64,000 nucleotides of DNA from assembly GCF_900110115.1 (NCBI RefSeq), contig NZ_FOCM01000003.1, positions 62,001 to 126,000 on the forward strand. The letters run 5' to 3'. The stretch comes from Palleronia pelagia (GTDB lineage: Bacteria; Pseudomonadota; Alphaproteobacteria; Rhodobacterales; Rhodobacteraceae). The notes beneath the pieces are model-generated. The model saw only the letters and a program-made list of their open reading frames with translations, was not told where the DNA came from and ran no database searches. Positions 1 through 64,000 of the stretch are shown here, piece after piece (the first letter of the stretch is position 1; every line of letters begins with the position of its first letter). The position numbers and the translations under genes are program-made.

Positions 1-362
1 AGCCGCCCGTCTTCGTGGCGCAGGAAGATCAGCAGGTCGCGATCCTGCGGCGGTGGCTGTCCGCACCACTCGGACAAGCAGGTGATGTTCAGCTGGACGG
101 GCCGCGCAATGGGGCGCGCGAAGCCGTCAGGGCCCAGCGCGCGGCCCCGCATCCGCGCGGCGATGCGCAGATCACGCGAGGGGGTGTGCGAAGAGATCGG
201 GGTTCCGGCCCTGATGCGGCCCAGAACCACCGTGTAGAAATCGTCGGAGGCGTCCGCGTCGAGATAGCTGCGCACCACGTCCGGCGCGCGGCAGGACAGC
301 GCCAGGGCCGGTCCCGCCGCGAGGCAGGCCACCAGGGCGCCGAAGATCGCCGCCCGGATCAC
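1..362 (-). CDS. Secreted protein of unknown function, 3' end outside window
   Basis: The frame opens with a GTG at 362 whose GTGA overlaps the rppH stop codon, so the two are probably translationally coupled; it runs off the window after about 120 codons. The first 21 or so residues ([21 protein letters not shown]) form a clear Sec signal peptide. The exported part has Cys residues, including LSCRAPD near its start and ITCLSEWCG near residue 100, which might form disulfides. I do not recognise a domain. It is the last visible gene of the run that starts at rsfS. Confidence 0.7.
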
Positions 363-838
363 AGCCTGTCGCGGAAGGCGGCGAACACGGCGTGGTAGAT
401 GTCGCGCTTGAAGGGCACGATCTGGTCGATCAGCGCGTCGGGATCGGTCCAGCGCCACGCCGAGAACTCGGGGTGGTCGGTGTCGATGCGCACGTCATCG
501 TCGCTGCCCCGGAACCGCAGCAGGAACCATTTCTGCTTCTGACCGCGATACTTGCCGCCCCAGACCTTGCCCAGCAGGTCGTCGGGCAGGTCGTAGAACA
601 GCCAGTCGTCCGTCGCCGCCTCGACATCGACAAGGGCGGGCGCGATGCCGGTTTCTTCCTGGAGCTCGCGCAGGGCGGCGGTCTGCGCGTCCTCGCCCGG
701 GTCGATCCCGCCCTGCGGCATCTGCCATGCGCCCGAAGCGTGGTCGATCCGCTGGCCCGCGAAGACGTGGCCGGCCGGGTTGGCCAGGACCACGCCCGCG
801 CAGGGACGATAGGGCAGATCTTCGGCTTTGACGGCCAC
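359..838 (-). CDS. rppH: RNA pyrophosphohydrolase RppH (Nudix)
   Basis: This 159-aa protein matches RppH, which removes pyrophosphate from 5'-triphosphorylated RNA and so starts RNase E-dependent decay. It opens [17 protein letters not shown] and contains [13 protein letters not shown] followed by a full Nudix box (GGIDPGED...RELQEETGI, about residues 43-66), then the RppH-type [11 protein letters not shown] segment. The length is usual for the family. The start is GTG at 838, two bases after the ctpA stop, with no good Shine-Dalgarno, which suggests coupling to ctpA. RppH is preferred over a generic Nudix hydrolase because of the GQKQKWFL segment. Confidence 0.93.
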
Positions 839-840
839 GC

Positions 841-2184
841 TTACTGGCCGCCCGGGCTCAGCGCCGACAGGCCCTTGAGGATGTCGATGGCATAGGCCAG
901 CTGGTAATCCTCGTTGCGCAGCTCGGCGGCCTCCTCGGCGGCTTCCTGCTCCTGCAGGATGATCTCGCGCTGATCGTCGGTGACCGAGTCGTTGCTGATC
1001 GCGCCGCGCAGGTCCGCCTCGGACCGGCGCTGGAAGGGGCTCGTCTCTTCCTCGGACTCGTCTTCCTCGGGGGTTGCGGCGGGCTGCTGCACCACGATGT
1101 CGGGCGACACGCCCAGCGCCTGGATCGACCGGCCCGACGGGGTGTAGTAGCGCGCGGTGGTCAGGCGCATGGCGCCCTCGCCCCTCAGCGGCATGACCGT
1201 CTGAACCGAGCCCTTGCCGAAGGACTTGGTGCCGACGACGATGGCGCGGCGGTGGTCCTGCAGCGCGCCGGCGACGATCTCGGACGCCGAGGCCGAGCCG
1301 CCGTTGATCAGCACGACGATGGGCTTGCCCTCGGTCAGGTCGCCCTCGGTGGCATTCACCCGTTCGCTGTCCTGCACGTCGCGGCCGCGGGTCGAAACGA
1401 TTTCCCCTTCTTCGAGGAACGCGTCGCTGACCTGGATCGCCTGGGTCAGAAGGCCCCCGGGGTTGTTGCGCAGGTCGATGACGAAGCCGTTGACGTTCTG
1501 CATGCCGCCGGCGGCCTCGACCTGCTCTTCCAGGCTCTCGACCAGCTTGGGATAGGTCTGGTCGCTGAAAGTGATGACCCGCAGCACCACGGTGTCGCCC
1601 ACCAGGCGCGACCGCACCGCCGTCAGCTCGATCGTGTCGCGGATGATCGACACGTCGAAGGGTTCGTCGACGCCCTCGCGCACGACGGTGACGACGATCT
1701 CGCTGCCCACCGGGCCGCGCATCAGGGCCACGGCGTCGTCCAGGGTCAGGCCCAGAAGAGACTCGCCGTCGACATGGGTGATGAAGTCGCCGGCCTGCAT
1801 GCCTGCGGCGTCGGCTGGGGTGTCGTCCATGGGCGACACGACCTTCACGAAGCCCTCTTCCTGGGTCACCTCGATGCCGAGACCGCCGAATTCGCCGCGC
1901 GTCTGGGTGCGCATCTTCTGCGCGTCATCGGGCGAGAGATAGCTGGAATGCGGGTCGAGCGAGGTCAGCATCCCGTCGATGGCGGCCTCGATCAGGTCAC
2001 CCTCGTCGACCTCTTCCACGTATTGCGCGCGGATCCGTTCGAAGATGTCGCCGAACAGGTCCAGCTGCTCGTAGACGCTGGAGCGATTGGCGTTTTCCTG
2101 CGCGATCAGCGGCCCTGCGATCTGCGTGGTCAGAAGCACCCCGGCCAGCGTCCCGCCGAGGGCGGCCATTACGAACTTTCTCAT
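841..2184 (-). CDS. ctpA: Carboxy-terminal processing protease CtpA (S41)
   Basis: This is a periplasmic serine protease of family S41A, 447 aa. The start chosen is the ATG at 2184, which gives a signal peptide or anchor ([18 protein letters not shown]). A longer in-frame extension to 2244 would put an unlikely basic segment ahead of the signal. A PDZ domain lies at about 100-170 ([21 protein letters not shown]). The catalytic Ser-Lys pair fits Ser299 in GGSASASE and Lys324 in SFGKGSVQ, the 25-residue spacing typical of the family. The C-terminal 80 residues are acidic and Glu-rich. It follows the EnvC-like gene by 10 nt, and both act on cell-wall turnover. Confidence 0.92.
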
Positions 2185-2194
2185 TAGCCTCGTC

Positions 2195-3307
2195 CTATTC
2201 TTCCTGCGCGGTGAACCAGTCTGCGGGGTCCACCGGGCCGTCATCCGATCTCAGTTCCACATAAAGCCTTTGTGGCGCCGTTTGACCAGCGCCGGCTTCG
2301 TCGCGGGCTTCGTCAGGGGCCGGGGTCTCGGCACCCGGCATCAGGCCCAGCGGCGCATCGGCCCCGACGATTTGTCCGGGCGCACCGTAGACCACGTCGA
2401 GCCCGGCAAGAACCAGCAGATAGCCTTCGGCGGGCTCAAGCAGCATCACGTTTCCGTAGTCGAGAAGCGGGCCGCGATACCGGATCGTCGCAGGCCATGG
2501 CGCCGTCACAAGCGCGCCCGGCGCGGTGTCGATGACCCAGCCCGGCCGCGTGATCCCCGCCGCGTCGCGGTCGCCGAATCCCAGCCGCACCCGTCCCGCC
2601 ACCGGCAGGTCCAGGCTGCCTTTCGCGCGCAGGAAATCGGCCGCCTCGGTCGCGGCCGGCCCGGCTGGCAGGTTGGCGGCGAAATCCCGGAGACTGCGCG
2701 CATCGGTCGCAAGGCGGGCCATGGCGGTCTCGTCCTCGGCCACGCGGTCGGGACGGTCGACGCGATCGGCCACCGCCTTGGACAGTGCGGCGCGCGCCGT
2801 CTGGATCTGGGACAGGCCGTCGGCCAGGTCGGCCTCGGCGCTTTGTTGCACCGCGCGCAGGCTGGCGATGTTGCGAAGGTCGGTGGTCAGCGCCTCAAGC
2901 CTTGCGGCCAGCGCGGGCGTCAAGTCGGCCATCAGGATACCCGCGCGGGCCGTGTTCACCGGCCCCTCGGGATGCAGCAGCAGCGACACCTCGGGCGCGC
3001 CGCCCATGACCTGCAACGCGCCAAGGAGCCGCCCCAGCTGATCACGCTCGGCATCCAGCCGCGCCGTGATGCGCGCCTCGTCCTCGCCCGCGCGGCGCAA
3101 CCCGGCGCGCAGGGCGGACAGCCCGTCCTCGTAGGCCTGCACGGTGCGCGTCAGCGCGGCCACCCGGTCGCGCGACGACTCGGCCGCCTCAAGCGACTCG
3201 GCGGCCCGCGACAGGGCCTGCGCCGCGCGATCGGCCATGCTGGCCGCGTCGGATTGCGCCACGGCCGGACCGGCCAGGCAAAGCGACAGGCAAAGCGCGC
3301 GCAGCAT
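2195..3307 (-). CDS. EnvC-like murein hydrolase activator (degenerate LytM)
   Basis: This 370-aa protein has a signal peptide (MLRALCLSLCLAGPAVAQ), an Ala/Arg/Glu-rich coiled coil over about residues 20-215, and a C-terminal M23/LytM-type beta domain (GRVRLGFGD...LDYGNVMLLEP...YVELR). The metal-binding His/Asp residues of active M23 peptidases are missing, as in E. coli EnvC, which activates amidases instead of cutting murein. The ATG shares one base with the gpmI stop (TGATG), so I reject the longer ORF start at 3505. The gpmI-envC-ctpA order is common in proteobacteria and supports a role in daughter-cell separation. Confidence 0.85.
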   Translation of the reverse strand: MLRALCLSLCLAGPAVAQSDAASMADRAAQALSRAAESLEAAESSRDRVAALTRTVQAYEDGLSALRAGLRRAGEDEARITARLDAERDQLGRLLGALQVMGGAPEVSLLLHPEGPVNTARAGILMADLTPALAARLEALTTDLRNIASLRAVQQSAEADLADGLSQIQTARAALSKAVADRVDRPDRVAEDETAMARLATDARSLRDFAANLPAGPAATEAADFLRAKGSLDLPVAGRVRLGFGDRDAAGITRPGWVIDTAPGALVTAPWPATIRYRGPLLDYGNVMLLEPAEGYLLVLAGLDVVYGAPGQIVGADAPLGLMPGAETPAPDEARDEAGAGQTAPQRLYVELRSDDGPVDPADWFTAQEE

Positions 3308-4827
3308 CAGCGGATCAGGCTTTTCCCGGTCATCTCGTCTGGCTGCGGCAGGCCCATGAGCTCCAGCAGTGTCGGCGCCAGGTCCGCCAGCCGGCCATCG
3401 GCCAGCGCGGCGCCCTCGGGACCGCCGACCAGCATCACCGGCACCAGGTTGGTGGTGTGCGCGGTATGTGGCCCGCCCGTCTCGGGATCGGTCATGACTT
3501 CGCAATTGCCGTGGTCGGCGGTGACGATCATCGCGCCGCCGGCCTTCTCCAGCGCGTCGAGCACGCGGGCAAGACCCTGATCCACCGCCTCGCAGGCGGC
3601 GATGGCGGCATCCAGGTCACCGGTATGACCCACCATGTCGGGGTTGGCGTAGTTGCAGACGATCAGGTCGTAGCCCTTCTCGATCGCCTCGACGAAACGG
3701 TCGGTGACCTCGGCCGACGACATCTCGGGCTGCATGTCATAGGTCGCGACCTTGGGCGACTTGGGCATGGCGCGATCCTCGCCGTCCTCGGGCGATTCCT
3801 TCCCGCCGTTCAGAAAGAAGGTGACGTGCGGGTATTTCTCGGTTTCGGCCAACCGGAACTGGCTGAGCCCGTGCTTGGCCACCCACTCGCCCAGCGTGTT
3901 CACCAGCTTGCGCTTGGGAAAGACGGTCGAGAAATAGGCGTTGTGGTCCTGGCTGTACTCGACCATGCCCAGCCGTGCGTTCAGCTGCGGCCGGTCCGAG
4001 ACATCGAAGCCGTCGAAATCGGGCGCACCGATGGCGGCAAGGATCTCGCGCGCGCGGTCGGCGCGGAAGTTCAGGCAGAAGAACCCGTCACCATCGGCCA
4101 TGCCCGCGTAATCGCCGATGACCGTGGCCGGGATGAACTCGTCGGTCGTGTCCGTGTCGTAGGCCTGGCTGACGGCGGTGTCCGCATCGGCTGCCGTCGC
4201 TTTGCCCTTGCCGGCGACCATCGCGCGGTAGGCGGTTTCAACCCGTTCCCAGCGGTTGTCGCGGTCCATGGCGTAGTAGCGCCCGATCACCGTGCCGATG
4301 CGGGCACCTTCGGGCAGGTTGTCCTGCAGGTGCCGCATGAAATTGCGGGCCGATTTCGGCGCCACGTCACGCCCGTCTGTGATGGCGTGGATGACGATGG
4401 GAATGTTCGCATTGGCAATGATACGCGCCGCGGCAAGGACGTGGTCCACGTGCCCGTGTACGCCCCCGTCCGAAACCACGCCCATCAGGTGCGCCGTCCC
4501 CTCGGATGCGCCCAGGTTGGTGATATAGGCCTGCAAGGCCGGGTTCTCGGCAAAGCTGCCATCCTCGATCGCCAGGTCGATCTGGCCCAGGTCCATCGCC
4601 ACCACGCGGCCCGCGCCGATATTGGTGTGACCGACCTCGGAATTGCCCATCTGGCCCTTGGGCAGGCCGACGTCGGGGCCGTGGGTGGTCAGCCGCGCCT
4701 CGGGGCCCGCGTCGCGGATCCGGTCGAAATTGGGGGTCTTCGCCAGCGCGGGGGCGTTCGCGTCGGTCTCGTCCCGCGCGCCCCACCCGTCGAGGATGCA
4801 AAGGACGACTGGCTTCGGTGCGGTCAT
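3307..4827 (-). CDS. gpmI: 2,3-bisphosphoglycerate-independent phosphoglycerate mutase
   Basis: This cytosolic glycolytic and gluconeogenic enzyme interconverts 3- and 2-phosphoglycerate with two Mn2+. The 506-aa length is typical. The N-terminal metal site appears as VVLCILDGWG, and the phosphorylated Ser is Ser63 in GQMGNSEVGHTNIG. Later motifs include HAITDGRDV, FRADRAREI, NYANPDMVGHTGD and VTADHGNCE, which supply the remaining substrate and metal ligands. ATG start at 4827, 72 nt after rlmH. Confidence 0.97.
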   Translation of the reverse strand: MTAPKPVVLCILDGWGARDETDANAPALAKTPNFDRIRDAGPEARLTTHGPDVGLPKGQMGNSEVGHTNIGAGRVVAMDLGQIDLAIEDGSFAENPALQAYITNLGASEGTAHLMGVVSDGGVHGHVDHVLAAARIIANANIPIVIHAITDGRDVAPKSARNFMRHLQDNLPEGARIGTVIGRYYAMDRDNRWERVETAYRAMVAGKGKATAADADTAVSQAYDTDTTDEFIPATVIGDYAGMADGDGFFCLNFRADRAREILAAIGAPDFDGFDVSDRPQLNARLGMVEYSQDHNAYFSTVFPKRKLVNTLGEWVAKHGLSQFRLAETEKYPHVTFFLNGGKESPEDGEDRAMPKSPKVATYDMQPEMSSAEVTDRFVEAIEKGYDLIVCNYANPDMVGHTGDLDAAIAACEAVDQGLARVLDALEKAGGAMIVTADHGNCEVMTDPETGGPHTAHTTNLVPVMLVGGPEGAALADGRLADLAPTLLELMGLPQPDEMTGKSLIR

Positions 4828-4899
4828 GGCTTGCTTTCCCGTCTTTGGCTGTGCCGCCGTTCTATCGTGCCGGCCGCCGGGGTGAAAGCGTCGCGCGGC

Positions 4900-5370
4900 C
4901 TATTCGCGATGGTAGGGCGCGCCCGACAGGATCGACACCGCGCGATACAGCTGTTCGGACAGCATCACGCGGGCCAGCATGTGCGGCCAGACCATGCGCC
5001 CGAGGCTGAGCCGCGCATCGGCGCGCTTGCGCAAGTCAGGGTGCAACCCGTCCGCGCCGCCGATCAGGAAGGCAGCCGCGGGCCGGCCCTCGTCCCGCCA
5101 GCGGGCGAGCAGGTCGGCGAATTCGGGGGAGCTGAGCGTCTTGCCGCGTTCGTCCAGCGCGCAGATCACCGCACCGTCCGGGATGGCGGGGGCCAGCGCG
5201 TCGGCCTCGGCCTCCATCCCGCTGGTCTTGCGGGTCTCGACCTCGTGCTCGGCCAGGGGACCGAGCGACAAGGGCCGTCCGGCGCGGTCGAAGCGGGCCG
5301 CGTAATCGTCGATCAGGCTGCGCTCGGGGCCGGGCCGTATCCGGCCCACGGCGCACAGATGGACCTTCAC
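4900..5370 (-). CDS. rlmH: 23S rRNA pseudouridine-1915 N3-methyltransferase RlmH
   Basis: RlmH is a SPOUT-class SAM-dependent methyltransferase acting on helix 69 of 23S rRNA in assembled 70S ribosomes. The 156-aa protein has the expected ALDERGKTLSSPEFA segment, the SAM-binding knot loop FLIGGADG (about residues 102-109), and the family C-terminal signature ending in YHRE. The start is GTG at 5370, 7 nt downstream of rsfS, so the two ribosome-associated factors are probably co-transcribed. Confidence 0.96.
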   Translation of the reverse strand: MKVHLCAVGRIRPGPERSLIDDYAARFDRAGRPLSLGPLAEHEVETRKTSGMEAEADALAPAIPDGAVICALDERGKTLSSPEFADLLARWRDEGRPAAAFLIGGADGLHPDLRKRADARLSLGRMVWPHMLARVMLSEQLYRAVSILSGAPYHRE

Positions 5371-5377
5371 CTGGGGG

Positions 5378-5848
5378 TCAGGCGCGGCCCAGGGCGTCGG
5401 TCGGGCCGAGCCACATCTTTTCCAGCTGGTAGAACTCGCGCACCTCGGGTCGGAACACGTGCACGATCACGTCGCCGGTATCGATCAGCACCCAATCGCC
5501 GCCGTCCTTGCCCTCGACCTTGCAGAGCCGACCGAAGTCGTGCTTCAGCCGATCGACCAGCTTGTCGCTGATCGACGCGACCTGGCGCGACGAGCGGCCC
5601 GAGCAGATGACCATGAAATCGGCCATTTCGGATTTGCCGCGCAGATCGATCTGCACGACCTCCTGGGCCTGGTCGTCATCGAGGGATTTCAGGATTTCCG
5701 CCAGCAGCGCATCGGGCTGCAAGGGCGTTTCGGACAGGGGCGCGGACGTGCGCTGATCCGGGTGTGCGACCTGGCTGGTCGCGGTCTGGGTAGCAGACAG
5801 GACGATGTCCTCCTTCGTGGCTGCGCCGTCTGGCCACGACGCGGGCAT
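5378..5848 (-). CDS. rsfS: Ribosomal silencing factor RsfS
   Basis: RsfS binds ribosomal protein uL14 and blocks subunit joining in starvation. The core domain is clear: DDDQAQEVVQIDLRGKSEMADFMVICSGRSSRQ, followed by GDWVLIDTGDVIVHVFRPEVREFYQLEKMW (written here as segments WVLIDTGDVIVHVF and EFYQLEKMW). Several in-frame starts exist; I prefer ATG at 5848 (156 aa), because the extension to 5953 has no family similarity that I can see. No strong Shine-Dalgarno is visible at either start, so the N-terminus is uncertain. It heads the minus-strand run to rppH. Confidence 0.88.
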   Translation of the reverse strand: MPASWPDGAATKEDIVLSATQTATSQVAHPDQRTSAPLSETPLQPDALLAEILKSLDDDQAQEVVQIDLRGKSEMADFMVICSGRSSRQVASISDKLVDRLKHDFGRLCKVEGKDGGDWVLIDTGDVIVHVFRPEVREFYQLEKMWLGPTDALGRA

Positions 5849-6040
5849 AGGCAAAGGATAATCATCGCGTGGCGCGATTCCAACAGCGGCGTTCGCCGAG
5901 ATCGCGGACGCAGCGGGTATTTTGCGCCAATTATGCACCTTTCCGCCGCCCATCCGGCCATCCGGCTGGCCCAGCGGCTGTTTCGGGCCACGATAACCCT
6001 ATGTTAAGCTCTGGAAGTAACGATCAGAACGGAGGCCGCC

Positions 6041-6964
6041 ATGGCCACCATCCTGGGCCCGGGGCTGAACTGGCGGATCTGGTACCATGCCGCCAAGGGT
6101 GTGTTTTTCGAGCTGAACAACAACAACCTGGGCCTGATTTCGGCCGGGGTGGCCTTTTACGGCATGCTTGCGATCTTCCCCTCGGTCGCCGCGGTCATCG
6201 CGATCTGGGGCTTTTTCGCCGATCCGCTGACCGTTGCCGAGCAGTTGGATGTTCTGCGCGGTTTCGTGCCCGGCGATGCCTACGCCATCCTCGACCAGCA
6301 AGTCAGTGCGCTGATCAATGCCAACTCGAGCACGCTGGGATGGGCCACGGTGATTTCGCTGGGCGCCGCCATCTGGTCGTCGCGGGCGGGTGTCGCCGCG
6401 CTGATCCGGGGTCTGAACGCCATCTACCGCGAAAGGAACCGCGAAGGCCTGCGCCAGATCGCGGCGGCCTTCGGCGTGACCTTCCTTCTGATCGGTGTCG
6501 CGCTGATCGCGCTGGCGTGCGTCGTGATCCTGCCCATCGTGCTGGCCATCCTGCCGCTGGGGCCGATCACGACTTTGCTGATCGCATCCGCGCGCTGGAT
6601 CATCGCGCTGGGCGTCGTGGTCGGAGCGCTGGGCGTGGTCTATCGCTATGGCCCCAACCGACGACATGCCCGTCCCGGCTGGCTGACGCCCGGGGCGATC
6701 GTGGCGATCATCATCTGGGGCGCGATTTCCTACGGGTTCTCGTATTACCTGTCGAACTTCGGCAACTACAACCAGATCTACGGCGCGCTGGGCGCGGTCA
6801 TCGCGTTGCTCATGTGGCTGTATCTCAGCGCGTTTTCGGTCCTTCTGGGCGCGTCGCTGAACGCCGAGCTCGAGCTGCGCACGCGCGAGGACAGCACCAA
6901 GGGTCCCGAGCGGCCCATGGGCGAACGCGAGGCGCGGGTCGCCGACACCCTGATCGAGGATTGA
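6041..6964 (+). CDS. YihY/virulence factor BrkB family membrane protein
   Basis: This 307-aa inner-membrane protein has about six hydrophobic segments. Family signatures are ISAGVAFYGMLAIFPSVAA (residues about 33-51), a central ARPGWLTPGAIVA segment, and NYNQIYGALGAVIALLMWLYLSAFSVLLGA near the end (read as GALGAVIALLMWLY). The family was once called RNase BN, but that activity was disproved; its transport or lipid-related role is unsettled. An excellent Shine-Dalgarno (CGGAGG) lies 6 nt before the ATG at 6041. It converges with the Crp/Fnr gene, leaving only 3 nt between stop codons. Confidence 0.9.
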   Translation: MATILGPGLNWRIWYHAAKGVFFELNNNNLGLISAGVAFYGMLAIFPSVAAVIAIWGFFADPLTVAEQLDVLRGFVPGDAYAILDQQVSALINANSSTLGWATVISLGAAIWSSRAGVAALIRGLNAIYRERNREGLRQIAAAFGVTFLLIGVALIALACVVILPIVLAILPLGPITTLLIASARWIIALGVVVGALGVVYRYGPNRRHARPGWLTPGAIVAIIIWGAISYGFSYYLSNFGNYNQIYGALGAVIALLMWLYLSAFSVLLGASLNAELELRTREDSTKGPERPMGEREARVADTLIED

Positions 6965-6967
6965 GGC

Positions 6968-7696
6968 TCAGATCAGGGGGCGCACCTTGCTCTCCATCTC
7001 GTCCATGACGGCAAGCTGGCGCAGACCTTCCCGGTCGAAGATACGCACGACACCCTCGGCCCAGCTGGCCAGCCCCCGGTCACGCAGTTTCGCAAGGGTC
7101 TTGTTGGTGTGGACCAGTGACAGGCCCAGCGCGTCGGCCAGGTCCTGCTGGCGGAACGGGAAAGAGAATATCCCGTTATCGACACGGCCCAGTTGCCGGA
7201 AACGGTCGTGGATGACCACCAATGCCCAGGCCAGGCGTTCCAGGGCGGACCGCTGCCCCACCGTCGCCAGGGCCGAGCCCAGGAAATGCTCCTCGCTGCA
7301 GACCAGCCAGGTCATGTCGAAGGCCCGTTCGGGATGGTTGCGGAACAGGGTCCAGATATCCGAGCGCCGGAAAACACATAGCGTCATCGGCGTGGTCGCC
7401 TCGATCGAGTAGCCGATATCATCGAGCATGGCGTCCTGCATGCCGATGAAGTCGCCCGGCATCACGAAATTGGTGATCTGCCTCCGCCCGTCTTCCAGCG
7501 TCCGGAACCGCACGCCCATGCCGTCCAGCACCGTGAAAAGCTGCGGGCTTTTCGCCCCCTCGATGACCACGGCCTGCCCGGCACTCACGTCGATCTCGCC
7601 CACCTTGAAGTGCGACATGAACTCGAGTTCTTCCGGCGAGAGGCTTTCGAAGCCCGGAAGGCGACGAAGTGGGCAGTTGCTACAGTCGGTCGGCAT
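6968..7696 (-). CDS. Crp/Fnr family transcriptional regulator
   Basis: This 242-aa protein has an N-terminal cyclic-nucleotide-binding-fold sensor (about residues 20-140, with ITNFVMPGDFIGM) and a C-terminal winged helix-turn-helix. The recognition-helix region is FRQQDLADALGLSLVHTNKTL (in parts RQQDLADALGLS and VHTNKTLAKLRDRG). The N-terminus has a C5-x2-C8 pair (DCSNCPL) like half of an Fnr iron-sulfur site, but I see no full set of four Fnr cysteines in the usual spacing, so oxygen sensing is unproven. It is divergent from the receiver-like gene at 7800; the 103-nt space would hold both promoters. Confidence 0.88.
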   Translation of the reverse strand: MPTDCSNCPLRRLPGFESLSPEELEFMSHFKVGEIDVSAGQAVVIEGAKSPQLFTVLDGMGVRFRTLEDGRRQITNFVMPGDFIGMQDAMLDDIGYSIEATTPMTLCVFRRSDIWTLFRNHPERAFDMTWLVCSEEHFLGSALATVGQRSALERLAWALVVIHDRFRQLGRVDNGIFSFPFRQQDLADALGLSLVHTNKTLAKLRDRGLASWAEGVVRIFDREGLRQLAVMDEMESKVRPLI

Positions 7697-7799
7697 GAAG
7701 TTTCTCGTTGGGATACGTCATACTTTAATGCAAGGCTTCTCGCGGTCTATCAAGAAGCGATAAAAGCGCTCGTACCAGACACCATTCCGGAAATTGCCC

Positions 7800-8153
7800 A
7801 TGCCGATCGTTCTCATTGTCGAGAATGTTCCCGTCGTTTCAGAAGATATCGCCGAAACCGTTCGAACCCAACTGCCCGACGCCGAGACCATGACCGCCAC
7901 GTCACTGAAGGATGCGGAGGATATCGTCGTGACCGGAACCGATATCCGGCTCTGCATCGTGTCGGGATCTGCCGCGGCGCCGCGGCTCGAGGGTCTGGCC
8001 CGGGCCCTGGCGGAACGCCAGGTGCCCACCGTGGTGATGACCAATCACCAGGTCGTCGTCGACATGTTCGACGAGCGGGCCGAGATCCTGGGCAAGCCGT
8101 TCTCGACCCAGATGCTCAGCGACGCGCTGCGCAACCTCAATCTTTCCGACTGA
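7800..8153 (+). CDS. Receiver-like protein lacking the phospho-acceptor Asp
   Basis: A 117-aa single-domain protein that looks like a CheY-type receiver: it starts MPIVLIVENVPVVSEDIAET, has VVMTNH at the conserved Thr position (Thr81) and LGKPFS at the conserved Lys position (Lys99). The strand that should end in the phosphorylated Asp reads RLCIVSGSA, placing Ser55 there. One acidic residue of the N-terminal pair is also replaced (VEN). It is probably phosphorylation-independent. I use the ATG at 7800; a TTG two codons upstream is less likely. Its last 17 nt overlap the converging holin-like gene. Confidence 0.7.
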   Translation: MPIVLIVENVPVVSEDIAETVRTQLPDAETMTATSLKDAEDIVVTGTDIRLCIVSGSAAAPRLEGLARALAERQVPTVVMTNHQVVVDMFDERAEILGKPFSTQMLSDALRNLNLSD

Positions 8154-8529
8154 TCGCGCGCGCGACCGACAGTCCAAGCATGAAGGCCTGTGCGACATTC
8201 GCCGCCGTCAGGGCGCGGGCGCTCGTCTCGTCGGTGGCGGCGTCGGTGGATTTCGTGGGATCCGCCATCTGGCGCGCCTGCTCGCGCGGGATCGCGCGCG
8301 GCGGGATCTTGGAATAGGCCAGGATCAGAAGACCGATCACGAAGAAGACGCCGCCCACGATGAGCGACGCGATCAGGCCACCGTAAAGATCGATCAGGTA
8401 GATCATGCCGGCGCTGGCGAAAAAGCCGACACCGACCAACGCGAAAAAGCCGCCCAGCGTACCGTACACGGCACGCCGGGCGACGCGCTTGCCCATCAAC
8501 TGGGCGCGCAGAAGAATCGGGGCGAACAC
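8137..8529 (-). CDS. Phage holin-like/DUF1469-type small membrane protein
   Basis: This 130-aa protein has two hydrophobic helices (GTLGGFFALVGVGFFASAGM and GLIASLIVGGVFFVIGLLIL) and a charged C-terminal tail. The layout matches the putative holin X/YqjE-like proteins usually found beside YqjD/DUF883 genes in proteobacteria. The start is GTG at 8529, 3 nt after the DUF883 stop, so the pair is probably an operon. The E. coli yqjCDE-like context suggests a stress-phase membrane role. No phage genes are nearby, so the holin name is only a family label. Confidence 0.72.
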   Translation of the reverse strand: MFAPILLRAQLMGKRVARRAVYGTLGGFFALVGVGFFASAGMIYLIDLYGGLIASLIVGGVFFVIGLLILAYSKIPPRAIPREQARQMADPTKSTDAATDETSARALTAANVAQAFMLGLSVARAISRKD

Positions 8530-8532
8530 CGA

Positions 8533-8817
8533 TCAGCGGCGGGTCAGGAAGCCGACGATCAGGCCCACCAGGGCGGCGATGCCAAGGGCCGTGGCCGGGT
8601 TTTCGCGCACGTATTCCTCGACCTCGTCGACCTTGTGCTCGGCCTCGCTGCGCATGGCGTTGGCCCGGCGGCGCGCTTCGTCGCTGTAGGCGCGGCCCTT
8701 GGCGACACCCATGTCCTTGATGGTATCCGTCAGGCGGGCGATGTCGCCCTTCAAAAGCTCGACCTGGCGCGACAGCTCCTCGGTCGACGGCTCCGGCTTG
8801 TTGGTGTTCTCAACCAT
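8533..8817 (-). CDS. DUF883 family protein (YqjD/ElaB-like)
   Basis: A 94-aa protein with a long amphipathic helical region (LSRQVELLKGDIARLTDTIK and on) and one C-terminal membrane segment ending TALGIAALVGLIVGFLTRR. This is the YqjD/ElaB architecture; in E. coli those tail-anchored proteins bind ribosomes in stationary phase. Start is ATG at 8817. Its leader holds an 11-bp inverted repeat that includes the ribosome binding site (separate entry). A GGAAC motif lies about 60 nt upstream, but the -10 part is a poor EcfG match. Confidence 0.85.
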   Translation of the reverse strand: MVENTNKPEPSTEELSRQVELLKGDIARLTDTIKDMGVAKGRAYSDEARRRANAMRSEAEHKVDEVEEYVRENPATALGIAALVGLIVGFLTRR

Positions 8818-8818
8818 G

Positions 8819-8854
8819 AAAAAAGTCCCCTTGAACGTCTGAATTCAAGGGGAC
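8819..8854 (-). terminator. Hairpin plus T-run in the DUF883 leader
   Basis: On the minus strand, 8854-8844 (GTCCCCTTGAA) and 8835-8825 (TTCAAGGGGAC) are perfect 11-bp complements with an 8-nt loop. Six T residues (8824-8819) follow, and the DUF883 ATG comes two bases later. The shape is a Rho-independent terminator for the 58-aa gene upstream, but the right arm also contains AAGGGG, the only plausible Shine-Dalgarno for DUF883. It may therefore attenuate or sequester translation. Confidence 0.7.
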
Positions 8855-8893
8855 AATCACTTGGGCTGCGACAAAGTTCCGCAGCGGTTGGGC

Positions 8894-9070
8894 TCACATC
8901 TGTTTGGCCGTCGTTTCGTCGCCATCCGCGGCCAGGCTGGATGCGCGCTCTTCGCCGCGGCGGCGCTTGCGCAGGTGGTGATCGGTCCGCTCCTTGCTGA
9001 CGATTCCGAAGATCGTCACGGCCCCGAGGGTCAGGAGCGCGAGAAGCACGAGAAGGTAGGTCAGGTCCAT
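8894..9070 (-). CDS. Small single-span membrane protein, 58 aa
   Basis: ATG at 9070 follows AAAGGA at a good distance. The product begins MDLTYLLVLLALLTLGAVTIFG, one transmembrane helix, followed by a strongly basic stretch (HHLRKRRRGEERA) and a polar tail. The N-out/C-in orientation would follow from the positive-inside rule. I do not recognise the family. A GGAAC motif shared with the divergent PRC-barrel-like gene lies in the 114-nt upstream gap. Confidence 0.65.
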   Translation of the reverse strand: MDLTYLLVLLALLTLGAVTIFGIVSKERTDHHLRKRRRGEERASSLAADGDETTAKQM

Positions 9071-9126
9071 AACTGGTCCTTTCAGGTTGCTGGTCGTTGG
9101 CTGCCCAATCCACGACAGCGCCCGCC

Positions 9127-9156
9127 GTTCCGGAACCGCGACGGTCTGTGCGGGTT
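9127..9156 (+). promoter_or_regulatory. Back-to-back GGAAC motifs, probable EcfG promoter(s)
   Basis: The 10-nt palindrome GTTCCGGAAC at 9127-9136 contains a GGAAC -35 motif for each strand. On the plus strand GGAAC (9132-9136) is followed after 17 nt by GTT (9154-9156), close to the EcfG consensus, with the PRC-barrel-like ATG 28 nt further on. On the minus strand GGAAC (9131-9127) is followed after 16 nt by GATT, a poor -10. The plus-strand promoter is plausible; the minus one is doubtful. Confidence 0.5.
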
Positions 9157-9184
9157 TGCCACAGGCAGGCACAAAGGAAATATT

Positions 9185-9784
9185 ATGACCATCACCGCAC
9201 GCACTCTGATGGCCGCCAAGGCCAAGACCGAGGATGGGGATTTCCCGGTGCGCGAGCTGTTCTTCTCCTCGCGTGACTGGACCTTGCGCCACGTGCTGGT
9301 CGATCTCGGCGGATGGCTGAGCCGGGAAGAGGTGCTTGTCACCATCCGGCGGTTCGAGAGGCCAGACGACGCCGGCTGGCCCCTTGCCATGTCACGGGCC
9401 GAGCTCGACGACGCCCCCATGCTCGACCCGGCGTCCGAGCCTGCGCCCGACCTGCCGCCCGTGGTGATCGGGCCGTTCGGGAACACCTTCTCGCCCCTTC
9501 TCGCGGCAACGGTCGGCATGGAGGAGTCCATGCCTGAGACGTCCGGAGACGATGCCCCCTCGGACGTCATGCGCGATGGCAGCGGCCGCGTGTTCCGGTT
9601 GGAACGGATGTCCGAGTGGATCGGGCGCGAGACGTTCGGCCCCGAGGGCCCGCTGGGCGAGATCACCGACTTTCGCATGACAGATGATTTTCGCATGACC
9701 GACGCCCTGCTGAAGGGCGACGGCATCGTGTCCCTGTCGCGGTTCCGGCGGCTGGCCGACCAGGGCCACGCCGTTTTCGGCTAG
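9185..9784 (+). CDS. PRC-barrel-like domain protein
   Basis: A 199-aa protein with two PRC-barrel-like halves: residues about 12-60 (REVLV... preceded by DGDFPVRELFFSSRDWTLRH and VLVDLGGWLS) and about 140-190 (VFRLERMSEWIGRETFGPEG, PLGEITDFRM). Start is ATG at 9185 after AAAGGA. No signal peptide is seen. A perfect in-frame repeat of the hexapeptide DFRMTD sits in the second half (separate entry). Such proteins are often stress-linked in alphaproteobacteria, in line with the GGAAC promoter upstream. The domain call rests on the overall pattern, not on a strict motif. Confidence 0.65.
   Translation: MTITARTLMAAKAKTEDGDFPVRELFFSSRDWTLRHVLVDLGGWLSREEVLVTIRRFERPDDAGWPLAMSRAELDDAPMLDPASEPAPDLPPVVIGPFGNTFSPLLAATVGMEESMPETSGDDAPSDVMRDGSGRVFRLERMSEWIGRETFGPEGPLGEITDFRMTDDFRMTDALLKGDGIVSLSRFRRLADQGHAVFG
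9668..9703 (+). repeat. Tandem 18-bp repeat encoding DFRMTD twice
   Basis: Bases 9668-9685 and 9686-9703 are adjacent, in-frame copies that each encode DFRMTD. They differ at three bases, all at synonymous third positions (GAC/GAT, ACA/ACC, GAT/GAC). The protein repeat is therefore exact while the DNA has diverged. Confidence 0.9.
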
Positions 9785-10497
9785 ACCGGGGCCGCGTCCC
9801 GGACCGCGCTGATCTGGTCGCGCGCCTCGTAGCGGGCGGCCGCCGCGTTGACCAACGCCCGGAAGATCGCCCGCTGGCGGTGGGCGTAGAACAGGTGCTC
9901 GGGGTGCCACTGCACGCCCAGCGCGAAGGGCGGTTCGACCCGCTCCACCGCCTGGATCATGCCGCCTTCGTCGTGCGCGGCGACCTGCAAACCGTCCCCG
10001 AGGACCGACACCGCCTGGCTGTGCAGCGCGTTCACCCGCATGGGCGCCGTGCCCGAATGGCGTGACAGAAGCGTGTCGGGCCGAACGTCGATGTGCTTCT
10101 TCGGCAGGATGGTCCAGTGCCGTTCGCTGGCCGTGTAAGTGCCGTAGGCGTCTTGATCGAGCAGCCCGCCCAGCGCGACGTTGATCATCTGCGCACCACG
10201 GCAGATGCCCAGGACGGGCTTGCCGGCCGCCATGGCCTCGCCCACCAGGCGCTGCTCCAGCGCGTCCCGCTCGGGGTCGAGCCGGGCGGACGAGATGATC
10301 TTTCCGCCGAACAGGTCGGGCGAGATGTCGTCACCGCCGCCGATGATGACGCCATCCACCGCGTCGATGTCGTCGGGCCGGTTGACCCCCCAACGCACCG
10401 CACGCCCGCCCGCCAGCCAGACGTTCAGCGCCACCAGCGGGAAGATCCGCCAGCCCGAGCGTTGCGAGGTGGTGACGCCGATCAGGGGTTTCCTCAT
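9781..10497 (-). CDS. Class-I glutamine amidotransferase / gamma-glutamyl hydrolase (PuuD-like)
   Basis: This 238-aa protein has the complete class-I amidotransferase triad: nucleophile Cys99 in GICRGAQMINVALGG and His198/Glu200 in QWHPE. DGVIIGGGDDISPDLF is typical of the peptidase C26/PuuD branch, which hydrolyses gamma-glutamyl amides. Its ATG overlaps the amidoligase stop by four bases (ATGA), so the two are coupled. In such pairs the amidoligase forms an amide bond and the C26 enzyme is thought to release or trim gamma-glutamyl products; this is inference from family pairings. Its 3' end overlaps the PRC-barrel-like gene by 4 nt. Confidence 0.88.
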   Translation of the reverse strand: MRKPLIGVTTSQRSGWRIFPLVALNVWLAGGRAVRWGVNRPDDIDAVDGVIIGGGDDISPDLFGGKIISSARLDPERDALEQRLVGEAMAAGKPVLGICRGAQMINVALGGLLDQDAYGTYTASERHWTILPKKHIDVRPDTLLSRHSGTAPMRVNALHSQAVSVLGDGLQVAAHDEGGMIQAVERVEPPFALGVQWHPEHLFYAHRQRAIFRALVNAAAARYEARDQISAVRDAAPV

Positions 10498-11465
10498 GGG
10501 TGCATCCCGGCGTCGTTCAGGATCTCGGCCGCGCGGTCCCGCCAGCCCCCCGGCAGGTGCAGCACGCCGGAACGGTGGTCCCGCCACGCGGCGCACAGCC
10601 GGTCGAGCAGGTCCGCGTCCGCGCCGATCCGCTCGATGGCGCACCAGCGGTTCCATTCCAGCGTGACCGACCAGGCGGGATCGTCGATCCGGCAATCGGG
10701 CAGTCGATAATGCCAGGCCGGCCGGGCGGACTTGTGGTCCATCTGCGGAACGGCGGCGACGACGCGGTCGGGCGCGTGCTGCTTCAGGATCGGCAGCAGG
10801 TCCAGCGCGTGGTTCCGGCTGGCCGCGTGTTCCAGGTAGGCGTCGGTCAGGGCGTCCATGTCCCAGTCATCGGCCTCGGGCGCGCAGATCGCATCTGTCA
10901 GCGCCGCTGGCATGGGGTCGACGAAGGGCAGGATGCGACGGGCCGGATCGATATCCATGCTGTCGCGCAGGCATTCCTCGACCAGGCAGAAGGCGCGCAG
11001 GGTCGGCAGGATCGCCGGGACCGACATCGCGGGCAGCGCCACGTTCAGATGCACCCCGAAGCCCAACGCGAACCCGTCCTGCGTGCCCAGCGCGCCGGCG
11101 GCGACCAGGGACTCGTTCACCGCCTCGATACGGGCCAGCTCACGCGGTAGCACCGGCTCGGTCACGTATTCCACCGGGATGACCGCGCGGCCCAGGTCGA
11201 GGCCCATCTGCGCGATCTTCGACGAGGCGTGATCGCGCAGCTTGGTGTCGAGCAGGATTTCCACCGTGCCCAGGTCCGATCCCTCGACGGTCCATTCGTA
11301 GTCGCCGGTCTGCCGCTCGGTCCCGCCAAGGCCATTGGCCAGGATATGGGTGACGGCCCGCTCGTCCAGGCCCCCGAGTTCGACCTCGACGCCGACGCGG
11401 CGTGGCGCGCCGTCGTCGGTCTCCGGGCGCGGCAGGTCCTGGGCTTCGGGATGATTCTCGGTCAT
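10494..11465 (-). CDS. Putative amidoligase (COOH-NH2 ligase, GCS/GS-like fold)
   Basis: This 323-aa protein matches the putative amidoligase family, distant relatives of glutamine synthetase and gamma-glutamylcysteine synthetase that use ATP to join a carboxylate and an amine. Visible motifs are VGVEVELGGL (residues about 20-29, acidic metal ligands), EYVTEPVL, GFGVHLNVAL, and TLEWNRWCAIER near the end. No substrate can be read from sequence. ATG at 11465 with GGCAGG ahead; the 38-nt gap to phospholipase D holds a 6-bp hairpin (11478-11495) without a T-run. The 3' end overlaps the glutamine amidotransferase gene. Confidence 0.8.
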   Translation of the reverse strand: MTENHPEAQDLPRPETDDGAPRRVGVEVELGGLDERAVTHILANGLGGTERQTGDYEWTVEGSDLGTVEILLDTKLRDHASSKIAQMGLDLGRAVIPVEYVTEPVLPRELARIEAVNESLVAAGALGTQDGFALGFGVHLNVALPAMSVPAILPTLRAFCLVEECLRDSMDIDPARRILPFVDPMPAALTDAICAPEADDWDMDALTDAYLEHAASRNHALDLLPILKQHAPDRVVAAVPQMDHKSARPAWHYRLPDCRIDDPAWSVTLEWNRWCAIERIGADADLLDRLCAAWRDHRSGVLHLPGGWRDRAAEILNDAGMHP

Positions 11466-11503
11466 GGCCTGCCAATCCCGGGCGGCAACGCCCGGTTCCC
11501 CGC

Positions 11504-13048
11504 TCAGACGATTTCGCCCGGAACGCCAGGCAGGGGCATGCCGAACTTGCGGGCCGGACGCACGTCGTAGGGCAGAAGAAAGCTTTCGCGGTTCTCGGGC
11601 TGGCGGAACCGGTCTTCCTCGGCCCAGCCGCGGACCTGTTCGATGGCCGAACGCTGCGGATCGAAGGCCCGCTGCCCGGCCCAGTGGGTCAGGGCGCGAG
11701 ACAGAACGTTGCGCGCGAAATCGCCATCCTTGGTCAGGACGCCGGCCTCGGTGTCCCAGTGCAGCGACCGACCGTTCAGGTTCGCCGACGAGACCAGCGT
11801 GCTGCGATCGTCGAAGACACACAGCTTGGCATGGACGTAGATCAGCGGGGCGCCGTCGATCACGTCGCGACCCGGCGGGGGACCGGGCAGTTCGCTGCGC
11901 GGCTGGGCGGGCGAGGCGAAATAGGCCCGGTCGCCGAAGGCCTTGGACACCTGTCTCACGCAGCGCGCCTGGAGATACTCGCCGAAGCGCGCATCGACCT
12001 TGGTGCGCCGGTGAAAGGCGACATCCTCGGGCGCGGCCGGCAAGACCATGAGCAGTTTGAGATCCGGATGCTGCCCCGCAAGGTCGGACAGGTGCCGGGC
12101 CAGCGCGCGGTCGCGGAAGAACTGCGTCTCGAAATAAATCAGATCCCGCGAGGCGGCGGCTTCCTCGAAGATCGTGTCGTTGATCTCGGTCAGCAGCTGG
12201 CTGGGCCCGAACGCCGTCAGCGGCCGGTGACGCCGCTTGGACAAGGTCCGCACGAAGCCGCCCTCCCCCGGCGTCGGATCGGCGTCGCCGCGCGTCACGT
12301 CGGCCATCGCTTCCAGATGCGCCTCGGCGGCCGCGGCGGCAGGCCCTTCGACGATCATTTGCACGTCGTGCCAGGTCTGTTCGCCCGGGCCGCGGTGCTG
12401 CCGCGTGTCGTAGCGGCGCCCGTTCAGGTCCAGCCCGCCGATATAAAGGACGCGCCCGTCCATGACCGCCAGCTTCTGGTGATGCGACACCGGGTGCAGC
12501 GGGAACGGCCCGCCGCTGTGTTGTTCGACCAGGTGCTTGGCGCCCACCCGCAGCCAACGATGCGCCCGCCGCAGGTGGCGGAAGCGGGTCAGGCGCGCGG
12601 GCGCTTCCAGCCCGTTCAGCGTCTCGCGCAGTTCGGCCAGTTCGCGCGCGACACGCGGCCAGAGCGCAAAGCCGGTCAGCCATCCCACGCGCGCGGGATG
12701 CATGGCCGCGCGCGCCCGCAGCGGCGCGGCGTCGGGGCCGGCAAGCTCGGATATCGACGCCATCTGGCGCATGGAAGACCAGCAAACCGCGTGCATCTCG
12801 GGCGAGACGATCGGGTCGAAATCCGAAAGCGTCAGGTCGATGCGCACGCCGCGCCGAAGGGTGTGGATCAGCAGGTCGAACCAGTCCTCCCCGATCTCGC
12901 GCGCGTTTTCGGAACGCAGCTTGGTCTGCGCGTCGAACACGCGGAAGCCCATGACGATCCGGTCCTGCGCGGCCAGCACGGCCTCTTCGAAGGCGGGAAA
13001 GGCTTCCTCTGCCGTCAGCAGCAGCCGGGGGGCGGCCGTGTCTGTCAT
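11504..13048 (-). CDS. Phospholipase D family protein, two HKD motifs
   Basis: A 514-aa protein with both catalytic HxKx4D motifs: HHQKLAVMDGRVLYIGG (about residues 189-205) and VHAKLCVFDDRSTLVSSANL near residue 400. Both have the downstream Gly/Ser-Asn pattern of active PLDs. No signal peptide or membrane anchor is evident, so it would act in the cytoplasm or at the inner leaflet. It could be a phospholipase or transphosphatidylase; nuclease activity is less likely given two motifs in one long chain. Its ATG overlaps the histidine kinase stop (ATGA), tying it to the stress operon. Confidence 0.88.
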   Translation of the reverse strand: MTDTAAPRLLLTAEEAFPAFEEAVLAAQDRIVMGFRVFDAQTKLRSENAREIGEDWFDLLIHTLRRGVRIDLTLSDFDPIVSPEMHAVCWSSMRQMASISELAGPDAAPLRARAAMHPARVGWLTGFALWPRVARELAELRETLNGLEAPARLTRFRHLRRAHRWLRVGAKHLVEQHSGGPFPLHPVSHHQKLAVMDGRVLYIGGLDLNGRRYDTRQHRGPGEQTWHDVQMIVEGPAAAAAEAHLEAMADVTRGDADPTPGEGGFVRTLSKRRHRPLTAFGPSQLLTEINDTIFEEAAASRDLIYFETQFFRDRALARHLSDLAGQHPDLKLLMVLPAAPEDVAFHRRTKVDARFGEYLQARCVRQVSKAFGDRAYFASPAQPRSELPGPPPGRDVIDGAPLIYVHAKLCVFDDRSTLVSSANLNGRSLHWDTEAGVLTKDGDFARNVLSRALTHWAGQRAFDPQRSAIEQVRGWAEEDRFRQPENRESFLLPYDVRPARKFGMPLPGVPGEIV

Positions 13049-14766
13049 AGCTCGTCCGTGAATTCGCTGGTGTCGAAGACAAGGGTGACGGTATGGCGTC
13101 CTTCCGACTCGCGCACCGTCATCCTGCCGTCCAGCTGCATGACGAACGCCTGCATGAGCTGCGACCCCAGGCCCGAGGCCCCAAGCCCCGCATCGCCGGC
13201 GAATCTCGGCCCCAGCGAATTTTCGCAGCAGAGCGTCACCGTGCCTTCGGACTCGGTCAGCCCCAGCTTGATCCAGGGCCGTTCATCCTTTTGCGATCCC
13301 ACGTATTTGAACGCGTTGGTCAGCGTTTCCGTGACCAGCAATGACAGCGGCACCGCCTGGTCCGGATAGAGCGCCACGGACTGGATGTCGGTCTGCAGGT
13401 CGATCGCCCCGTCGCTGACATCCGCGTTGGCGGTGATCTGGTCCACGAGATCGGCGATCAGTTGTGCGCTGTCCACCCGGCTGAGCACGTTGGCGCGATA
13501 GAGGTTCCGGTGGATCGTCGCCAGGCCCAGCACGCGGTCCTGCAGGCGGCGGATCAGGCTGCGCGTCTCCTCGGACGTGGTCTTGCGCAACTGCATGTTC
13601 ATCATCGACGAGATCAGTTGCAGGTTGTTCTTCACGCGGTGGTGGACCTCTTTCAGCAGCACGTCCTTCTCGTGCAGGCTGTTCTCGAGATCGGCCTCAT
13701 CGCGCAGGATGCGTTCGGTCAACTGCTCGAACGCCTCGACCACCTCGCGCAGTTCGCTGGGCAGGTCGCCGCCGTCGCGGAACGGCAGGACGCGGCGCGT
13801 CGTGGTGAAGGCGCGGATGCGCAGCCGCAGCTGGCGGATGTGGCGCACCACCAGCCGGTGCACGGCGAAATAGGCCACCCCGATGCTGACCAGCCACATG
13901 AGCAGCGGGAACAGGATCGCGCTGGCCGCTGTCAGCCCCCCCGTCGAAACGGCCGAGGACCGCCAGATCGACATCGCGAAGATCTCGCCGGGGATAATTG
14001 GGACGGTGGTGTAGATGTAGGACCTGCCGTCCGGCCCCTCCTCGACGATCTGTCGGGCGCCACCGAAGATCGCGCCTCGGAAACGGTCGAAATCGGGCAA
14101 CAGGGGCAGAATGTCGGTCATGCTTGCAGCGCTGGCGAGGCTCAGGACCTCGCCCGTCCGCGTCATGGTGAGGGTGGCCAGGGGCGACTCGATCCCGGCC
14201 TCTTCGCTTCCGATATTCAGCGGTGCCTGCGGGATCGAGACGCCGAAGAACCCGATCGATCGCCCATCGATACGAACGGGCTCGACGACCGAGACGACGG
14301 GCATGCCCGAGACTGCGCCCTGGGACGAAGCGAAGAAGCCGGCATCTTCCGAGATCCAACGACGGTAGACCGGGTTGTCGGACAGGTCCGTGCCGATACC
14401 GGAGGACGCGCACCGCACCAGGCCATCGTTGTCCACGTAGCCCGCGAACGACACGGACGGGAACCGCCTGGTGAACCGCACCATGTTGGCCGAGCACGCG
14501 TCCTGGTCCTCGAGCGACGTCGCGACGATCTCGGCAGCGATGCGGGCCGCGCCGCGCATCTGCACCAGAGCTTCGCGCTGGTCGGTCACCGCGTTGACCG
14601 TGTGCCCGATCAACGCCGCGCGCGCGACCTCGTCGGCATTGTCGATCACGCGGTAGGTCTGCACCATGGCGATGAGGCCAATGGGCAAAAGGGCGAGGCC
14701 CAGAAGGGCCACGAGCCGGACATCAAGACGGTCCAGACCGTCAATTCCCCGCCCGCCAGGTAGCAT
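13045..14766 (-). CDS. HisKA_2-type sensor histidine kinase of the general stress response (PhyK-like)
   Basis: The 573-aa protein has two membrane helices (about 17-37 and 283-303) bracketing a 245-residue periplasmic Cache/CHASE-like sensor, then a HAMP-like linker and the kinase. The phospho-His lies in LLKEVHHRVKNNLQLISSMM (His376 probable), typical of HWE/HisKA_2 kinases that feed PhyR. The ATPase part shows LLVTETLTNAFKYV and GLGASGLGSQLM. It starts 3 nt after the ecfG stop and ends overlapping phospholipase D. Family knowledge and position make PhyR the likely partner; the signal is unknown. Confidence 0.88.
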   Translation of the reverse strand: MLPGGRGIDGLDRLDVRLVALLGLALLPIGLIAMVQTYRVIDNADEVARAALIGHTVNAVTDQREALVQMRGAARIAAEIVATSLEDQDACSANMVRFTRRFPSVSFAGYVDNDGLVRCASSGIGTDLSDNPVYRRWISEDAGFFASSQGAVSGMPVVSVVEPVRIDGRSIGFFGVSIPQAPLNIGSEEAGIESPLATLTMTRTGEVLSLASAASMTDILPLLPDFDRFRGAIFGGARQIVEEGPDGRSYIYTTVPIIPGEIFAMSIWRSSAVSTGGLTAASAILFPLLMWLVSIGVAYFAVHRLVVRHIRQLRLRIRAFTTTRRVLPFRDGGDLPSELREVVEAFEQLTERILRDEADLENSLHEKDVLLKEVHHRVKNNLQLISSMMNMQLRKTTSEETRSLIRRLQDRVLGLATIHRNLYRANVLSRVDSAQLIADLVDQITANADVSDGAIDLQTDIQSVALYPDQAVPLSLLVTETLTNAFKYVGSQKDERPWIKLGLTESEGTVTLCCENSLGPRFAGDAGLGASGLGSQLMQAFVMQLDGRMTVRESEGRHTVTLVFDTSEFTDEL

Positions 14767-14769
14767 GAC

Positions 14770-15330
14770 TTAGCCCTGCCGCGTATGCGATGTGGTGATG
14801 ACGGAATCGTTGGTTGAATCCTGGATCACCGGATCTTCGTCCGGGTCCAGCTCCATCAGTTCGGCAAGCCGGCGGCGGCCGCGATTGGCGCGGCTCTTGA
14901 TCGTGCCGACGGCGACGCCGCACATCTCGGCGGCCTCTTCGTAGGCAAACCCGGACGCGCCCACCAGCATCAGCGCCTCGCGCTGTTCGTCGGGCAGTTT
15001 TTCGAACGCCTTGCGGAAATCGTTCATGGCGAGACGCCCGTCATGGTGCGGCTTCTCGGACATGCCCGCGGCCATCACGCCGTCGACATCCGCGACCTCG
15101 CGTTTGGCCTTGCGGCGGATCGAGTAGAAGGCGTTACGCTGAATCGTGAACAACCACGCCCGCAGGTTCGTGCCGGGCTGGAACTTGTCCATGTTCTTCC
15201 ACGCCTTCTCGATGGTGTCCTGCACCAGGTCGTCGGCGGCGGCGGAATTTCGGGTAAGGGACATCGCGAAGGCACGCAGGGCACCAAGGTGTTCGATCAG
15301 CTCGTCCCGGGGGTCTTGGATATCATTCAT
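14770..15330 (-). CDS. ecfG: General stress response sigma factor EcfG
   Basis: This 186-aa ECF sigma factor has region 2 (DDLVQDTIEKAWKNMDKF, RAWLFTIQRNAFYS) and region 4 (KLPDEQREALMLVGASGFAY, VAVGTIKSRANRGRRRLAEL). It groups with EcfG by context: nepR directly upstream and overlapping by 8 nt, phyR divergent, and an HWE kinase downstream. The start is ATG at 15330; longer frames run into nepR. It would direct RNA polymerase to GGAAC-N16/17-CGTT promoters, of which several are seen in this window. Confidence 0.93.
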   Translation of the reverse strand: MNDIQDPRDELIEHLGALRAFAMSLTRNSAAADDLVQDTIEKAWKNMDKFQPGTNLRAWLFTIQRNAFYSIRRKAKREVADVDGVMAAGMSEKPHHDGRLAMNDFRKAFEKLPDEQREALMLVGASGFAYEEAAEMCGVAVGTIKSRANRGRRRLAELMELDPDEDPVIQDSTNDSVITTSHTRQG

Positions 15331-15493
15331 CCGGTTCGACCTGCCCACCGGAACCGGCTTCCTGTTCCTTGAGCTGCTGAAGCAGTCGCTTGAATCGATC
15401 AGGCACATCTTCGCCGGCATCCTGGCGATACACACGCCTGAGGTTCTCATCGATCTGGCGCATGACTCTATCGGGCTTCTTTTCTGACGACAT
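15323..15493 (-). CDS. nepR: Anti-sigma factor NepR
   Basis: A 56-aa frame starting with ATG at 15493 reads MSSEKKPDRVMRQIDENLRR, then VYRQDAGEDVPDRFKRLLQQ and a short tail. The IDENLRRVY and VPDRFKRLLQQL segments are the two conserved NepR helices that hold EcfG and are captured by phosphorylated PhyR. It overlaps the ecfG start by 8 nt, the usual coupled arrangement. The Shine-Dalgarno is weak. It is too short to be kept by many gene finders. Confidence 0.93.
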   Translation of the reverse strand: MSSEKKPDRVMRQIDENLRRVYRQDAGEDVPDRFKRLLQQLKEQEAGSGGQVEPDE

Positions 15494-15537
15494 AAAGGGT
15501 TCGCTGTGCAGGACCTGACGGAATTTCTACTTGGCCC

Positions 15538-15568
15538 GGAACAAACGCCGCTTCCCGCGTGTTGTTCC
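15538..15568. promoter_or_regulatory. Overlapping divergent EcfG promoters (phyR and nepR-ecfG)
   Basis: Minus strand: GGAAC at 15568-15564, 16-nt spacer, CGTT at 15547-15544, an exact consensus; the predicted start lies about 40 nt before nepR. Plus strand: GGAAC at 15538-15542, 18-nt spacer, GTT at 15561-15563, about 28 nt before phyR. The two promoters are interleaved in 31 bp, each -10 lying next to the other's -35. This gives autoregulation of both arms of the stress module. Confidence 0.85.
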
Positions 15569-15590
15569 AGACAAAATCAGGGACACAGTA

Positions 15591-16415
15591 ATGACTACCA
15601 ACAACCCCACGCTGGACCTGTCCGATACCATCGCTCAGGACCTGCCTTACTTGCGTCGCTACGCGCGCGCTCTGACAGGGTCGCAAAGGACCGGGGACAA
15701 TTACGCCGCCGCTACCCTAGAGGCGATTCTGCAAGAGCCTTCTATCTTCCAACGCGATGCCGAGCCAAAGGTTGCACTTTTCAATGCATTCCATCGGATC
15801 TGGTCGACCGCGGGCGCGCCCACGGCGGACACAGAGGATCCGCGCACCCGCATGGAAAGCGCCGCGCTGGACCACATGGCCGGGCTGACGTCGAACACGC
15901 GCGAGGCGCTTTTGCTGTCCACCATCGAGGGGTTCAGTTTCGAGAACGTGGGCAAAATTATGGGCATCGACGCGTCGGAAGCCTCCGGCCTCGTCGATAT
16001 CGCAATCGCCGAGATGGAACGCTCGATGGCGGGCAAGGTCATGATCATCGAGGACGAGGCGATCATCGCCATGGATATCCATTCGATCGTTTCCGAAATG
16101 GGTCACCAGATCACTGGTATCGCCCGGACCCGGTCCTCGGCCGTGGACCTGGGCGCCAAGGACAAGCCGGACCTGATCCTGGCCGACATCCAGCTGGCCG
16201 ATAATTCCAGCGGCATCGATGCGGTAAACGATATCCTTGGCCAATTCGGGGATATCCCGGTGATCTTCATCACCGCCTTCCCCGAACGTCTGCTGACCGG
16301 CGACAAGCCCGAACCGGCCTTCATGATCGCCAAGCCCTATTCCGAGGAGCAGGTCCGCTCAGCCGTGAGCCAGGCCATGTTCTTCGCCAGCACCGAGTCG
16401 CTGAAGGGAACCTGA
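15591..16415 (+). CDS. phyR: General stress response regulator PhyR
   Basis: The 274-aa protein has an N-terminal sigma-factor-like domain (residues about 10-145; LTSNTREALLLSTIEGFSFE is the sigma-4 mimic) and a C-terminal receiver (about 148-265). Receiver residues are intact: acidic pocket in MIIEDEAI, phospho-Asp199 in DLILADIQL, Thr228 in FITAFPE and Lys248 in MIAKPYS. On phosphorylation the sigma-like domain binds NepR and frees EcfG. Start is ATG at 15591 after AGGGA. It is followed by a strong terminator. Confidence 0.96.
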   Translation: MTTNNPTLDLSDTIAQDLPYLRRYARALTGSQRTGDNYAAATLEAILQEPSIFQRDAEPKVALFNAFHRIWSTAGAPTADTEDPRTRMESAALDHMAGLTSNTREALLLSTIEGFSFENVGKIMGIDASEASGLVDIAIAEMERSMAGKVMIIEDEAIIAMDIHSIVSEMGHQITGIARTRSSAVDLGAKDKPDLILADIQLADNSSGIDAVNDILGQFGDIPVIFITAFPERLLTGDKPEPAFMIAKPYSEEQVRSAVSQAMFFASTESLKGT

Positions 16416-16448
16416 TACCGTCGCGGCCGGCCGCGAGCACTACCGCAC

Positions 16449-16480
16449 AAAAAAAGGGAAGGCCGAGGCCTTCCCTTTTT
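16449..16480. terminator. Bidirectional Rho-independent terminator
   Basis: The stem AAGGGAAGGCC (16454-16464) pairs with GGCCTTCCCTT (16467-16477), flanked by A-run and T-run. It can end phyR on the plus strand and the DUF1328 gene on the minus strand. Confidence 0.9.
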
Positions 16481-16502
16481 CTTTCGAGCAGCTTCTGCAG
16501 CC

Positions 16503-16667
16503 TTAGCGGTCGTTCGCCACCTTCATCGCGAACAGGATCAACGACGTCAGCAGGCACACGAAAAAAGCGATCTGCGCCAGGCCCGCTACCGCGCTTGCCA
16601 GGCCACCAAAGCCCAGCAATCCCGTGGCAAGTGCAGCCATGAAGAAGATCAGTGCAAGATAAAGCAT
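16503..16667 (-). CDS. DUF1328 small membrane protein (YtjA-like), 54 aa
   Basis: The frame from ATG at 16667 reads MLYLALIFFMAALATGLLGF, then GGLASAVAGLAQIAFFVCLL and ends KVANDR. Two hydrophobic helices separated by a Gly-rich turn are the DUF1328 pattern. A consensus EcfG promoter sits about 45 nt upstream, so it is probably a stress-induced membrane protein; the molecular role is unknown. It is too short for many gene finders. Confidence 0.88.
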   Translation of the reverse strand: MLYLALIFFMAALATGLLGFGGLASAVAGLAQIAFFVCLLTSLILFAMKVANDR

Positions 16668-16711
16668 TCAGGCGCTCCGAAGTGGCGTCTATCAGGTTAT
16701 GTCATTTGACA

Positions 16712-16736
16712 AACGACCGCGGCGAGGACCGGTTCC
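16712..16736 (-). promoter_or_regulatory. EcfG promoter of the DUF1328 gene
   Basis: On the minus strand GGAAC (16736-16732) is followed after exactly 16 nt by CGTT (16715-16712). This equals the EcfG consensus and is oriented toward the DUF1328 ATG at 16667, leaving a leader of about 35-40 nt. Confidence 0.8.
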
Positions 16737-16794
16737 GAGTGAATCCGAAAATCCATGCCGGAACGGTTCATGTGGCTAAAATGTCGCGGCCCGG

Positions 16795-19700
16795 TCAGTA
16801 GTCCCGCTCGAAGAAGATGCCCAGCGAGGTCTCGCCGCTGTTGCTGGCACCGCCGCGCACGGTGATCGAGTTCGTGACGTCGAGATTGAGATTGATCTCG
16901 GCCTCGCCAGTCGCGTCGACCGTGACGTCCGTATACAGGTTCTCCGACAGGTAGGCTCCGGCCCGGACACCCACGTTTCCATCCTCGTCAGTCGTAATAT
17001 CAAGATCGTCCAACCCGGTGCTCTGCCGAAGGTTCCCGATGATTCCGTCGCCGCCCCGGCCCGCCAGGGTCGCGACGGCCGAGGCCAGCTGCGCCGCCTG
17101 CAAAGGCGAGATGTTGTCGATCGACCGACCGAACAACAGCCGGGACAGCACCTCGTCCTCGGGCAATTCGGGGTCGGACAGGAAACTGATCTCGGGGCTC
17201 AGCGCTTCACCCTCGACCACGATCCGCACGGTCACGTCGCCCGCGTCGGTTTCGGCCACCAGTCGGATCCGGGGCGTGAAATTGCCCGCCAGGGTCACCT
17301 GGCCCTCGGTCAGGTTGAGCCGCTGTCCCAGAAGATCCAGACGACCGCGGATCAGGTCGAACTGCCCCGCCGGGATGATATCGGCGGTCGTGCCGCGCAC
17401 GGTCAGCTGGCCGCCAAGCTCGGCATCCAGGCCGCGGCCCCGCACGAAGATCCGGTTCGGCGCGGAAATCGTCAGGTCGAGCGGATAGGCCACGCCGCCA
17501 CCGCCCCCCGATCCGGGCTCCTCGATCAGCCCGGCGCGGGCGCGGGTGGCGCGGACATCGGCGGGCTCGTTCCGGTGAACCAGCCCGTCGGGGATCGGTC
17601 CCGTCGCACCCAAACCGGTCGACGGAATCCGCAGCTCGGTCTCGCCGATCTGGATGCCGCCGGCGATGCGCGCGCCGCCGGTCAGCGGGCCGTTCACGTT
17701 GATTCGGCCGTCGAGCGACGTGGTGTAGAGACGCGGATCTTCGAGCGCGAAGCCCAGGAGTTCGACCAGGAGATCGGCGTTGAACCCGCCGCTGAGGCCG
17801 ATGGGCCCCGACACGCGCAACTGCCCGCCCTCGGGATTGCTGGCCGTCGCGTTCAGCTGGACCGAGTTGCCGTTCAGCCGCGCCGTCGCATTCAGGTCGG
17901 CCAGCGTCAGCGGCACGGAGGGCACGACGAACCGGCCGCCGCCCACCGTGACCTGCCCCGTCACCGACGACAATTGCAGCGGACCGTTCAGCGCCACGTC
18001 GAAATTGGCCTGCCCGGTGATCGAGTTCGAGCCGAGGAACGGGTTCGCCAGCCGCAGGGGAGACGATCCGTTCACCCGCAGGTTCGCGCTGTCGAAGCTT
18101 TCCGCCACGCGGCCATCCACCTGCGCGGTGATCCCTTGCGGCCCGGTCACGCCGATATCCAGCGTGAAGGACGACCCCGCCTGCCCCGCCCGGCCCTGCG
18201 CCGTGACGGGGCCGCTGATCTCGGGAACGAAGGCGCCGAGATTGGCCAGCCGCGCGTTGAAGGTCAGGTTGCTGTTGCCCCCCAGCAGCGTGCCCTGCGC
18301 CGAGGCGTCCAGGCCGGGGCTGTCCAGGTTGAAGGTCCGCACCCGGATCGGGGCATCGGCGCCATCGCGGCTGGCGACGGCGGCCAGGGTCGTGCGCCCG
18401 GCCAGCAATTGGTCGACCTGCGGGATCCCCACGGCCAGCCGGTTGGCGGTCACGTCGGCCATCACGTCGAAGCGGCTGCCATCGACCGTCCCGCTGCCCT
18501 CGGCCGTCAGGTCGACCGCGCCCCGCAGGTCCCGGTTCGCCAGCCGGCGGAAGCGCGACAGGTCGGCGGCGGTCAATTCGACCCGGCCATCGACGCGGGG
18601 CGTTTCGGTCAGGTCGGCGACCTCGGCCATGGCCGACAGGTCGACCCCGGCGCCGGTGCCGTCCAGAGACGCCTGCCAGATCTCGCCCACCTCTTCGGCG
18701 AACAGGTCGACGCTGCCCGGTCCCGACATCTCGGGCACGATATCGCCCAGGTTCGGGAAATTCACGTTGGCCTGCACGGCGCTGTCACCGGGGCCGTACT
18801 GTCCGTTCGCATCCACGCTGATCTGCGGGTTGCTGAGCGTAAGGTTCGGAACGCGGATCGCGTCGCCGTCCTTGCTGGCCTCGGCGGCCAGTTGGGTCAG
18901 ACCCGCGAACAGGCGGTTGAGCTCGGCCTGGCCCAGCGCGAGGTTGCGTGTCGTCCCCTCGACGGTGCCGCTGGCCTGCGACAGGTCGAACCGCGCCTCG
19001 CCCTCGGCCGACAGGTCCACGGTGCCGCCCAGTTCGCGCCGTGCAAGCTCGGAGAAAACCGACAGGTCGTCGACGGCCAGGCTCAGATCGCCGGCGGCAA
19101 GGGGTGATGTGTCCTCGGCGTTCAGGTCGGTGACCCGCCCGTCCGCGATCACCCGCGCCCCCGCGCCGGTGGCGTCCAGGTCGACGGTCCAGCCGGTGGC
19201 GTCTTCGACCGCGTCCAGGACGACGGAGGCCGGGCCGCTCATGGACGGCACGACTTCGGACAGGTTGGGCATGTCGATCCGCACGTCCACGGTGCTGTTC
19301 TGCGGCGCGATGCCCGCCGAGCCTTCCAGCGTGATCTGCGGGTTGCTGACCAGCAGCTCGGGCAGATCGATCTGGCTTTGCAGCTTCGACAGTCGCAGCG
19401 CGATCTCGGTCACGCCGCGCAGCAAGCGGTCGGCCTCGGGCTGGTCGATGGTCACGTCCCGCGTCTGGCCGGAAATCTCGGCCTCGACCAGCGAGGTGTC
19501 GAGCCGCGCCCGGCCGTCCAGCGCCAGGTCGACCGATCCACCCAGGTCGCGCCCGACGAAGGGGGTGAACTGCGACAGGTCGCGCGCGATGATCTCGGCC
19601 GTACCCTCGGCCAGGGGCGAGTCGGCCTCGAGATCCGAGACGGTGACATCCGCGGTGACATCGGCCCGGGCGCCCGAGGCGGTGAGGTCGATCTGCCAGG

Positions 19701-21567
19701 CCTCGCCCGGGTTCACGGCCTCGAGGGAAACCGTCGCGGGGCCGGCCAGTTCGGGATCGATCCGGCCGAGATTGTCCACCGTCAGATTGATGCGCGCCTC
19801 GCCCTGCTCGGACGTGATCCGCGCGTCGCCGGTCAGGTCGATCGCCTCGTTGTCGATGCGCAGCACGGGAACGCGGGTGCCTTCGCTGTCGCGAATGGCC
19901 TGCAGCTCGAGCAGTGTTCCGCCGCGCAGAAGCGGGTCAACCTGGTCGATGCCCAGCGCCAGGTCCTGCGCGCTGCCATCCAGCGACAGGTCGAAAGCCT
20001 GGTCCTGCAGCGTCGCCTGAAGCGCGACATCCGCCGACAGCCCGCCCGACAGCGGCCGTCCGGCCAGCGCAGCGAAAACGGCCAGGTCATCGGCATCAAG
20101 CCGCGCGTCCAGAGCGACCGGGATGTTCTCGCCGTCCGGATCCACCTGGCCCGACCCCTGCAACTGGAACCCCGCACCGGCCAGGCGCAGCGTCTCCAGA
20201 AGGATGGGGTCGCCCGCGTCGTAGTCGACCTCGACCCGGCCATTCAGACGGTCGCCCACCGCCTCGGCCAGGCCGGGGTCGTCGAAAGACAGGCCCGCGG
20301 CCGAGAAGTCCAGGTCGGCGGTGACCGACAAGCTTTTGCCCGCGCCCGCGATGACGCCGCCGCCGTCCAGGGTGACGTTCGCGATCTCGATCCCGGGCTG
20401 GTCCAGGCCGGCGATCTCGATCAGCGCGTTCCAGTCTTCGGACTCGCTGGCATCGAATTGCAGGTCCAGGCCCACGCGGTCGACCTGCGTGCCTTCACCC
20501 ACGGGAAGGGTCACGGCACCGTCTTCGCTGGCGATCTCGCCCGTCACGTCGAAGAAATCGGGCACGCCGTCGGCGCCGATCCGGACCTGGCCTTGCAGGT
20601 CCAGCGACCGCGCCTGCAGGCGGAACTGGTCCAGTGCCACCGCGCCGTCGCTGCCGCGCTGCCCCTCGGCCACCAGCTGGATGTTGGGGCCGAAGAACGG
20701 GCGGTATTGCGGGGTGAAGACCGGCGCGATATCGCCCGACAGGTTCGCGACGAAGCGCTGGTCGCCCTCTTCCTCGATCAGCTCGACCGTGCCGTCCAGC
20801 CGCGGCTCGCCCGCGGTCTGCAGGGCGATGTCGGCGGTGAAATCCGAAAGCGGGCCGTCGCCCTCGACCCGCAGTTCCAGCGACGGGCGGCCCGGCAGAT
20901 CGATCAGCGAGGCTACGATGCCGTCCTCGCCCTCGTCGACCAGCAGGTTCACCGACAGGTTGCGGGATTCGTTCTCGTAGCTGCCCGACACTTCGAACAC
21001 GCCGCGTTCGCCGTCCAGACGTTCGGCGCGGATATCGACCTCGCCCTCGCCGCCGGCCAGCGAGGCCGAACCGTCAAGGCTCAGTTCCGCGGGAACACCG
21101 ATGACTGTTTCGCCCAGCTCGACCCGGGCCGCGCTGATCTCGCCGATCTGGATCGACACCGGAAGGTCCGGCAACGAGAACGGCTGTGCCTCGGGGTTGG
21201 GCACATCGACGGTTTCCTCGCCCTGCGGCAGGCGCGGCACGAGGATTTCCTCGGCCGACAGCTCGTTCACCGACAGGCGCCCGCGCAGCAGCGCCGCGCG
21301 GTTCCAGTCTAGCGCGGCGTTGTTCACGGTCAGCCAGGGGCCGTTGTCATCCGATATGACCAGCGATTCGATCGTGGCGCGCGACGACAATGCGCCTTCG
21401 AATCCGCGCACGCTGACCTGGAATCCGGGGCCGGACAGCTGATCCTCGATCAGGTTTTCCAGGAAGCCGCCGCCATCATCCTCGTCGGCGTTGTCCTGCG
21501 CGGCGACGGGAAGGGCGCAGAGCGTCAGGGCCAGCGCGGCGCGGCGGAGGGTGCGTTTGATCGTCAT
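16795..21567 (-). CDS. tamB: TamB: translocation and assembly module inner-membrane component
   Basis: A 1590-aa AsmA-like/TamB protein. It begins with a signal or anchor helix (RRAALALTLCALPVAAQ), continues as a long beta-helix-like repeat array (recurrent DLSAEGEARFDLS, GPASVVLDAVED types), and ends with a TamB (DUF490) domain: FDLIRGRLDLLGQRLNLTEG, VEGEALSPEISFLSDPELPE, EDEVLSRLLFGRSIDNISP and a terminal aromatic FFERDY. It spans the periplasm, working with TamA in outer-membrane protein insertion and possibly lipid transport. It begins 3 nt after the tamA stop. Confidence 0.93.
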   Translation of the reverse strand: MTIKRTLRRAALALTLCALPVAAQDNADEDDGGGFLENLIEDQLSGPGFQVSVRGFEGALSSRATIESLVISDDNGPWLTVNNAALDWNRAALLRGRLSVNELSAEEILVPRLPQGEETVDVPNPEAQPFSLPDLPVSIQIGEISAARVELGETVIGVPAELSLDGSASLAGGEGEVDIRAERLDGERGVFEVSGSYENESRNLSVNLLVDEGEDGIVASLIDLPGRPSLELRVEGDGPLSDFTADIALQTAGEPRLDGTVELIEEEGDQRFVANLSGDIAPVFTPQYRPFFGPNIQLVAEGQRGSDGAVALDQFRLQARSLDLQGQVRIGADGVPDFFDVTGEIASEDGAVTLPVGEGTQVDRVGLDLQFDASESEDWNALIEIAGLDQPGIEIANVTLDGGGVIAGAGKSLSVTADLDFSAAGLSFDDPGLAEAVGDRLNGRVEVDYDAGDPILLETLRLAGAGFQLQGSGQVDPDGENIPVALDARLDADDLAVFAALAGRPLSGGLSADVALQATLQDQAFDLSLDGSAQDLALGIDQVDPLLRGGTLLELQAIRDSEGTRVPVLRIDNEAIDLTGDARITSEQGEARINLTVDNLGRIDPELAGPATVSLEAVNPGEAWQIDLTASGARADVTADVTVSDLEADSPLAEGTAEIIARDLSQFTPFVGRDLGGSVDLALDGRARLDTSLVEAEISGQTRDVTIDQPEADRLLRGVTEIALRLSKLQSQIDLPELLVSNPQITLEGSAGIAPQNSTVDVRIDMPNLSEVVPSMSGPASVVLDAVEDATGWTVDLDATGAGARVIADGRVTDLNAEDTSPLAAGDLSLAVDDLSVFSELARRELGGTVDLSAEGEARFDLSQASGTVEGTTRNLALGQAELNRLFAGLTQLAAEASKDGDAIRVPNLTLSNPQISVDANGQYGPGDSAVQANVNFPNLGDIVPEMSGPGSVDLFAEEVGEIWQASLDGTGAGVDLSAMAEVADLTETPRVDGRVELTAADLSRFRRLANRDLRGAVDLTAEGSGTVDGSRFDVMADVTANRLAVGIPQVDQLLAGRTTLAAVASRDGADAPIRVRTFNLDSPGLDASAQGTLLGGNSNLTFNARLANLGAFVPEISGPVTAQGRAGQAGSSFTLDIGVTGPQGITAQVDGRVAESFDSANLRVNGSSPLRLANPFLGSNSITGQANFDVALNGPLQLSSVTGQVTVGGGRFVVPSVPLTLADLNATARLNGNSVQLNATASNPEGGQLRVSGPIGLSGGFNADLLVELLGFALEDPRLYTTSLDGRINVNGPLTGGARIAGGIQIGETELRIPSTGLGATGPIPDGLVHRNEPADVRATRARAGLIEEPGSGGGGGVAYPLDLTISAPNRIFVRGRGLDAELGGQLTVRGTTADIIPAGQFDLIRGRLDLLGQRLNLTEGQVTLAGNFTPRIRLVAETDAGDVTVRIVVEGEALSPEISFLSDPELPEDEVLSRLLFGRSIDNISPLQAAQLASAVATLAGRGGDGIIGNLRQSTGLDDLDITTDEDGNVGVRAGAYLSENLYTDVTVDATGEAEINLNLDVTNSITVRGGASNSGETSLGIFFERDY

Positions 21568-21570
21568 GCT

Positions 21571-23367
21571 CTAGAATGCCTGTCCGATGCCCACGTAGAC
21601 TTCGACCCCGGACGGATCGCCCGGACCGCTCAGCGGAGCGGCGACGTCCAGCCGGATCGGCCCGATGGGCGTGAGATAGCGCAGGCCCAAACCCGCGCCG
21701 GAGTGACTGTCATCGCCGCTGGACGGAAAGCCGTCGCGCCCGACGATGCCGTAATCGTAGAAGGCCACCAGCCCGATGCTGTCGGTGATCCCGGCGCGCA
21801 GTTCGGCCTGGACGGCGACGAAGGATGCGCCGCCCGACTCGATCCCGTTCAGCATGACGTCCAGCGACTGGTATTCCTGGCCCCGCACGGTGCCGCCCCC
21901 GCCCGAGTAGAAGCGGTAATCGTTGGGCACCCGGTCCAGTTCGGCACCAAGGATGCTGCCCCCCTGGACGCGGCCGGCCAGGGTGATGCGATCCTCTTCG
22001 CCAAAGCTCAGGTAGCTGCGCGCGTCGAAGGTGGTGCGCACGCCCGAGCCGGTCGAATCGTTCAGCCCGGCGAAGGGCGTGACGTCGAGGTTCAGATACA
22101 GCCCGTCCTTGGCGTCCAGCGGCTGTTCGCGCGTGTCGTAGATCGCGGATAGCGGCAGAGTCGCCAGCGCATAGTCGGTGGTGCCGGCGTCGTCCTCGAT
22201 CTCGCTGAAGCGCAGGCCGAGGCCGTAGGAGATCGTCAGGTCGTCGTTCACCCGCCGCTCGATCCCGATGCCCGAGGACACCAGGTTCGATGAATAGTCG
22301 TCCTCGTTCAGTCGCGCGACGCGGCCCTCGATGACCAGGGTGTTTTCCGGGGCGAAGGTGGCCGGACGCTCGAACCGGCCGCCGAAGCTGTAATCGGTGC
22401 CGCCCGTGGTCGATCCGCCGATGCCCGCGATCTCGCCGTCGATGCGCAGCCGCTCGGCCCCGCCCAGCAGGTTGCGGTGCAGCCAGAAGCCGGTGAGCGT
22501 CAGGCCGTCGATGGACGACAGCTCGGCGCCGAAACCGATGCGCCGCGGCTCGCGCGCGGCCAGCTGCGCGATGATGTCCATGCTGCCATCGGGGTTGATC
22601 GTCTCGGCCTCGGTCAGGGCGACCGACGAGAACACGCCGGTGCGGCGCAGGCGGGCCGAGGATTCTTCCAGGTCGGCGGGGCTGAAGACCTGGCCTACCG
22701 GAAGCCCGGCGATCTCGCGCAGGCGTTCGGGGCGCACCGCTTCGCTGCCCTGCAGGATCAGGTTGCCGAACGTGACGCGCGGCCCAGGGGCCAGCGCGAT
22801 CTGAACGTCCAGCGTGTTCGCGTCGTGCTGCGCCAGGACGCGCTGATCGGCGATGTCGGCCTTGGCGTTGCCCTGGTCGCGCCAGCCCGACACGCCGGCC
22901 GCCGCCGCGTCGGCGATGATGGGCGACCGGGCCGTCTGGCCGATGGCGAATTCGTCGGGCAGCTCGGTCCCCGGCGCCAGCGGCGCGATCTCGGCGCGCG
23001 AGAACAGGTAGCTCGGCCCGGCCTCGACCCGTACCACCACGTCGTTGATCGCGCCGATGCGCGTCAACGGCGAGATGCGGTCGGCCTCGGTCCCGTTGAC
23101 GAGGATGTTGATGACCCCGCCGTAATGGCCCTGGTTGTAGAGCGACCCGATCAGCCGGCCGTAATCCGCGCGGGCGGCCGACAGGATCTCCTGCGGGTCG
23201 GTGACGCCTTCCTCCTTGGCGGCCACCAGCAGCGACGAGTTGCGCAGCTGGTCTTCCAGATCCTCGCCGCCCTGGACGACGAAGGACAGGTTCTCGAAGG
23301 CGAATGCGGGCGCTGCCAAAAGGCACAGGGCGCACGAGATCCCTGCGCTGGAACGGTTTACGATCAC
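21571..23367 (-). CDS. tamA: TamA: Omp85-family outer-membrane assembly protein
   Basis: The 598-aa protein has a signal peptide (MIVNRSSAGISCALCLLAAPAFA), POTRA-like periplasmic domains over about residues 25-290, and a C-terminal beta barrel. The barrel carries the Omp85 lid motif GGGGTVRGQEYQSL (near residue 490) and ends PSGVEVYVGIGQAF with the usual terminal Phe. With tamB directly downstream this is a complete TAM pair. ATG at 23367. Confidence 0.93.
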   Translation of the reverse strand: MIVNRSSAGISCALCLLAAPAFAFENLSFVVQGGEDLEDQLRNSSLLVAAKEEGVTDPQEILSAARADYGRLIGSLYNQGHYGGVINILVNGTEADRISPLTRIGAINDVVVRVEAGPSYLFSRAEIAPLAPGTELPDEFAIGQTARSPIIADAAAAGVSGWRDQGNAKADIADQRVLAQHDANTLDVQIALAPGPRVTFGNLILQGSEAVRPERLREIAGLPVGQVFSPADLEESSARLRRTGVFSSVALTEAETINPDGSMDIIAQLAAREPRRIGFGAELSSIDGLTLTGFWLHRNLLGGAERLRIDGEIAGIGGSTTGGTDYSFGGRFERPATFAPENTLVIEGRVARLNEDDYSSNLVSSGIGIERRVNDDLTISYGLGLRFSEIEDDAGTTDYALATLPLSAIYDTREQPLDAKDGLYLNLDVTPFAGLNDSTGSGVRTTFDARSYLSFGEEDRITLAGRVQGGSILGAELDRVPNDYRFYSGGGGTVRGQEYQSLDVMLNGIESGGASFVAVQAELRAGITDSIGLVAFYDYGIVGRDGFPSSGDDSHSGAGLGLRYLTPIGPIRLDVAAPLSGPGDPSGVEVYVGIGQAF

Positions 23368-23455
23368 GACGGCCCCCCGCTTTGTCTACCGCACGATAGG
23401 CAATGCGAGGATGAGTTGCCACCGCCCGCGCATCACATTTGCCGTGACGGTCGCA

Positions 23456-24310
23456 CTATTCTTCGACTTCGGCCTTGACCTGCCCCCAGGTGATCAGCGC
23501 GAAAACCGCGGTGCCGCCGACCACGTTGCCGAAGAAAACCGGGATAAAGAAGCCGAAGACCGCCTGCCCCAGGCCCATGCCCCCGTGCATCAGCATGTAG
23601 GCCATCTCGACCGACCCGGCGATGATGTGTGTGAAGCCGCCTGCGGCAATCAGCCACGTGAAGACGAGGATGATCATGAAGGGATTGTGCGGCTGCGTCG
23701 GGATCATCCAGACCACGGCGGCGATCAGGACGCCGGCCGGGATGGCCTTCGCGAACCCTTCCAGCGGCGGCATGGTCGTGGCCTTTTCGCTGATCTCGTG
23801 GATGGCGGCCAGGATCTCGGTCGGGAAGGCACCGGAATAGCCCATAAAGGCCGCGGCGATGAAAGCACCCACGACGTTGGCGGCCAGAACGATCAACCAG
23901 AGCCGCAGCACCAGCCAGATATACTCGAAGCAGGGATTGGCTATCAGCGGCAGGACGGTGGTGATGGTGTTCTCGGTGAACAGTTGCATCCGCCCCAGGA
24001 TCACCAGCAGGAAGCCCAGCGTGTAGCCGAGGCTTTCGACCAGCGGGACCCAGGCCGGGCCCTTGGGCAGGTGGGCCAGGAAGATCGCCTCGCCCAGCAC
24101 CGAGAACGAGATCAGGATACCGGCGGCCAGCCCCGAGAAGATCAGCGACGTCTTCGGGCGCGTGATCTCCTCGGCGCCGTCGCGGCGCACGACCTCGTAG
24201 ATCAGCGGCGCGGTCAGCCGCTGGGCCTTAGTGACGGACTTTTCTTCCTTGCTGTTGGTATTGGCAGACTGTTCGCTGTCGCGTTTGAAATTCTCTTCGG
24301 TCTCGCCCAT
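23456..24310 (-). CDS. Formate/nitrite transporter family protein (YfdC-like)
   Basis: A 284-aa membrane protein with about six helices and FNT-type features (LIFSGLAAGILISFSVLGEA, ENTITTVLPL, GGFTHIIAGSVEMAYMLM). The N-terminal 40 residues are polar and charged. It resembles the YfdC branch more than FocA/NirC, so the anion carried is not clear. ATG at 24310 is preceded by AAGGA; a longer in-frame start at 24397 would overlap the divergent regulatory region. Confidence 0.88.
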   Translation of the reverse strand: MGETEENFKRDSEQSANTNSKEEKSVTKAQRLTAPLIYEVVRRDGAEEITRPKTSLIFSGLAAGILISFSVLGEAIFLAHLPKGPAWVPLVESLGYTLGFLLVILGRMQLFTENTITTVLPLIANPCFEYIWLVLRLWLIVLAANVVGAFIAAAFMGYSGAFPTEILAAIHEISEKATTMPPLEGFAKAIPAGVLIAAVVWMIPTQPHNPFMIILVFTWLIAAGGFTHIIAGSVEMAYMLMHGGMGLGQAVFGFFIPVFFGNVVGGTAVFALITWGQVKAEVEE

Positions 24311-24336
24311 TCGGGGTTGGTCCTTGTCGATCTGTG

Positions 24337-24362
24337 GGAACCCGCACTGCGCAGGGCCCGTT
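24337..24362 (+). promoter_or_regulatory. EcfG promoter of the Rho-N-like gene
   Basis: GGAAC at 24337-24341 is followed after 17 nt by CGTT at 24359-24362. The site points to the ATG at 24390, leaving a leader of about 20 nt. Motif and spacing match the exact sites at the phyR locus. Confidence 0.75.
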
Positions 24363-24389
24363 CGGCAAGGAAATAGCGCGGAGCCCGAG

Positions 24390-24653
24390 ATGACCAAGGA
24401 TCATGGACCGTCCGTAAAGGACGACGAAACCTACAAATCCCTGCGCGAAGACGGTGCCTCGAAGGAAAAGGCCGCCCGGATCGCCAATGCCCAGGCCAAC
24501 GACGACATGGACCCGGGCGAGAAGGGCGGCGAAACGCCCCCCTACGAAGAGTGGACCAAGGACGACCTGTACGACCGGGCGCAGGAGATCGGCGTCGACG
24601 GACGGTCGGACATGACCAAGGACGAGCTGATCGAGGCGCTGCGCAAACACTAG
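24390..24653 (+). CDS. Small Rho N-terminal-like (SAP-type) protein
   Basis: An 87-aa charged protein. The N-terminal half (TYKSLREDGASKEKAARIAN) resembles short stress-type proteins, and the C-terminal 40 residues (WTKDDLYDRAQEIGVDGRSD, MTKDELIEALRKH) form a Rho N-terminal/SAP-like helix-extended-helix that may bind nucleic acid. ATG at 24390 with GGAG ahead. The EcfG promoter upstream marks it as a likely stress gene. No catalytic residues are seen. Confidence 0.8.
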   Translation: MTKDHGPSVKDDETYKSLREDGASKEKAARIANAQANDDMDPGEKGGETPPYEEWTKDDLYDRAQEIGVDGRSDMTKDELIEALRKH

Positions 24654-24708
24654 CAGCCGCCCCGCGCGCGGGTTAAGTCCGGCACGACACCGCGTCCGAG
24701 GAGAGATC

Positions 24709-25320
24709 ATGGCCAATACGCTTTATCAGAACGACCTGCCCGACGGTCTGGACCTGGGGCCGGTCGTCGCCATCGACTGCGAGACGATGGGCCTGAACCC
24801 GCATCGCGACCGTCTGTGCGTGGTCCAGCTGTCGGGCGGCGACGGCAACGCGCATCTCGTGCAGGTGGCGCCCGGGCAGGACAGCGCACCCAACCTGGAA
24901 CGGCTGCTGCGCGACCCGGACGTCCTGAAGCTCTTCCACTTCGGCCGCTTCGACATCGCCGCGATGTACCACGCCTTCGGTGCGCTGGCGGCCCCGGTCT
25001 ACTGCACCAAGATCGCCAGCAAGCTGACGCGCACCTACACCGACCGCCACGGTCTGAAGCAACTGCTGCAGGAACTGGCGGACGTGGACATTTCGAAGAT
25101 GCAACAGCAAAGCGACTGGGGCGCCGAAACCCTGAGCGATGCGCAGGTCGCCTATGCCGCGTCGGACGTTCTCTACCTGCACACGCTGCGCAACCGGCTG
25201 GACGAGCGCCTGGCGCGCGAGGGCCGGACCGAGCTGGCGCAGGCCTGCTTCTCGTTCCTGCCCAGCCGCGCGCTGCTGGATCTCGAAGGCTGGCCCGAGA
25301 TCGACGTCTTCTCGCACTGA
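24709..25320 (+). CDS. Ribonuclease D-like 3'-5' exonuclease
   Basis: A 203-aa DEDDy exonuclease. Exo I is VVAIDCETMGLNP (Asp and Glu ligands), Exo II lies in LKLFHFGRFDIAAMYH, and Exo III is DAQVAYAASDVLYLHTL with Tyr and Asp. It lacks the HRDC domains of full RNase D, a form common in Rhodobacterales. Expected to trim 3' ends of structured RNA. Shine-Dalgarno GAGGAGAG precedes ATG at 24709. It lies 75 nt before lptC and may be co-transcribed. Confidence 0.9.
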   Translation: MANTLYQNDLPDGLDLGPVVAIDCETMGLNPHRDRLCVVQLSGGDGNAHLVQVAPGQDSAPNLERLLRDPDVLKLFHFGRFDIAAMYHAFGALAAPVYCTKIASKLTRTYTDRHGLKQLLQELADVDISKMQQQSDWGAETLSDAQVAYAASDVLYLHTLRNRLDERLAREGRTELAQACFSFLPSRALLDLEGWPEIDVFSH

Positions 25321-25395
25321 CCGGGCCGAATTGGCAGGTGTTGCCGGGGCGGATCACACCCTATCTATCGGGCATGACCCCGGACACGCACTTCC

Positions 25396-26007
25396 ATGGC
25401 CGTCTTTGACAACCGCCATACCCGCCGCGTCGCCTTCCTGAAGGTGGCGCTGCCGCTGGTCGCGCTGGCGATCCTGTCGACCCTGTTTCTCGTGGCCGAC
25501 CGGCGGGGCACCGGTAACGAGGTGCCGTTCTCCAGCGTCGAGATGGACCGCCTGATCGTCGACCAGCAGATCTCGGGACCGAACTATGCCGCCGTGACCG
25601 ACGATGGCGGTGCGGTGACCGTGACCGCCCGGTCGGTCTCGCCCGGCGCCGAGGGCACCCAGCGCGGCACGGCCGAAAACCTGCTCGCCACGCTCGAAGA
25701 CCCGTCGGGCAGCCGCATCGATCTGTCGGCCCCGGGCGGCAATTTCGACCCTGTGACCGGGGACGCCACGCTGAACCAGGGCGTCGCGCTGCGCAGCTCG
25801 GACGGCTACCGGCTCGAAGCGGAGGGCTTCGATCTCGACGCCGCGCGGATGCGCGTCACCAGCGAGGGCACTGTCGAGGGCACCGGACCGCCGGGCGACC
25901 TGACCGCCGGCAAGCTGACGGTCCGCCGCGAGGACGGGGCCTATGTTCTGAATTTCACCGACGGGGTGAAGCTGGTATACGACCCCAAAGCCGCGAGGGG
26001 AGAGTAG
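25396..26007 (+). CDS. lptC: LPS export protein LptC
   Basis: A 203-aa bitopic protein: N-terminal helix VALPLVALAILSTLFLVAD anchors it in the inner membrane, and the rest is a beta-jellyroll in the periplasm (NFDPVTGDATLNQGVALRSS, GKLTVRREDGAYVLNFTDGV). It receives LPS from LptBFG and hands it to LptA. LptC diverges strongly in sequence, so the call relies on length, topology and the directly following lptA and lptB. Confidence 0.9.
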   Translation: MAVFDNRHTRRVAFLKVALPLVALAILSTLFLVADRRGTGNEVPFSSVEMDRLIVDQQISGPNYAAVTDDGGAVTVTARSVSPGAEGTQRGTAENLLATLEDPSGSRIDLSAPGGNFDPVTGDATLNQGVALRSSDGYRLEAEGFDLDAARMRVTSEGTVEGTGPPGDLTAGKLTVRREDGAYVLNFTDGVKLVYDPKAARGE

Positions 26008-26011
26008 CATC

Positions 26012-26506
26012 GTGAGACGATTTCTGGCCGGTCTGGCCCTTGTCCTTGTCCATGCCGCGCCCGCCGTGGCGCAGGAAACCGCCATCAAGTTCGGCGGGCT
26101 GGCGCAGGACACGTCCCTGCCGGTCGAGGTCGCGTCCGATGCGCTGGACGTGAACCAGGGCGACGGCACCGCGGTGTTCACGGGCAACGTGCTGGTCACC
26201 CAGGGCGAGATGAAACTGTCGTCGCAGCGGCTGCGCGTGATCTACGGCGATGGATCCGACGGCGCGGGCCGCATATCCGAGCTTCGGGCATCGGGCGGTG
26301 TCACGCTGGTCAACGGGGCCGAGGCGGCCGAGTCGCGCGAAGCGGTCTACAACATCGACGCGGGCGAGGTCGTGATGACGGGCGACGTGATCCTGACGCA
26401 GGGCCAGAACGCGCTGTCGTCGAATCGGCTCGTGATCGACCTGAACAACGGCACCGGCACCATGGACGGTCGCGTGCGCACCGTGTTCCAGCCCGGCGCC
26501 GACTGA
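26012..26506 (+). CDS. lptA: LPS transport periplasmic protein LptA
   Basis: A 164-aa exported OstA-like protein with signal peptide MRRFLAGLALVLVHAAPAVAQ. The body has the LptA beta-jellyroll pattern: SDALDVNQGDGTAVFTGNVL, QGEMKLSSQRLRVIY, and SSNRLVIDLNNGTGTMDGRV. It forms the periplasmic bridge for LPS. Start is GTG at 26012, 4 nt after lptC. Confidence 0.93.
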   Translation: MRRFLAGLALVLVHAAPAVAQETAIKFGGLAQDTSLPVEVASDALDVNQGDGTAVFTGNVLVTQGEMKLSSQRLRVIYGDGSDGAGRISELRASGGVTLVNGAEAAESREAVYNIDAGEVVMTGDVILTQGQNALSSNRLVIDLNNGTGTMDGRVRTVFQPGAD

Positions 26507-26507
26507 C

Positions 26508-27266
26508 ATGGACGGCACCCAGGGCGATTCTTCCGCCGGCAGCGGGGGGCTGGTCGTCAGCAACCTGCAGAAAAGCTACAAGCGGCGGCCGGTGATCCGC
26601 AACGTCAGCCTGCGGCTTGGCCGGGGCGAGGTCGTCGCGCTGCTGGGTCCGAACGGATCGGGCAAGACCACCTGCTTCTACGCCATCGCCGGGCTGATCG
26701 TGCCCGAAGGCGGCCAAGTCATGGTCGACGGGCGCGAGGTCACGTCGCTGCCCATGTATCGACGGGCCCGCATGGGCATCGGGTATCTGCCGCAGGAAAT
26801 GTCCATTTTCCGGGGCCTCTCGGTCGAGGACAACATCCTCGCCATCCTCGAGCTGACCTTGAAGGACCGCGCCGCACGGCAGGATCGCCTGAACAAGCTG
26901 CTGGCCGAGTTCTCGATCGAGCATTTGCGCCGCACGCCCGCGCTTGCCCTGTCGGGGGGCGAGCGGCGCCGCGCCGAAATCGCCCGCTGCCTCGCCGCCG
27001 GACCCAAGTACCTGCTGCTGGACGAGCCCTTTGCCGGCGTCGACCCGATTGCCGTGGGCGACATCCGCGCCCTGGTCGCGGGCCTGACGCAGCGCGGGAT
27101 CGGTGTGCTGATCACCGACCACAACGTGCGCGAGACCCTGTCGATCGTGGATCGCGCCTATATTCTGCACGACGGCACCGTGCTGATGGACGGCCCGCCC
27201 GAGGCCGTCGTGGCCGACGAAAACGTGCGCCGGGTCTACCTCGGCGACAGCTTTTCCCTGGGCTGA
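26508..27266 (+). CDS. lptB: LPS export ABC ATPase LptB
   Basis: The 252-aa ATPase has Walker A (LLGPNGSGKTT), Q-loop region (GYLPQEMSIFRGLSVEDN, typical for LptB), signature LSGGERRRAEIARCL, Walker B YLLLDEPFAGVDP and H-loop LITDHNVRETL. It powers LPS extraction with LptF and LptG, which are not in this window. ATG at 26508 is one base after the lptA stop. Confidence 0.97.
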   Translation: MDGTQGDSSAGSGGLVVSNLQKSYKRRPVIRNVSLRLGRGEVVALLGPNGSGKTTCFYAIAGLIVPEGGQVMVDGREVTSLPMYRRARMGIGYLPQEMSIFRGLSVEDNILAILELTLKDRAARQDRLNKLLAEFSIEHLRRTPALALSGGERRRAEIARCLAAGPKYLLLDEPFAGVDPIAVGDIRALVAGLTQRGIGVLITDHNVRETLSIVDRAYILHDGTVLMDGPPEAVVADENVRRVYLGDSFSLG

Positions 27267-27498
27267 TCGACCCCCCGTGTTTGCAGCTGCAGCGAGGGCA
27301 AAGCTTGACAGCGGGACCGCAAATGGCGCCAAATACGTGGGATGAAGAGACCGACCAACATTGGCAATCTTCGCAGACTTTCCTGCCATACCAGAGACTT
27401 GACAGGCATTCGCCCCATGGCGAGCGCCGGTTGAGTGCGCGGTTTCCGTCCCGGCGCGATGCCCGGGTCGACCCATGACCATTAGCGAAGGATCCACC

Positions 27499-28077
27499 AT
27501 GCGTTACCAGATCAGCGGCAAACAGATCGACATCGGTGAAGCCCTGCAGGCCCATTGCAAGGCCGAGATCGAGGGCGTGATCGCCAAGTATCCCGGTCGT
27601 CCGACCGACTGCCTGGTGGTGTTCTCGAAGGACGCGCATGAATACGCCTGCGAGACCGTGGTGCACCTGTCGTCGGGGCTGAGCGTGCAGGCGAAAGCCA
27701 AGGAGACCGAGATCTACGCCGCCTTCGACGCCGCGAACGAGAAGATGGAAAAGCAGTTGCGCCGCTACAAGCGGCGGTTGAAGGACCACCATCGCGAACG
27801 TCCGAACCCCGTTGAACTCTCGGGAGGCTCCGCGTATATCCTCGCCGCGAATAGCGATAACGACGCGGACGAGCCGGAAACGCTTCAGCCCATCATCGTC
27901 GCTGAAATGGAAACCCGCATCCCGTCCCTGTCGGTCGGAGAAGCGGTTATGCAGATGGAGCTGGCTGGCGTCCCGGTCCTGGTGTTCCGGAACGAGAAGC
28001 AGGCCAACGGAGTGAACGTGGTCTACCGCCGCGATGACGGCAATATCGGGTGGATCGATCCCAACACAACGTCCTGA
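27499..28077 (+). CDS. hpf: Long-form ribosome hibernation promoting factor
   Basis: A 192-aa protein with the N-terminal ribosome-binding domain (MRYQISGKQIDIGEALQAHC, YKRRLKDHHRE at its end) and a C-terminal dimerisation domain (IPSLSVGEAVMQMELAGVPV, LVFRN, VVYRRDDGNIGWI). The long form drives 100S dimer formation. I chose ATG at 27499, which has GAAGGATCC ahead, over the ATG at 27475. The 232-nt gap after lptB contains two TTGACA hexamers (27305, 27399), but neither has a convincing -10. rpoN, often found here in relatives, is absent. Confidence 0.93.
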   Translation: MRYQISGKQIDIGEALQAHCKAEIEGVIAKYPGRPTDCLVVFSKDAHEYACETVVHLSSGLSVQAKAKETEIYAAFDAANEKMEKQLRRYKRRLKDHHRERPNPVELSGGSAYILAANSDNDADEPETLQPIIVAEMETRIPSLSVGEAVMQMELAGVPVLVFRNEKQANGVNVVYRRDDGNIGWIDPNTTS

Positions 28078-28109
28078 CCGCGGCGTCAGGCCCAGCGATA
28101 CAGGCTGAC

Positions 28110-28574
28110 ATGACACTTGCAGATTTGCTGACGCTCGAGTCCGTGCGGGTCGTTCCTGCACTCAGCAGCAAGAAACGGCTGTTCAACACGCTTGGCGATC
28201 TGGCCGACGAGGTGTTGGGGCTGGATTCCGACCGTGTGAGCGAAGCCCTGCTGGACCGCGAGGGGCTGGGCCCCACAGGCGTGGGCCACGGTGTGGCGCT
28301 GCCCCACGCGCGGCTCGACGACCTGGACAAGGTGCGTGGCCTGTTCCTGAAGCTCGAGCGCCCGCTCGATTTCGGCGCCGTCGACCGTCAGCCCGTGGAC
28401 TTGGTCTTCTGCCTGATCGCCCCCAGCGATGCCGGGGTCGAGCACCTGAAAGCCCTGGCCTCGGTGTCGCGCACGCTGCGCGACCCCGACCTCTGCGCCA
28501 AGCTGCGCGCGAACGACCATGCCCAGACCCTGCACGCGGTGCTGACCGACCGCAGCGTGACCCGCGCGGCCTGA
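28110..28574 (+). CDS. ptsN: PTS IIA-Ntr protein PtsN
   Basis: This 154-aa EIIA-Ntr protein has the phospho-His in GVGHGVALPHARLDDL (His66) and the family pattern LLDREGLGPTG before it. It is the output of the nitrogen-related PTS, usually regulating potassium uptake and envelope stress. I use the ATG at 28110, which gives the standard length; an earlier in-frame ATG at 28050 would overlap hpf. It follows hpf as in many proteobacteria. Confidence 0.94.
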   Translation: MTLADLLTLESVRVVPALSSKKRLFNTLGDLADEVLGLDSDRVSEALLDREGLGPTGVGHGVALPHARLDDLDKVRGLFLKLERPLDFGAVDRQPVDLVFCLIAPSDAGVEHLKALASVSRTLRDPDLCAKLRANDHAQTLHAVLTDRSVTRAA

Positions 28575-28598
28575 TCGTCGCCGGTCTGTCGCCGCGTC

Positions 28599-30023
28599 TC
28601 AGGCGCGGTCGCCGAACCCGAATATCATGAAATCCCGCTGGTAGGTGTCGCGCACCGCCCGGTCGACCTCGTCGCACCAGATGGCATCGAGGCTGTGGGG
28701 CACCTCGGGCGCGTCGGGGACATAGGCCTTCGCCTTCGCACCCAACTGGGTCGCAAGGCGCGGCAGTTCCTCGGGCAACTCGTCCTCGCGGAACACGCGG
28801 TCGGGCAGGACGAACTGGTTCATGCCCTGAAGCGTCGTCGCCTGCGTGGCCCAGGCCGGATCCACCCGCAGGCTGGTCTGCCCGCCCAGGTTGCCGCGCA
28901 GGAAATGCAGGAACGACAGGAACGCCGCCCGGTGCGCGTCGGCGTCATAGCCCCGGCCCGGCGCGCCCTCGGGGATCGGCAGCGTATAGCGCGCGCGCAG
29001 GATCGCGCGAAGGTCGTCGAAACAGTCGGGTCCGGGCACCAGTATGTGGCGGCAGAAGACGGCGTGGGCCCTGTCGGCGGGGTGCCGCAGGACGGTGAAG
29101 CTGCGATGCCCGGGATGGGTGCGCTTCCAACGCCGCAGGCCCTTCTGGTTCAACCCGGTCTCCAGCGTCTCGGGCGCAACATCGTCCAGCTCCGCCAGCC
29201 AGCGCGTCACGCTGTCCTCGGGGCCGCCCTTCACGGGCATATAGACCAGCGGCGCGGTGGCGCCGAAGACGTAGGATGGTACGGCGGGCCCCCGCCGCGG
29301 CTCGAAATTCGGCGTGCGGCCCAGGCCGAAATGGTCGATCCCGCCCAGTTCGGCGACCATCTCGTCGTAGTTCGTGACCTTGTCCCGCAGGGGCGCGGGG
29401 TTTTGCACCTTGGTCCGCTCCGACAGCGCATCCAGCCGCCCGTCCAGACCCAGCCACGCGGCGAGGCCGTTGATGACGTCCAGCGCACCCACGTCTTCGT
29501 AATCCAGGTAGAATGCCGTCTGCCCGCTGGATTGCAGGCGGTGCAGCAGCATCCGCTGAAACGCCTGCAACTGCGCCAGGTGCGACGCGAATCCGGCGCT
29601 GTCGAACGCCACGCTGGCGCGGCGCGCGTCCTTGGCATCGCCCAGTCGCCACTGGTTCGTCTGGCGGGCGATCTGAAGGCTCACGTAGCTTTCCAGCGGG
29701 TTGCGCGTCAGAACCACCTTGGCGCAACGCGGATCGGCCAGGCAGGTCTCGAGCACGCGGGGGTCGTGGTCGTGAAAGAACCGGAATCCCGGCAAGCCGT
29801 CGGTCTGCTCGGCCAAGGCCGAGAGCAGCTTGCCCGGATCCCGCTCGCGGTCGTCCAGCGAGACGCCGGCCAGTTCCGACCGGCCCGCATGGCCCACGAA
29901 ATGCGGGTTGAACGCCTCGCCCCAACACGTGAGACCCGGCAGAAGATTGAGGTTCTCTTCCAGGAAATTCGAGCCGGTCCGCATCTCGGCCAGAACGATG
30001 AAACTGTCGAAGGGACGGGCCAT
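28599..30023 (-). CDS. NodH-like sulfotransferase, with a second sulfotransferase-like segment
   Basis: A 474-aa protein. The N-terminal PAPS site is SFIVLAEMRTGSNFLEENL (5'-phosphosulfate loop) with the 3'-phosphate site VVLTRNPLESYVSLQIA near residue 105-121, as in NodH-type sulfotransferases. The C-terminal half holds HRSFTVLRHPADRAHAVFCR, which looks like the 3'-phosphate element of another sulfotransferase family but has no visible P-loop of its own. It would sulfate a sugar of a surface glycan. ATG at 30023, 3 nt after the GT14-type gene stop. Confidence 0.8.
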   Translation of the reverse strand: MARPFDSFIVLAEMRTGSNFLEENLNLLPGLTCWGEAFNPHFVGHAGRSELAGVSLDDRERDPGKLLSALAEQTDGLPGFRFFHDHDPRVLETCLADPRCAKVVLTRNPLESYVSLQIARQTNQWRLGDAKDARRASVAFDSAGFASHLAQLQAFQRMLLHRLQSSGQTAFYLDYEDVGALDVINGLAAWLGLDGRLDALSERTKVQNPAPLRDKVTNYDEMVAELGGIDHFGLGRTPNFEPRRGPAVPSYVFGATAPLVYMPVKGGPEDSVTRWLAELDDVAPETLETGLNQKGLRRWKRTHPGHRSFTVLRHPADRAHAVFCRHILVPGPDCFDDLRAILRARYTLPIPEGAPGRGYDADAHRAAFLSFLHFLRGNLGGQTSLRVDPAWATQATTLQGMNQFVLPDRVFREDELPEELPRLATQLGAKAKAYVPDAPEVPHSLDAIWCDEVDRAVRDTYQRDFMIFGFGDRA

Positions 30024-30026
30024 GGA

Positions 30027-31724
30027 TTACCGGACGATATAAGGTTTGCGGATCTCGGGCTGCTCCAGTTCCGGGCCATCCCCGGACGAGAAATCGCCCA
30101 TCATGTAAGGGTTCATCCCCTCGTTCTTGAGGTTCTGCAGGAACTGGCCGAACCCGGTCAGGTCGACCATCCGCGGCGCCTCGGTCAGCTTGCGCGACTG
30201 CCAGACGCCGGTCTCCTCGGCGATGCTCTGCAACGGCTCGAGCGGGGATTCCACGAAGTCGGCCATGGACCAGACCCGTACGCGCGCCTTTACGTGCGGG
30301 TCGCGTAACAGGTCCACATGCGCGGCTTCGATCTTCTGGAGGCGCGCCGCCTCGCGCCGGACTTCGCTGAAGGGCGCGTCGGACTTGAACAGCGGCACGG
30401 CCCAGCACCCGGTGATGATCAGAATCTCGGCGTTGCTGTCATAGGCGATGAACTCGGCGATGCGCTGGTTGTCGCGGGGGCCGAACAAGAACGCCTGCCG
30501 GTCGCCCCGTGTGTTCCAGATAAGGTTCGTGAGAAATGCGCGCGGGTTGTAGTCGCGCAGCGACGCGCTATCGGACAGGGCGCCGGCATAGCTGCGCTGA
30601 TCGTCGGTGAACTCGGCCCGCTCGGGGGCGAACAGGTGTCCGTGGGCGCGGACGCCGGTGGCGCGCTGGAGCCATCCGGGAAAATCGTGGAAAAGGTCGC
30701 CGAAGCCTTCGAAGACCGTGTAGCGCGCGCAGGTCCGACCGGACTCGTAATCCTTTGGCGGGAACCGGCTGGCCATGTAGAGCCCGGCCCGACCGCGAAC
30801 CCGCCGCTCGGTCGCCTTGGTGAAGATGCGGTCGATCTTGCCCGGGTTCGGCTCGGACAGGGTGGCCGAGGCCGGACGGTCGGTCAGGAACGTGTCGTAG
30901 AGCCGGTTCGCCTGCGGCCAGATCTTGCGCGCCACGAAACAGTCAGACCGCCGTAGAAGCTGCAAGTGATCGTCGTAGAAGATGTGCGGCTTGCCTTGGA
31001 AGTCGAACTTGGACAGCGTCAGCGACCGGCTTTCGACCCGACCGGGATGCAGTCGCACGAGGGTCTGAAAATAGGATTCGTCCGGGATCCAGACCCGGCG
31101 GAAATAGCGTTCGAACTCGCCGCGCCGCGGATCCTCGAGGATCGCCTTGAGCGCACGGCGGCTGAGGCACCACCACTGCGATCCCATATGCGGCCGGATG
31201 CCATAGGGGATCCGTCGCTGCACGCCCATGCGCCGTTGCAGCCGCACGTAGGCATCGAACAGCCGCCGCTGCCGTTTCCACGAAAACGGGAAGCGCAGGG
31301 TGAAGCGTTCGGAATCCAGGCCACCCTTGGTCCACGAGACATCGGCGGTGGTGACGCTTTCGATGAAGCTCGTGTCAGGGCGGTCGGCCAGGTACGTCTT
31401 CAGGTCCGCCACGCTGCGCAGCGGCAGGCAGGTGCCCGACACCATGAAGACGTGTTTGGCCTCCGGGAACCGGTCCAGCATGACATCGGCCGCGCGCAGC
31501 GTCGCCGAAACGAGCGACCAGGTCCCCCATTCGCAGGCGACGCGGCTGGAAAAGACGATGTTGTCGTGCCGGGCGAGCGCCGTGCGGAACCGCTCGAACC
31601 GGGCGGCCGACACGCGCTTGTCCACGTGGATCACCAGGGGGCAGCCGCGATCGGCCCAGTGGCTGGCCACCTGCGCGGCGCGGTCCAGCGCCTCGTGGCA
31701 CAACATGATGAAACCGACGGTCAC
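30027..31724 (-). CDS. GT14 (core-2/I-branching-type) glycosyltransferase with extra C-terminal domain
   Basis: A 565-aa protein. Residues about 1-290 match the beta-1,6-N-acetylglucosaminyltransferase-type family: VGFIMLCHEALDRA, LVIHVDKRV, VFMVSGTCLPLRSVADLKTY, GSQWWCLSRRALKAIL and WIPDESYFQTL. The remaining 275 residues (AFLFGPRDNQRIAEFIAY, EILIITGCWAVPLFK) form a separate domain of unknown role; a similar domain (I recall it as DUF5928) accompanies this family in Rhodobacterales. Start is GTG at 31724, overlapping the previous stop (GTGA). Substrate unknown. Confidence 0.82.
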   Translation of the reverse strand: MTVGFIMLCHEALDRAAQVASHWADRGCPLVIHVDKRVSAARFERFRTALARHDNIVFSSRVACEWGTWSLVSATLRAADVMLDRFPEAKHVFMVSGTCLPLRSVADLKTYLADRPDTSFIESVTTADVSWTKGGLDSERFTLRFPFSWKRQRRLFDAYVRLQRRMGVQRRIPYGIRPHMGSQWWCLSRRALKAILEDPRRGEFERYFRRVWIPDESYFQTLVRLHPGRVESRSLTLSKFDFQGKPHIFYDDHLQLLRRSDCFVARKIWPQANRLYDTFLTDRPASATLSEPNPGKIDRIFTKATERRVRGRAGLYMASRFPPKDYESGRTCARYTVFEGFGDLFHDFPGWLQRATGVRAHGHLFAPERAEFTDDQRSYAGALSDSASLRDYNPRAFLTNLIWNTRGDRQAFLFGPRDNQRIAEFIAYDSNAEILIITGCWAVPLFKSDAPFSEVRREAARLQKIEAAHVDLLRDPHVKARVRVWSMADFVESPLEPLQSIAEETGVWQSRKLTEAPRMVDLTGFGQFLQNLKNEGMNPYMMGDFSSGDGPELEQPEIRKPYIVR

Positions 31725-32731
31725 GCCCAATTGCCCTTCGACATCAGGCCCAGGATCTCGAGCTGGCGCCAGTTGATGTATTTCTCGGACCATTTGCACC
31801 ACAGGTCCGGATCGTCGCGCAAGGCGTCGGCATAGGCGCGATACTCGGCCGCGCCGCGATAGTGCTCGGCGCGTGCCACCTCGGCCTGCGACTTCTCGAG
31901 GAACGCGTCGAGGAACTTGACGTGCAGCAGGCACCCGCAGGCCTTTTCGCCCCCGCGGTCGTCGAAGACCAGGTTCAGCCCCCGGGGCAACAGCATGTGG
32001 GTCGAGCTGACGAAGACGTTGCCGCGCCCCCATTTCACCAGCGGCACCTTGTTCAGGGCCGGCGCGCGGTAGGGCGTTTCGGCGAAGAACTTGCGGGCCC
32101 GCGGCCCCCCTTGGATCCACAGCGACGCATAGTCCCAGTTGCGGCTGATCATGTAGTTGCCCGCGTCGAACCACGAGCAGATCTCCAGCGGGTCCTGCCC
32201 CGGCTGGTAGACCACGTCGGTCATCGCGCCCTTCGGATACATGTCCAGCATCATCGCGCCGAAGGACCGGATCTCGGCCGCGTCCAGCCAGTCGGTCAGG
32301 GCGCGGATCGGTCGCGTGTCGCAGAACGGGTAGATGAAGAACTCGTCCACGTCGACGGTCAGGATCCACTTGCCCAGCCCGTACCGGCGGGCCAGCCAGT
32401 TCACCCAGTCGACGCCGAACCGCGCGCGCCGGTAGCTGGCACCGGTCGACCACAGCGACACGTCGGGCTGTTCGGCAAGGTATTCGCACGACCCGTCGGT
32501 CGAGCCGTTGTCGACCATCAGGAAATGGCGAATGCCCAGGTCGCGGTAGTATTTCAGGAAGAACGGCAGGCGCTTGATCTCGTCGCGCAGCACGGTGACG
32601 ACCAGGATATCGCGCGTCTTGATCGCCTGGGTCCGGTCGCGCACGCATTCAAGCTCGCGCCGCTTGCGGATGGCACGCAGGTACAGCCGCCTCCGGCGTG
32701 CGCCCCGCTTGTACGCGTCGAGAATGCTCAC
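31721..32731 (-). CDS. Glycosyltransferase family 2-like protein
   Basis: A 336-aa GT-A-fold enzyme of the Glyco_tranf_2_4 type. Motifs are VVTVLRDEIKRLPFFLKYY, FLMVDNGSTDGS (nucleotide-sugar binding) and WILTVDVDEFFIYP (DxD metal site), then GNYMISRNWDYASLWIQGGP. It is clearly homologous to the next gene (32860-33927), including WIQGGPRAR, LHVKFLD and the ending GLMSKGNWA. Substrate unknown; cytoplasmic. ATG at 32731. Confidence 0.85.
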   Translation of the reverse strand: MSILDAYKRGARRRRLYLRAIRKRRELECVRDRTQAIKTRDILVVTVLRDEIKRLPFFLKYYRDLGIRHFLMVDNGSTDGSCEYLAEQPDVSLWSTGASYRRARFGVDWVNWLARRYGLGKWILTVDVDEFFIYPFCDTRPIRALTDWLDAAEIRSFGAMMLDMYPKGAMTDVVYQPGQDPLEICSWFDAGNYMISRNWDYASLWIQGGPRARKFFAETPYRAPALNKVPLVKWGRGNVFVSSTHMLLPRGLNLVFDDRGGEKACGCLLHVKFLDAFLEKSQAEVARAEHYRGAAEYRAYADALRDDPDLWCKWSEKYINWRQLEILGLMSKGNWA

Positions 32732-32859
32732 CTAACGGTCCTGCCCAACATCCATGTCCCGGGCGGCGGACGTATTCTCGCCCCGATCCGCGCCGACCCT
32801 GCTCGGGAACGCCTTTAACACATTCTGCCTTAAAGAAACATTCCAGAAGGACGCGGCGC

Positions 32860-33927
32860 TCATATCCAGCCACCCCGTGACATGAGGCCCAGCGCCTCGA
32901 GATGGCGCCAGCCGCGGTACCGGGTCGAATGCGGGGTCCAGAGCGTCGGGTTCTCGGTCAGGGCCTGGTAATACCGGTCGTAGAGCGCGGAGTTCGCGAA
33001 ATGCTCGCCGCGCTGACGCTCCTCCGCCGACTTTTCCACGATCTGGTCCAGGAACTTGGTGTGCAGAAGAACGCCCGACAGCTCGGCCCCGCCCTCCCCG
33101 GAATAGACGCGGTTCAACCGCTGGGGCAGCGCCGCGTGGGTCGAGTTGAGGTAGGCATAGCGCCAGTGCCAGCGGATCAGGGGCACCTTGCCCATGGTCG
33201 GCGCGCGGCGCGGATCGTCGGCGAAGAAGGCCCGCGCCCGGGGGCCACCCTGGATCCACAGCGCGTCCTGCTTCGGCTGGCGTCGGATCATGTAATTGCC
33301 AGCGTCGAACCAGCCCAGCGCCTCGGTCGGGTCGGTGCCCGGCGGGCAGGCCGCATCCGCCAACCGGCCCTGCGGATACATGTCCAGCATCAGCGCGCCC
33401 ATGCTGGCGCGGCCGCGCCGGTCCAGCTCGGCGCACAGCGCCGGCAGCGGGCGGGTCTGCCAGTAGGGATAGACCAGCAGCTCGTCCGCATCGAGCGTCA
33501 GGCACCAGTGGCCCGAGCCGTGGCGCATCTGGAGCCAGGTGATCCAGTCCAGCCCGAACCGGCTGAGGCGATAGCTGTGATCGGTGGACCAGACCGACAC
33601 GTCGGCCGCGTCGCGCAGCAGGTCCAGCGATCCATCGGTGCTGCCATTGTCGACGGCCAGCACGTGCGCGACACCCAGCCTGCGGCAATGCTCCAAAAAG
33701 AAGGGAAGGCGCGCCGCTTCGTTCCGCAGGCAGATGAAGCCCAGGATGTCGCCCGGCGCGATGGCGTCGGTGCAATCCACGACAGGGCGCAATTGCCGGC
33801 GTTTGGCGATGGCCCGCGCCAGGAGCCGGCGCCGGGCAAATCGCCAGCGATAGGCCTGCCAGAGATCCGGTGTACCGCGATGCGTTGCGGGAAGGGGCGG
33901 ACCGCTTGGATCTCGGGGGCCGATCAA
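32860..33927 (-). CDS. Glycosyltransferase family 2-like protein, paralogue of 31721-32731
   Basis: A 355-aa paralogue of the preceding enzyme, with ICLRNEAARLPFFLEHCRR, VLAVDNGSTDGS, WCLTLDADELLVYPYW and ALWIQGGPRARAFF. The listed start is TTG at 33927. Alignment with the paralogue, which begins near the RRRLLARAIAKRRQL block, suggests the true start could be further downstream, but no ATG or GTG is obvious there. The upstream boundary is thus uncertain. An 18-nt palindrome abuts this start. Confidence 0.8.
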   Translation of the reverse strand: MIGPRDPSGPPLPATHRGTPDLWQAYRWRFARRRLLARAIAKRRQLRPVVDCTDAIAPGDILGFICLRNEAARLPFFLEHCRRLGVAHVLAVDNGSTDGSLDLLRDAADVSVWSTDHSYRLSRFGLDWITWLQMRHGSGHWCLTLDADELLVYPYWQTRPLPALCAELDRRGRASMGALMLDMYPQGRLADAACPPGTDPTEALGWFDAGNYMIRRQPKQDALWIQGGPRARAFFADDPRRAPTMGKVPLIRWHWRYAYLNSTHAALPQRLNRVYSGEGGAELSGVLLHTKFLDQIVEKSAEERQRGEHFANSALYDRYYQALTENPTLWTPHSTRYRGWRHLEALGLMSRGGWI

Positions 33928-33945
33928 GCGGCGAGGCCTCGCCGC
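33928..33945. repeat. 18-nt perfect palindrome before the glycosyltransferase gene
   Basis: GCGGCGAGGCCTCGCCGC is fully self-complementary and ends next to the proposed TTG start at 33927. It could be an operator or an RNA hairpin; no T-run follows on either strand. Confidence 0.5.
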
Positions 33946-34014
33946 CGAAGGATAACGCCGTGCAAAGGAAGGGAGACGGCGCCGTCACGCAGAAATGGGA
34001 CGGCGCCCCGCACG

Positions 34015-34896
34015 CTACTTCCCGAAATCGAGTCCGCGCAGATAGTCGCGGAAATCGGGGCCCAGGTCGTCCCGCGCCATGCCGAAGGCCACTGTCGCCT
34101 GAAGGAAGCCGCCCTTGTTGCCGCAATCATACCGCTCGCCGTCGAAGATCAGGCCGGAAACGCCCGGATCCTTGCCGATCTGCGCGGCGATGGCGTCCGT
34201 CAGCTGGATCTCGCCGCCGGCACCGGCATCGGTCTCGTGCAGCTCGTCCAGCACCTCGGGGGTCAGGATATATCGGCCGATCACTGCCATGTTGGACGGC
34301 TGTTCGCCCATGGGCGGCTTTTCGACCATGCCCTTCACGTTGACCACGTTGCCGTCGCGGTTGTCGATGTCGAGGATACCGTAGGCGCTGGCCGCCTCGG
34401 GCTCGACCTCCATCGCGGCCATCATGCAGCCGCCGATCTCGTTATGGGCCTCGATCATCTGGGCCAGGACCGGCTCGTCGGCCATGATGACGTCATCGGG
34501 CAGCAGCACCGCGAAGGGCTCGTCCCCGATCAGGCGCCGCGCGCACCACACGGCATGGCCCAGGCCCATGGCCTGCTGCTGGCGCACGTAGGAAATGGCG
34601 CCCGACGGCATGTTGGTGCTTTCCAGCACCTCCATGAGCTTGTTCTTGTTCTTCTCTTCCAACGCGTGCTCGAGCTCGGGTGCGCGGTCGAAGTAATCCT
34701 CGAGCGCGGATTTCCCGCGCGAGGTGACGAAGATGAAATCGGTGATGCCGGCCGCCCGCGCCTCGTCGATGGCGTATTGGATCAGGGGCCGGTCGACCAG
34801 CGTCATGATCTCTTTCGGAATCGACTTGGTAGCGGGCAGAAACCGCGTCCCCAGTCCCGCGACGGGGAAGACGGCTTTGGTGACGGGCTTGACCAT
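34015..34896 (-). CDS. galU: UTP-glucose-1-phosphate uridylyltransferase
   Basis: This 293-aa enzyme makes UDP-glucose from UTP and glucose-1-phosphate for surface glycans. The nucleotide loop is FPVAGLGTRFLPATKSIPKE (residues about 10-29), with LIQYAIDEARAAGI, FAVLLPDDVIM, GMVEKPP and GGEIQLTDAI as expected. ATG at 34896. Placed beside glycosyltransferases and an ABC-2 exporter, it probably supplies their donor. Confidence 0.95.
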   Translation of the reverse strand: MVKPVTKAVFPVAGLGTRFLPATKSIPKEIMTLVDRPLIQYAIDEARAAGITDFIFVTSRGKSALEDYFDRAPELEHALEEKNKNKLMEVLESTNMPSGAISYVRQQQAMGLGHAVWCARRLIGDEPFAVLLPDDVIMADEPVLAQMIEAHNEIGGCMMAAMEVEPEAASAYGILDIDNRDGNVVNVKGMVEKPPMGEQPSNMAVIGRYILTPEVLDELHETDAGAGGEIQLTDAIAAQIGKDPGVSGLIFDGERYDCGNKGGFLQATVAFGMARDDLGPDFRDYLRGLDFGK

Positions 34897-34966
34897 TTCA
34901 TTGTCCTTGTTCGGTTCACGTGCTGCGGCATTCGGCCGCGATACTCGTTGCGGTACGTAACCTGTC

Positions 34967-35764
34967 TCAGCCGGTCTTCAAATCGACGCCCGGCGCATAG
35001 GCAATGAAAAACGGGTTCGCGAACTCGGATTTGCCGTAGCCCAGATCGGTATGATCGTCGAACCGCACCACGCGGCCGCCGGCCCCGATCAGCACGGCAT
35101 GTCCGGCGGCGGTGTCCCATTCCATCGTGCGTCCGAGACGGGGATAGAAGTCAGCCTCGCCCGTGGCGACCAGGCAGAACTTGAGGGACGATCCGGCACT
35201 TTTGGTGTCGGCAGTCGCGTACTTGCCGATGTAGTCGTCGGTCGCCTGGTCCCGATGGGATTTCGACGCGACGACGCGCAGCGCGGAGTTGTCGGGTTGC
35301 GAGACCGAGATCGGTGCCAGGTCTCCGACGGTATCGGGGTCGAGCGCGCCGTCCTCCTCGACCGCCTGGCCGTCCGGCAGGGTCAGGAACATCCGCTTCT
35401 TCGCCGGGGCGTAGACCACCCCCCGCACCGGCGTACCGTCTTCGACATAGGCAATGTTCACCGTGAAATCGCCGCGGCGCTTCACGAATTCCTTGGTCCC
35501 GTCCAGCGGATCAACGATCAGGAACGTGGAAACACTCTGACCGTGCGAAGCCGATTGTTCCTCGGTCACGAGCGGCACGTCGGGAAAGGCCACACGCAAT
35601 CCGGCCGAGATCAGGTCGTCGGCGGCCCGGTCGGCGGTGGTCACGGGGCTGTCGTCATCCTTGCGGTCGACATCGAAATCGTCGCGGTCGTAGATCTCCA
35701 TGATCACGTCGCCCGCCTGCAGGGCCAGCCGCCGCATGACGGTGAAAAGCGTGTCGTAATTCAA
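34967..35764 (-). CDS. cysQ: 3'(2'),5'-bisphosphate nucleotidase CysQ
   Basis: A 265-aa inositol-monophosphatase-superfamily enzyme. Metal ligands lie in TEEQSA, FLIVDPLDGTKEFVKRRGDF and MEWDTAAGHAVL. CysQ turns PAP, the by-product of sulfotransferases and PAPS reduction, into AMP and phosphate. The nearby sulfotransferase (28599-30023) would produce PAP, so the pairing makes sense. ATG at 35764. Confidence 0.92.
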   Translation of the reverse strand: MNYDTLFTVMRRLALQAGDVIMEIYDRDDFDVDRKDDDSPVTTADRAADDLISAGLRVAFPDVPLVTEEQSASHGQSVSTFLIVDPLDGTKEFVKRRGDFTVNIAYVEDGTPVRGVVYAPAKKRMFLTLPDGQAVEEDGALDPDTVGDLAPISVSQPDNSALRVVASKSHRDQATDDYIGKYATADTKSAGSSLKFCLVATGEADFYPRLGRTMEWDTAAGHAVLIGAGGRVVRFDDHTDLGYGKSEFANPFFIAYAPGVDLKTG

Positions 35765-35903
35765 TTCCCAGCCCTCTGTCGCGTTATTGATCGCGCTCGC
35801 GACCGACCTTATGGTTCAGCGTCAAGAAAACAACAACATTCCACGGTATAGCCACGGGCAAGCGCGCCACCGCGGCGCGATGGTACAGGCGGAACGGCAC
35901 CCG

Positions 35904-36725
35904 ATGTTCAAACAAGACGCCAAGGAGACCCGGCTCAAGTCGGCCACGACCGTGGCCGACCTGATCTATCACATGACCGTCCAGTCGGTGCGCAAGACCC
36001 ACGCCAATGCACTGATGGCGATCGGGCTGAACATCCTGCAGACGGTCATCTTCGTGATGGCGTTCTACCTGCTGTTCGTGGTGCTGGGGATGCGCAGCGC
36101 GGCCATCCGCGGCGATTTCCTGCTGTATATCATGACGGGCATCTTCCTTTACATGGTCAACACGCGCACCGTGACGGCCGTGGTGGGGTCCGAAGGGCCG
36201 TCCTCGCCGATGATGAAGCACCGGCCGATGACCACGGCTGTCGCCATCGGCGCGGCCGCGCTGGGGTCGCTTTATACCCAGGTGCTGTCGATGATGGTTG
36301 TTCTCTACGTCTACCACGTGGGCTGGGGGCCCATCAGCATCCACTACTGGCCCGGCGCGTTCGGCATGGTGATCCTGGCCTGGTTCTTCGGCGTCGCGGT
36401 GGGGATCATCCTGCTGGCGATCAAGCCCTGGTTCCCGCAGTTCGCCGCCACCACTGCCACGATCTATACCCGGGTGAACATGATCGCCTCGGGCAAGATG
36501 TTCGTCGCCAACTCGCTGCCCGGCTACATGCTGGTCTGGTTCGACTGGAATCCGCTGTTCCACACCATCGACCAGGCGCGGGGATTCACCTTCGTGAACT
36601 ACTTCCCCCATTTCTCGGACTGGCACTACGCGCTCTGGACCACGTGCGTGCTGCTGCTTCTGGGCATGATGGGCGAATTCTACACCCGCCGGCACGCCTC
36701 GCTCAGCTGGGAGGCGCGGCGCTGA
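35904..36725 (+). CDS. ABC-2 type polysaccharide export permease (KpsM-like)
   Basis: A 273-aa integral membrane protein with about six helices (LNILQTVIFVMAFYLLFVVL, FLLYIMTGIFLYMVN, MVILAWFFGVAVGIILLAI, ALWTTCVLLLLGMMGEFY). Length and the ending match the Wzm/KpsM-type permeases. ATG at 35904 is preferred over the ATG at 35880, which has no ribosome binding site. No ATPase partner (KpsT) is next to it. It converges on and overlaps the AlkB-like gene by 23 nt. It may export the glycan made by the neighbouring enzymes. Confidence 0.82.
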   Translation: MFKQDAKETRLKSATTVADLIYHMTVQSVRKTHANALMAIGLNILQTVIFVMAFYLLFVVLGMRSAAIRGDFLLYIMTGIFLYMVNTRTVTAVVGSEGPSSPMMKHRPMTTAVAIGAAALGSLYTQVLSMMVVLYVYHVGWGPISIHYWPGAFGMVILAWFFGVAVGIILLAIKPWFPQFAATTATIYTRVNMIASGKMFVANSLPGYMLVWFDWNPLFHTIDQARGFTFVNYFPHFSDWHYALWTTCVLLLLGMMGEFYTRRHASLSWEARR

Positions 36726-37317
36726 CACCCGCCACGCGCAGGGTGACGTTGATCCGGCCCCCCTGCGGCAACAGGCTGCTCGATCCGAACCGTGTCCGGT
36801 CGATCCCGTGATAGGCCAGCCGCGCGTCGCCGCCGATCACCGCCACGTCCCCCGAGGACAGCCAGACCGATTTCGTCCGCCCCCCGCGTTCGGTCCCGCC
36901 CACGCGGAACAGCGCGTCGTCACCGAGCGAAAGCGACAGCACCGGGAAGTCGAACGACGCCTCGTCCCGGTCCTGGTGCAGCCCCATGCGCGCGCCTTCG
37001 CCGTAGAAGTTGATGAGGCAGGTGTCGGGGGGCGTCGCGCAGTCCGCCAGCCGGTCCCACAGCGCCAGCAGGCGGTCGGGGATCGGCGGCCATGCCACGC
37101 CGGACGGGTGCGCGGGCTCGTAGCGATAGCCGCGACGGTCGCTGACCCAGCCCACCGCCCCGGCCGAGGTCATCCGCACGCTCATCTTCCGGCCGCGTGA
37201 CGTTTCGGGATGGAACAGCGGCGCGGCGGAAACCACATCGCGCAGGTCCGCGACCAGCGCCTCTTGCGCGGCGTGGTCCAGCGCGCCGGGATGGATCGTG
37301 ACCCCGTTCAGATCCAT
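36703..37317 (-). CDS. alkB: AlkB-type Fe(II)/2-oxoglutarate dioxygenase
   Basis: A 204-aa protein with the AlkB dioxygenase pattern: the HxD iron ligands in RMGLHQDRDEASFDFPVLSL, the distal His in LAYHGIDR, and the 2-oxoglutarate-binding Arg pair in RINVTLR. NFYGEGARMG precedes the HxD motif, as in E. coli AlkB. It removes alkyl lesions from DNA or RNA bases by oxidative demethylation. ATG at 37317, 208 nt upstream of dnaK in the opposite direction. Confidence 0.92.
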   Translation of the reverse strand: MDLNGVTIHPGALDHAAQEALVADLRDVVSAAPLFHPETSRGRKMSVRMTSAGAVGWVSDRRGYRYEPAHPSGVAWPPIPDRLLALWDRLADCATPPDTCLINFYGEGARMGLHQDRDEASFDFPVLSLSLGDDALFRVGGTERGGRTKSVWLSSGDVAVIGGDARLAYHGIDRTRFGSSSLLPQGGRINVTLRVAGVSAAPPS

Positions 37318-37384
37318 TCCGCGGCGCCCCGTTCACACACCCGAAAAAGCTTCACGTTTCTGTGCATTCGCGTCCCCCACATCG

Positions 37385-37415
37385 CTTGCAGCCCCCAGAG
37401 GCCATTCCTATATAG
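37385..37415 (+). promoter_or_regulatory. Heat-shock (sigma-32/RpoH) promoter of dnaK
   Basis: CTTG at 37385-37388, an 18-nt spacer, and CCTATATAG at 37407-37415 match the alphaproteobacterial RpoH consensus. The dnaK ATG is at 37525, leaving a leader of about 100 nt. Confidence 0.8.
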
Positions 37416-37524
37416 CCGTTCAACGCCGCCCCGCGGGCGCTAAACCGGGAAAATTGGGATCGTCGGTCGGGTGCCGCACCGGGCCAGACCGCACATACAT
37501 CGCCTAACGAAGAGGACCAGACAT

Positions 37525-39441
37525 ATGGCCAAAGTCATCGGCATCGACCTTGGGACCACCAACAGCTGCGTCGCCATCATGGATGGCAGCCAGCCGCGCG
37601 TCATCGAAAACTCGGAAGGGGCGCGCACCACGCCCTCGATCGTCGCCTTCACCGAAGAAGAGCGGCTCGTCGGCCAGTCGGCCAAGCGCCAGGCCGTCAC
37701 CAACTCGGAAAACACCATCTTCGCCGTCAAGCGCCTGATCGGCCGCCGGTTCGCCGACGAAGGCCTGGCGAAGGACAAGAAGAACCTGCCCTACACCATC
37801 GTCGACGGTGGCCAGGGCGACGCGTGGGTCCAGGCCCGCGACGAGAAATACAGCCCCTCGCAGATCTCGGCCTTCATCCTGCAGAAGATGAAGGAAACGG
37901 CCGAGTCGTATCTGGGCGAGGAAGTGACCCAGGCGGTCATCACCGTCCCGGCCTATTTCAACGACCAGCAGCGTCAGGCCACCAAGGACGCCGGCAAGAT
38001 CGCGGGCCTCGAAGTCCTGCGCATCATCAACGAGCCGACGGCCGCCGCGCTGGCCTATGGCCTCGACAAGAAGGAATCGAAGACCATCGCCGTGTATGAC
38101 CTTGGCGGCGGCACCTTCGACATCACCATCCTGGAAATCGACGACGGCCTGTTCGAGGTGAAGTCGACCAACGGTGACACCTTCCTCGGCGGTGAAGACT
38201 TCGACATGGCGATCGTCGATTACCTGGCCGACGAGTTCAAGAAAGAGCACGGCTCGGACCTGCGGAACGACAAGATGGCGCTGCAGCGCCTGAAGGAAGC
38301 CGCCGAGAAGGCCAAGATCGAGCTGTCGAGCTCCAGCCAGACCGAGATCAACCAGCCCTTCATCACCATGGGGTCGAACGGTCAGCCCCTGCACATGGTC
38401 ATGAAACTGACCCGCGCCAAGCTGGAAAGCCTGGTGGGCGACCTGATCAAGCGCTCGATCAAGCCCTGCAAGGACGCGATCAAGGATGCCGGCCTGTCGG
38501 TGAACGAGATCGACGAGGTCGTGATGGTCGGCGGCATGACCCGCATGCCCCGCGTCGTGGAAGAAGTGACCAAGTTCTTCGGGAAAGAGCCGCACAAGGG
38601 CGTGAACCCCGACGAGGTCGTCGCGCTGGGCGCCGCCATTCAGGCCGGTGTGCTTCAGGGTGACGTGAAGGACGTGGTCCTGCTGGACGTGACCCCGCTG
38701 TCGCTGGGCATCGAGACGCTGGGCGGCGTGTTCACCCGGCTGATCGACCGCAACACCACGATCCCCACGAAGAAGAGCCAGATCTTCTCGACCGCCGAGG
38801 ACAACCAGAACGCGGTGACGATCCGGGTCTTCCAGGGCGAGCGTGAGATGGCGGCGGACAACAAGATGCTCGGCCAGTTCAACCTGGAAGACATCCCGCC
38901 CGCGCCGCGCGGCCTGCCCCAGATCGAGGTGACGTTCGACATCGACGCCAACGGCATCGTGTCGGTCAGCGCCAAGGACAAGGGCACCGGCAAGGAGCAG
39001 AACATCACCATCCAGGCGTCGGGTGGCCTGTCGGACGACGAGATCGAGAAGATGGTCCGCGATGCCGAGGAGAACGCCGAGGCCGACAAGGGCCGCAAGG
39101 AGCTGGTCGAGGCCAAGAACCAGGCCGAAAGCCTGATCCACTCGACCGAGAAGTCGCTGGAAGAGCACAAGGACAAGGTCGACCCGACCACCGTCGAGGC
39201 CATCGAACTGGCCATCTCGAACCTGCAGGAGCAGCTCGAGACCGACGATGCGGGCAAGATCAAGTCCGGCATCCAGAACGTGACCGAAGCGTCCATGAAG
39301 CTGGGTGAGGCCATCTACAAGGCCGAGCAGGAAAAGGCCGATGGCGGCGACGATGACGGCGCCGACGGCCCGTCGGACGCGGATGACGACGTGGTCGACG
39401 CCGACTTCGAAGACCTGGACGACGACAAGCGGGCCTCCTGA
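37525..39441 (+). CDS. dnaK: Molecular chaperone DnaK (Hsp70)
   Basis: A 638-aa Hsp70. The N-terminal ATPase opens [20 protein letters not shown], with [15 protein letters not shown] and [12 protein letters not shown]. The substrate-binding part shows [17 protein letters not shown], and the lid ends in an acidic [15 protein letters not shown] tail. The ATG at 37525 has AGAGGA upstream. An RpoH promoter lies ahead and dnaJ follows, the usual heat-shock operon. Confidence 0.99.
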
Positions 39442-39461
39442 TCGCCCCGTCGCACTAATCG

Positions 39462-39493
39462 AAGGGTCGGCCTGAGCCATCGGGCCGGCCCTT
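39462..39493 (+). terminator. Hairpin between dnaK and dnaJ
   Basis: AAGGGTCGGCC (39462-39472) pairs with GGCCGGCCCTT (39483-39493) over 11 bp with one G-U pair and a 10-nt loop. A short T-run follows. It is probably a partial terminator or stabiliser that lowers dnaJ relative to dnaK. Confidence 0.6.
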
Positions 39494-39513
39494 TACCGTG
39501 AAGGATCATTCCT

Positions 39514-40662
39514 ATGGCAAAACGCGATTTCTACGAGGTTCTGGGCGTCTCCAAGGGCGCCTCGGCCGATGAGATCAAGAAAGCCTATCGCCAGAAGGCC
39601 AAGGAACTGCACCCCGACCGCAATGCCGACAACCCCAAGGCCGAGGCCCAGTTCAAGGAAGCGAACGAGGCCTACGAGGTTCTGAAGGACGCCGAGAAGA
39701 AGGCCGCCTACGACCGCTACGGTCATGCGGCCTTCGAAGGCGGCATGGGCGGTGGCGGCGGCGCGCGTCGTCCCGGCGCCGGAGGCCAGGGCGACTTCGC
39801 CAGCGCGTTTTCCGACGTGTTCGACGACCTGTTCGGCGACATCATGGGCGGGCAGCGCCGCGGCGGCCAACGCGCCACGCGCGGCAGCGACCTGCGCTAC
39901 AACCTGAAGGTCACGCTGGAAGAGGCGCACAAGGGCCTGCAGAAGACCATCACCGTGCCGACCTCGGTGCCCTGCGACACATGCTCAGGATCGGGCGCCG
40001 AGGGCGGAGCCGAACCGACGACCTGCCCCACCTGTTCGGGCATGGGCAAGGTCCGGGCGCAGCAGGGCTTTTTCACCGTCGAACGCACCTGCCCGACCTG
40101 TTCGGGTGCCGGCCAGATCGTCAAGAATCCCTGCAAATCCTGCGGCGGCGCCGGCCGGGTCGAGAAGGACCGCGCGCTCAGCGTCAATATCCCCGCGGGC
40201 GTCGAGACCGGAACCCGCATCCGCCTGGGCGGCGAGGGCGAGGCCGGCTTGCGTGGCGGACCGTCGGGCGATCTCTACATCTTCATCGACGTGACGCCCC
40301 ACCCGCTGTTCCAGCGCGAGGCCGAGAACCTGTATTGCCGCGTACCGGTGAGCATGACCGACGCGGCGCTGGGCGGCGATATCGAGGTGCCCACGATCGA
40401 TGGCGGCCGCAGCCGCGTGAAGATCCCCGCGGGCAGCCAGTCGGGCAAGCAGATGCGCCTGCGCGGCAAGGGCATGCCCCACCTGCGCGGCGGCGGCTCG
40501 GGCGACATGTATATCGAGCTCGCGGTCGAAACGCCGGTGAACCTGACCTCGAAGCAGAAAGAGCTCCTGCGCGAGTTCGACAAGCTGTCCGAGGACAACA
40601 ACCCGGAAAGCTCGGGCTTCTTCAAGAAGGTGAAAACCTTCTGGGACGGCCTGAACCAGTAA
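39514..40662 (+). CDS. dnaJ: Chaperone DnaJ (Hsp40)
   Basis: A 382-aa type-I J protein. The J domain (residues 1-70) has the HPD triad in KELHPDRN, followed by a Gly-rich region and four zinc repeats ([32 protein letters not shown]), then the C-terminal domain ([20 protein letters not shown]). It delivers clients to DnaK and stimulates its ATPase. GAAGGA lies ahead of ATG 39514. Confidence 0.99.
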
Positions 40663-40667
40663 GACAG

Positions 40668-40694
40668 AGCCCCGGCCATCGCGCCGGGGCTTTT
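40668..40694 (+). terminator. Rho-independent terminator after dnaJ
   Basis: AGCCCCGGC (40668-40676) pairs with GCCGGGGCT (40683-40691), loop of 6, followed by TTTT. It lies 6 nt after the dnaJ stop and ends the dnaKJ operon. Confidence 0.9.
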
Positions 40695-40772
40695 CGCTTG
40701 GTGGACCCGGTGGCGTGCACCGGCCCGCCCCCGCTTAACCTGGCTTTAACCATGCCCGGGCAAGCATCGGGC

Positions 40773-41531
40773 ATGGCGCATGACAGGATCTCTTCCTCCG
40801 ACCTGCCGCTCTTCGGTCTTGCCGAGGCACAGGCGCAGCCCGCCCGTGGCGACAAGGTGCCGTCCTACCTGCGCGACCATCGCGCCCGGCTGCGCGAGCG
40901 GTTCATGGAAGGCGGCGGCGCGCCCATGCCGGATTACGAGCTGCTGGAATTGCTGCTGTTCCGCGCCATCCCGCGCCGCGATGTCAAACCGCTGGCGCGC
41001 ACACTGATCGACACCTTCGGCGACCTGGGCTGCGTCCTGGCGGCCAGCCCCGCGCAGCTGAAGAAGATCGAGGGTCTGGGCCCCGCCGTTCTGGTCGAGC
41101 TGAAACTGGCCGAGGCGATCGCCCACCGCATCGCCCGCGCCCGCGTGATCGGGCGGCCGGTGGTCAGTTCATGGCAGGCGCTTCTGGATTACTGCCACAC
41201 CACCATGACCAACCGCGCGACCGAGCAGTTCCGCATCATGTTCCTGGACACGAAGAACGCCGTCATCGCCGACGAGGAACAGGCGCGCGGCACCGTCGAC
41301 CATGTGCCCGTCTACCCGCGCGAGGTCGTCAAACGCGCGCTGGAGCTCGACGCCAAATCGCTGATCCTGGTGCACAATCACCCCTCGGGCGATCCCACGC
41401 CCAGCCAAGCCGATATCGCCATGACCGACCAGATCGACCGCGCCTGCCAGGCGCTGGGCCTGACGCTGCACGACCACCTGATCATCGGGAAATCGAACGA
41501 ACTCAGCTTCCGGGCGCAGGGCTACCTTTAG
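40773..41531 (+). CDS. radC: RadC family (JAB/MPN domain) protein
   Basis: A 252-aa RadC. Residues about 20-125 form helix-hairpin-helix-containing segment (YELLELLLFRAIPRRD, LKKIEGLGPAVLVELKLAEA), and the JAMM metalloprotease-like motif is VHNHPSGDPTPSQAD with EEQARGTVDHVPVYPREVVK before it. The actual role is unclear; the old DNA-repair assignment was withdrawn in E. coli. Two ATGs are possible (40752, 40773); I give the second, since neither has a clear ribosome binding site. Confidence 0.9.
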   Translation: MAHDRISSSDLPLFGLAEAQAQPARGDKVPSYLRDHRARLRERFMEGGGAPMPDYELLELLLFRAIPRRDVKPLARTLIDTFGDLGCVLAASPAQLKKIEGLGPAVLVELKLAEAIAHRIARARVIGRPVVSSWQALLDYCHTTMTNRATEQFRIMFLDTKNAVIADEEQARGTVDHVPVYPREVVKRALELDAKSLILVHNHPSGDPTPSQADIAMTDQIDRACQALGLTLHDHLIIGKSNELSFRAQGYL

Positions 41532-41535
41532 CGGC

Positions 41536-43086
41536 CTAGTCCAGCCAGACCTCGACCCTGCGGTTGACGCCGCGGCCCCATTCCACGTCATCGCAAGCCA
41601 TGGGAAGGGCTTCGCCGAAGCCAACGACGTCCAGCGTGATGCGGCTCGGGTCCATGGTGCGGGCGGCGGTCCGCACGGCATCGCGCACCACCTCGGCCCG
41701 GTCGCGCGACAGGCGGCGGTTCGCGACCGCATCGCCGGTGCCGTCGGAAAATCCGGCGAAGGTCAGGCGGCGGTCGTCGAACAGGCCACGCTCCAGGGCC
41801 TCGGCCAGCAGCGCGACGTTCGACCGGCTCTGCGCATCCAGCAGGGTCGAGCCCCCTTCGAAGCGAAACGAGATCGTCAGGCGCGACCGCCCTTCCAGCG
41901 TCGCGATCATGTCCTTCAGGTCCGACAGCGACACCTCGGTCCCCGCATTGCGGATCGCGTTGGCAAGCCGGGCGCCCTGCGCATCCAATGACACCGCCTG
42001 CGGGAACTGGTCGACGAACCCCGCCCGCGCGATCACCGCCTGGGCCGCGGGCGAATTGGCGTAGGCCAGGAAATCGCGCGCCAGTCGCGGCAGGCGCCGC
42101 GCGGGCGTGTACAGGAAGATCGGCGTGGTCAGCGGATAATCCTCGGACTTCAGCGCCATGGCATTGGCCGCACTGCGCCGCCCGCACGGCCCGCGCAGAT
42201 CGACCGGCTGCGCGTTGCCGATATCCGAGAAGGCCGCAAGGCCCAGCGCCAGGGGATCGTCCGAGACCTCGGAGACAAGTGTGCCATCGTCGTCATGCAC
42301 GACCGTTCCGTCAGGCAGCGCGACGCTCTCCCGCCGCAGGACGCGCCGCATGAAGGACTGGAAAAGCCCGGTCGACGGGCGGGTGATGTGCAGGACGATC
42401 GGGCCCGGCTCCTGCCCCAGCTCGGCCCAGTCGGTGAGCCGGCCGGTCACGATACCACGCAGATCTTCGAGCGTGATGTCCGGCAGCGGGTTCTCGACCG
42501 CGATGACCGGCACGATCGCGTCCAGCGCCAGGATACGCGACCGTCCAGGATCGGTCAGCGTGCCGCGGCCCGCCTGCCGCGCCAGGACGGCCTCGTCGCG
42601 GCTGACCGCGCGGCGCGAAATCACAAGATCGGCCTCGTCGGCGATAAGGTCGGCGAACCCTTCGTCCGACGAATTGAGGTTGAAGATGAATTCGCCCGAG
42701 GTTTGCTCGGACCCACGCTCGGCCAGCACGAATGTCCGCTCGCCATTGGTCCCGTCTTCGCGGATCACGTCGTACCCGTTCCGCACGGCAAAGGTTTCCA
42801 GGAGGATAGGCAAGAGCGTCGCGCCTACGCTCGCGCTGCCCGAAATGCGAAGCCGGGCGACGAAGTTCAGAAGATCGGGGCAGCCCGGCCCGTCGCAGGT
42901 GACTCCGGATCCATCGAGCGTCAGTTCTCCATACTCGGTATCGACGCGGTAGAATTCACCGTCGAAGCCCAGCAGCGTGCCGTCGATGGACAGGCTGCCG
43001 TCCCGGGCGCTGAGCGTGACGTCATCGGCGCGCGCCGGCGCGGTAACGATCGCCAGGATGGCCAGCATCCAGGCGAACCCGACCAC
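41536..43086 (-). CDS. PstS-like periplasmic binding domain fused to OmpA C-terminal domain
   Basis: A protein of about 516 aa with a signal peptide (AWMLAILAIVTAPARA). First comes a short beta segment (SLSIDGTLLGFDGEFYRVDT) with a Cys pair, then a phosphate-binding-like domain (SGSASVGATLLPILLETFA, HITRPSTGLFQSFMRRVL) over about residues 70-370, and last an OmpA-type peptidoglycan-binding domain (FRFEGGSTLLDAQSRSNVAL, FAGFSDGTGDAVANRRLSRD, VDGFGEALP-like VVGFGEALPMACDD, RRVEVWL). Start codon uncertain: GTG 43086 or TTG 43089, the latter better spaced from GGAGG. No other pst gene is near. Confidence 0.83.
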   Translation of the reverse strand: MVGFAWMLAILAIVTAPARADDVTLSARDGSLSIDGTLLGFDGEFYRVDTEYGELTLDGSGVTCDGPGCPDLLNFVARLRISGSASVGATLLPILLETFAVRNGYDVIREDGTNGERTFVLAERGSEQTSGEFIFNLNSSDEGFADLIADEADLVISRRAVSRDEAVLARQAGRGTLTDPGRSRILALDAIVPVIAVENPLPDITLEDLRGIVTGRLTDWAELGQEPGPIVLHITRPSTGLFQSFMRRVLRRESVALPDGTVVHDDDGTLVSEVSDDPLALGLAAFSDIGNAQPVDLRGPCGRRSAANAMALKSEDYPLTTPIFLYTPARRLPRLARDFLAYANSPAAQAVIARAGFVDQFPQAVSLDAQGARLANAIRNAGTEVSLSDLKDMIATLEGRSRLTISFRFEGGSTLLDAQSRSNVALLAEALERGLFDDRRLTFAGFSDGTGDAVANRRLSRDRAEVVRDAVRTAARTMDPSRITLDVVGFGEALPMACDDVEWGRGVNRRVEVWLD

Positions 43087-43190
43087 CAAACACGGCGGCC
43101 TCCGATCTCGTGGGCTGGCGCGCGACGTGTGGTCGGCCGCGCCGGTGGCCCTGCTGAATGATGCAGGCAAACCCGGTGCGGCGCCGAGGG

Positions 43191-45893
<2,703 letters not shown>

Positions 45894-46062
45894 TGTCTCT
45901 CCTGACGGCATCGTGTGTGGGGGACATGCTTGCCCGCATCCGGGCGGGCGCATAATTAGGGCGTCAAGCCGGCCCCCTTTTCAAGCTGTTAGCGATGTAA
46001 GGGGCGCCTATCACAGTGTCAACGCCGGGGCCCGCTGGACCCTTGCCACGAAGGACGAAAGC

Positions 46063-46896
46063 ATGAATCGACTGATCCCCATCGCCACCGCCTGCACCCT
46101 TGCCATGGGCGCCGCCCTGCCGTCCCACGCGCAGGAGGCCGATACCGTCGTCGCCACGGTGGGCGATACGGCGATCACGCTGGGTCACGTGGCGGCCTAC
46201 CGCGCGTCGCTGGGCGAGCAGGTGAACCAGATGCCCGCGCAGCAACTTTATGACGCGGTGCTGGATCAGCTGATCTCCATGGCCGTCCTGGCCGACGGCC
46301 GCGAGGTCGGCGAGGTCGAGCAGATCTTCATCGACAACGAGCGCCGGTCGCAGCTTGCCCGCGCCGCCGTGCTGGACCTGCAGGAGCAGCCCGTCGAGGA
46401 TGCCGAGGTGCAGGCCGCCTACGAAGAGATGTTCGGCGATTTCCAGTCGAGCCCCGAATTCAACGCCTCGCACATCCTGGTCGAGACCGAGGAAGAGGCC
46501 GCCGACCTGATCGCGCAGCTGGAAGACGGTGCCGATTTCGCCACCCTGGCGCGCGAAAACTCCACAGGCCCGTCGGGTCCTTCGGGGGGCGAGCTGGGCT
46601 GGTTCGGCCCGGGCCAGATGGTTCCGGCCTTCGACCAGGCCGTGCAGGAGATGGACGTGAACGCCATCGCCGGCCCGGTGCAGACCCAGTTCGGCTGGCA
46701 CGTGATCAAGCTGAACGACGCGCGCCAGACCGAGGCGCCGTCGCTGGACGAGGTGCGCGACGAGCTGGCCCAGCAGGTCCTGAGCGAGCGCATCACGAAC
46801 GAGATCGAGACGCGCCGCGAGGCCGCCGACATCACCATCGCCGAGGATGCCGTCGACCCGTCCGTCATCAACGACCCGTCGATCCTGGCGCGCTGA
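46063..46896 (+). CDS. Parvulin-type peptidyl-prolyl isomerase
   Basis: A 277-aa exported protein. Signal peptide MNRLIPIATACTLAMGAALPSHAQ, an N-terminal helical chaperone-like region, and a parvulin (PpiC) domain at about residues 135-230 (FNASHILVETEEEAADLIAQ, DFATLAREN, GELGWFGPGQMVPAFDQAV, TQFGWHVIKL). It helps fold exported proteins in the periplasm, which fits its place opposite secA. AAGGAC precedes ATG 46063; argJ follows after 3 nt. Confidence 0.93.
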   Translation: MNRLIPIATACTLAMGAALPSHAQEADTVVATVGDTAITLGHVAAYRASLGEQVNQMPAQQLYDAVLDQLISMAVLADGREVGEVEQIFIDNERRSQLARAAVLDLQEQPVEDAEVQAAYEEMFGDFQSSPEFNASHILVETEEEAADLIAQLEDGADFATLARENSTGPSGPSGGELGWFGPGQMVPAFDQAVQEMDVNAIAGPVQTQFGWHVIKLNDARQTEAPSLDEVRDELAQQVLSERITNEIETRREAADITIAEDAVDPSVINDPSILAR

Positions 46897-46899
46897 TCC

Positions 46900-48117
46900 A
46901 TGCCCGCGCTGTCGCCGCTGGCGCCCGAACGCTTCCCCGAACTGCCCGCCATCGACGGGTTGCGCTTGGCCACGGCGCAGGCGGGCGTGAAATACCGTGA
47001 CCGGACCGACGTGATGCTGGCGGTCCTGGACCCCGGCGCCACGGTGGCGGGCGTCTTCACACGCTCCGCCACGCGCTCGGCGGCAGTGCTGGATTGCCAG
47101 GCCAAGATCGGCGGCGACAGCGACGCTGGCGCGGCGATCCTGGTGAACTCGGGCAATTCCAACGCCTTCACCGGCCGCGCGGGCGAGGCATCGGTCGCGC
47201 GGATCTGCGCGGCCGTGGCCCGGGCCTGCGACGTGCCCGAAGACCGCGTTTTCACCTCGTCCACCGGCGTGATCGGCGAACGGCTGCCCGACGACCGCAT
47301 CACCGCGGCCATCGACGGGCTGGTCGGGGGCCTTGCACCCGGCGGGATCGATGCCGCCGCCCGCGCCATCATGACGACCGACACCTTTCCCAAGGGCGCC
47401 GTGCGCTCCGTCGAGATCGGCGGCGAGACGGTGACCATCGCCGGGATCGCCAAGGGCTCGGGGATGATCGCGCCCGACATGGCGACGATGCTGGTCTACA
47501 TCTTCACCGATGCCAGCATCCAGCGGGCGCTGCTACAGGACATGCTGGGCGACCTGACCGACCGCAGCTTCAACGCGATCACGGTGGACAGCGATACCTC
47601 GACCTCGGACACGCTGCTGATGGCTGCCACCAACAAGGGCTCTGCGGTTCACGACCGCCACGGCCCGTTCGAGGACGCGTTGGGTGACCTGATGCTGGAC
47701 CTCGCCCACCAGGTCGTGCGCGACGGCGAGGGCGCGACCAAGTTCATCCAGATCGACGTCTCCGGCGCCGAGAGCGACGCCGACGCCCGCAAGGTGGCCA
47801 GCGCCATCGCCAACTCGCCGCTGGTCAAGACGGCCATCGCGGGCGAGGACCCGAACTGGGGCCGCATCGTCATGGCGGTGGGTAAGTCCGGCGCCGCCGC
47901 AAACCGCGACACGTTGCGCATCACCTTCGGCGACATCGAGGTGGCGCGCGACGGCTGGGTCTCGCCCGACTATACCGAGGCGCGGGGCGCCGAATACATG
48001 AAGCGCGACGAGATCACCATCGGCGTCGACCTGGGGCTGGGCGACGGCGCGGATACCATGTGGACCTGCGACCTGACCCACGCCTACATCACGATCAACG
48101 CGGATTACCGGTCGTGA
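46900..48117 (+). CDS. argJ: Bifunctional ornithine acetyltransferase/N-acetylglutamate synthase
   Basis: A 405-aa ArgJ that recycles the acetyl group from N-acetylornithine to glutamate in arginine synthesis. The self-cleavage site is in [20 protein letters not shown], between Ala and the nucleophilic Thr of MATML, giving alpha and beta subunits. [28 protein letters not shown] and [18 protein letters not shown] are all conserved. Its stop overlaps the mutT GTG (GTGA). Confidence 0.97.
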
Positions 48118-48512
48118 AGACGGTGCTGGTCTCCGCGGTCGCGCTGATCGACGTGGACGGGCGCGTGCTGCTGGCGCAACGCCCGCCCGGCAAGTCGATG
48201 GAAGGCCTGTGGGAGTTTCCCGGCGGCAAGGTCGAGCCGGGCGAAACGCCCGAGGCCGCCCTGATCCGCGAATTGCACGAGGAGCTGGGAATCGACACAT
48301 GGCAATCGTGCCTGGCGCCGCTGACCTTCGCCAGCCATGGCTACGATGATTTCCACCTGCTCATGCCGCTGTTCGCCTGTCGCAAGTGGCAGGGCCAGCC
48401 GACGGCGCGCGAGGGGCAGGTTCTGAAATGGGTCCGCCCGCGCGAGATGCGCGACTATGCGATGCCGCCCGCTGACCTGCCCCTGATCCCCATTTTGAGG
48501 GACTGGCTCTAG
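48114..48512 (+). CDS. mutT: 8-oxo-dGTP diphosphatase MutT (Nudix)
   Basis: A 132-aa Nudix enzyme. The Nudix box is [20 protein letters not shown] followed by ELGI, preceded by [18 protein letters not shown], the MutT pattern. It hydrolyses 8-oxo-dGTP to prevent A-C transversions. The start is GTG at 48114, overlapping the argJ stop. Its stop codon overlaps that of the antisense 41-aa frame. Confidence 0.92.
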
Positions 48513-48634
48513 CGGGCCAGTTCCGGGAAAGTCTGGAGGATATCGTCGCGCGTCAGGCACACCGGAGCCTGAGCCAGGCTCGCGTCCGAGCGTTCCGATT
48601 GTCCGCCCAGCAGTCTTTCCAAGATACGCGCCAT
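48509..48634 (-). CDS. Small ORF, 41 aa, unknown function
   Basis: ATG at 48634 is preceded by GGAG seven nt away, a good ribosome binding site. The product reads [20 protein letters not shown], then [20 protein letters not shown] and R. It looks helical with no membrane segment. Family not recognised. Its last codon overlaps the mutT stop in convergent orientation. Could be spurious, but codon positions are GC-rich at third bases as in real genes. Confidence 0.5.
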
Positions 48635-48751
48635 GTCCCAACTCCGTCCGTGTCTATCAACTTGATAAGAAGCACGGGGGCTGCGGGAAAAGTTTCGCGG
48701 GAATTAATGATTTCTTAACTTTTTTGGCTGCTCGCGGGATGGGCGAACGCA

Positions 48752-48790
48752 AAGGGCCCGCCGGTGGATGCCGGCGGGCCCTTGTTTTTC
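48752..48790. terminator. Rho-independent terminator between infB and mutT
   Basis: AAGGGCCCGCCGG (48752-48764) pairs with CCGGCGGGCCCTT (48771-48783), 13 bp with a 6-nt loop. TTTTT follows on the plus strand; on the minus strand only TTT follows. It probably serves both argJ-mutT and infB. Confidence 0.88.
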
Positions 48791-48805
48791 TGGCGTCGAG
48801 CGGGC

Positions 48806-51283
48806 TCAGAGGTTCCGCTCGACCTCTTCGCGCTCGAAGATCTCGATGACGTCGCCGGGGCGGATGTCTTCGTAGTTCTCGAAGGCCATGCCGCATTCCT
48901 GGCCCGACTGGACCTCGGACACCTCGTCCTTGAAGCGCTTGAGAGTCTTCAGCGTGCCCTCGTGGATCACCACGTTGTCGCGCAGCAGGCGCACGCCGGC
49001 CGAGCGACGGGCGATGCCCTCGGTGACGAGGCAACCGGCGACGTTGCCGACCTTGGAGACCTTGAAGACCTCCTTGATCTCGGCGTAGCCGATGAAGTTT
49101 TCGCGCACCTCGGCCGACAGCAGGCCCGAAGCCGCCGCCTTCACGTCGTCCACCAGGTCGTAGATGACCGAGTAATAGCGGATCTCGACGCCCTTCTGGT
49201 TCGCGGTGTTCCGCGCCGAGGCGTTGGCACGGACGTTGAAGCCCATGATCGGCGCGCCGGACGCTTCGGCAAGACCGACATCGGTCTCGGTGATGGCACC
49301 CACACCGTAGTGCAGGACGCGCACGCGGACCTCGTCGTTGCCGATCTTTTCCATCGCCTGGACGATGGCCTCGGCAGAGCCCTGCACGTCGGCCTTCACC
49401 AGGATGGGCAGCTCGGCCACGTTCTCGTCGGCCTTGGCCTGCGCCATCATCGCCTCGAGCGTCGTGGCGGCACCGGCCGCGGCGCGCTTGTCCTTGGCCT
49501 GCTGCTGGCGATACTCGGCGATCTCGCGGGCCTGCGCCTCGGTCTCGACCACGTTCAGGACGTCGCCCGCCTCGGGCGTGCCGTTGAGGCCCAGGACCTC
49601 GACCGGGACCGACGGTCCGGCCTCGTTCACGCGTTCGCCCTGGTCGTTCTCCATGGCGCGGACCTTGCCCCACTGTTCGCCGACGACGAAGATGTCGCCG
49701 CGACGCAGGGTGCCCGACTGGACCAGCACGGTGGCCACGGGGCCGCGGCCCACGTCCAGCTGCGCCTCGATCACGGCGCCTTGGGCGGCGCGGTTCGGGT
49801 TGGCCTTCAGTTCAAGAACCTCGGCCTGCAGCGCGATGGCTTCGAGCAGTTCGTCCAGGCCCTGGCCGGAAATGGCCGACACCTCGACATCCTGCACGTC
49901 GCCCGACAGCTTCTCGACGATGACCTCGTGCTGAAGTAGGCCGGTGCGGACCTTGTCCGGGTCGGCGGCCGGCTTGTCGATCTTGTTGATCGCCACGATC
50001 ATCGGGACGCCCGCCGCCTTGGCGTGATTGATCGCCTCGACCGTCTGCGGCATGACCGAATCGTCGGCCGCCACGACCAGCACCACGATATCCGTCACCT
50101 GAGCACCACGCGCACGCATGGAGGTGAAGGCCGCGTGGCCCGGCGTGTCGAGGAAGGTCAGCGTCGCGTCGCCCTGCTGCACCTGGTAGGCGCCGATATG
50201 CTGGGTGATGCCGCCGGCCTCGCCCGCGACGACGCGCGCGTTGCGGATGGCGTCCAGCACGGACGTCTTGCCGTGGTCCACGTGGCCCATGACGGTGATG
50301 ATCGGCGCGCGCGGTTCCATGTCCTCGGGCTTGTCGTCGACCTGGTCGATGACCTGTTCCACGTCCGAGTCGCTGACGCGAACGACGCGGTGGCCGAATT
50401 CCTCGATGATCAGCTCGGCGGTGTCGGCGTCGATGGTCTGGGTCTGGGTCGCCATGATGCCGTTCTGCATCAGCGCCTTGACCACGTCGGCCACCTTCTC
50501 GGTCATGCGGTTCGCCAGTTCCGAGACGGTGATCGCCTCGGGCAGCTGCACGTCGCGGGTGACCTTTTCGCGGTCCTGCGTCTGGCCCATGGCCTTCTTG
50601 CGGGCACGCTCCTGCTGGCGCTTCATCGACGCCATCGACCGCTGCCGGCCGCCTTCGCCGCCGCGCAGGGCCTGGTTCACCGTCAGCTTGCCGGAACGGC
50701 GCTTGTCGTCGCCACCCTTCGCAGGCTTGCTGGGCTTGTCGCGCTCGCGCTCGGGCGCCTTCTGGGTCTGTTTCTGCGGCTTGGCTGCGCGCGCCTCGGC
50801 CTCGGACGGATCCGGGGCGGGCGCGTTGGCGCGGGCCTTGGCGTCGGCCTCTTCCTGGAGACGGCGGGCGTCTTCCTCGGCCTTGGCCTTCAGGGCCTCT
50901 TCGCGCTCGCGCTCCTCGCGCTCTTTCTCTTCCTGCTCGGCCCGGCGGCGCTCACGCTCTTCGGCGCGGGCCTGCTCCTCGGCGGCACGCTTCTCGGCCT
51001 CTTCGGTCTCGCGCGCCTTGGCGGCGGCGAGGGCCTTCATGCGGCGCTCGAGCTCGGCGTCGGAAATACCGGCGGGACGCTTCTTTGGGTCACCCCCGGC
51101 CGGCGCGGCGGACTTCGATCCTGCCTCGGCCTTCGAGGCCGCCGGCTTGGGCATCACGACCCGCTTACGCTTCGTCTCGACCACGACATTCTTGGTGCGG
51201 CCATGGCTGAAGCTCTGCTTCACCTGCCCCGAACGGGGCCCGCTGCGAACACCAAGCGTCTTCTTGCCGTCATTCTCACTCAT
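48806..51283 (-). CDS. infB: Translation initiation factor IF-2
   Basis: An 825-aa IF-2. The N-terminal 250 residues are charged, Ala/Glu/Arg-rich coiled coil ([20 protein letters not shown]), then an IF2_N domain ([15 protein letters not shown]). The GTPase shows [27 protein letters not shown] and VAINKIDKP, followed by domains II-IV with [20 protein letters not shown]. It positions initiator tRNA on the ribosome. Its ATG overlaps the ylxR stop (ATGA). Confidence 0.98.
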
Positions 51284-51918
51284 CGGGTCTTCTTTACCTT
51301 TCCGGGAACCGGATCGTTCCCGTCATCTTGCGTTTCGCTTGTCCGAACGCCCGAAAGCCGCACGGCGTCATCCCTGAACAAATCAGCGAGTCTGCCTGCG
51401 GCAAGCGCCGCATGTATCACACGTTCGCGTCCGAAGGACAAACCCAATTCCTGAGCCGTCAGGATGTCGAAGAACGATCCCCGACCGCCCGGACGATAGA
51501 GCTTGGACTTGCCGCGCTCGGATCCGTCACTGGCTTGCAGAAGGATCGCCGCGCGGTCGCGGTCGAGCCATTCCTTCACCCGTTCGAATCCCGCGACGGC
51601 GTCACCCGCCTTGCGCGCCATGCTGATCCGGTCGAGCACCCGGCGCACCAGCGCCTGCTCGACCTCGTCGATCAGCCCGTCCGGCAGGCTGACCTGCCGT
51701 TTCGCGCCCTTCGAGAACAGCCGCTTCTTCACGGCCGTGTCGAGCGCGGCACGATCGGCCGCGACATACATCCCCCGACCGGGCAACTTGCCCGCCACAT
51801 CAGGGTAGATAGTGTCGTCCGGGCCCAAAACAAAGCGGATGAGGCCACGTTTCGGCGAAACCTCACCGCTGACCAGGCACTTGCGCTCGGGGTCGGTTAT
51901 GTGGGCAGGGCGGCTCAG
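51280..51918 (-). CDS. YlxR-type RNA-binding protein, probable CTG start
   Basis: A 212-aa protein with the YlxR (DUF448) motif [20 protein letters not shown] and KLPGRGMYV, then an L7Ae-like C-terminal half ([20 protein letters not shown]). No ATG, GTG or TTG lies in frame before the ERKC motif; the first conventional start (TTG 51828) would remove it. A CTG at 51918 overlaps the nusA stop (CTGA) and follows GAGGAGG by 7 nt, so I infer a CTG start. Neighbours nusA and infB are standard. Confidence 0.82.
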
Positions 51919-53549
51919 GCTGGGGCCTCCTCGGTTTCGCCCGCGTCATCCGCGTCGGCGTCTTCGGCGTCGTCTTCCTCGGACGCCAGGTCCTCGGGGT
52001 CGACCCAGCCCAGCTGGATCCGCGCGGTCATCACCATGGCCTGGGCTTCTTCCAGGTCCACGCCGAACGGTTCCAGCACGCCGTCATCCTTGTGACGCTC
52101 GCCGTCGACCACGGTCCAGCCGCCGGCCAGTTCCCAGTCGGCGCAGGTGGCGAAGTCTTCCAGCGTCTTGACGCCGTCCTTGGCCAGCGCCTCGATCATC
52201 TGCGGGGTCAGGCCTTCGAACTGGACGAGGCTATCCTCGACACCCATCTCGCGGGCGGCCTCGAGCGCCTTGGCGTTCTGCGCCTCGATGAAGTCGCGCG
52301 CACGGGCCTGGAGCTCTTCCGCGGTCTCGTCGTCGACGCCGTCGATGACCGTCAGCTCGTCCAGGTCGACATAGGCGACTTCCTCGAGATTGGTGAAGCC
52401 CTCGGCCACCAGGAGCTGGGCGAAGAACTCGTCCAGGTCCAGGGTGTCGACGAACAGCTTGGTGCGCTCCTCGAACTCGGCCTGGCGGCGGGCGGATTCC
52501 TCTTCCTCGGTCATGATGTCGATGTCGAGACCGGTCAATTGCGACGCCAGCCGCACGTTCTGGCCGCGGCGGCCGATGGCCAGGCTCAACTGCTCTTCGG
52601 GCACGACGACCTCGATCCGCTCGGCATCCTCGTCGAGCACGACCTTGGTCACCTCGGCCGGCTGCAGCGCGTTCACGAGGAAGGTCGGCATGTCCTCGTT
52701 CCACGGGATGATGTCGATCTTTTCGCCCTGAAGCTCGTTCACGACGGCCTGCACGCGGCTGCCGCGCATACCGACGCAGGCGCCGACGGGGTCGATGCTG
52801 GAATCGTAGGAGATCACGCCGATCTTGGCGCGCGAACCGGGGTCACGGGCGACGGCCTTGATCTCGATGATGCCCTCGTAGATCTCGGGCACTTCCATCT
52901 TGAACAGTTCGGCCATGAACTCGGGCGCGGTGCGGCTGAGGAAGATCTGCGGGCCGCGGACCTCGCGGCGCACGTCCTTGATGTAGACGCGAATGCGGTC
53001 GTTCGGACGATAGCTTTCGCGGCCGATCTTCTCGTTGCGGCGCAGAACTGCCTCGCCCGCGCCGATGTCGACGATGACGTTGCCGTATTCCTCGCGCTTG
53101 ACGACACCGTTGATGATGGTGCCGGCGCGGTCCTTGAATTCCTCGTACTGGCGGTCACGCTCGGCTTCGCGGACCTTCTGCAGGATCACCTGCTTGGCCG
53201 ATTGCGCGGCGATACGGCCCATCTCGACCGGCGGGACCTCTTCGACATAGGTGTCGCCGACCTTCGGGTCGTCCAGGTACTGTTTGGCGCTCTCGACCGT
53301 CATCTCGGCCTGGTAGTTTTCCAGCTCTTCTTCCTCGACCACGGTGCGGACGCGGGTGAAGGTCGCGCGGCCGGTCTTGCGGTCGATGGACACACGGATG
53401 TCCATCTCGCTGCCGTAGCGGGACTTCGCCGCCCGGGCGAGGCTTTCTTCCATGGCCTCGACCACCAGGGCGGGGTCGATCATCTTCTCGCGCGCCACCG
53501 CCTCGGCGGTCTGCAGCAGCTCAAGCTGGTTGGCGGATGTGATGGCCAT
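51915..53549 (-). CDS. nusA: Transcription termination/antitermination factor NusA
   Basis: A 544-aa NusA: N-terminal RNA polymerase-binding domain ([20 protein letters not shown]), S1 domain ([20 protein letters not shown]), two KH domains ([38 protein letters not shown]) and C-terminal helical repeats ([20 protein letters not shown]). Acidic tail. It starts 1 nt after the rimP stop and ends overlapping the CTG of ylxR. Confidence 0.98.
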
Positions 53550-53550
53550 G

Positions 53551-54150
53551 TCAGTGGTCCTTTTGCTCGGGAAGACGGGCGTCGTCTTCGCTGTCGATAA
53601 TGGTTTCGATCTCGTCGAACTGGCTTTCGTCGATCTGGCCCGCGTCCTTGCGGGATTTCAGCACATCGCGGATCAGGTCGTCGGTCAGCACCAGCTTGGC
53701 GTCGTTCAGCCAGTCGAACTGCAAACCGATGGTGCCCTCGTCGATCTCCAGCAGGATCTCGCCGCCCTCGACGCCGGCCAGGATGCCCTTGAACCGGCGG
53801 CGGCCGTCGATCAGCTCGTCCGTCTCGATCTTGGCGACATAGCCTTCCCAGGCTGCGAAATCCTTGAGCCGGGTCAGCGGCCGGTCGATGCCGGGCGACG
53901 AGACTTCCAGGTTGTAGGCGTCCTCGATCGGGTCCTCGACGTCCAGGTGCGCCGACACGGCGGTCGAGATCCGGCCGCAATCGTCCACCTCGATCCCGCC
54001 CTCGGGCTTGTCGGCCATGATCTGCACGGTGGGCGTCTTGCCGCCCTGGTACCGCACGCGCACCAGCTCGAACCCCAGATCCTCGATCACGGGGGTGATG
54101 ATTTCGGCCAGACGCCGGTCGATGCTGGCCTTTGCGATCAGATCGGACAT
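53551..54150 (-). CDS. rimP: Ribosome maturation factor RimP
   Basis: A 199-aa RimP for 30S assembly. Family features: [60 protein letters not shown] and [23 protein letters not shown] at 54150 follows AAGGGGAC. It is the first gene of the rimP-nusA-ylxR-infB operon, with a leader containing a terminator-like hairpin. Confidence 0.96.
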
Positions 54151-54168
54151 GATGTCCCCTTCAAGCAC

Positions 54169-54191
54169 AAAAAAACGGGCCCGCGGCCCGT
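54169..54191 (-). terminator. Terminator/attenuator in the rimP leader
   Basis: On the minus strand ACGGGCC (54191-54185) pairs with GGCCCGT (54181-54175) around a 3-nt loop, followed by seven T (54175-54169). It lies between a candidate promoter and rimP, about 20 nt before the ATG, so it could attenuate the operon. The gene upstream (pip) runs on the same strand but ends 100 nt earlier, so it may instead terminate pip. Confidence 0.75.
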
Positions 54192-54245
54192 TCGTGTCGT
54201 TCGGTGGGCGCCGGGTTTGGACCCCAGCGCGCCGCTGTTGAAACG

Positions 54246-54274
54246 CATTTAGAGAGTCCGGCCGCGCATTGCAA
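54246..54274 (-). promoter_or_regulatory. Candidate sigma-70 promoter of rimP-nusA-ylxR-infB
   Basis: On the minus strand TTGCAA (54274-54269), 17-nt spacer, TAAATG (54251-54246). It starts a leader of about 90 nt before rimP. Only two of these bases deviate strongly from consensus; the site is predicted by eye. Confidence 0.45.
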
Positions 54275-54291
54275 GGGTCGTGCCGCGCGCC

Positions 54292-55260
54292 TCAGTCCCG
54301 CAGGCGGTCCATGACCTTGACCAGCGCGGCGCTGATCCCCGGCTCGGACAGGGCGTGACCGGCGCGCGGGATCAGCTGGAGGTCCGACGCGGGCCACCGT
54401 TCGTGCAGGGCATAGGCCGAGCCGGGCGGGCAGATCATGTCGTACCGCCCCTGCACGATATGGCCCGGGATGTCGGCGATCTTGTGAGCCTGGTCCAGGA
54501 GCTGCCCGTCGTAGTCCAGCCAGCCCGCATGGGTGAAATAGTGATTCTCGAGCCGGGCGAACGCGCGGGCGTAATCGGCCGGGCTGTCGCCGCCCGCGCC
54601 GTCGTTTTCGATCGAGGCCAGCGTGTTCTCCCACGCGGCCCAGGCCCGGGCATAACGGGTCTGGGTCATCAGATCGTCGCAGAACAGCCGCTTGTGGTAG
54701 GCGGCGATCAGGTCGTCCCGTTCGTCCTCGGGAATCAGCTTGGTGAAACGCGCCCACATGTCGGGCCAGAACTTGCCCGCACCGCCGGCGTAGAACCACT
54801 GAAGCTCGGCCTGGGTCATCAGGAAGACCCCGCGCAGGATCAGGTGGCGCACCGCCTCGGGATGAGTCTGGGCATAGATCAGCGCCAGCGTCGCGCCCCA
54901 GCTTCCGCCGAAGACCATCCAGCGGTCGATGCCCAGCGTTTCGCGGATCAGCTCGATATCGCGGACGAGGTGCCAGCTGGTGTTGTTCGTCACCGATGCG
55001 TGGGGACGGGACCGTCCGCATCCGCGTTGGTCGAACAGCACGATGCGAAACACCGCCGGGTCGAAATACCGTCGCATCGAGGGCGAACACCCGCCGCCGG
55101 GGCCGCCGTGGAACACCACGACCGGCTTGCCCTCGGGGTTGCCGCACTGCTCGACATAGACGGTGTGACCGTCCCCCACGGACAGCATGCGCTGGTCGAA
55201 CGGGTCGGTCCGCGGATAAAGAAAGCCTGCGACGCCCTGCTGTGCTGCCATCCGGTTCAT
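54292..55260 (-). CDS. pip: Proline iminopeptidase
   Basis: A 322-aa alpha/beta hydrolase of peptidase family S33. Oxyanion region [35 protein letters not shown], nucleophile elbow [12 protein letters not shown] (Ser), catalytic Asp near [10 protein letters not shown] and His in [10 protein letters not shown]. It removes N-terminal proline from peptides in the cytosol. I use ATG 55260 (MNRMAAQQ); the ORF could extend upstream but would overlap ubiG. It is divergent from ubiG with 34 nt between. Confidence 0.92.
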
Positions 55261-55294
55261 TGGTGACCTATATAACCTGAGAAACGGCCTCGCC

Positions 55295-56059
55295 ATGGGG
55301 CTTTCGGAAAAAATGAGGCCCGACTTGACCAGCACCGTCGACCCGCAGGAAATCGAGAAGTTCAGCGCCATGGCGGCCGAGTGGTGGGACCCCGAGGGGA
55401 AGTTCAAGCCGCTTCACATGATGAACCCGGTCCGGCTGGATCACATCTGCCGCCAGGTTGCCGTGCAGTTCGACCGTGACCGCGCATCGGACGCGCCGTT
55501 CCGGGACCTGTCGCTGCTGGATATCGGGTGCGGCGGCGGCCTTCTGTCCGAGCCCATGGCCCGGCTGGGCGCCACGGTCACCGGCGCCGACGCGGCCGAG
55601 CGCAATATCGAGGTCGCCCGCGTCCACGCCGCCGAGCAGGACCTCGCCATCGACTATCGCGCCCGGACGGCCGAGGCGCTGGCGGCGGAGGGCGCGCGGT
55701 TCGACGTGGTGCTGGCCATGGAAATCGTCGAGCACGTGGCCGACGTGCCCGCCTTCCTGCGCGCGTGCAACGACCTGCTAAATCCGGGCGGCCTGCTGAT
55801 CGTATCGACCCTGAACCGAACCACGAAAAGCTTCGGTGCGGCCATCCTCGGCGCCGAGTGGATCATGCGCTGGCTGCCGAAGGGCACCCATGACTGGTCG
55901 AAATTCATCACCCCGGACGAGCTGGACGGCCACCTCCGCGCGGCGGGGCTGTCGCCCGTCGACCGGACGGGGTTCGTCTTCAACCCCATCACCTGGGGCT
56001 GGCGGCTGTCCGACCGGGACTTCGCGGTGAACTATGCCATGACGGCGGTCCGCGACTAG
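55295..56059 (+). CDS. ubiG: Ubiquinone biosynthesis O-methyltransferase UbiG
   Basis: A 254-aa SAM methyltransferase doing both O-methylations of ubiquinone. Motifs are [23 protein letters not shown] motif [48 protein letters not shown] and [17 protein letters not shown] at 55295 gives the normal length. It converges with the nitrilase gene, overlapping by 4 nt. Confidence 0.96.
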
Positions 56060-56886
56060 GGCGCGTCGAAGGGGCGGTCGTGGGTCAGGCTGGGCACCTT
56101 GCCCCGCGCTTCGGCCACCTGTCCCAGATCGAGGTCCACCATGGTGACGCCGGGCGCGGTTCCCGCGTCCGCGATCACCTCGCCCCAGGGGGCGACGGCC
56201 AACGAATGGCCATGCGTGCGCCGCGCACGCCCGGCGCTGGCGGTGTGCTGACCCGTCTGGGCAGCGGCCAGAACGAAGCACCCCGTCTCGATCGCGCGGG
56301 CGCGCAGCAGGACCTCCCAGTGGGCCTGCCCCGTCAGCGGCGAGAAGGCGGCCGGCACCAGTAGAACCTCCGCCCCCGCCTGCCCCAGCGCGCGGTGCAG
56401 CTGCGGGAACCGCAGGTCGTAGCAGATCGTCAGGCCGAAGGCGGCCAGCGGCGTTTGCGCCAAAACCGCCCGGTCGCCGGGACGGTAGCCGGCCGATTCG
56501 CGGTAGGTCTCGGTCTCGCTCACCTGCACGTCGAACATGTGGATCTTGTCGTAACGGGCGGCGATCCCGCCATCGGGTCCGATCAGGAACCCCCGGTTCG
56601 CCAGGCGCCCGTCCGCGTCACCGCTGGCGATACCCAGCGATCCGATATGCAGCCAGACGCCCAGCCGCGCCGCGTCTTCGCGCAGGGCGGCCAGCGTCGG
56701 GTCGTCTTCCTCGGTGGTCAGCACGCGCTGCTGGTGCGCGCGGTCCGCCGACACGCAATTGGTGACCTCGGGCGTGGTGACGAATTCCGCGCCATCGGTG
56801 GCCGCACGCGCCACTAGCCCGCGCGTCACCGGCAGGTTCGCCGCCGGGTCATCGCTGCTGGTCAGCTGGATCAGCGCGGCGCGCAT
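56056..56886 (-). CDS. Carbon-nitrogen hydrolase (nitrilase superfamily, NIT-like)
   Basis: A 276-aa amidase-fold enzyme with an intact triad: Glu40 (VTTPEVTN), Lys114 ([11 protein letters not shown]) and Cys155 ([17 protein letters not shown]). DKIHMFDV and ICYDLRFP are typical of the NIT1-like branch, which hydrolyses deaminated glutathione. This fits the next gene upstream, grxC, only 3 nt away. ATG at 56886. Confidence 0.9.
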
Positions 56887-56889
56887 GGC

Positions 56890-57147
56890 TCAGGCGGCCA
56901 GCATCGGGTCCAGCTTGCCCTGCCGTTCCAGCGCGGCAAGGTCGTCGAAGCCGCCCACGTGGGTGCCGTCGATGAAGATCTGCGGCACGGTGTGACGACC
57001 GTTCGCGCGGTCCATCATCTTCTGGCGCAGCTCGCCATCGCGCGAGACGTCGATTTCGGTGAAGCCGGCGTCCTTGCTGTTCAGCAGGCGCTTGGCGGCA
57101 TGGCAGAAACCGCAGAGCGGCGTGGTGTAGATCTCGATCTGGGCCAT
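56890..57147 (-). CDS. grxC: Glutaredoxin 3
   Basis: An 85-aa dithiol glutaredoxin with the redox motif CGFC (Cys12-Cys15) in YTTPLCGFCHAAKRLL, the glutathione-binding TVPQIFIDG with cis-Pro, and GGFDDLAAL. The usual CPYC is CGFC here. It reduces protein disulfides using glutathione. ATG 57147; comF is 36 nt upstream. Confidence 0.95.
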   Translation of the reverse strand: MAQIEIYTTPLCGFCHAAKRLLNSKDAGFTEIDVSRDGELRQKMMDRANGRHTVPQIFIDGTHVGGFDDLAALERQGKLDPMLAA

Positions 57148-57183
57148 TTTGGATCCCCTCGGAAAATGCGTGTTTCCCGGTAT

Positions 57184-57903
57184 CTAGGGGTCCTTCACCG
57201 CCCGTGCCAGTGTCACCACGTCGACACGCGCCGCGCCGCACGCCAACGCCGCCTCAGCCGCGGCGGCCAGCGTCGCGCCCGATGTCATGACGTCGTCGAC
57301 CAGCAGGACGGCCCGCCCCCGCAGCACACCGCCATGTTTCGGATGCACGGTCATGCAGCCTTCGAGGTCGGAAAAGCGGCTGGCAAGGGTCTTGCCGTCC
57401 TGCACCTGCGTGCGCCGGGTGCGGACAAGGGCGCTTGGCGCGGTCGGCAGGTCCAGCGCGCGGGCCAGCGCCCCGCCAAGCTCGGCCGCTTGGTTGAAGC
57501 GGCGCGCCAGCGTGCGGCTCCAATGCGCGGGCACGGGCACCACGAGGCTGTCGTCGCGGACCAACTCCTGCGCACGGCGCGCCATCCACGTCCCGGCCCC
57601 GGGCACCAGGTCCAGCCGGTCGCCATGCTTGATCGACAGGACCACCTGCCGCCCCCGGTCGCTGTAGAGCAGGGCAGACCGCCCCCGGCTCCACGGCCGG
57701 GCGATGGACAGGCAGTCGTCGCAGGTGACCGGGCGGTCGTCGTCACCGGGCAGCGGTGCTCCGCAGGTGTCGCAGCCAAGGCCCAGGATGAACGGCGTGT
57801 CGCGCCAGCACGGCCCGCACAGCGCGCCCACGGTGTCGACGGTCGCATCGCAGGTTGCGCATTGCCGCGGAAAGACGGCATCGATCACCGATTGAACCAG
57901 CAT
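57184..57903 (-). CDS. comF: ComF family phosphoribosyltransferase-like protein
   Basis: A 239-aa ComF. The N-terminal zinc-ribbon region has Cys pairs at 15/18, 29/32, 44/47 and 61/64. The C-terminal PRTase-fold domain has LVVPVPAHWSRTLARRFNQA and the PRPP-loop motif AVLLVDDVMTSGATL. Needed for DNA uptake in competent bacteria; role in this organism is unproven. ATG 57903, divergent from a methyltransferase gene. Confidence 0.93.
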   Translation of the reverse strand: MLVQSVIDAVFPRQCATCDATVDTVGALCGPCWRDTPFILGLGCDTCGAPLPGDDDRPVTCDDCLSIARPWSRGRSALLYSDRGRQVVLSIKHGDRLDLVPGAGTWMARRAQELVRDDSLVVPVPAHWSRTLARRFNQAAELGGALARALDLPTAPSALVRTRRTQVQDGKTLASRFSDLEGCMTVHPKHGGVLRGRAVLLVDDVMTSGATLAAAAEAALACGAARVDVVTLARAVKDP

Positions 57904-57926
57904 GGAAGGTGCTTACCTCCAACCCC

Positions 57927-58775
57927 ATGACCCGCGAGACACGCCGCCTCACCGACCGCGACCGCCTTCAGCAGTCCCGCCGCCGCACCCGCGCCGATGC
58001 GCTGTTCCTGCACGGCTATGCCGCGGACCAGCTCGAGGAGAGACTGGAAGAGGTTAACAGAACCTTTACCGCCATCGCCGTGGTGACCGGCCACCCGGAA
58101 TTCTGGTCGGCGCGCTTCCCGGACGCGACCATCGTGACGGATGACGAGGTTCTGGCGCTGGAGCGTGGACGCCACGACCTGGTCATCCACGCCATGGCGC
58201 TGCACTGGGCCGATGACCCGGTGGGCCAGATGGCCCAGTGCCGCCTGGCGCTGCAGCCCGACGGCCTGTTCCTGGGGGTCTGCTTCGGTGGCCAGACCCT
58301 GTCCGAGCTGCGCAGCGTGCTGGCCCATGCCGAAAGCATCGTCAGCGGGGGGATCGCCCCGCGCGTGCTGCCCATGGCCGAGATCCGCGACCTGGGTGGC
58401 CTGATCCAGCGGGCGGGCCTGGCCCTGCCCGTGGCGGACACCGACCCGATCAAGGTGGACTACGCCGACCTGGCTGCGCTGGTCCGCGACCTGCGCCACA
58501 TGGGCGAAGGCAACGCCATGGCCGCGCGCGACCCGCGCCCCCTGCCCCGCGCTGTCCTGCGGCAGGCCGCGCAGACCTATGCCGCCAGCTTCCCGGCCAG
58601 CGACGACGCCGACCGCATCGTGGCGACCTTCGAGCTGGTGTTCCTGTCGGGCTGGGCCCCCGACGAAAGCCAGCAGAAACCGCTGCGGCCGGGGTCGGCC
58701 AAGGCGCGGCTGGCCGATGTACTGGGCACGGACGAGACAAGCCTGCGCGACGATTCGCGCCGGTCAGGCGATTGA
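57927..58775 (+). CDS. SAM-dependent methyltransferase-like protein (BioC/NDUFAF5-like)
   Basis: A 282-aa protein. HDLVIHAMALHWADDPVGQM and LALQPDGLFLGVCFGGQTL match the post-I motifs of BioC/NDUFAF5-type methyltransferases. The Gly-rich SAM motif I, which should follow RTRADALFLHGYAADQLEER, is replaced by AIAVVTGHPEFW, so SAM binding may be weak or altered. ATG 57927; hemH follows. Function uncertain. Confidence 0.78.
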   Translation: MTRETRRLTDRDRLQQSRRRTRADALFLHGYAADQLEERLEEVNRTFTAIAVVTGHPEFWSARFPDATIVTDDEVLALERGRHDLVIHAMALHWADDPVGQMAQCRLALQPDGLFLGVCFGGQTLSELRSVLAHAESIVSGGIAPRVLPMAEIRDLGGLIQRAGLALPVADTDPIKVDYADLAALVRDLRHMGEGNAMAARDPRPLPRAVLRQAAQTYAASFPASDDADRIVATFELVFLSGWAPDESQQKPLRPGSAKARLADVLGTDETSLRDDSRRSGD

Positions 58776-58827
58776 CCCCCGTGGGAAAGCCTTTATCTGA
58801 GCCTGCGTTGTCGAGAGGATGAAGACC

Positions 58828-59916
58828 ATGCTGGATGCACGCGCCCCCGATGGGACCCCGATGTTCATCGAAGAGGGGGCGACCTGCCCCGTTCATGCGC
58901 CTGACGACCACCCCAAGATCCCGCCAGCCAAGACCGGCGTGCTTTTGGCCAACCTCGGCACGCCCGACGGCTACGACTACTGGAACATGCGCCGGTATCT
59001 GAACGAGTTCCTGTCCGACAAGCGCGTGGTCGACTACTCGGCGTGGATCTGGCAGCCGCTGCTGCAGGCCGTGATCCTGACCAAGCGGCCCTTTTCCAGC
59101 GGGGCCGCCTACAAGTCGATCTGGAACGAGGACGCGGGCGAAAGCCCCCTTCTGACCATCACCAAGGCGCAGGTCTCCAAGATCAGGGATCGGCTGGTCG
59201 ACGCCCATGGCGACAAGGTCATGGTCGATTTCTGCATGCGCTACGGCAACCCGTCGACCCGGTCGAAGGTGCGCGAGATGATCCAGGCGGGTTGCACGCG
59301 GATCGTGTTCTTCCCGCTCTACCCACAATACGCCGGCGCGACGACGGCAACGGCGAACGACCAGTTCTTCCGCGCCCTGATGGCCGAGAAGTGGCAGCCA
59401 TCGGTCCGCACCGTCCCCGCCTATTTCGAGCACCCGAGCTATATCGACGCTCTCGCCAAGTCGGTGGAGCGGGCCTATGGCGCGATGGAGACGAAGCCGG
59501 ACGTGCTGGTCGCGTCTTATCATGGGGTGCCCCAGCGCTACCTGATGGAAGGCGACCCGTACCACTGCCAGTGCCAGAAGACCTCGCGCCTGCTGAAGGA
59601 GCGGCTGGGCTGGGCGGATACCGACATCGTCACCACGTTCCAGTCGCGATTCGGTCCCGAGGAATGGCTGAAGCCCTATACCGTGGAAGAGGTCGCGCGC
59701 CTGGCCGAGCACGGCAAGAAGCGCATCGCGGTGATCGCGCCCGCCTTCTCGGCCGACTGCATCGAGACGCTGGAAGAGATCAACGAAGAGATCCGCGAAA
59801 GCTTCGAGGAAGCGGGCGGTGAGCACTTCACCTACATCCCGTGCCTCAACGAGGACGACGCCCACATGGACGCGCTGGTCGAGGTGATCGAGGAAAACCT
59901 GGCGGGCTGGGTCTGA
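58828..59916 (+). CDS. hemH: Ferrochelatase
   Basis: A 362-aa HemH inserting Fe2+ into protoporphyrin IX. GVLLANLGTPDGYDYWNMRR, YGNPSTRSKVREMIQAG, FFPLYPQYAGATTATANDQ, the catalytic His in ASYHGVPQRYL, and Glu in SADCIETLEEI are conserved. An earlier ATG at 58819 has its only Shine-Dalgarno (GAGAGG) touching it, so I take ATG 58828, which has the same site at 8-nt distance. Confidence 0.96.
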   Translation: MLDARAPDGTPMFIEEGATCPVHAPDDHPKIPPAKTGVLLANLGTPDGYDYWNMRRYLNEFLSDKRVVDYSAWIWQPLLQAVILTKRPFSSGAAYKSIWNEDAGESPLLTITKAQVSKIRDRLVDAHGDKVMVDFCMRYGNPSTRSKVREMIQAGCTRIVFFPLYPQYAGATTATANDQFFRALMAEKWQPSVRTVPAYFEHPSYIDALAKSVERAYGAMETKPDVLVASYHGVPQRYLMEGDPYHCQCQKTSRLLKERLGWADTDIVTTFQSRFGPEEWLKPYTVEEVARLAEHGKKRIAVIAPAFSADCIETLEEINEEIRESFEEAGGEHFTYIPCLNEDDAHMDALVEVIEENLAGWV

Positions 59917-59984
59917 TCGACCCAGGCCATGGGCTTGGGTGTCGTTGGAGCCGTCGCGGCGCCCGAACCCCCTGTTTCAAAAGG

Positions 59985-60012
59985 AAAACGGCCGGGCACT
60001 GGGCCCGGCCGT
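59985..60012 (-). terminator. Terminator of the 59-aa secreted protein gene
   Basis: ACGGCCGGGC (59988-59997) pairs with GCCCGGCCGT (60003-60012). On the minus strand TTTT follows. It lies 30 nt after the minus-strand gene stop; on the plus strand it may also end hemH. Confidence 0.8.
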
Positions 60013-60041
60013 CTCCAAAAGCGTAATACCGTTCGACTGGA

Positions 60042-60221
60042 TCAGTCGGCAGCGGCAACAGCCACGACGGCCAGCAGCAGCAGCGGGATAACGATCCCGG
60101 CCGACGAGCTGGACGATTCTTCAACGACGACGGCCGGCTCCATCATGGGCTCGACCATACCGCCCGCAAACGCACCGGTGGCGGCGACGGACAGGGCAGC
60201 GGCAAGAGCAATCTTCTTCAT
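60042..60221 (-). CDS. Small secreted or membrane protein, 59 aa
   Basis: ATG 60221 follows GGAG at a good distance. The protein has a signal peptide (MKKIALAAALSVAATGAFAG), a short acidic linker with Met/Pro/Glu repeats (GMVEPMMEPAVVVEESSSSS) and a C-terminal hydrophobic helix (AGIVIPLLLLAVVAVAAAD). I recall similar short proteins in Rhodobacterales; no function is known to me. It has its own terminator, so it is probably expressed alone. The longer ORF to 60329 is not supported. Confidence 0.75.
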   Translation of the reverse strand: MKKIALAAALSVAATGAFAGGMVEPMMEPAVVVEESSSSSAGIVIPLLLLAVVAVAAAD

Positions 60222-60371
60222 GGTGTATCTCCAGTAATTAGCCTGGTGCCTAGTTTGAAACGAGGCGGCAGCAGGCACCCAAGACTGTACCTCATCGACG
60301 GTATAAGCAACATCGACAACGTATTGCAAAGAATTGAAACGCTTGAACGGTTCCCACGCTCCGGCAATTCG

Positions 60372-60974
60372 TCAAATTAGCAACACTTGGGTTCCGGACT
60401 TGGCGAGGCCGTAAAGCTCTTCGATATGGTTGTTGTACAGGCCGATGCAGCCGTTCGACGACCGCCGTCCGATCTTGCGCGTGTCCTGGGTGCCGTGAAT
60501 CCGGTAATATTGCCACGAAAGATACAATGCGTGCGTTCCCAGCGGATTGTCCGGGCCGGGGCCGATGAAGTCGGGCCACTCGGGATTCCGCTCTTTCATG
60601 GCCGGCGTGGGCGCCCAGCTCGGCCCCTCGACCTTGCGGATGACCTCGGTCCGGCCCTTGCGGGTCAGGTCGTCGGTCTGCGGCACCGAGGTCGGATACA
60701 GCTTGTAGATCGATTCGTCCTCGTTCCAGTAGTGCAGCGCGCGCGAGGTGATATCGACAAGGATCGCGCCATTGGCCAGCGAATCGAAGTAGGGCCGCCA
60801 GTGCAGCGTCCGGAAGCTGGACGCGTTGCGGCGGGTGACGTCCGAGATCTGGGACCGGAATTCGGTCGAATTCGACGTCTGCGCGATGGCGGGCGCCGCC
60901 AGCGTGGTCGCTGCCGCGGCTGCGCCGCCCAGGAACCAGCGGCGGTTCAGGATATCCGATGGGTGACGGGTCAT
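60372..60974 (-). CDS. L,D-transpeptidase (YkuD) with Tat-type signal
   Basis: A 200-aa protein. It starts MTRHPSDILNRRWFLGGAAA, a twin-Arg signal. The YkuD domain has GTHALYLSWQYYRIHGTQD and the catalytic SSNGCIGLYN, with Cys and the His of RIHG. The Arg after the usual SxGCxR is replaced by Gly. It would cross-link murein or attach lipoprotein. ATG 60974 fits the signal; the ORF extension to 61049 has none. Confidence 0.88.
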   Translation of the reverse strand: MTRHPSDILNRRWFLGGAAAAATTLAAPAIAQTSNSTEFRSQISDVTRRNASSFRTLHWRPYFDSLANGAILVDITSRALHYWNEDESIYKLYPTSVPQTDDLTRKGRTEVIRKVEGPSWAPTPAMKERNPEWPDFIGPGPDNPLGTHALYLSWQYYRIHGTQDTRKIGRRSSNGCIGLYNNHIEELYGLAKSGTQVLLI

Positions 60975-61144
60975 GGCGTGTCGCACCTTTGTGATCTTGG
61001 CTGCTTCAGGCGTGCAAAATAAGGAGGCCGGCGGATCCTTGCAAATCAAACCGGCGTCAATCCGCGCAACGGCGCCGAAACGGAAAATGGCATCCCGGTC
61101 GCGTTACCGCTATTGAGACGCGAAGGGATTACAACGGGTTCGGC

Positions 61145-61693
61145 ATGTATCGAATTTTCGCACCATTGGCCATCGGCGTCGCGGTCCTGTCGGCTTGCGC
61201 GGCACCACCACCGCCCGCGCCGCGCGTTGCCGCCGACGGACGACCGCTGCCGCAAGTCTACCGGATCAGCGAAGCGGATTCGGACCGGGTCCAGATCCGG
61301 TTCCTCGACGGGATGAACGCCGTGCGCCAGGCCGCCGGTGCCCCGCCCGTTGCGCTGAACGCCGAACTCACGGCCGCCGCGGCCACCCACAGCCGCGACA
61401 TGTCGGTCCAGAACCGGCCCTGGCATTTCGGGTCGGACGGATCGTCGCCGCTGGAGCGCGTGCGTCGCGTGGGCTACCGCGGCGAGCTGCTCGGCGAAAA
61501 CATCTCGGAAACCTACGAGACCGAGCTGGAAACCCTGTCGGCCTGGCTCGAATCGCCCGACCAGCGCGACATCATCACCGATCCGCGCGCCCGCGACCTG
61601 GGGTTCTCGTGGTTCCAGGAGCCCAGCGGCAAGATCTGGTGGACCATGGTCACCGGCGCCCCGCAGACCTTCGCCCAGGCCAACGGGTTCTGA
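61145..61693 (+). CDS. CAP (SCP/PR-1) domain lipoprotein
   Basis: A 182-aa predicted lipoprotein: signal MYRIFAPLAIGVAVLSACAA with the lipobox LSAC. The CAP domain covers about 50-175 (ALNAELTAAAATHSRDMSVQ, HFGSDGSSPLERVRRVGY, GENISETYE, WWTMVTG), including the His and Glu residues of the family cleft. Function of bacterial CAP proteins is mostly unknown; it sits between two L,D-transpeptidase-fold genes. ATG 61145. Confidence 0.88.
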   Translation: MYRIFAPLAIGVAVLSACAAPPPPAPRVAADGRPLPQVYRISEADSDRVQIRFLDGMNAVRQAAGAPPVALNAELTAAAATHSRDMSVQNRPWHFGSDGSSPLERVRRVGYRGELLGENISETYETELETLSAWLESPDQRDIITDPRARDLGFSWFQEPSGKIWWTMVTGAPQTFAQANGF

Positions 61694-61723
61694 GCCAGCC
61701 TCGCGGGCTGGCCGAGACCCGGT

Positions 61724-62227
61724 TCAGGGGAAGATGCTGATCGGCGTGCCGTCTTGAACCATGGCGTAGATCTCTTCGATCTCGTCATCGGTGACGGCGA
61801 TGCAGCCCCAGGTCCAGTCGCCCGTCGCGCCCTTGGGCACGTTCTCGCCCCGGCCGTGGATGAAGATGTCGCCCCCGGCGGGACGTCCCAGACCGCGTGC
61901 GACCTCGATATCCCGCGCATTGGGGTACGAGATGCCCACCGACAGGTGATACCGGCTGTTGGGGTTGCGGCGATCGATCATGTAATGCCCCTCGGGCGTC
62001 TTGCCGTCGCCTTCGACCTGCTTGTGGCCCTCGGGCGCGAAACCCAGGCCGACATTGTAGACCTTCAGGGGCGTCCCGTTGTGCAGCAATTGCAGCTGAC
62101 GCGCCTCTTTCAGCAGAACGACGCGGGTGACTTCCGGGCCGTCATAACTGCGGAATTTCGATGGCGCTGCGCATCCCGTCAGGATGACCAGCGACAGCGT
62201 GATCAGAACGGATCTGATGATGGACAT
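61724..62227 (-). CDS. L,D-transpeptidase-fold lipoprotein (YafK/DpaA-like)
   Basis: A 167-aa lipoprotein: MSIIRSVLITLSLVILTGCA with lipobox LTGC. The YkuD-type core has GDIFIHGRGENVPKG and the active-site DWTWGCIAV (Cys). That variant is seen in the YafK/DpaA branch, some of which cut lipoprotein from murein instead of cross-linking it. ATG 62227. It converges on the CAP gene. Confidence 0.85.
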   Translation of the reverse strand: MSIIRSVLITLSLVILTGCAAPSKFRSYDGPEVTRVVLLKEARQLQLLHNGTPLKVYNVGLGFAPEGHKQVEGDGKTPEGHYMIDRRNPNSRYHLSVGISYPNARDIEVARGLGRPAGGDIFIHGRGENVPKGATGDWTWGCIAVTDDEIEEIYAMVQDGTPISIFP

Positions 62228-62341
62228 GGGGTCTGCTCGCCCTTGGATGTGCCTCGATGGCGCGGACCATAGCAAACTCCCACGCGACACCGAATATCCC
62301 TTGCCTCTCACATAGGCGTGAGCGGCGGGCACGTTGCAAAA

Positions 62342-63556
62342 TCAGCGCGACAGGTGGGCGACGAGTTCCACGTGGGGCGACCAACGGAACTGGTCGACGA
62401 CCTTCACCGATTTCAGCCGATAGCCGCCGCGCTGCGCGATCGCCACGTCGCGGGCGAACGTTACCGGGTTGCAGGACACCGCGGCGATCACCGGAACCTC
62501 GCTTTGGGCCAGTTCCGCGAACTGCGCCTCGGCCCCGGCGCGGGGCGGGTCGATAACCACGGCGTCGAGGCGGCCCAGCTCCGAGGCCAGCAGCGGGCGC
62601 TGGAACAGGTCGCGCGTCTCGGCCTCGAGCGCATGCAGCCCGCCGGCCTTCTGCCAGGCGGCGCGGGTGGCGTCGGACAGGCTGCGCAGCCCTTCGACCG
62701 CGACGACTTCGGCCTGGCGGGACAGGGGCAGCGCGAAGGTGCCGCAGCCCGCGAACAGGTCGGCGACACGCTTCGCGTCGCCCACGATGTCTCTGACGGC
62801 GCGCCACAGGGCGGCCTCGCCCGACTTGGTGGCTTGCAGGAACGCGCCCGGGGGCGGCACGCAGGCCACGTCGCCGAACATCTGGTGCGGTGGCCGCGCC
62901 TGGGCGATGGGGATGTCGCCCCATGTCAGCCGCGCCAGGTCGGCCGTCCCGGCAATGCGCGCCAGCTCTTCCGAAAGGGCGCGATCCGGCTCTTTCCCGC
63001 CCGACACCACCACGTCCAGCCCGGCAGGCCCGTGGGTCACGGCCAGCGACAGGGTGTCCTTGCGCCCCGCGCCCGCCGCCACGAGGTCGGAAAGCACCGG
63101 CAGGGCCTTCACGATCTGCGGGACCAGCACCCGGCAATGGGGCACGGGCACGATCCGGTCCGACGCCCGTTCGTGGAACCCGATCTCGACCCCGTCGCGG
63201 CTGCGCCGGGCCGACAACACGGCGCGCCGGCGCGAGGCGGGCGGCGAGGTCGCGATGCCGGTGATCGGCGCGGGCAGGCCCTGCGCAGCCAGCGCCTGCG
63301 CCACCACCCGCACTTTGAACCGTGCCACGAAAGTATCCGAGGCATGCATCAGCGCGCAGGCCCCGCAGCGGTCGTAATGCGGGCAGGCGGGCGTCACGCG
63401 CTCGGGCGACGGCGTCACGATCTCGGGGATCGGCATCCGGTCGCCCATGACGCGGCCGCGCACCGTCTCGTTCGGCAGGGCGCGCGGGACAAAAACGGGG
63501 CCAGGGGCGATGCCGTCGCCAAGGTGGCCCAGGCGGGTGATGGTCACGGTCTCCAT
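62342..63556 (-). CDS. 23S rRNA m5U methyltransferase (RlmD/RumA family)
   Basis: A 404-aa class-I RNA methyltransferase. A [4Fe-4S] cluster site is formed by Cys58, Cys64, Cys67 (CPHYDRCGACALMH) and Cys141 (HCRVL). SAM motif VADLFAGCGTFALPLS, DAVVIDPPRAGA, and catalytic Cys362 in SCNPVTFARD. A short TRAM domain precedes the cluster. It methylates a uridine in 23S rRNA (RlmD or RlmC target) or tRNA. ATG 63556. Confidence 0.93.
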   Translation of the reverse strand: METVTITRLGHLGDGIAPGPVFVPRALPNETVRGRVMGDRMPIPEIVTPSPERVTPACPHYDRCGACALMHASDTFVARFKVRVVAQALAAQGLPAPITGIATSPPASRRRAVLSARRSRDGVEIGFHERASDRIVPVPHCRVLVPQIVKALPVLSDLVAAGAGRKDTLSLAVTHGPAGLDVVVSGGKEPDRALSEELARIAGTADLARLTWGDIPIAQARPPHQMFGDVACVPPPGAFLQATKSGEAALWRAVRDIVGDAKRVADLFAGCGTFALPLSRQAEVVAVEGLRSLSDATRAAWQKAGGLHALEAETRDLFQRPLLASELGRLDAVVIDPPRAGAEAQFAELAQSEVPVIAAVSCNPVTFARDVAIAQRGGYRLKSVKVVDQFRWSPHVELVAHLSR

Positions 63557-63570
63557 CGGGCGGCCCTAGC

Positions 63571-64000
63571 CTATTCCGCGGCCTCGGAATAGCCCATGAA
63601 CCCGCCCGACTGCCGCTTCCAGTAGCGGGCATAGGTGCCGCCCTGCGCCAGCAGCGCCTCGTGGGTGCCTTCCTCGACGATGCGGCCCTGTTCCAGCACC
63701 ACGATCCGGTCCATCCGGGCGATGGTCGACAGGCGGTGCGCGATGGCCAGCACGGTCTTGCCCTCCATCGCGCGCTCCAGCGCGGCCTGGATCGACGCCT
63801 CGACCTCGCTGTCGAGCGCGCTGGTCGCCTCGTCCAGCACAAGGATCGGCGCGTCCTTCAGCAGCGCGCGGGCCAGCGCGATCCGCTGCCGCTGCCCGCC
63901 CGAAAGCTTGACCCCCCGCTCGCCCAGATGCGCGTCGTAGCCGGTGCGCCCCTTGAAGTCCTGCAGGTCGAGGATGAACTCGTGCGCCTCGGCCTTGCGG
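63571..64000 (-). CDS. ABC exporter (MsbA-type), C-terminal ATPase part only
   Basis: The window shows the last 143 codons; the start lies beyond 64000. The ATPase has the signature [16 protein letters not shown], Walker [17 protein letters not shown], and the H-loop [16 protein letters not shown], then a C-terminal [18 protein letters not shown]. The pattern is that of fused exporters with an N-terminal membrane domain. Substrate unknown. The next gene (methyltransferase) starts 14 nt downstream. Confidence 0.92.

Follow-up and report, generated by a model that had tools for sequence, protein, structure and literature searches.

A general stress response operon of Palleronia pelagia extended by a phospholipase D and an amidoligase-C26 hydrolase cassette as candidate outputs

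Why would the operon that encodes the central switch of the general stress response (GSR) also contain genes for a lipid-cutting enzyme and an amide-forming enzyme pair? The question is raised by a 64,000-nt stretch of Palleronia pelagia DNA (hereafter the window), in which six minus-strand genes, nepR-ecfG-kinase-PLD-amidoligase-C26 (9781-15493; PLD, phospholipase D), form one run and each have a family match (Table 1). The order and joins described in the initial annotation were confirmed from the sequence and these matches: nepR and ecfG overlap by 8 nt, ecfG and the kinase gene are 3 nt apart (14769-14767), ATGA overlaps join the kinase gene to PLD (13048-13045) and the amidoligase gene to C26 (10497-10494), and 38 nt separate the PLD stop at 11504 from the amidoligase ATG at 11465. 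Because the same order recurs in relatives, it goes beyond chance. We propose, with a probability of about 0.7, that the locus consists of the core alphaproteobacterial GSR switch and two independently attached effector modules, namely PLD and amidoligase-C26.

Table 1. Features of the stress locus and its flanks (positions in the window)
Feature	Position	Strand	Basis
phyR, divergent anti-anti-sigma response regulator	15591-16415	+	NF006623, 358.8 bits (cut-off 240)
Strict EcfG-type promoter motif GGAAC-N16-CGTT	15544-15568	-	upstream of nepR
nepR, anti-sigma factor, 56 aa	15323-15493	-	PF18557, E 7e-14
ecfG, general-stress ECF sigma factor	14770-15330	-	PF04542, PF08281, PF22029; NF009198
HisKA_2-type sensor kinase	13045-14766	-	PF07568, E 2.8e-21
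HKD phospholipase D superfamily protein (PLD), 514 aa	11504-13048	-	PF00614, PF13091
One-mismatch EcfG-type motif GGAAC-N16-GGAT, PLD/amidoligase gap	11475-11499	-	read in window sequence
Amidoligase_2 carboxylate-amine ligase homologue	10494-11465	-	PF12224, E 1.7e-43
Peptidase C26/gamma-glutamyl hydrolase-type enzyme	9781-10497	-	PF07722, E 2.9e-45
Convergent gene, EcfG-type motif ahead	9185-9784	+	no Pfam match; PRC-barrel domain in a relative

NepR, EcfG, and PhyR are encoded together, and the strict EcfG-type motif reads from 15568 to 15544, starting 75 nt ahead of nepR; the available part of PMC12148442 gives the consensus as GGAAC-N16-17-C/GGTT. Gene content and profile matches thus support the earlier assignment of the locus to the NepR-EcfG-PhyR stress switch. 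The sigma factor reaches NF009198 (“RNA polymerase sigma factor”, 310 bits vs a cut-off of 270), and we call it EcfG because its gene sits between nepR and the kinase gene and because it matches PhyR_sigma2. The kinase is PhyK-like along its length and stays below the PhyK equivalog cut-off (NF051872, 196 of 750 bits). Following established GSR biology, stress would activate the kinase, PhyR-P would take NepR, and the freed EcfG would transcribe its own operon. A sigma-70/terminator scan gave no sigma-70 promoter-like site on the minus strand of the locus and a single terminator-like site (inside PLD, 12461-12448), below the number in shuffles (mean 3.6). At the other end of the run, an EcfG-type motif (GGAAC-N16-GGTT, 9132-9156) precedes the convergent gene, which is a possible regulon member.

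The first of the attached genes, PLD, encodes both HxKxxxxD motifs of the HKD superfamily (H190/K192/D197 and H406/K408/D413 in the alignment); no signal peptide is visible by eye, and the protein scores below the cut-offs for cardiolipin synthase equivalogs (TIGR04265, 29 of 290 bits; NF008427, 39 of 281 bits). At the inner membrane it would cleave or transfer the head groups of phospholipids, yielding phosphatidic acid or a cardiolipin-type remodelling. We compared 149 genomes of the host’s family (bacteria related to Roseobacter, hereafter the family). In 26 of the 41 PLD-bearing family genomes, PLD follows nepR on the same strand within 5 kb, and in another 4 it is within 10 kb but differently arranged; ecfG, kinase, and PLD genes share one strand in 22 of 36 PLD loci (L125-L160). 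These gene orders support PLD as a standing operon member in the family. The case for a PLD promoter of its own is weak: an EcfG motif occurs within 260 nt upstream in 8/41 (background 4.5%), in 3 of 10 where the locus lacks ecfG, and in none of 12 named loci.

The last two genes, as initially proposed, belong to a recurrent pair, adjoining each other in 20/22 family loci, 79/80 of the nearest named relatives, and 21/24 loci drawn from the class. Amidoligase_2 proteins occur across many bacteria, and we know of none with an assigned substrate. The one in the window scores 149.7 bits against PF12224 (curated cut-off 22), and its homologues keep conserved residues in the alignment. A sequence search of solved structures with its profile gave no credible match; its predicted model (pLDDT 92) retrieved YbdK first, Dop third, and glutamine synthetase 15th, all weakly (best E 9.4e-3, TM 0.32) and with unrelated proteins (mitoribosome chains, HMG-CoA reductases) at ranks 2 and 4-14. 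The final gene product had been annotated as a glutamine amidotransferase. An amidotransferase match does exist (PF00117, 55 bits), but the C26 gamma-glutamyl hydrolase type fits better (PF07722, 155 bits). Cys99, His198, and Glu200, which we take to be the catalytic Cys-His-Glu triad, are invariant across 34 aligned sequences, and the nearest solved chains include Lin1909, 7d4r (presumably SpuA), and PuuD (6vtv).

The C26 enzyme is likely a PuuD-like gamma-glutamyl hydrolase and its partner likely a YbdK/glutamine-synthetase-type ligase, the latter suggested by the weak fold match. The amidoligase would couple an amine to a carboxylate at the expense of ATP, the carboxylate most likely being the gamma-carboxyl of glutamate, and C26 would hydrolyse gamma-glutamyl amides, thus making the modification reversible or clearing a by-product. 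This gamma-glutamyl chemistry is put forward tentatively and stays clearly short of even odds. The new amide-linked compound predicted earlier is possible; the pairing of a ligase with a gamma-glutamyl hydrolase would fit reversible gamma-glutamylation just as well. The near-obligate order of amidoligase then C26, and the 4-nt overlap that 16 of 20 family pairs show (by chosen start codons), would also suit an amidotransferase pair, in which a C26 glutaminase hands ammonia to the amidoligase and a carboxylate is amidated (to a carboxamide, e.g., an osmolyte or cell-envelope amide). The PF00117 match and the analogy with MurT/GatD point the same way. We nevertheless hold this less likely than not, as C26 is nearer to free-standing gamma-glutamyl hydrolases (PF07722, 7d4r, PuuD) than to GATase subunits, and two of the 22 family amidoligases have no adjacent C26: the best match in one genome (G037) is only 30% identical, and that in the other (G083, 48%) lies on another contig and contains an internal stop.

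How firmly are these modules tied to the stress switch? For amidoligase-C26, ecfG is part of the locus in 9/22 family loci and 35/80 of the nearest named relatives, and near none of 24 class-draw loci or 16 further non-family loci from a phylum draw. The pair is mostly attached behind the kinase gene without PLD, and the complete six-gene order with PLD directly ahead of the amidoligase is found in 7 of the 80 named loci; linkage occurs behind the kinase, behind PLD, and on the opposite strand. On the tree it needs seven changes, of which strongly supported branches force only one. Comparative gene order thus supports a two-gene cassette that was recruited to the stress locus specifically in this family. 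The initial annotation had foreseen the objection that the enzyme genes might mostly be unlinked to ecfG in relatives. It does not hold for PLD and holds in part for amidoligase-C26, with no ecfG nearby in 13/22 family loci and 45/80 named relatives, some of which have an EcfG-type motif of their own.

In the 200 nt ahead of the amidoligase, a strict EcfG motif is present in 10/22 family loci and 20/80 nearest named relatives; where ecfG is not nearby, the counts are 5/13 and 10/45, with a background of 2.0% and 1.4% per scanned interval, and the shared descent of these relatives makes binomial P values for such counts too small. The same search found the motif before C26 in 0/79, before the kinase gene in 1/35, and before nepR, the positive control, in 23/30 and 21/34. 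When one mismatch was allowed and the search kept to 120 nt, motifs preceded 17/45 unlinked and 15/35 linked amidoligases, compared with 33/34 for nepR, 1/79 for C26, 2/35 for the kinase, and about 4% of shuffles. EcfG control is therefore not universal, since 28 of the 45 unlinked relatives have no motif upstream of the amidoligase even at one mismatch. The strict form was found in 1/6 Rhodovulum loci, 0/9 named Roseovarius loci, and 2/23 class-draw loci (94 and 199 nt upstream, very low background).

The PLD/amidoligase gap carries a strict motif in some other Palleronia-type loci. In the window this motif is degenerate (it was scored in L161, a locus near-identical to the window), and the amidoligase would therefore need read-through from nepR. 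A GC hairpin also spans the gap; we rejected it as a terminator, as it lacks a T tract and does not fold better than shuffled sequences (z -0.69).

The strict motifs at unlinked loci stand so far above the 1-2% background and the C26 control that stress control is well supported by sequence, and the earlier claim that it extends to PLD and amidoligase-C26 stands as far as linkage and EcfG-type motifs can show. EcfG very probably controls the attached modules, with the cassette placed behind the kinase (or PLD) in some relatives and behind its own EcfG-type motif in others. It is highly improbable that the downstream genes just happen to trail the stress operon and play no part in the stress response. 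The pair does adjoin unrelated genes in other bacteria, so the cassette moves around the genome, but the several linkage geometries and the EcfG motifs at unlinked loci speak against a bystander insertion, as does the presence of NepR in 20/23 amidoligase genomes vs 45/126 others (P=5e-6).

From neighbour comparisons and Pfam scans we claim no fixed third partner for amidoligase-C26. Apart from the pair, the GSR genes, and apparent opposite-strand shadow-frame clusters, an all-against-all comparison of 47 loci returned mainly ABC-transporter-like ATPases (a generic family) in 11 loci. In a second comparison (within 5.5 kb, 50 partly different loci), no family besides the pair and two apparent shadow-frame clusters occurred in more than five loci; a CitMHS-type transporter cluster was found in three (L110, L120, L266). 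Among 20 selected neighbours, 5 had no Pfam match and 15 matched families of unrelated function (TauE, sortase, peroxidase, M48 twice, CitMHS, GreA, VTT, LrgB, PPK2, EamA, mechanosensitive channel, DUF3095, Cys/Met PLP enzyme, and LexA).

Do PLD and the cassette then work together? The initial idea, that PLD frees an amine for the amidoligase, amounts to a single pathway: the amine would be ethanolamine, choline, or some other head group, the amidoligase would conjugate it, and C26 would trim the product. Palleronia and its near relatives do have all three genes in a single operon, PLD and amidoligase co-occur over all 149 family genomes (P=4e-5), and PLD is found elsewhere in 19 of 23 genomes whose ecfG-linked amidoligase has no local PLD vs 10 of 25 with an unlinked one (P=0.003). 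Within NepR-positive genomes, however, the co-occurrence is not significant (14/20 vs 24/45, P=0.28); the other 4 of those 23 genomes, one of them a Palleronia, have no PLD anywhere at E 1e-20; 26 of the 41 PLD genomes have no amidoligase; and choline has no free amine. The genes occur and are placed independently, and we rejected an amine supply by PLD as the main reading and regard it as unlikely. PLD and amidoligase-C26 are probably parallel outputs of the stress switch and not steps of one pathway.

Since many relatives keep these genes beside the stress switch or behind a promoter look-alike, their chemistry probably serves stress survival. Somewhat below even odds, the GSR of the Roseobacter group may command the making and unmaking of an undescribed amide-linked small molecule through the recruited Amidoligase_2/C26 cassette, beside a membrane-remodelling PLD. 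The probable time of switching on (GSR) and the promoter context in each strain offer a testable handle on the pair. PLD and cassette together suggest a membrane role for the little-studied GSR of these bacteria, in line with R. sphaeroides, where the PhyR cascade serves membrane stress according to the available part of PMC5830050. Literature searches found no paper linking the stress-operon, PLD, and amidoligase-C26 genes and no stress-sigma control of amidoligases, and the word phospholipase is absent from the available parts of the two GSR papers searched (PMC5830050, PMC12148442).

Three known systems, together with a catalogue of enzyme families, come closest to the locus. Eukaryotic-type HKD enzymes (PLD1/PLD2) are the nearest solved structures of PLD by profile and share its two HKD motifs; they carry regulatory domains, for which the 514 aa of the window protein therefore leave no room. 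Iyer et al. 2009 reportedly catalogued amidoligase families with a putative amidoligase fold and amidotransferase-like partners; a pairing of this kind recurs here, and the fold putatively does. In the gamma-glutamyl amine metabolism of PuuA/PuuD and SpuA, a carboxylate-amine ligase likewise has a PuuD/SpuA-like C26 hydrolase as its partner, whereas the window ligase is an Amidoligase_2 and not a GlnA-type PuuA, its C26 falls below the PuuD equivalog cut-off (NF008471, 73.2 of 266 bits), and the operon has no oxidase or dehydrogenase gene. The remaining system is the alphaproteobacterial GSR locus (PhyR-NepR-EcfG with an HWE/HisKA_2 kinase), with which the window shares the nepR-ecfG operon, the divergent phyR, the downstream kinase, and GGAAC-N16-CGTT; the available part of PMC5830050 gives the same sigma factor-kinase order for R. 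sphaeroides. Unlike that locus, the one in the window continues behind the kinase with three enzyme genes in the same operon.

Read directly from the sequence, the six genes of the minus-strand stress operon, their strands and their joins agree with the initial annotation. The features are collected in the table below, where a strict motif is one that fits the EcfG-type consensus GGAAC-N16-17-C/GGTT (given in PMC12148442) without mismatch. On the minus strand a sigma-70 scan yielded no promoter-like sites, and terminator-like sites were not in excess. The genome carries one PF12224 gene; the closest named amidoligase (98%) comes from Palleronia salina DSM 26892, whose locus (L161) matches all 11 window query proteins at 93-100% identity.

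Features of the stress locus and its surroundings in the window
Feature	Position	Strand or setting	Match or remark
NepR		minus-strand operon	PF18557
ECF sigma factor (ecfG)		minus-strand operon	NF009198
Sensor kinase		minus-strand operon	HisKA_2
Phospholipase D (PLD)		minus-strand operon	two motifs
Amidoligase		minus-strand operon	Amidoligase_2, PF12224
C26		minus-strand operon	Peptidase C26, PF07722
phyR	15591-16415	divergent from operon	NF006623
Strict EcfG-type motif	15568-15544	upstream of nepR	GGAAC-N16-CGTT
Gene convergent with C26, including its motif	9132-9784	plus	ATG 9185; strict EcfG-type motif ends 28 nt upstream
DUF1328-like small protein, 54 aa, including its motif	16503-16736	minus, beyond phyR	slightly below Pfam cut-off
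Strict EcfG-type motif	16736-16712	for DUF1328-like protein	
Small charged protein with upstream region	24337-24653	plus	ATG 24390; downstream of strict EcfG-type motif
Small membrane proteins	8137-8817	minus, adjoining stress locus	DUF883-type and holin-like (latter below cut-off)

Several relatives have homologues of the gene convergent with C26 close to their ecfG-PLD loci, one such homologue carrying a PRC-barrel domain, and the DUF883-type and holin-like neighbours are kept in most Palleronia-type loci fetched. The small charged protein is a candidate further member of the regulon.

A PLD extension is one of the ordinary arrangements of this stress operon among the Rhodobacteraceae, because PLD and nepR are linked, their gene order recurs and their genomes overlap. 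In a draw of 149 family genomes, NepR was matched in 65 (E 0.01) and PLD in 41 (E 1e-40). PLD lies downstream of nepR, on its strand and within 5 kb, in 26 of these 41; in a further four it sits up to 10 kb away in a different arrangement, and in eight nepR is elsewhere or on a different contig. NepR is thus present in 38/41 PLD genomes (P=2e-14), a match at E 0.01 being absent in three, and in 22 of the 36 PLD loci fetched (L125-L160) ecfG is followed by the kinase and then by PLD, all on a single strand. The solved structures nearest to PLD are PLD1/2; its scores for cardiolipin synthase fall under the cut-offs.

PF12224 was found in 23 of the 149 family genomes, and the surroundings of all 23 genes (7.7-20 kb each) were fetched; one locus (L045), whose protein does not align with that of the window, is left out of the locus counts, its genome G004 being kept in the co-occurrence counts. 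C26 follows the amidoligase in 20/22 family loci and ecfG lies inside nine, the complete six-gene order occurring in two genomes, both of the window's genus. The class draw holds PF12224 in 26/385 genomes and the phylum draw in 24/398. Among the 24 class loci fetched (besides G000 and G075), C26 is present in 21 and ecfG in none; among 17 new phylum-draw loci, C26 is present in 15 and ecfG in one, from the window's own family. Therefore, the amidoligase-C26 pair extends well outside the family, and its tie to ecfG is, in these draws, found within the family only. A mechanosensitive-channel-like gene adjoins the pair in five of six loci (L267-L270, L275) from one family of another class in the phylum (by Pfam in L267 only).

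The best 80 named loci out of at least 570 confirmed relatives, a near-biased sample, carry C26 in 79 cases (the exception, L224, stops at the amidoligase), ecfG in 35 (12 with PLD, 23 without) and the window's six-gene order in seven (L161-L164, L166-L168). Near ecfG the amidoligase stands behind either the kinase or PLD; where PLD is missing, it starts 1-133 nt past the expected kinase end in 22 of 23 linked loci and 479 nt past it in the remaining one. Other DNA separates it from the stress genes in L175, L214 and L217, and it is on the opposite strand in L228, L236 and three family-draw genomes (G002, G025, G047). On the amidoligase tree, the absence of a nearby ecfG would need seven changes (bootstrap 6-7), of which strongly supported branches force just one. 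Genome G063, outside the PF12224-positive set, holds a broken C26 remnant (L145:2657-2971) convergent with the PLD of its ecfG operon, as if an amidoligase-C26 cassette had once been present and since decayed.

In 10/22 family loci (5/9 with ecfG, 5/13 without) and 20/80 best named loci (10/35 and 10/45), a strict motif stands no more than 200 nt ahead of the amidoligase, against backgrounds per scanned stretch of 2.0% and 1.4%, respectively; the two sets overlap in some genomes and are kept unpooled. The positive controls gave 23/30 and 21/34 for nepR and 24/33 and 24/35 for phyR, and the negative controls 0/79 for C26 and 1/35 for the kinase. Of the 20 strict motifs from the named set, 18 lie 24-54 nt ahead of the expected amidoligase start. 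The corresponding window site, GGAAC-N16-GGAT, has one mismatch and is strict in P. marisminoris (L166), P. rufa (L167), P. caenipelagi (L165) and an uncultured relative (L164). Two observations count against stress control: strict motifs also occur in 2/23 class loci, at 94 and 199 nt, and in 28/45 unlinked named relatives the motif is absent upstream of the amidoligase even allowing one mismatch.

The proposal that PLD frees an amine for the amidoligase fared poorly. Across all 149 family genomes, PLD is present in 15/23 amidoligase genomes vs 26/126 others (P=4e-5), and within the 65 NepR genomes the co-occurrence is not significant (14/20 vs 24/45, P=0.28). PLD was also looked for in 50 of the 80 best named genomes (E 1e-20): it lies elsewhere in 19 of the 23 with a linked amidoligase and no local PLD, is absent at this threshold in four (L165 P. 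caenipelagi, L169 Mesobaculum, L171 Anianabacter, L187 Tranquillimonas) and is found in 10/25 with an unlinked amidoligase. The simplest reading of these gene distributions is that PLD and amidoligase would both be part of the stress response, neither requiring the other.

For the pair itself, we favor reversible gamma-glutamylation of an amine as predicted function (probability roughly 0.35), because of the amidoligase residues and model as well as the C26 residues and nearest structures. Conserved amidoligase residues (A1 numbering, the ATG-based number minus one) include G24, E26, E28, D72, E98, N140, R175, R216, R247, R253 and E277. The confident model (pLDDT 92, pTM 0.90) retrieves from the PDB YbdK (rank 1), Dop (3) and glutamine synthetase (15), all weakly and interspersed with unrelated proteins; residues and model are consistent with a putative carboxylate-amine ligase. 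The main rival, ammonia transfer, is rated nearly as probable. C26 keeps Cys99, His198 and Glu200 in 34/34 aligned sequences and is closest to Lin1909, 7d4r and PuuD.

In the literature covered, which leaves out most subscription papers, no description of the six-gene operon was found for ecfG or the general stress response with phospholipase D or cardiolipin (synthase), nor for amidoligase with phospholipase D, and the accessible parts of PMC12096838 and PMC8976061 hold nothing on the amidoligase-C26 pair. The phyR locus of R. sphaeroides and a role in membrane stress are reported in PMC5830050.
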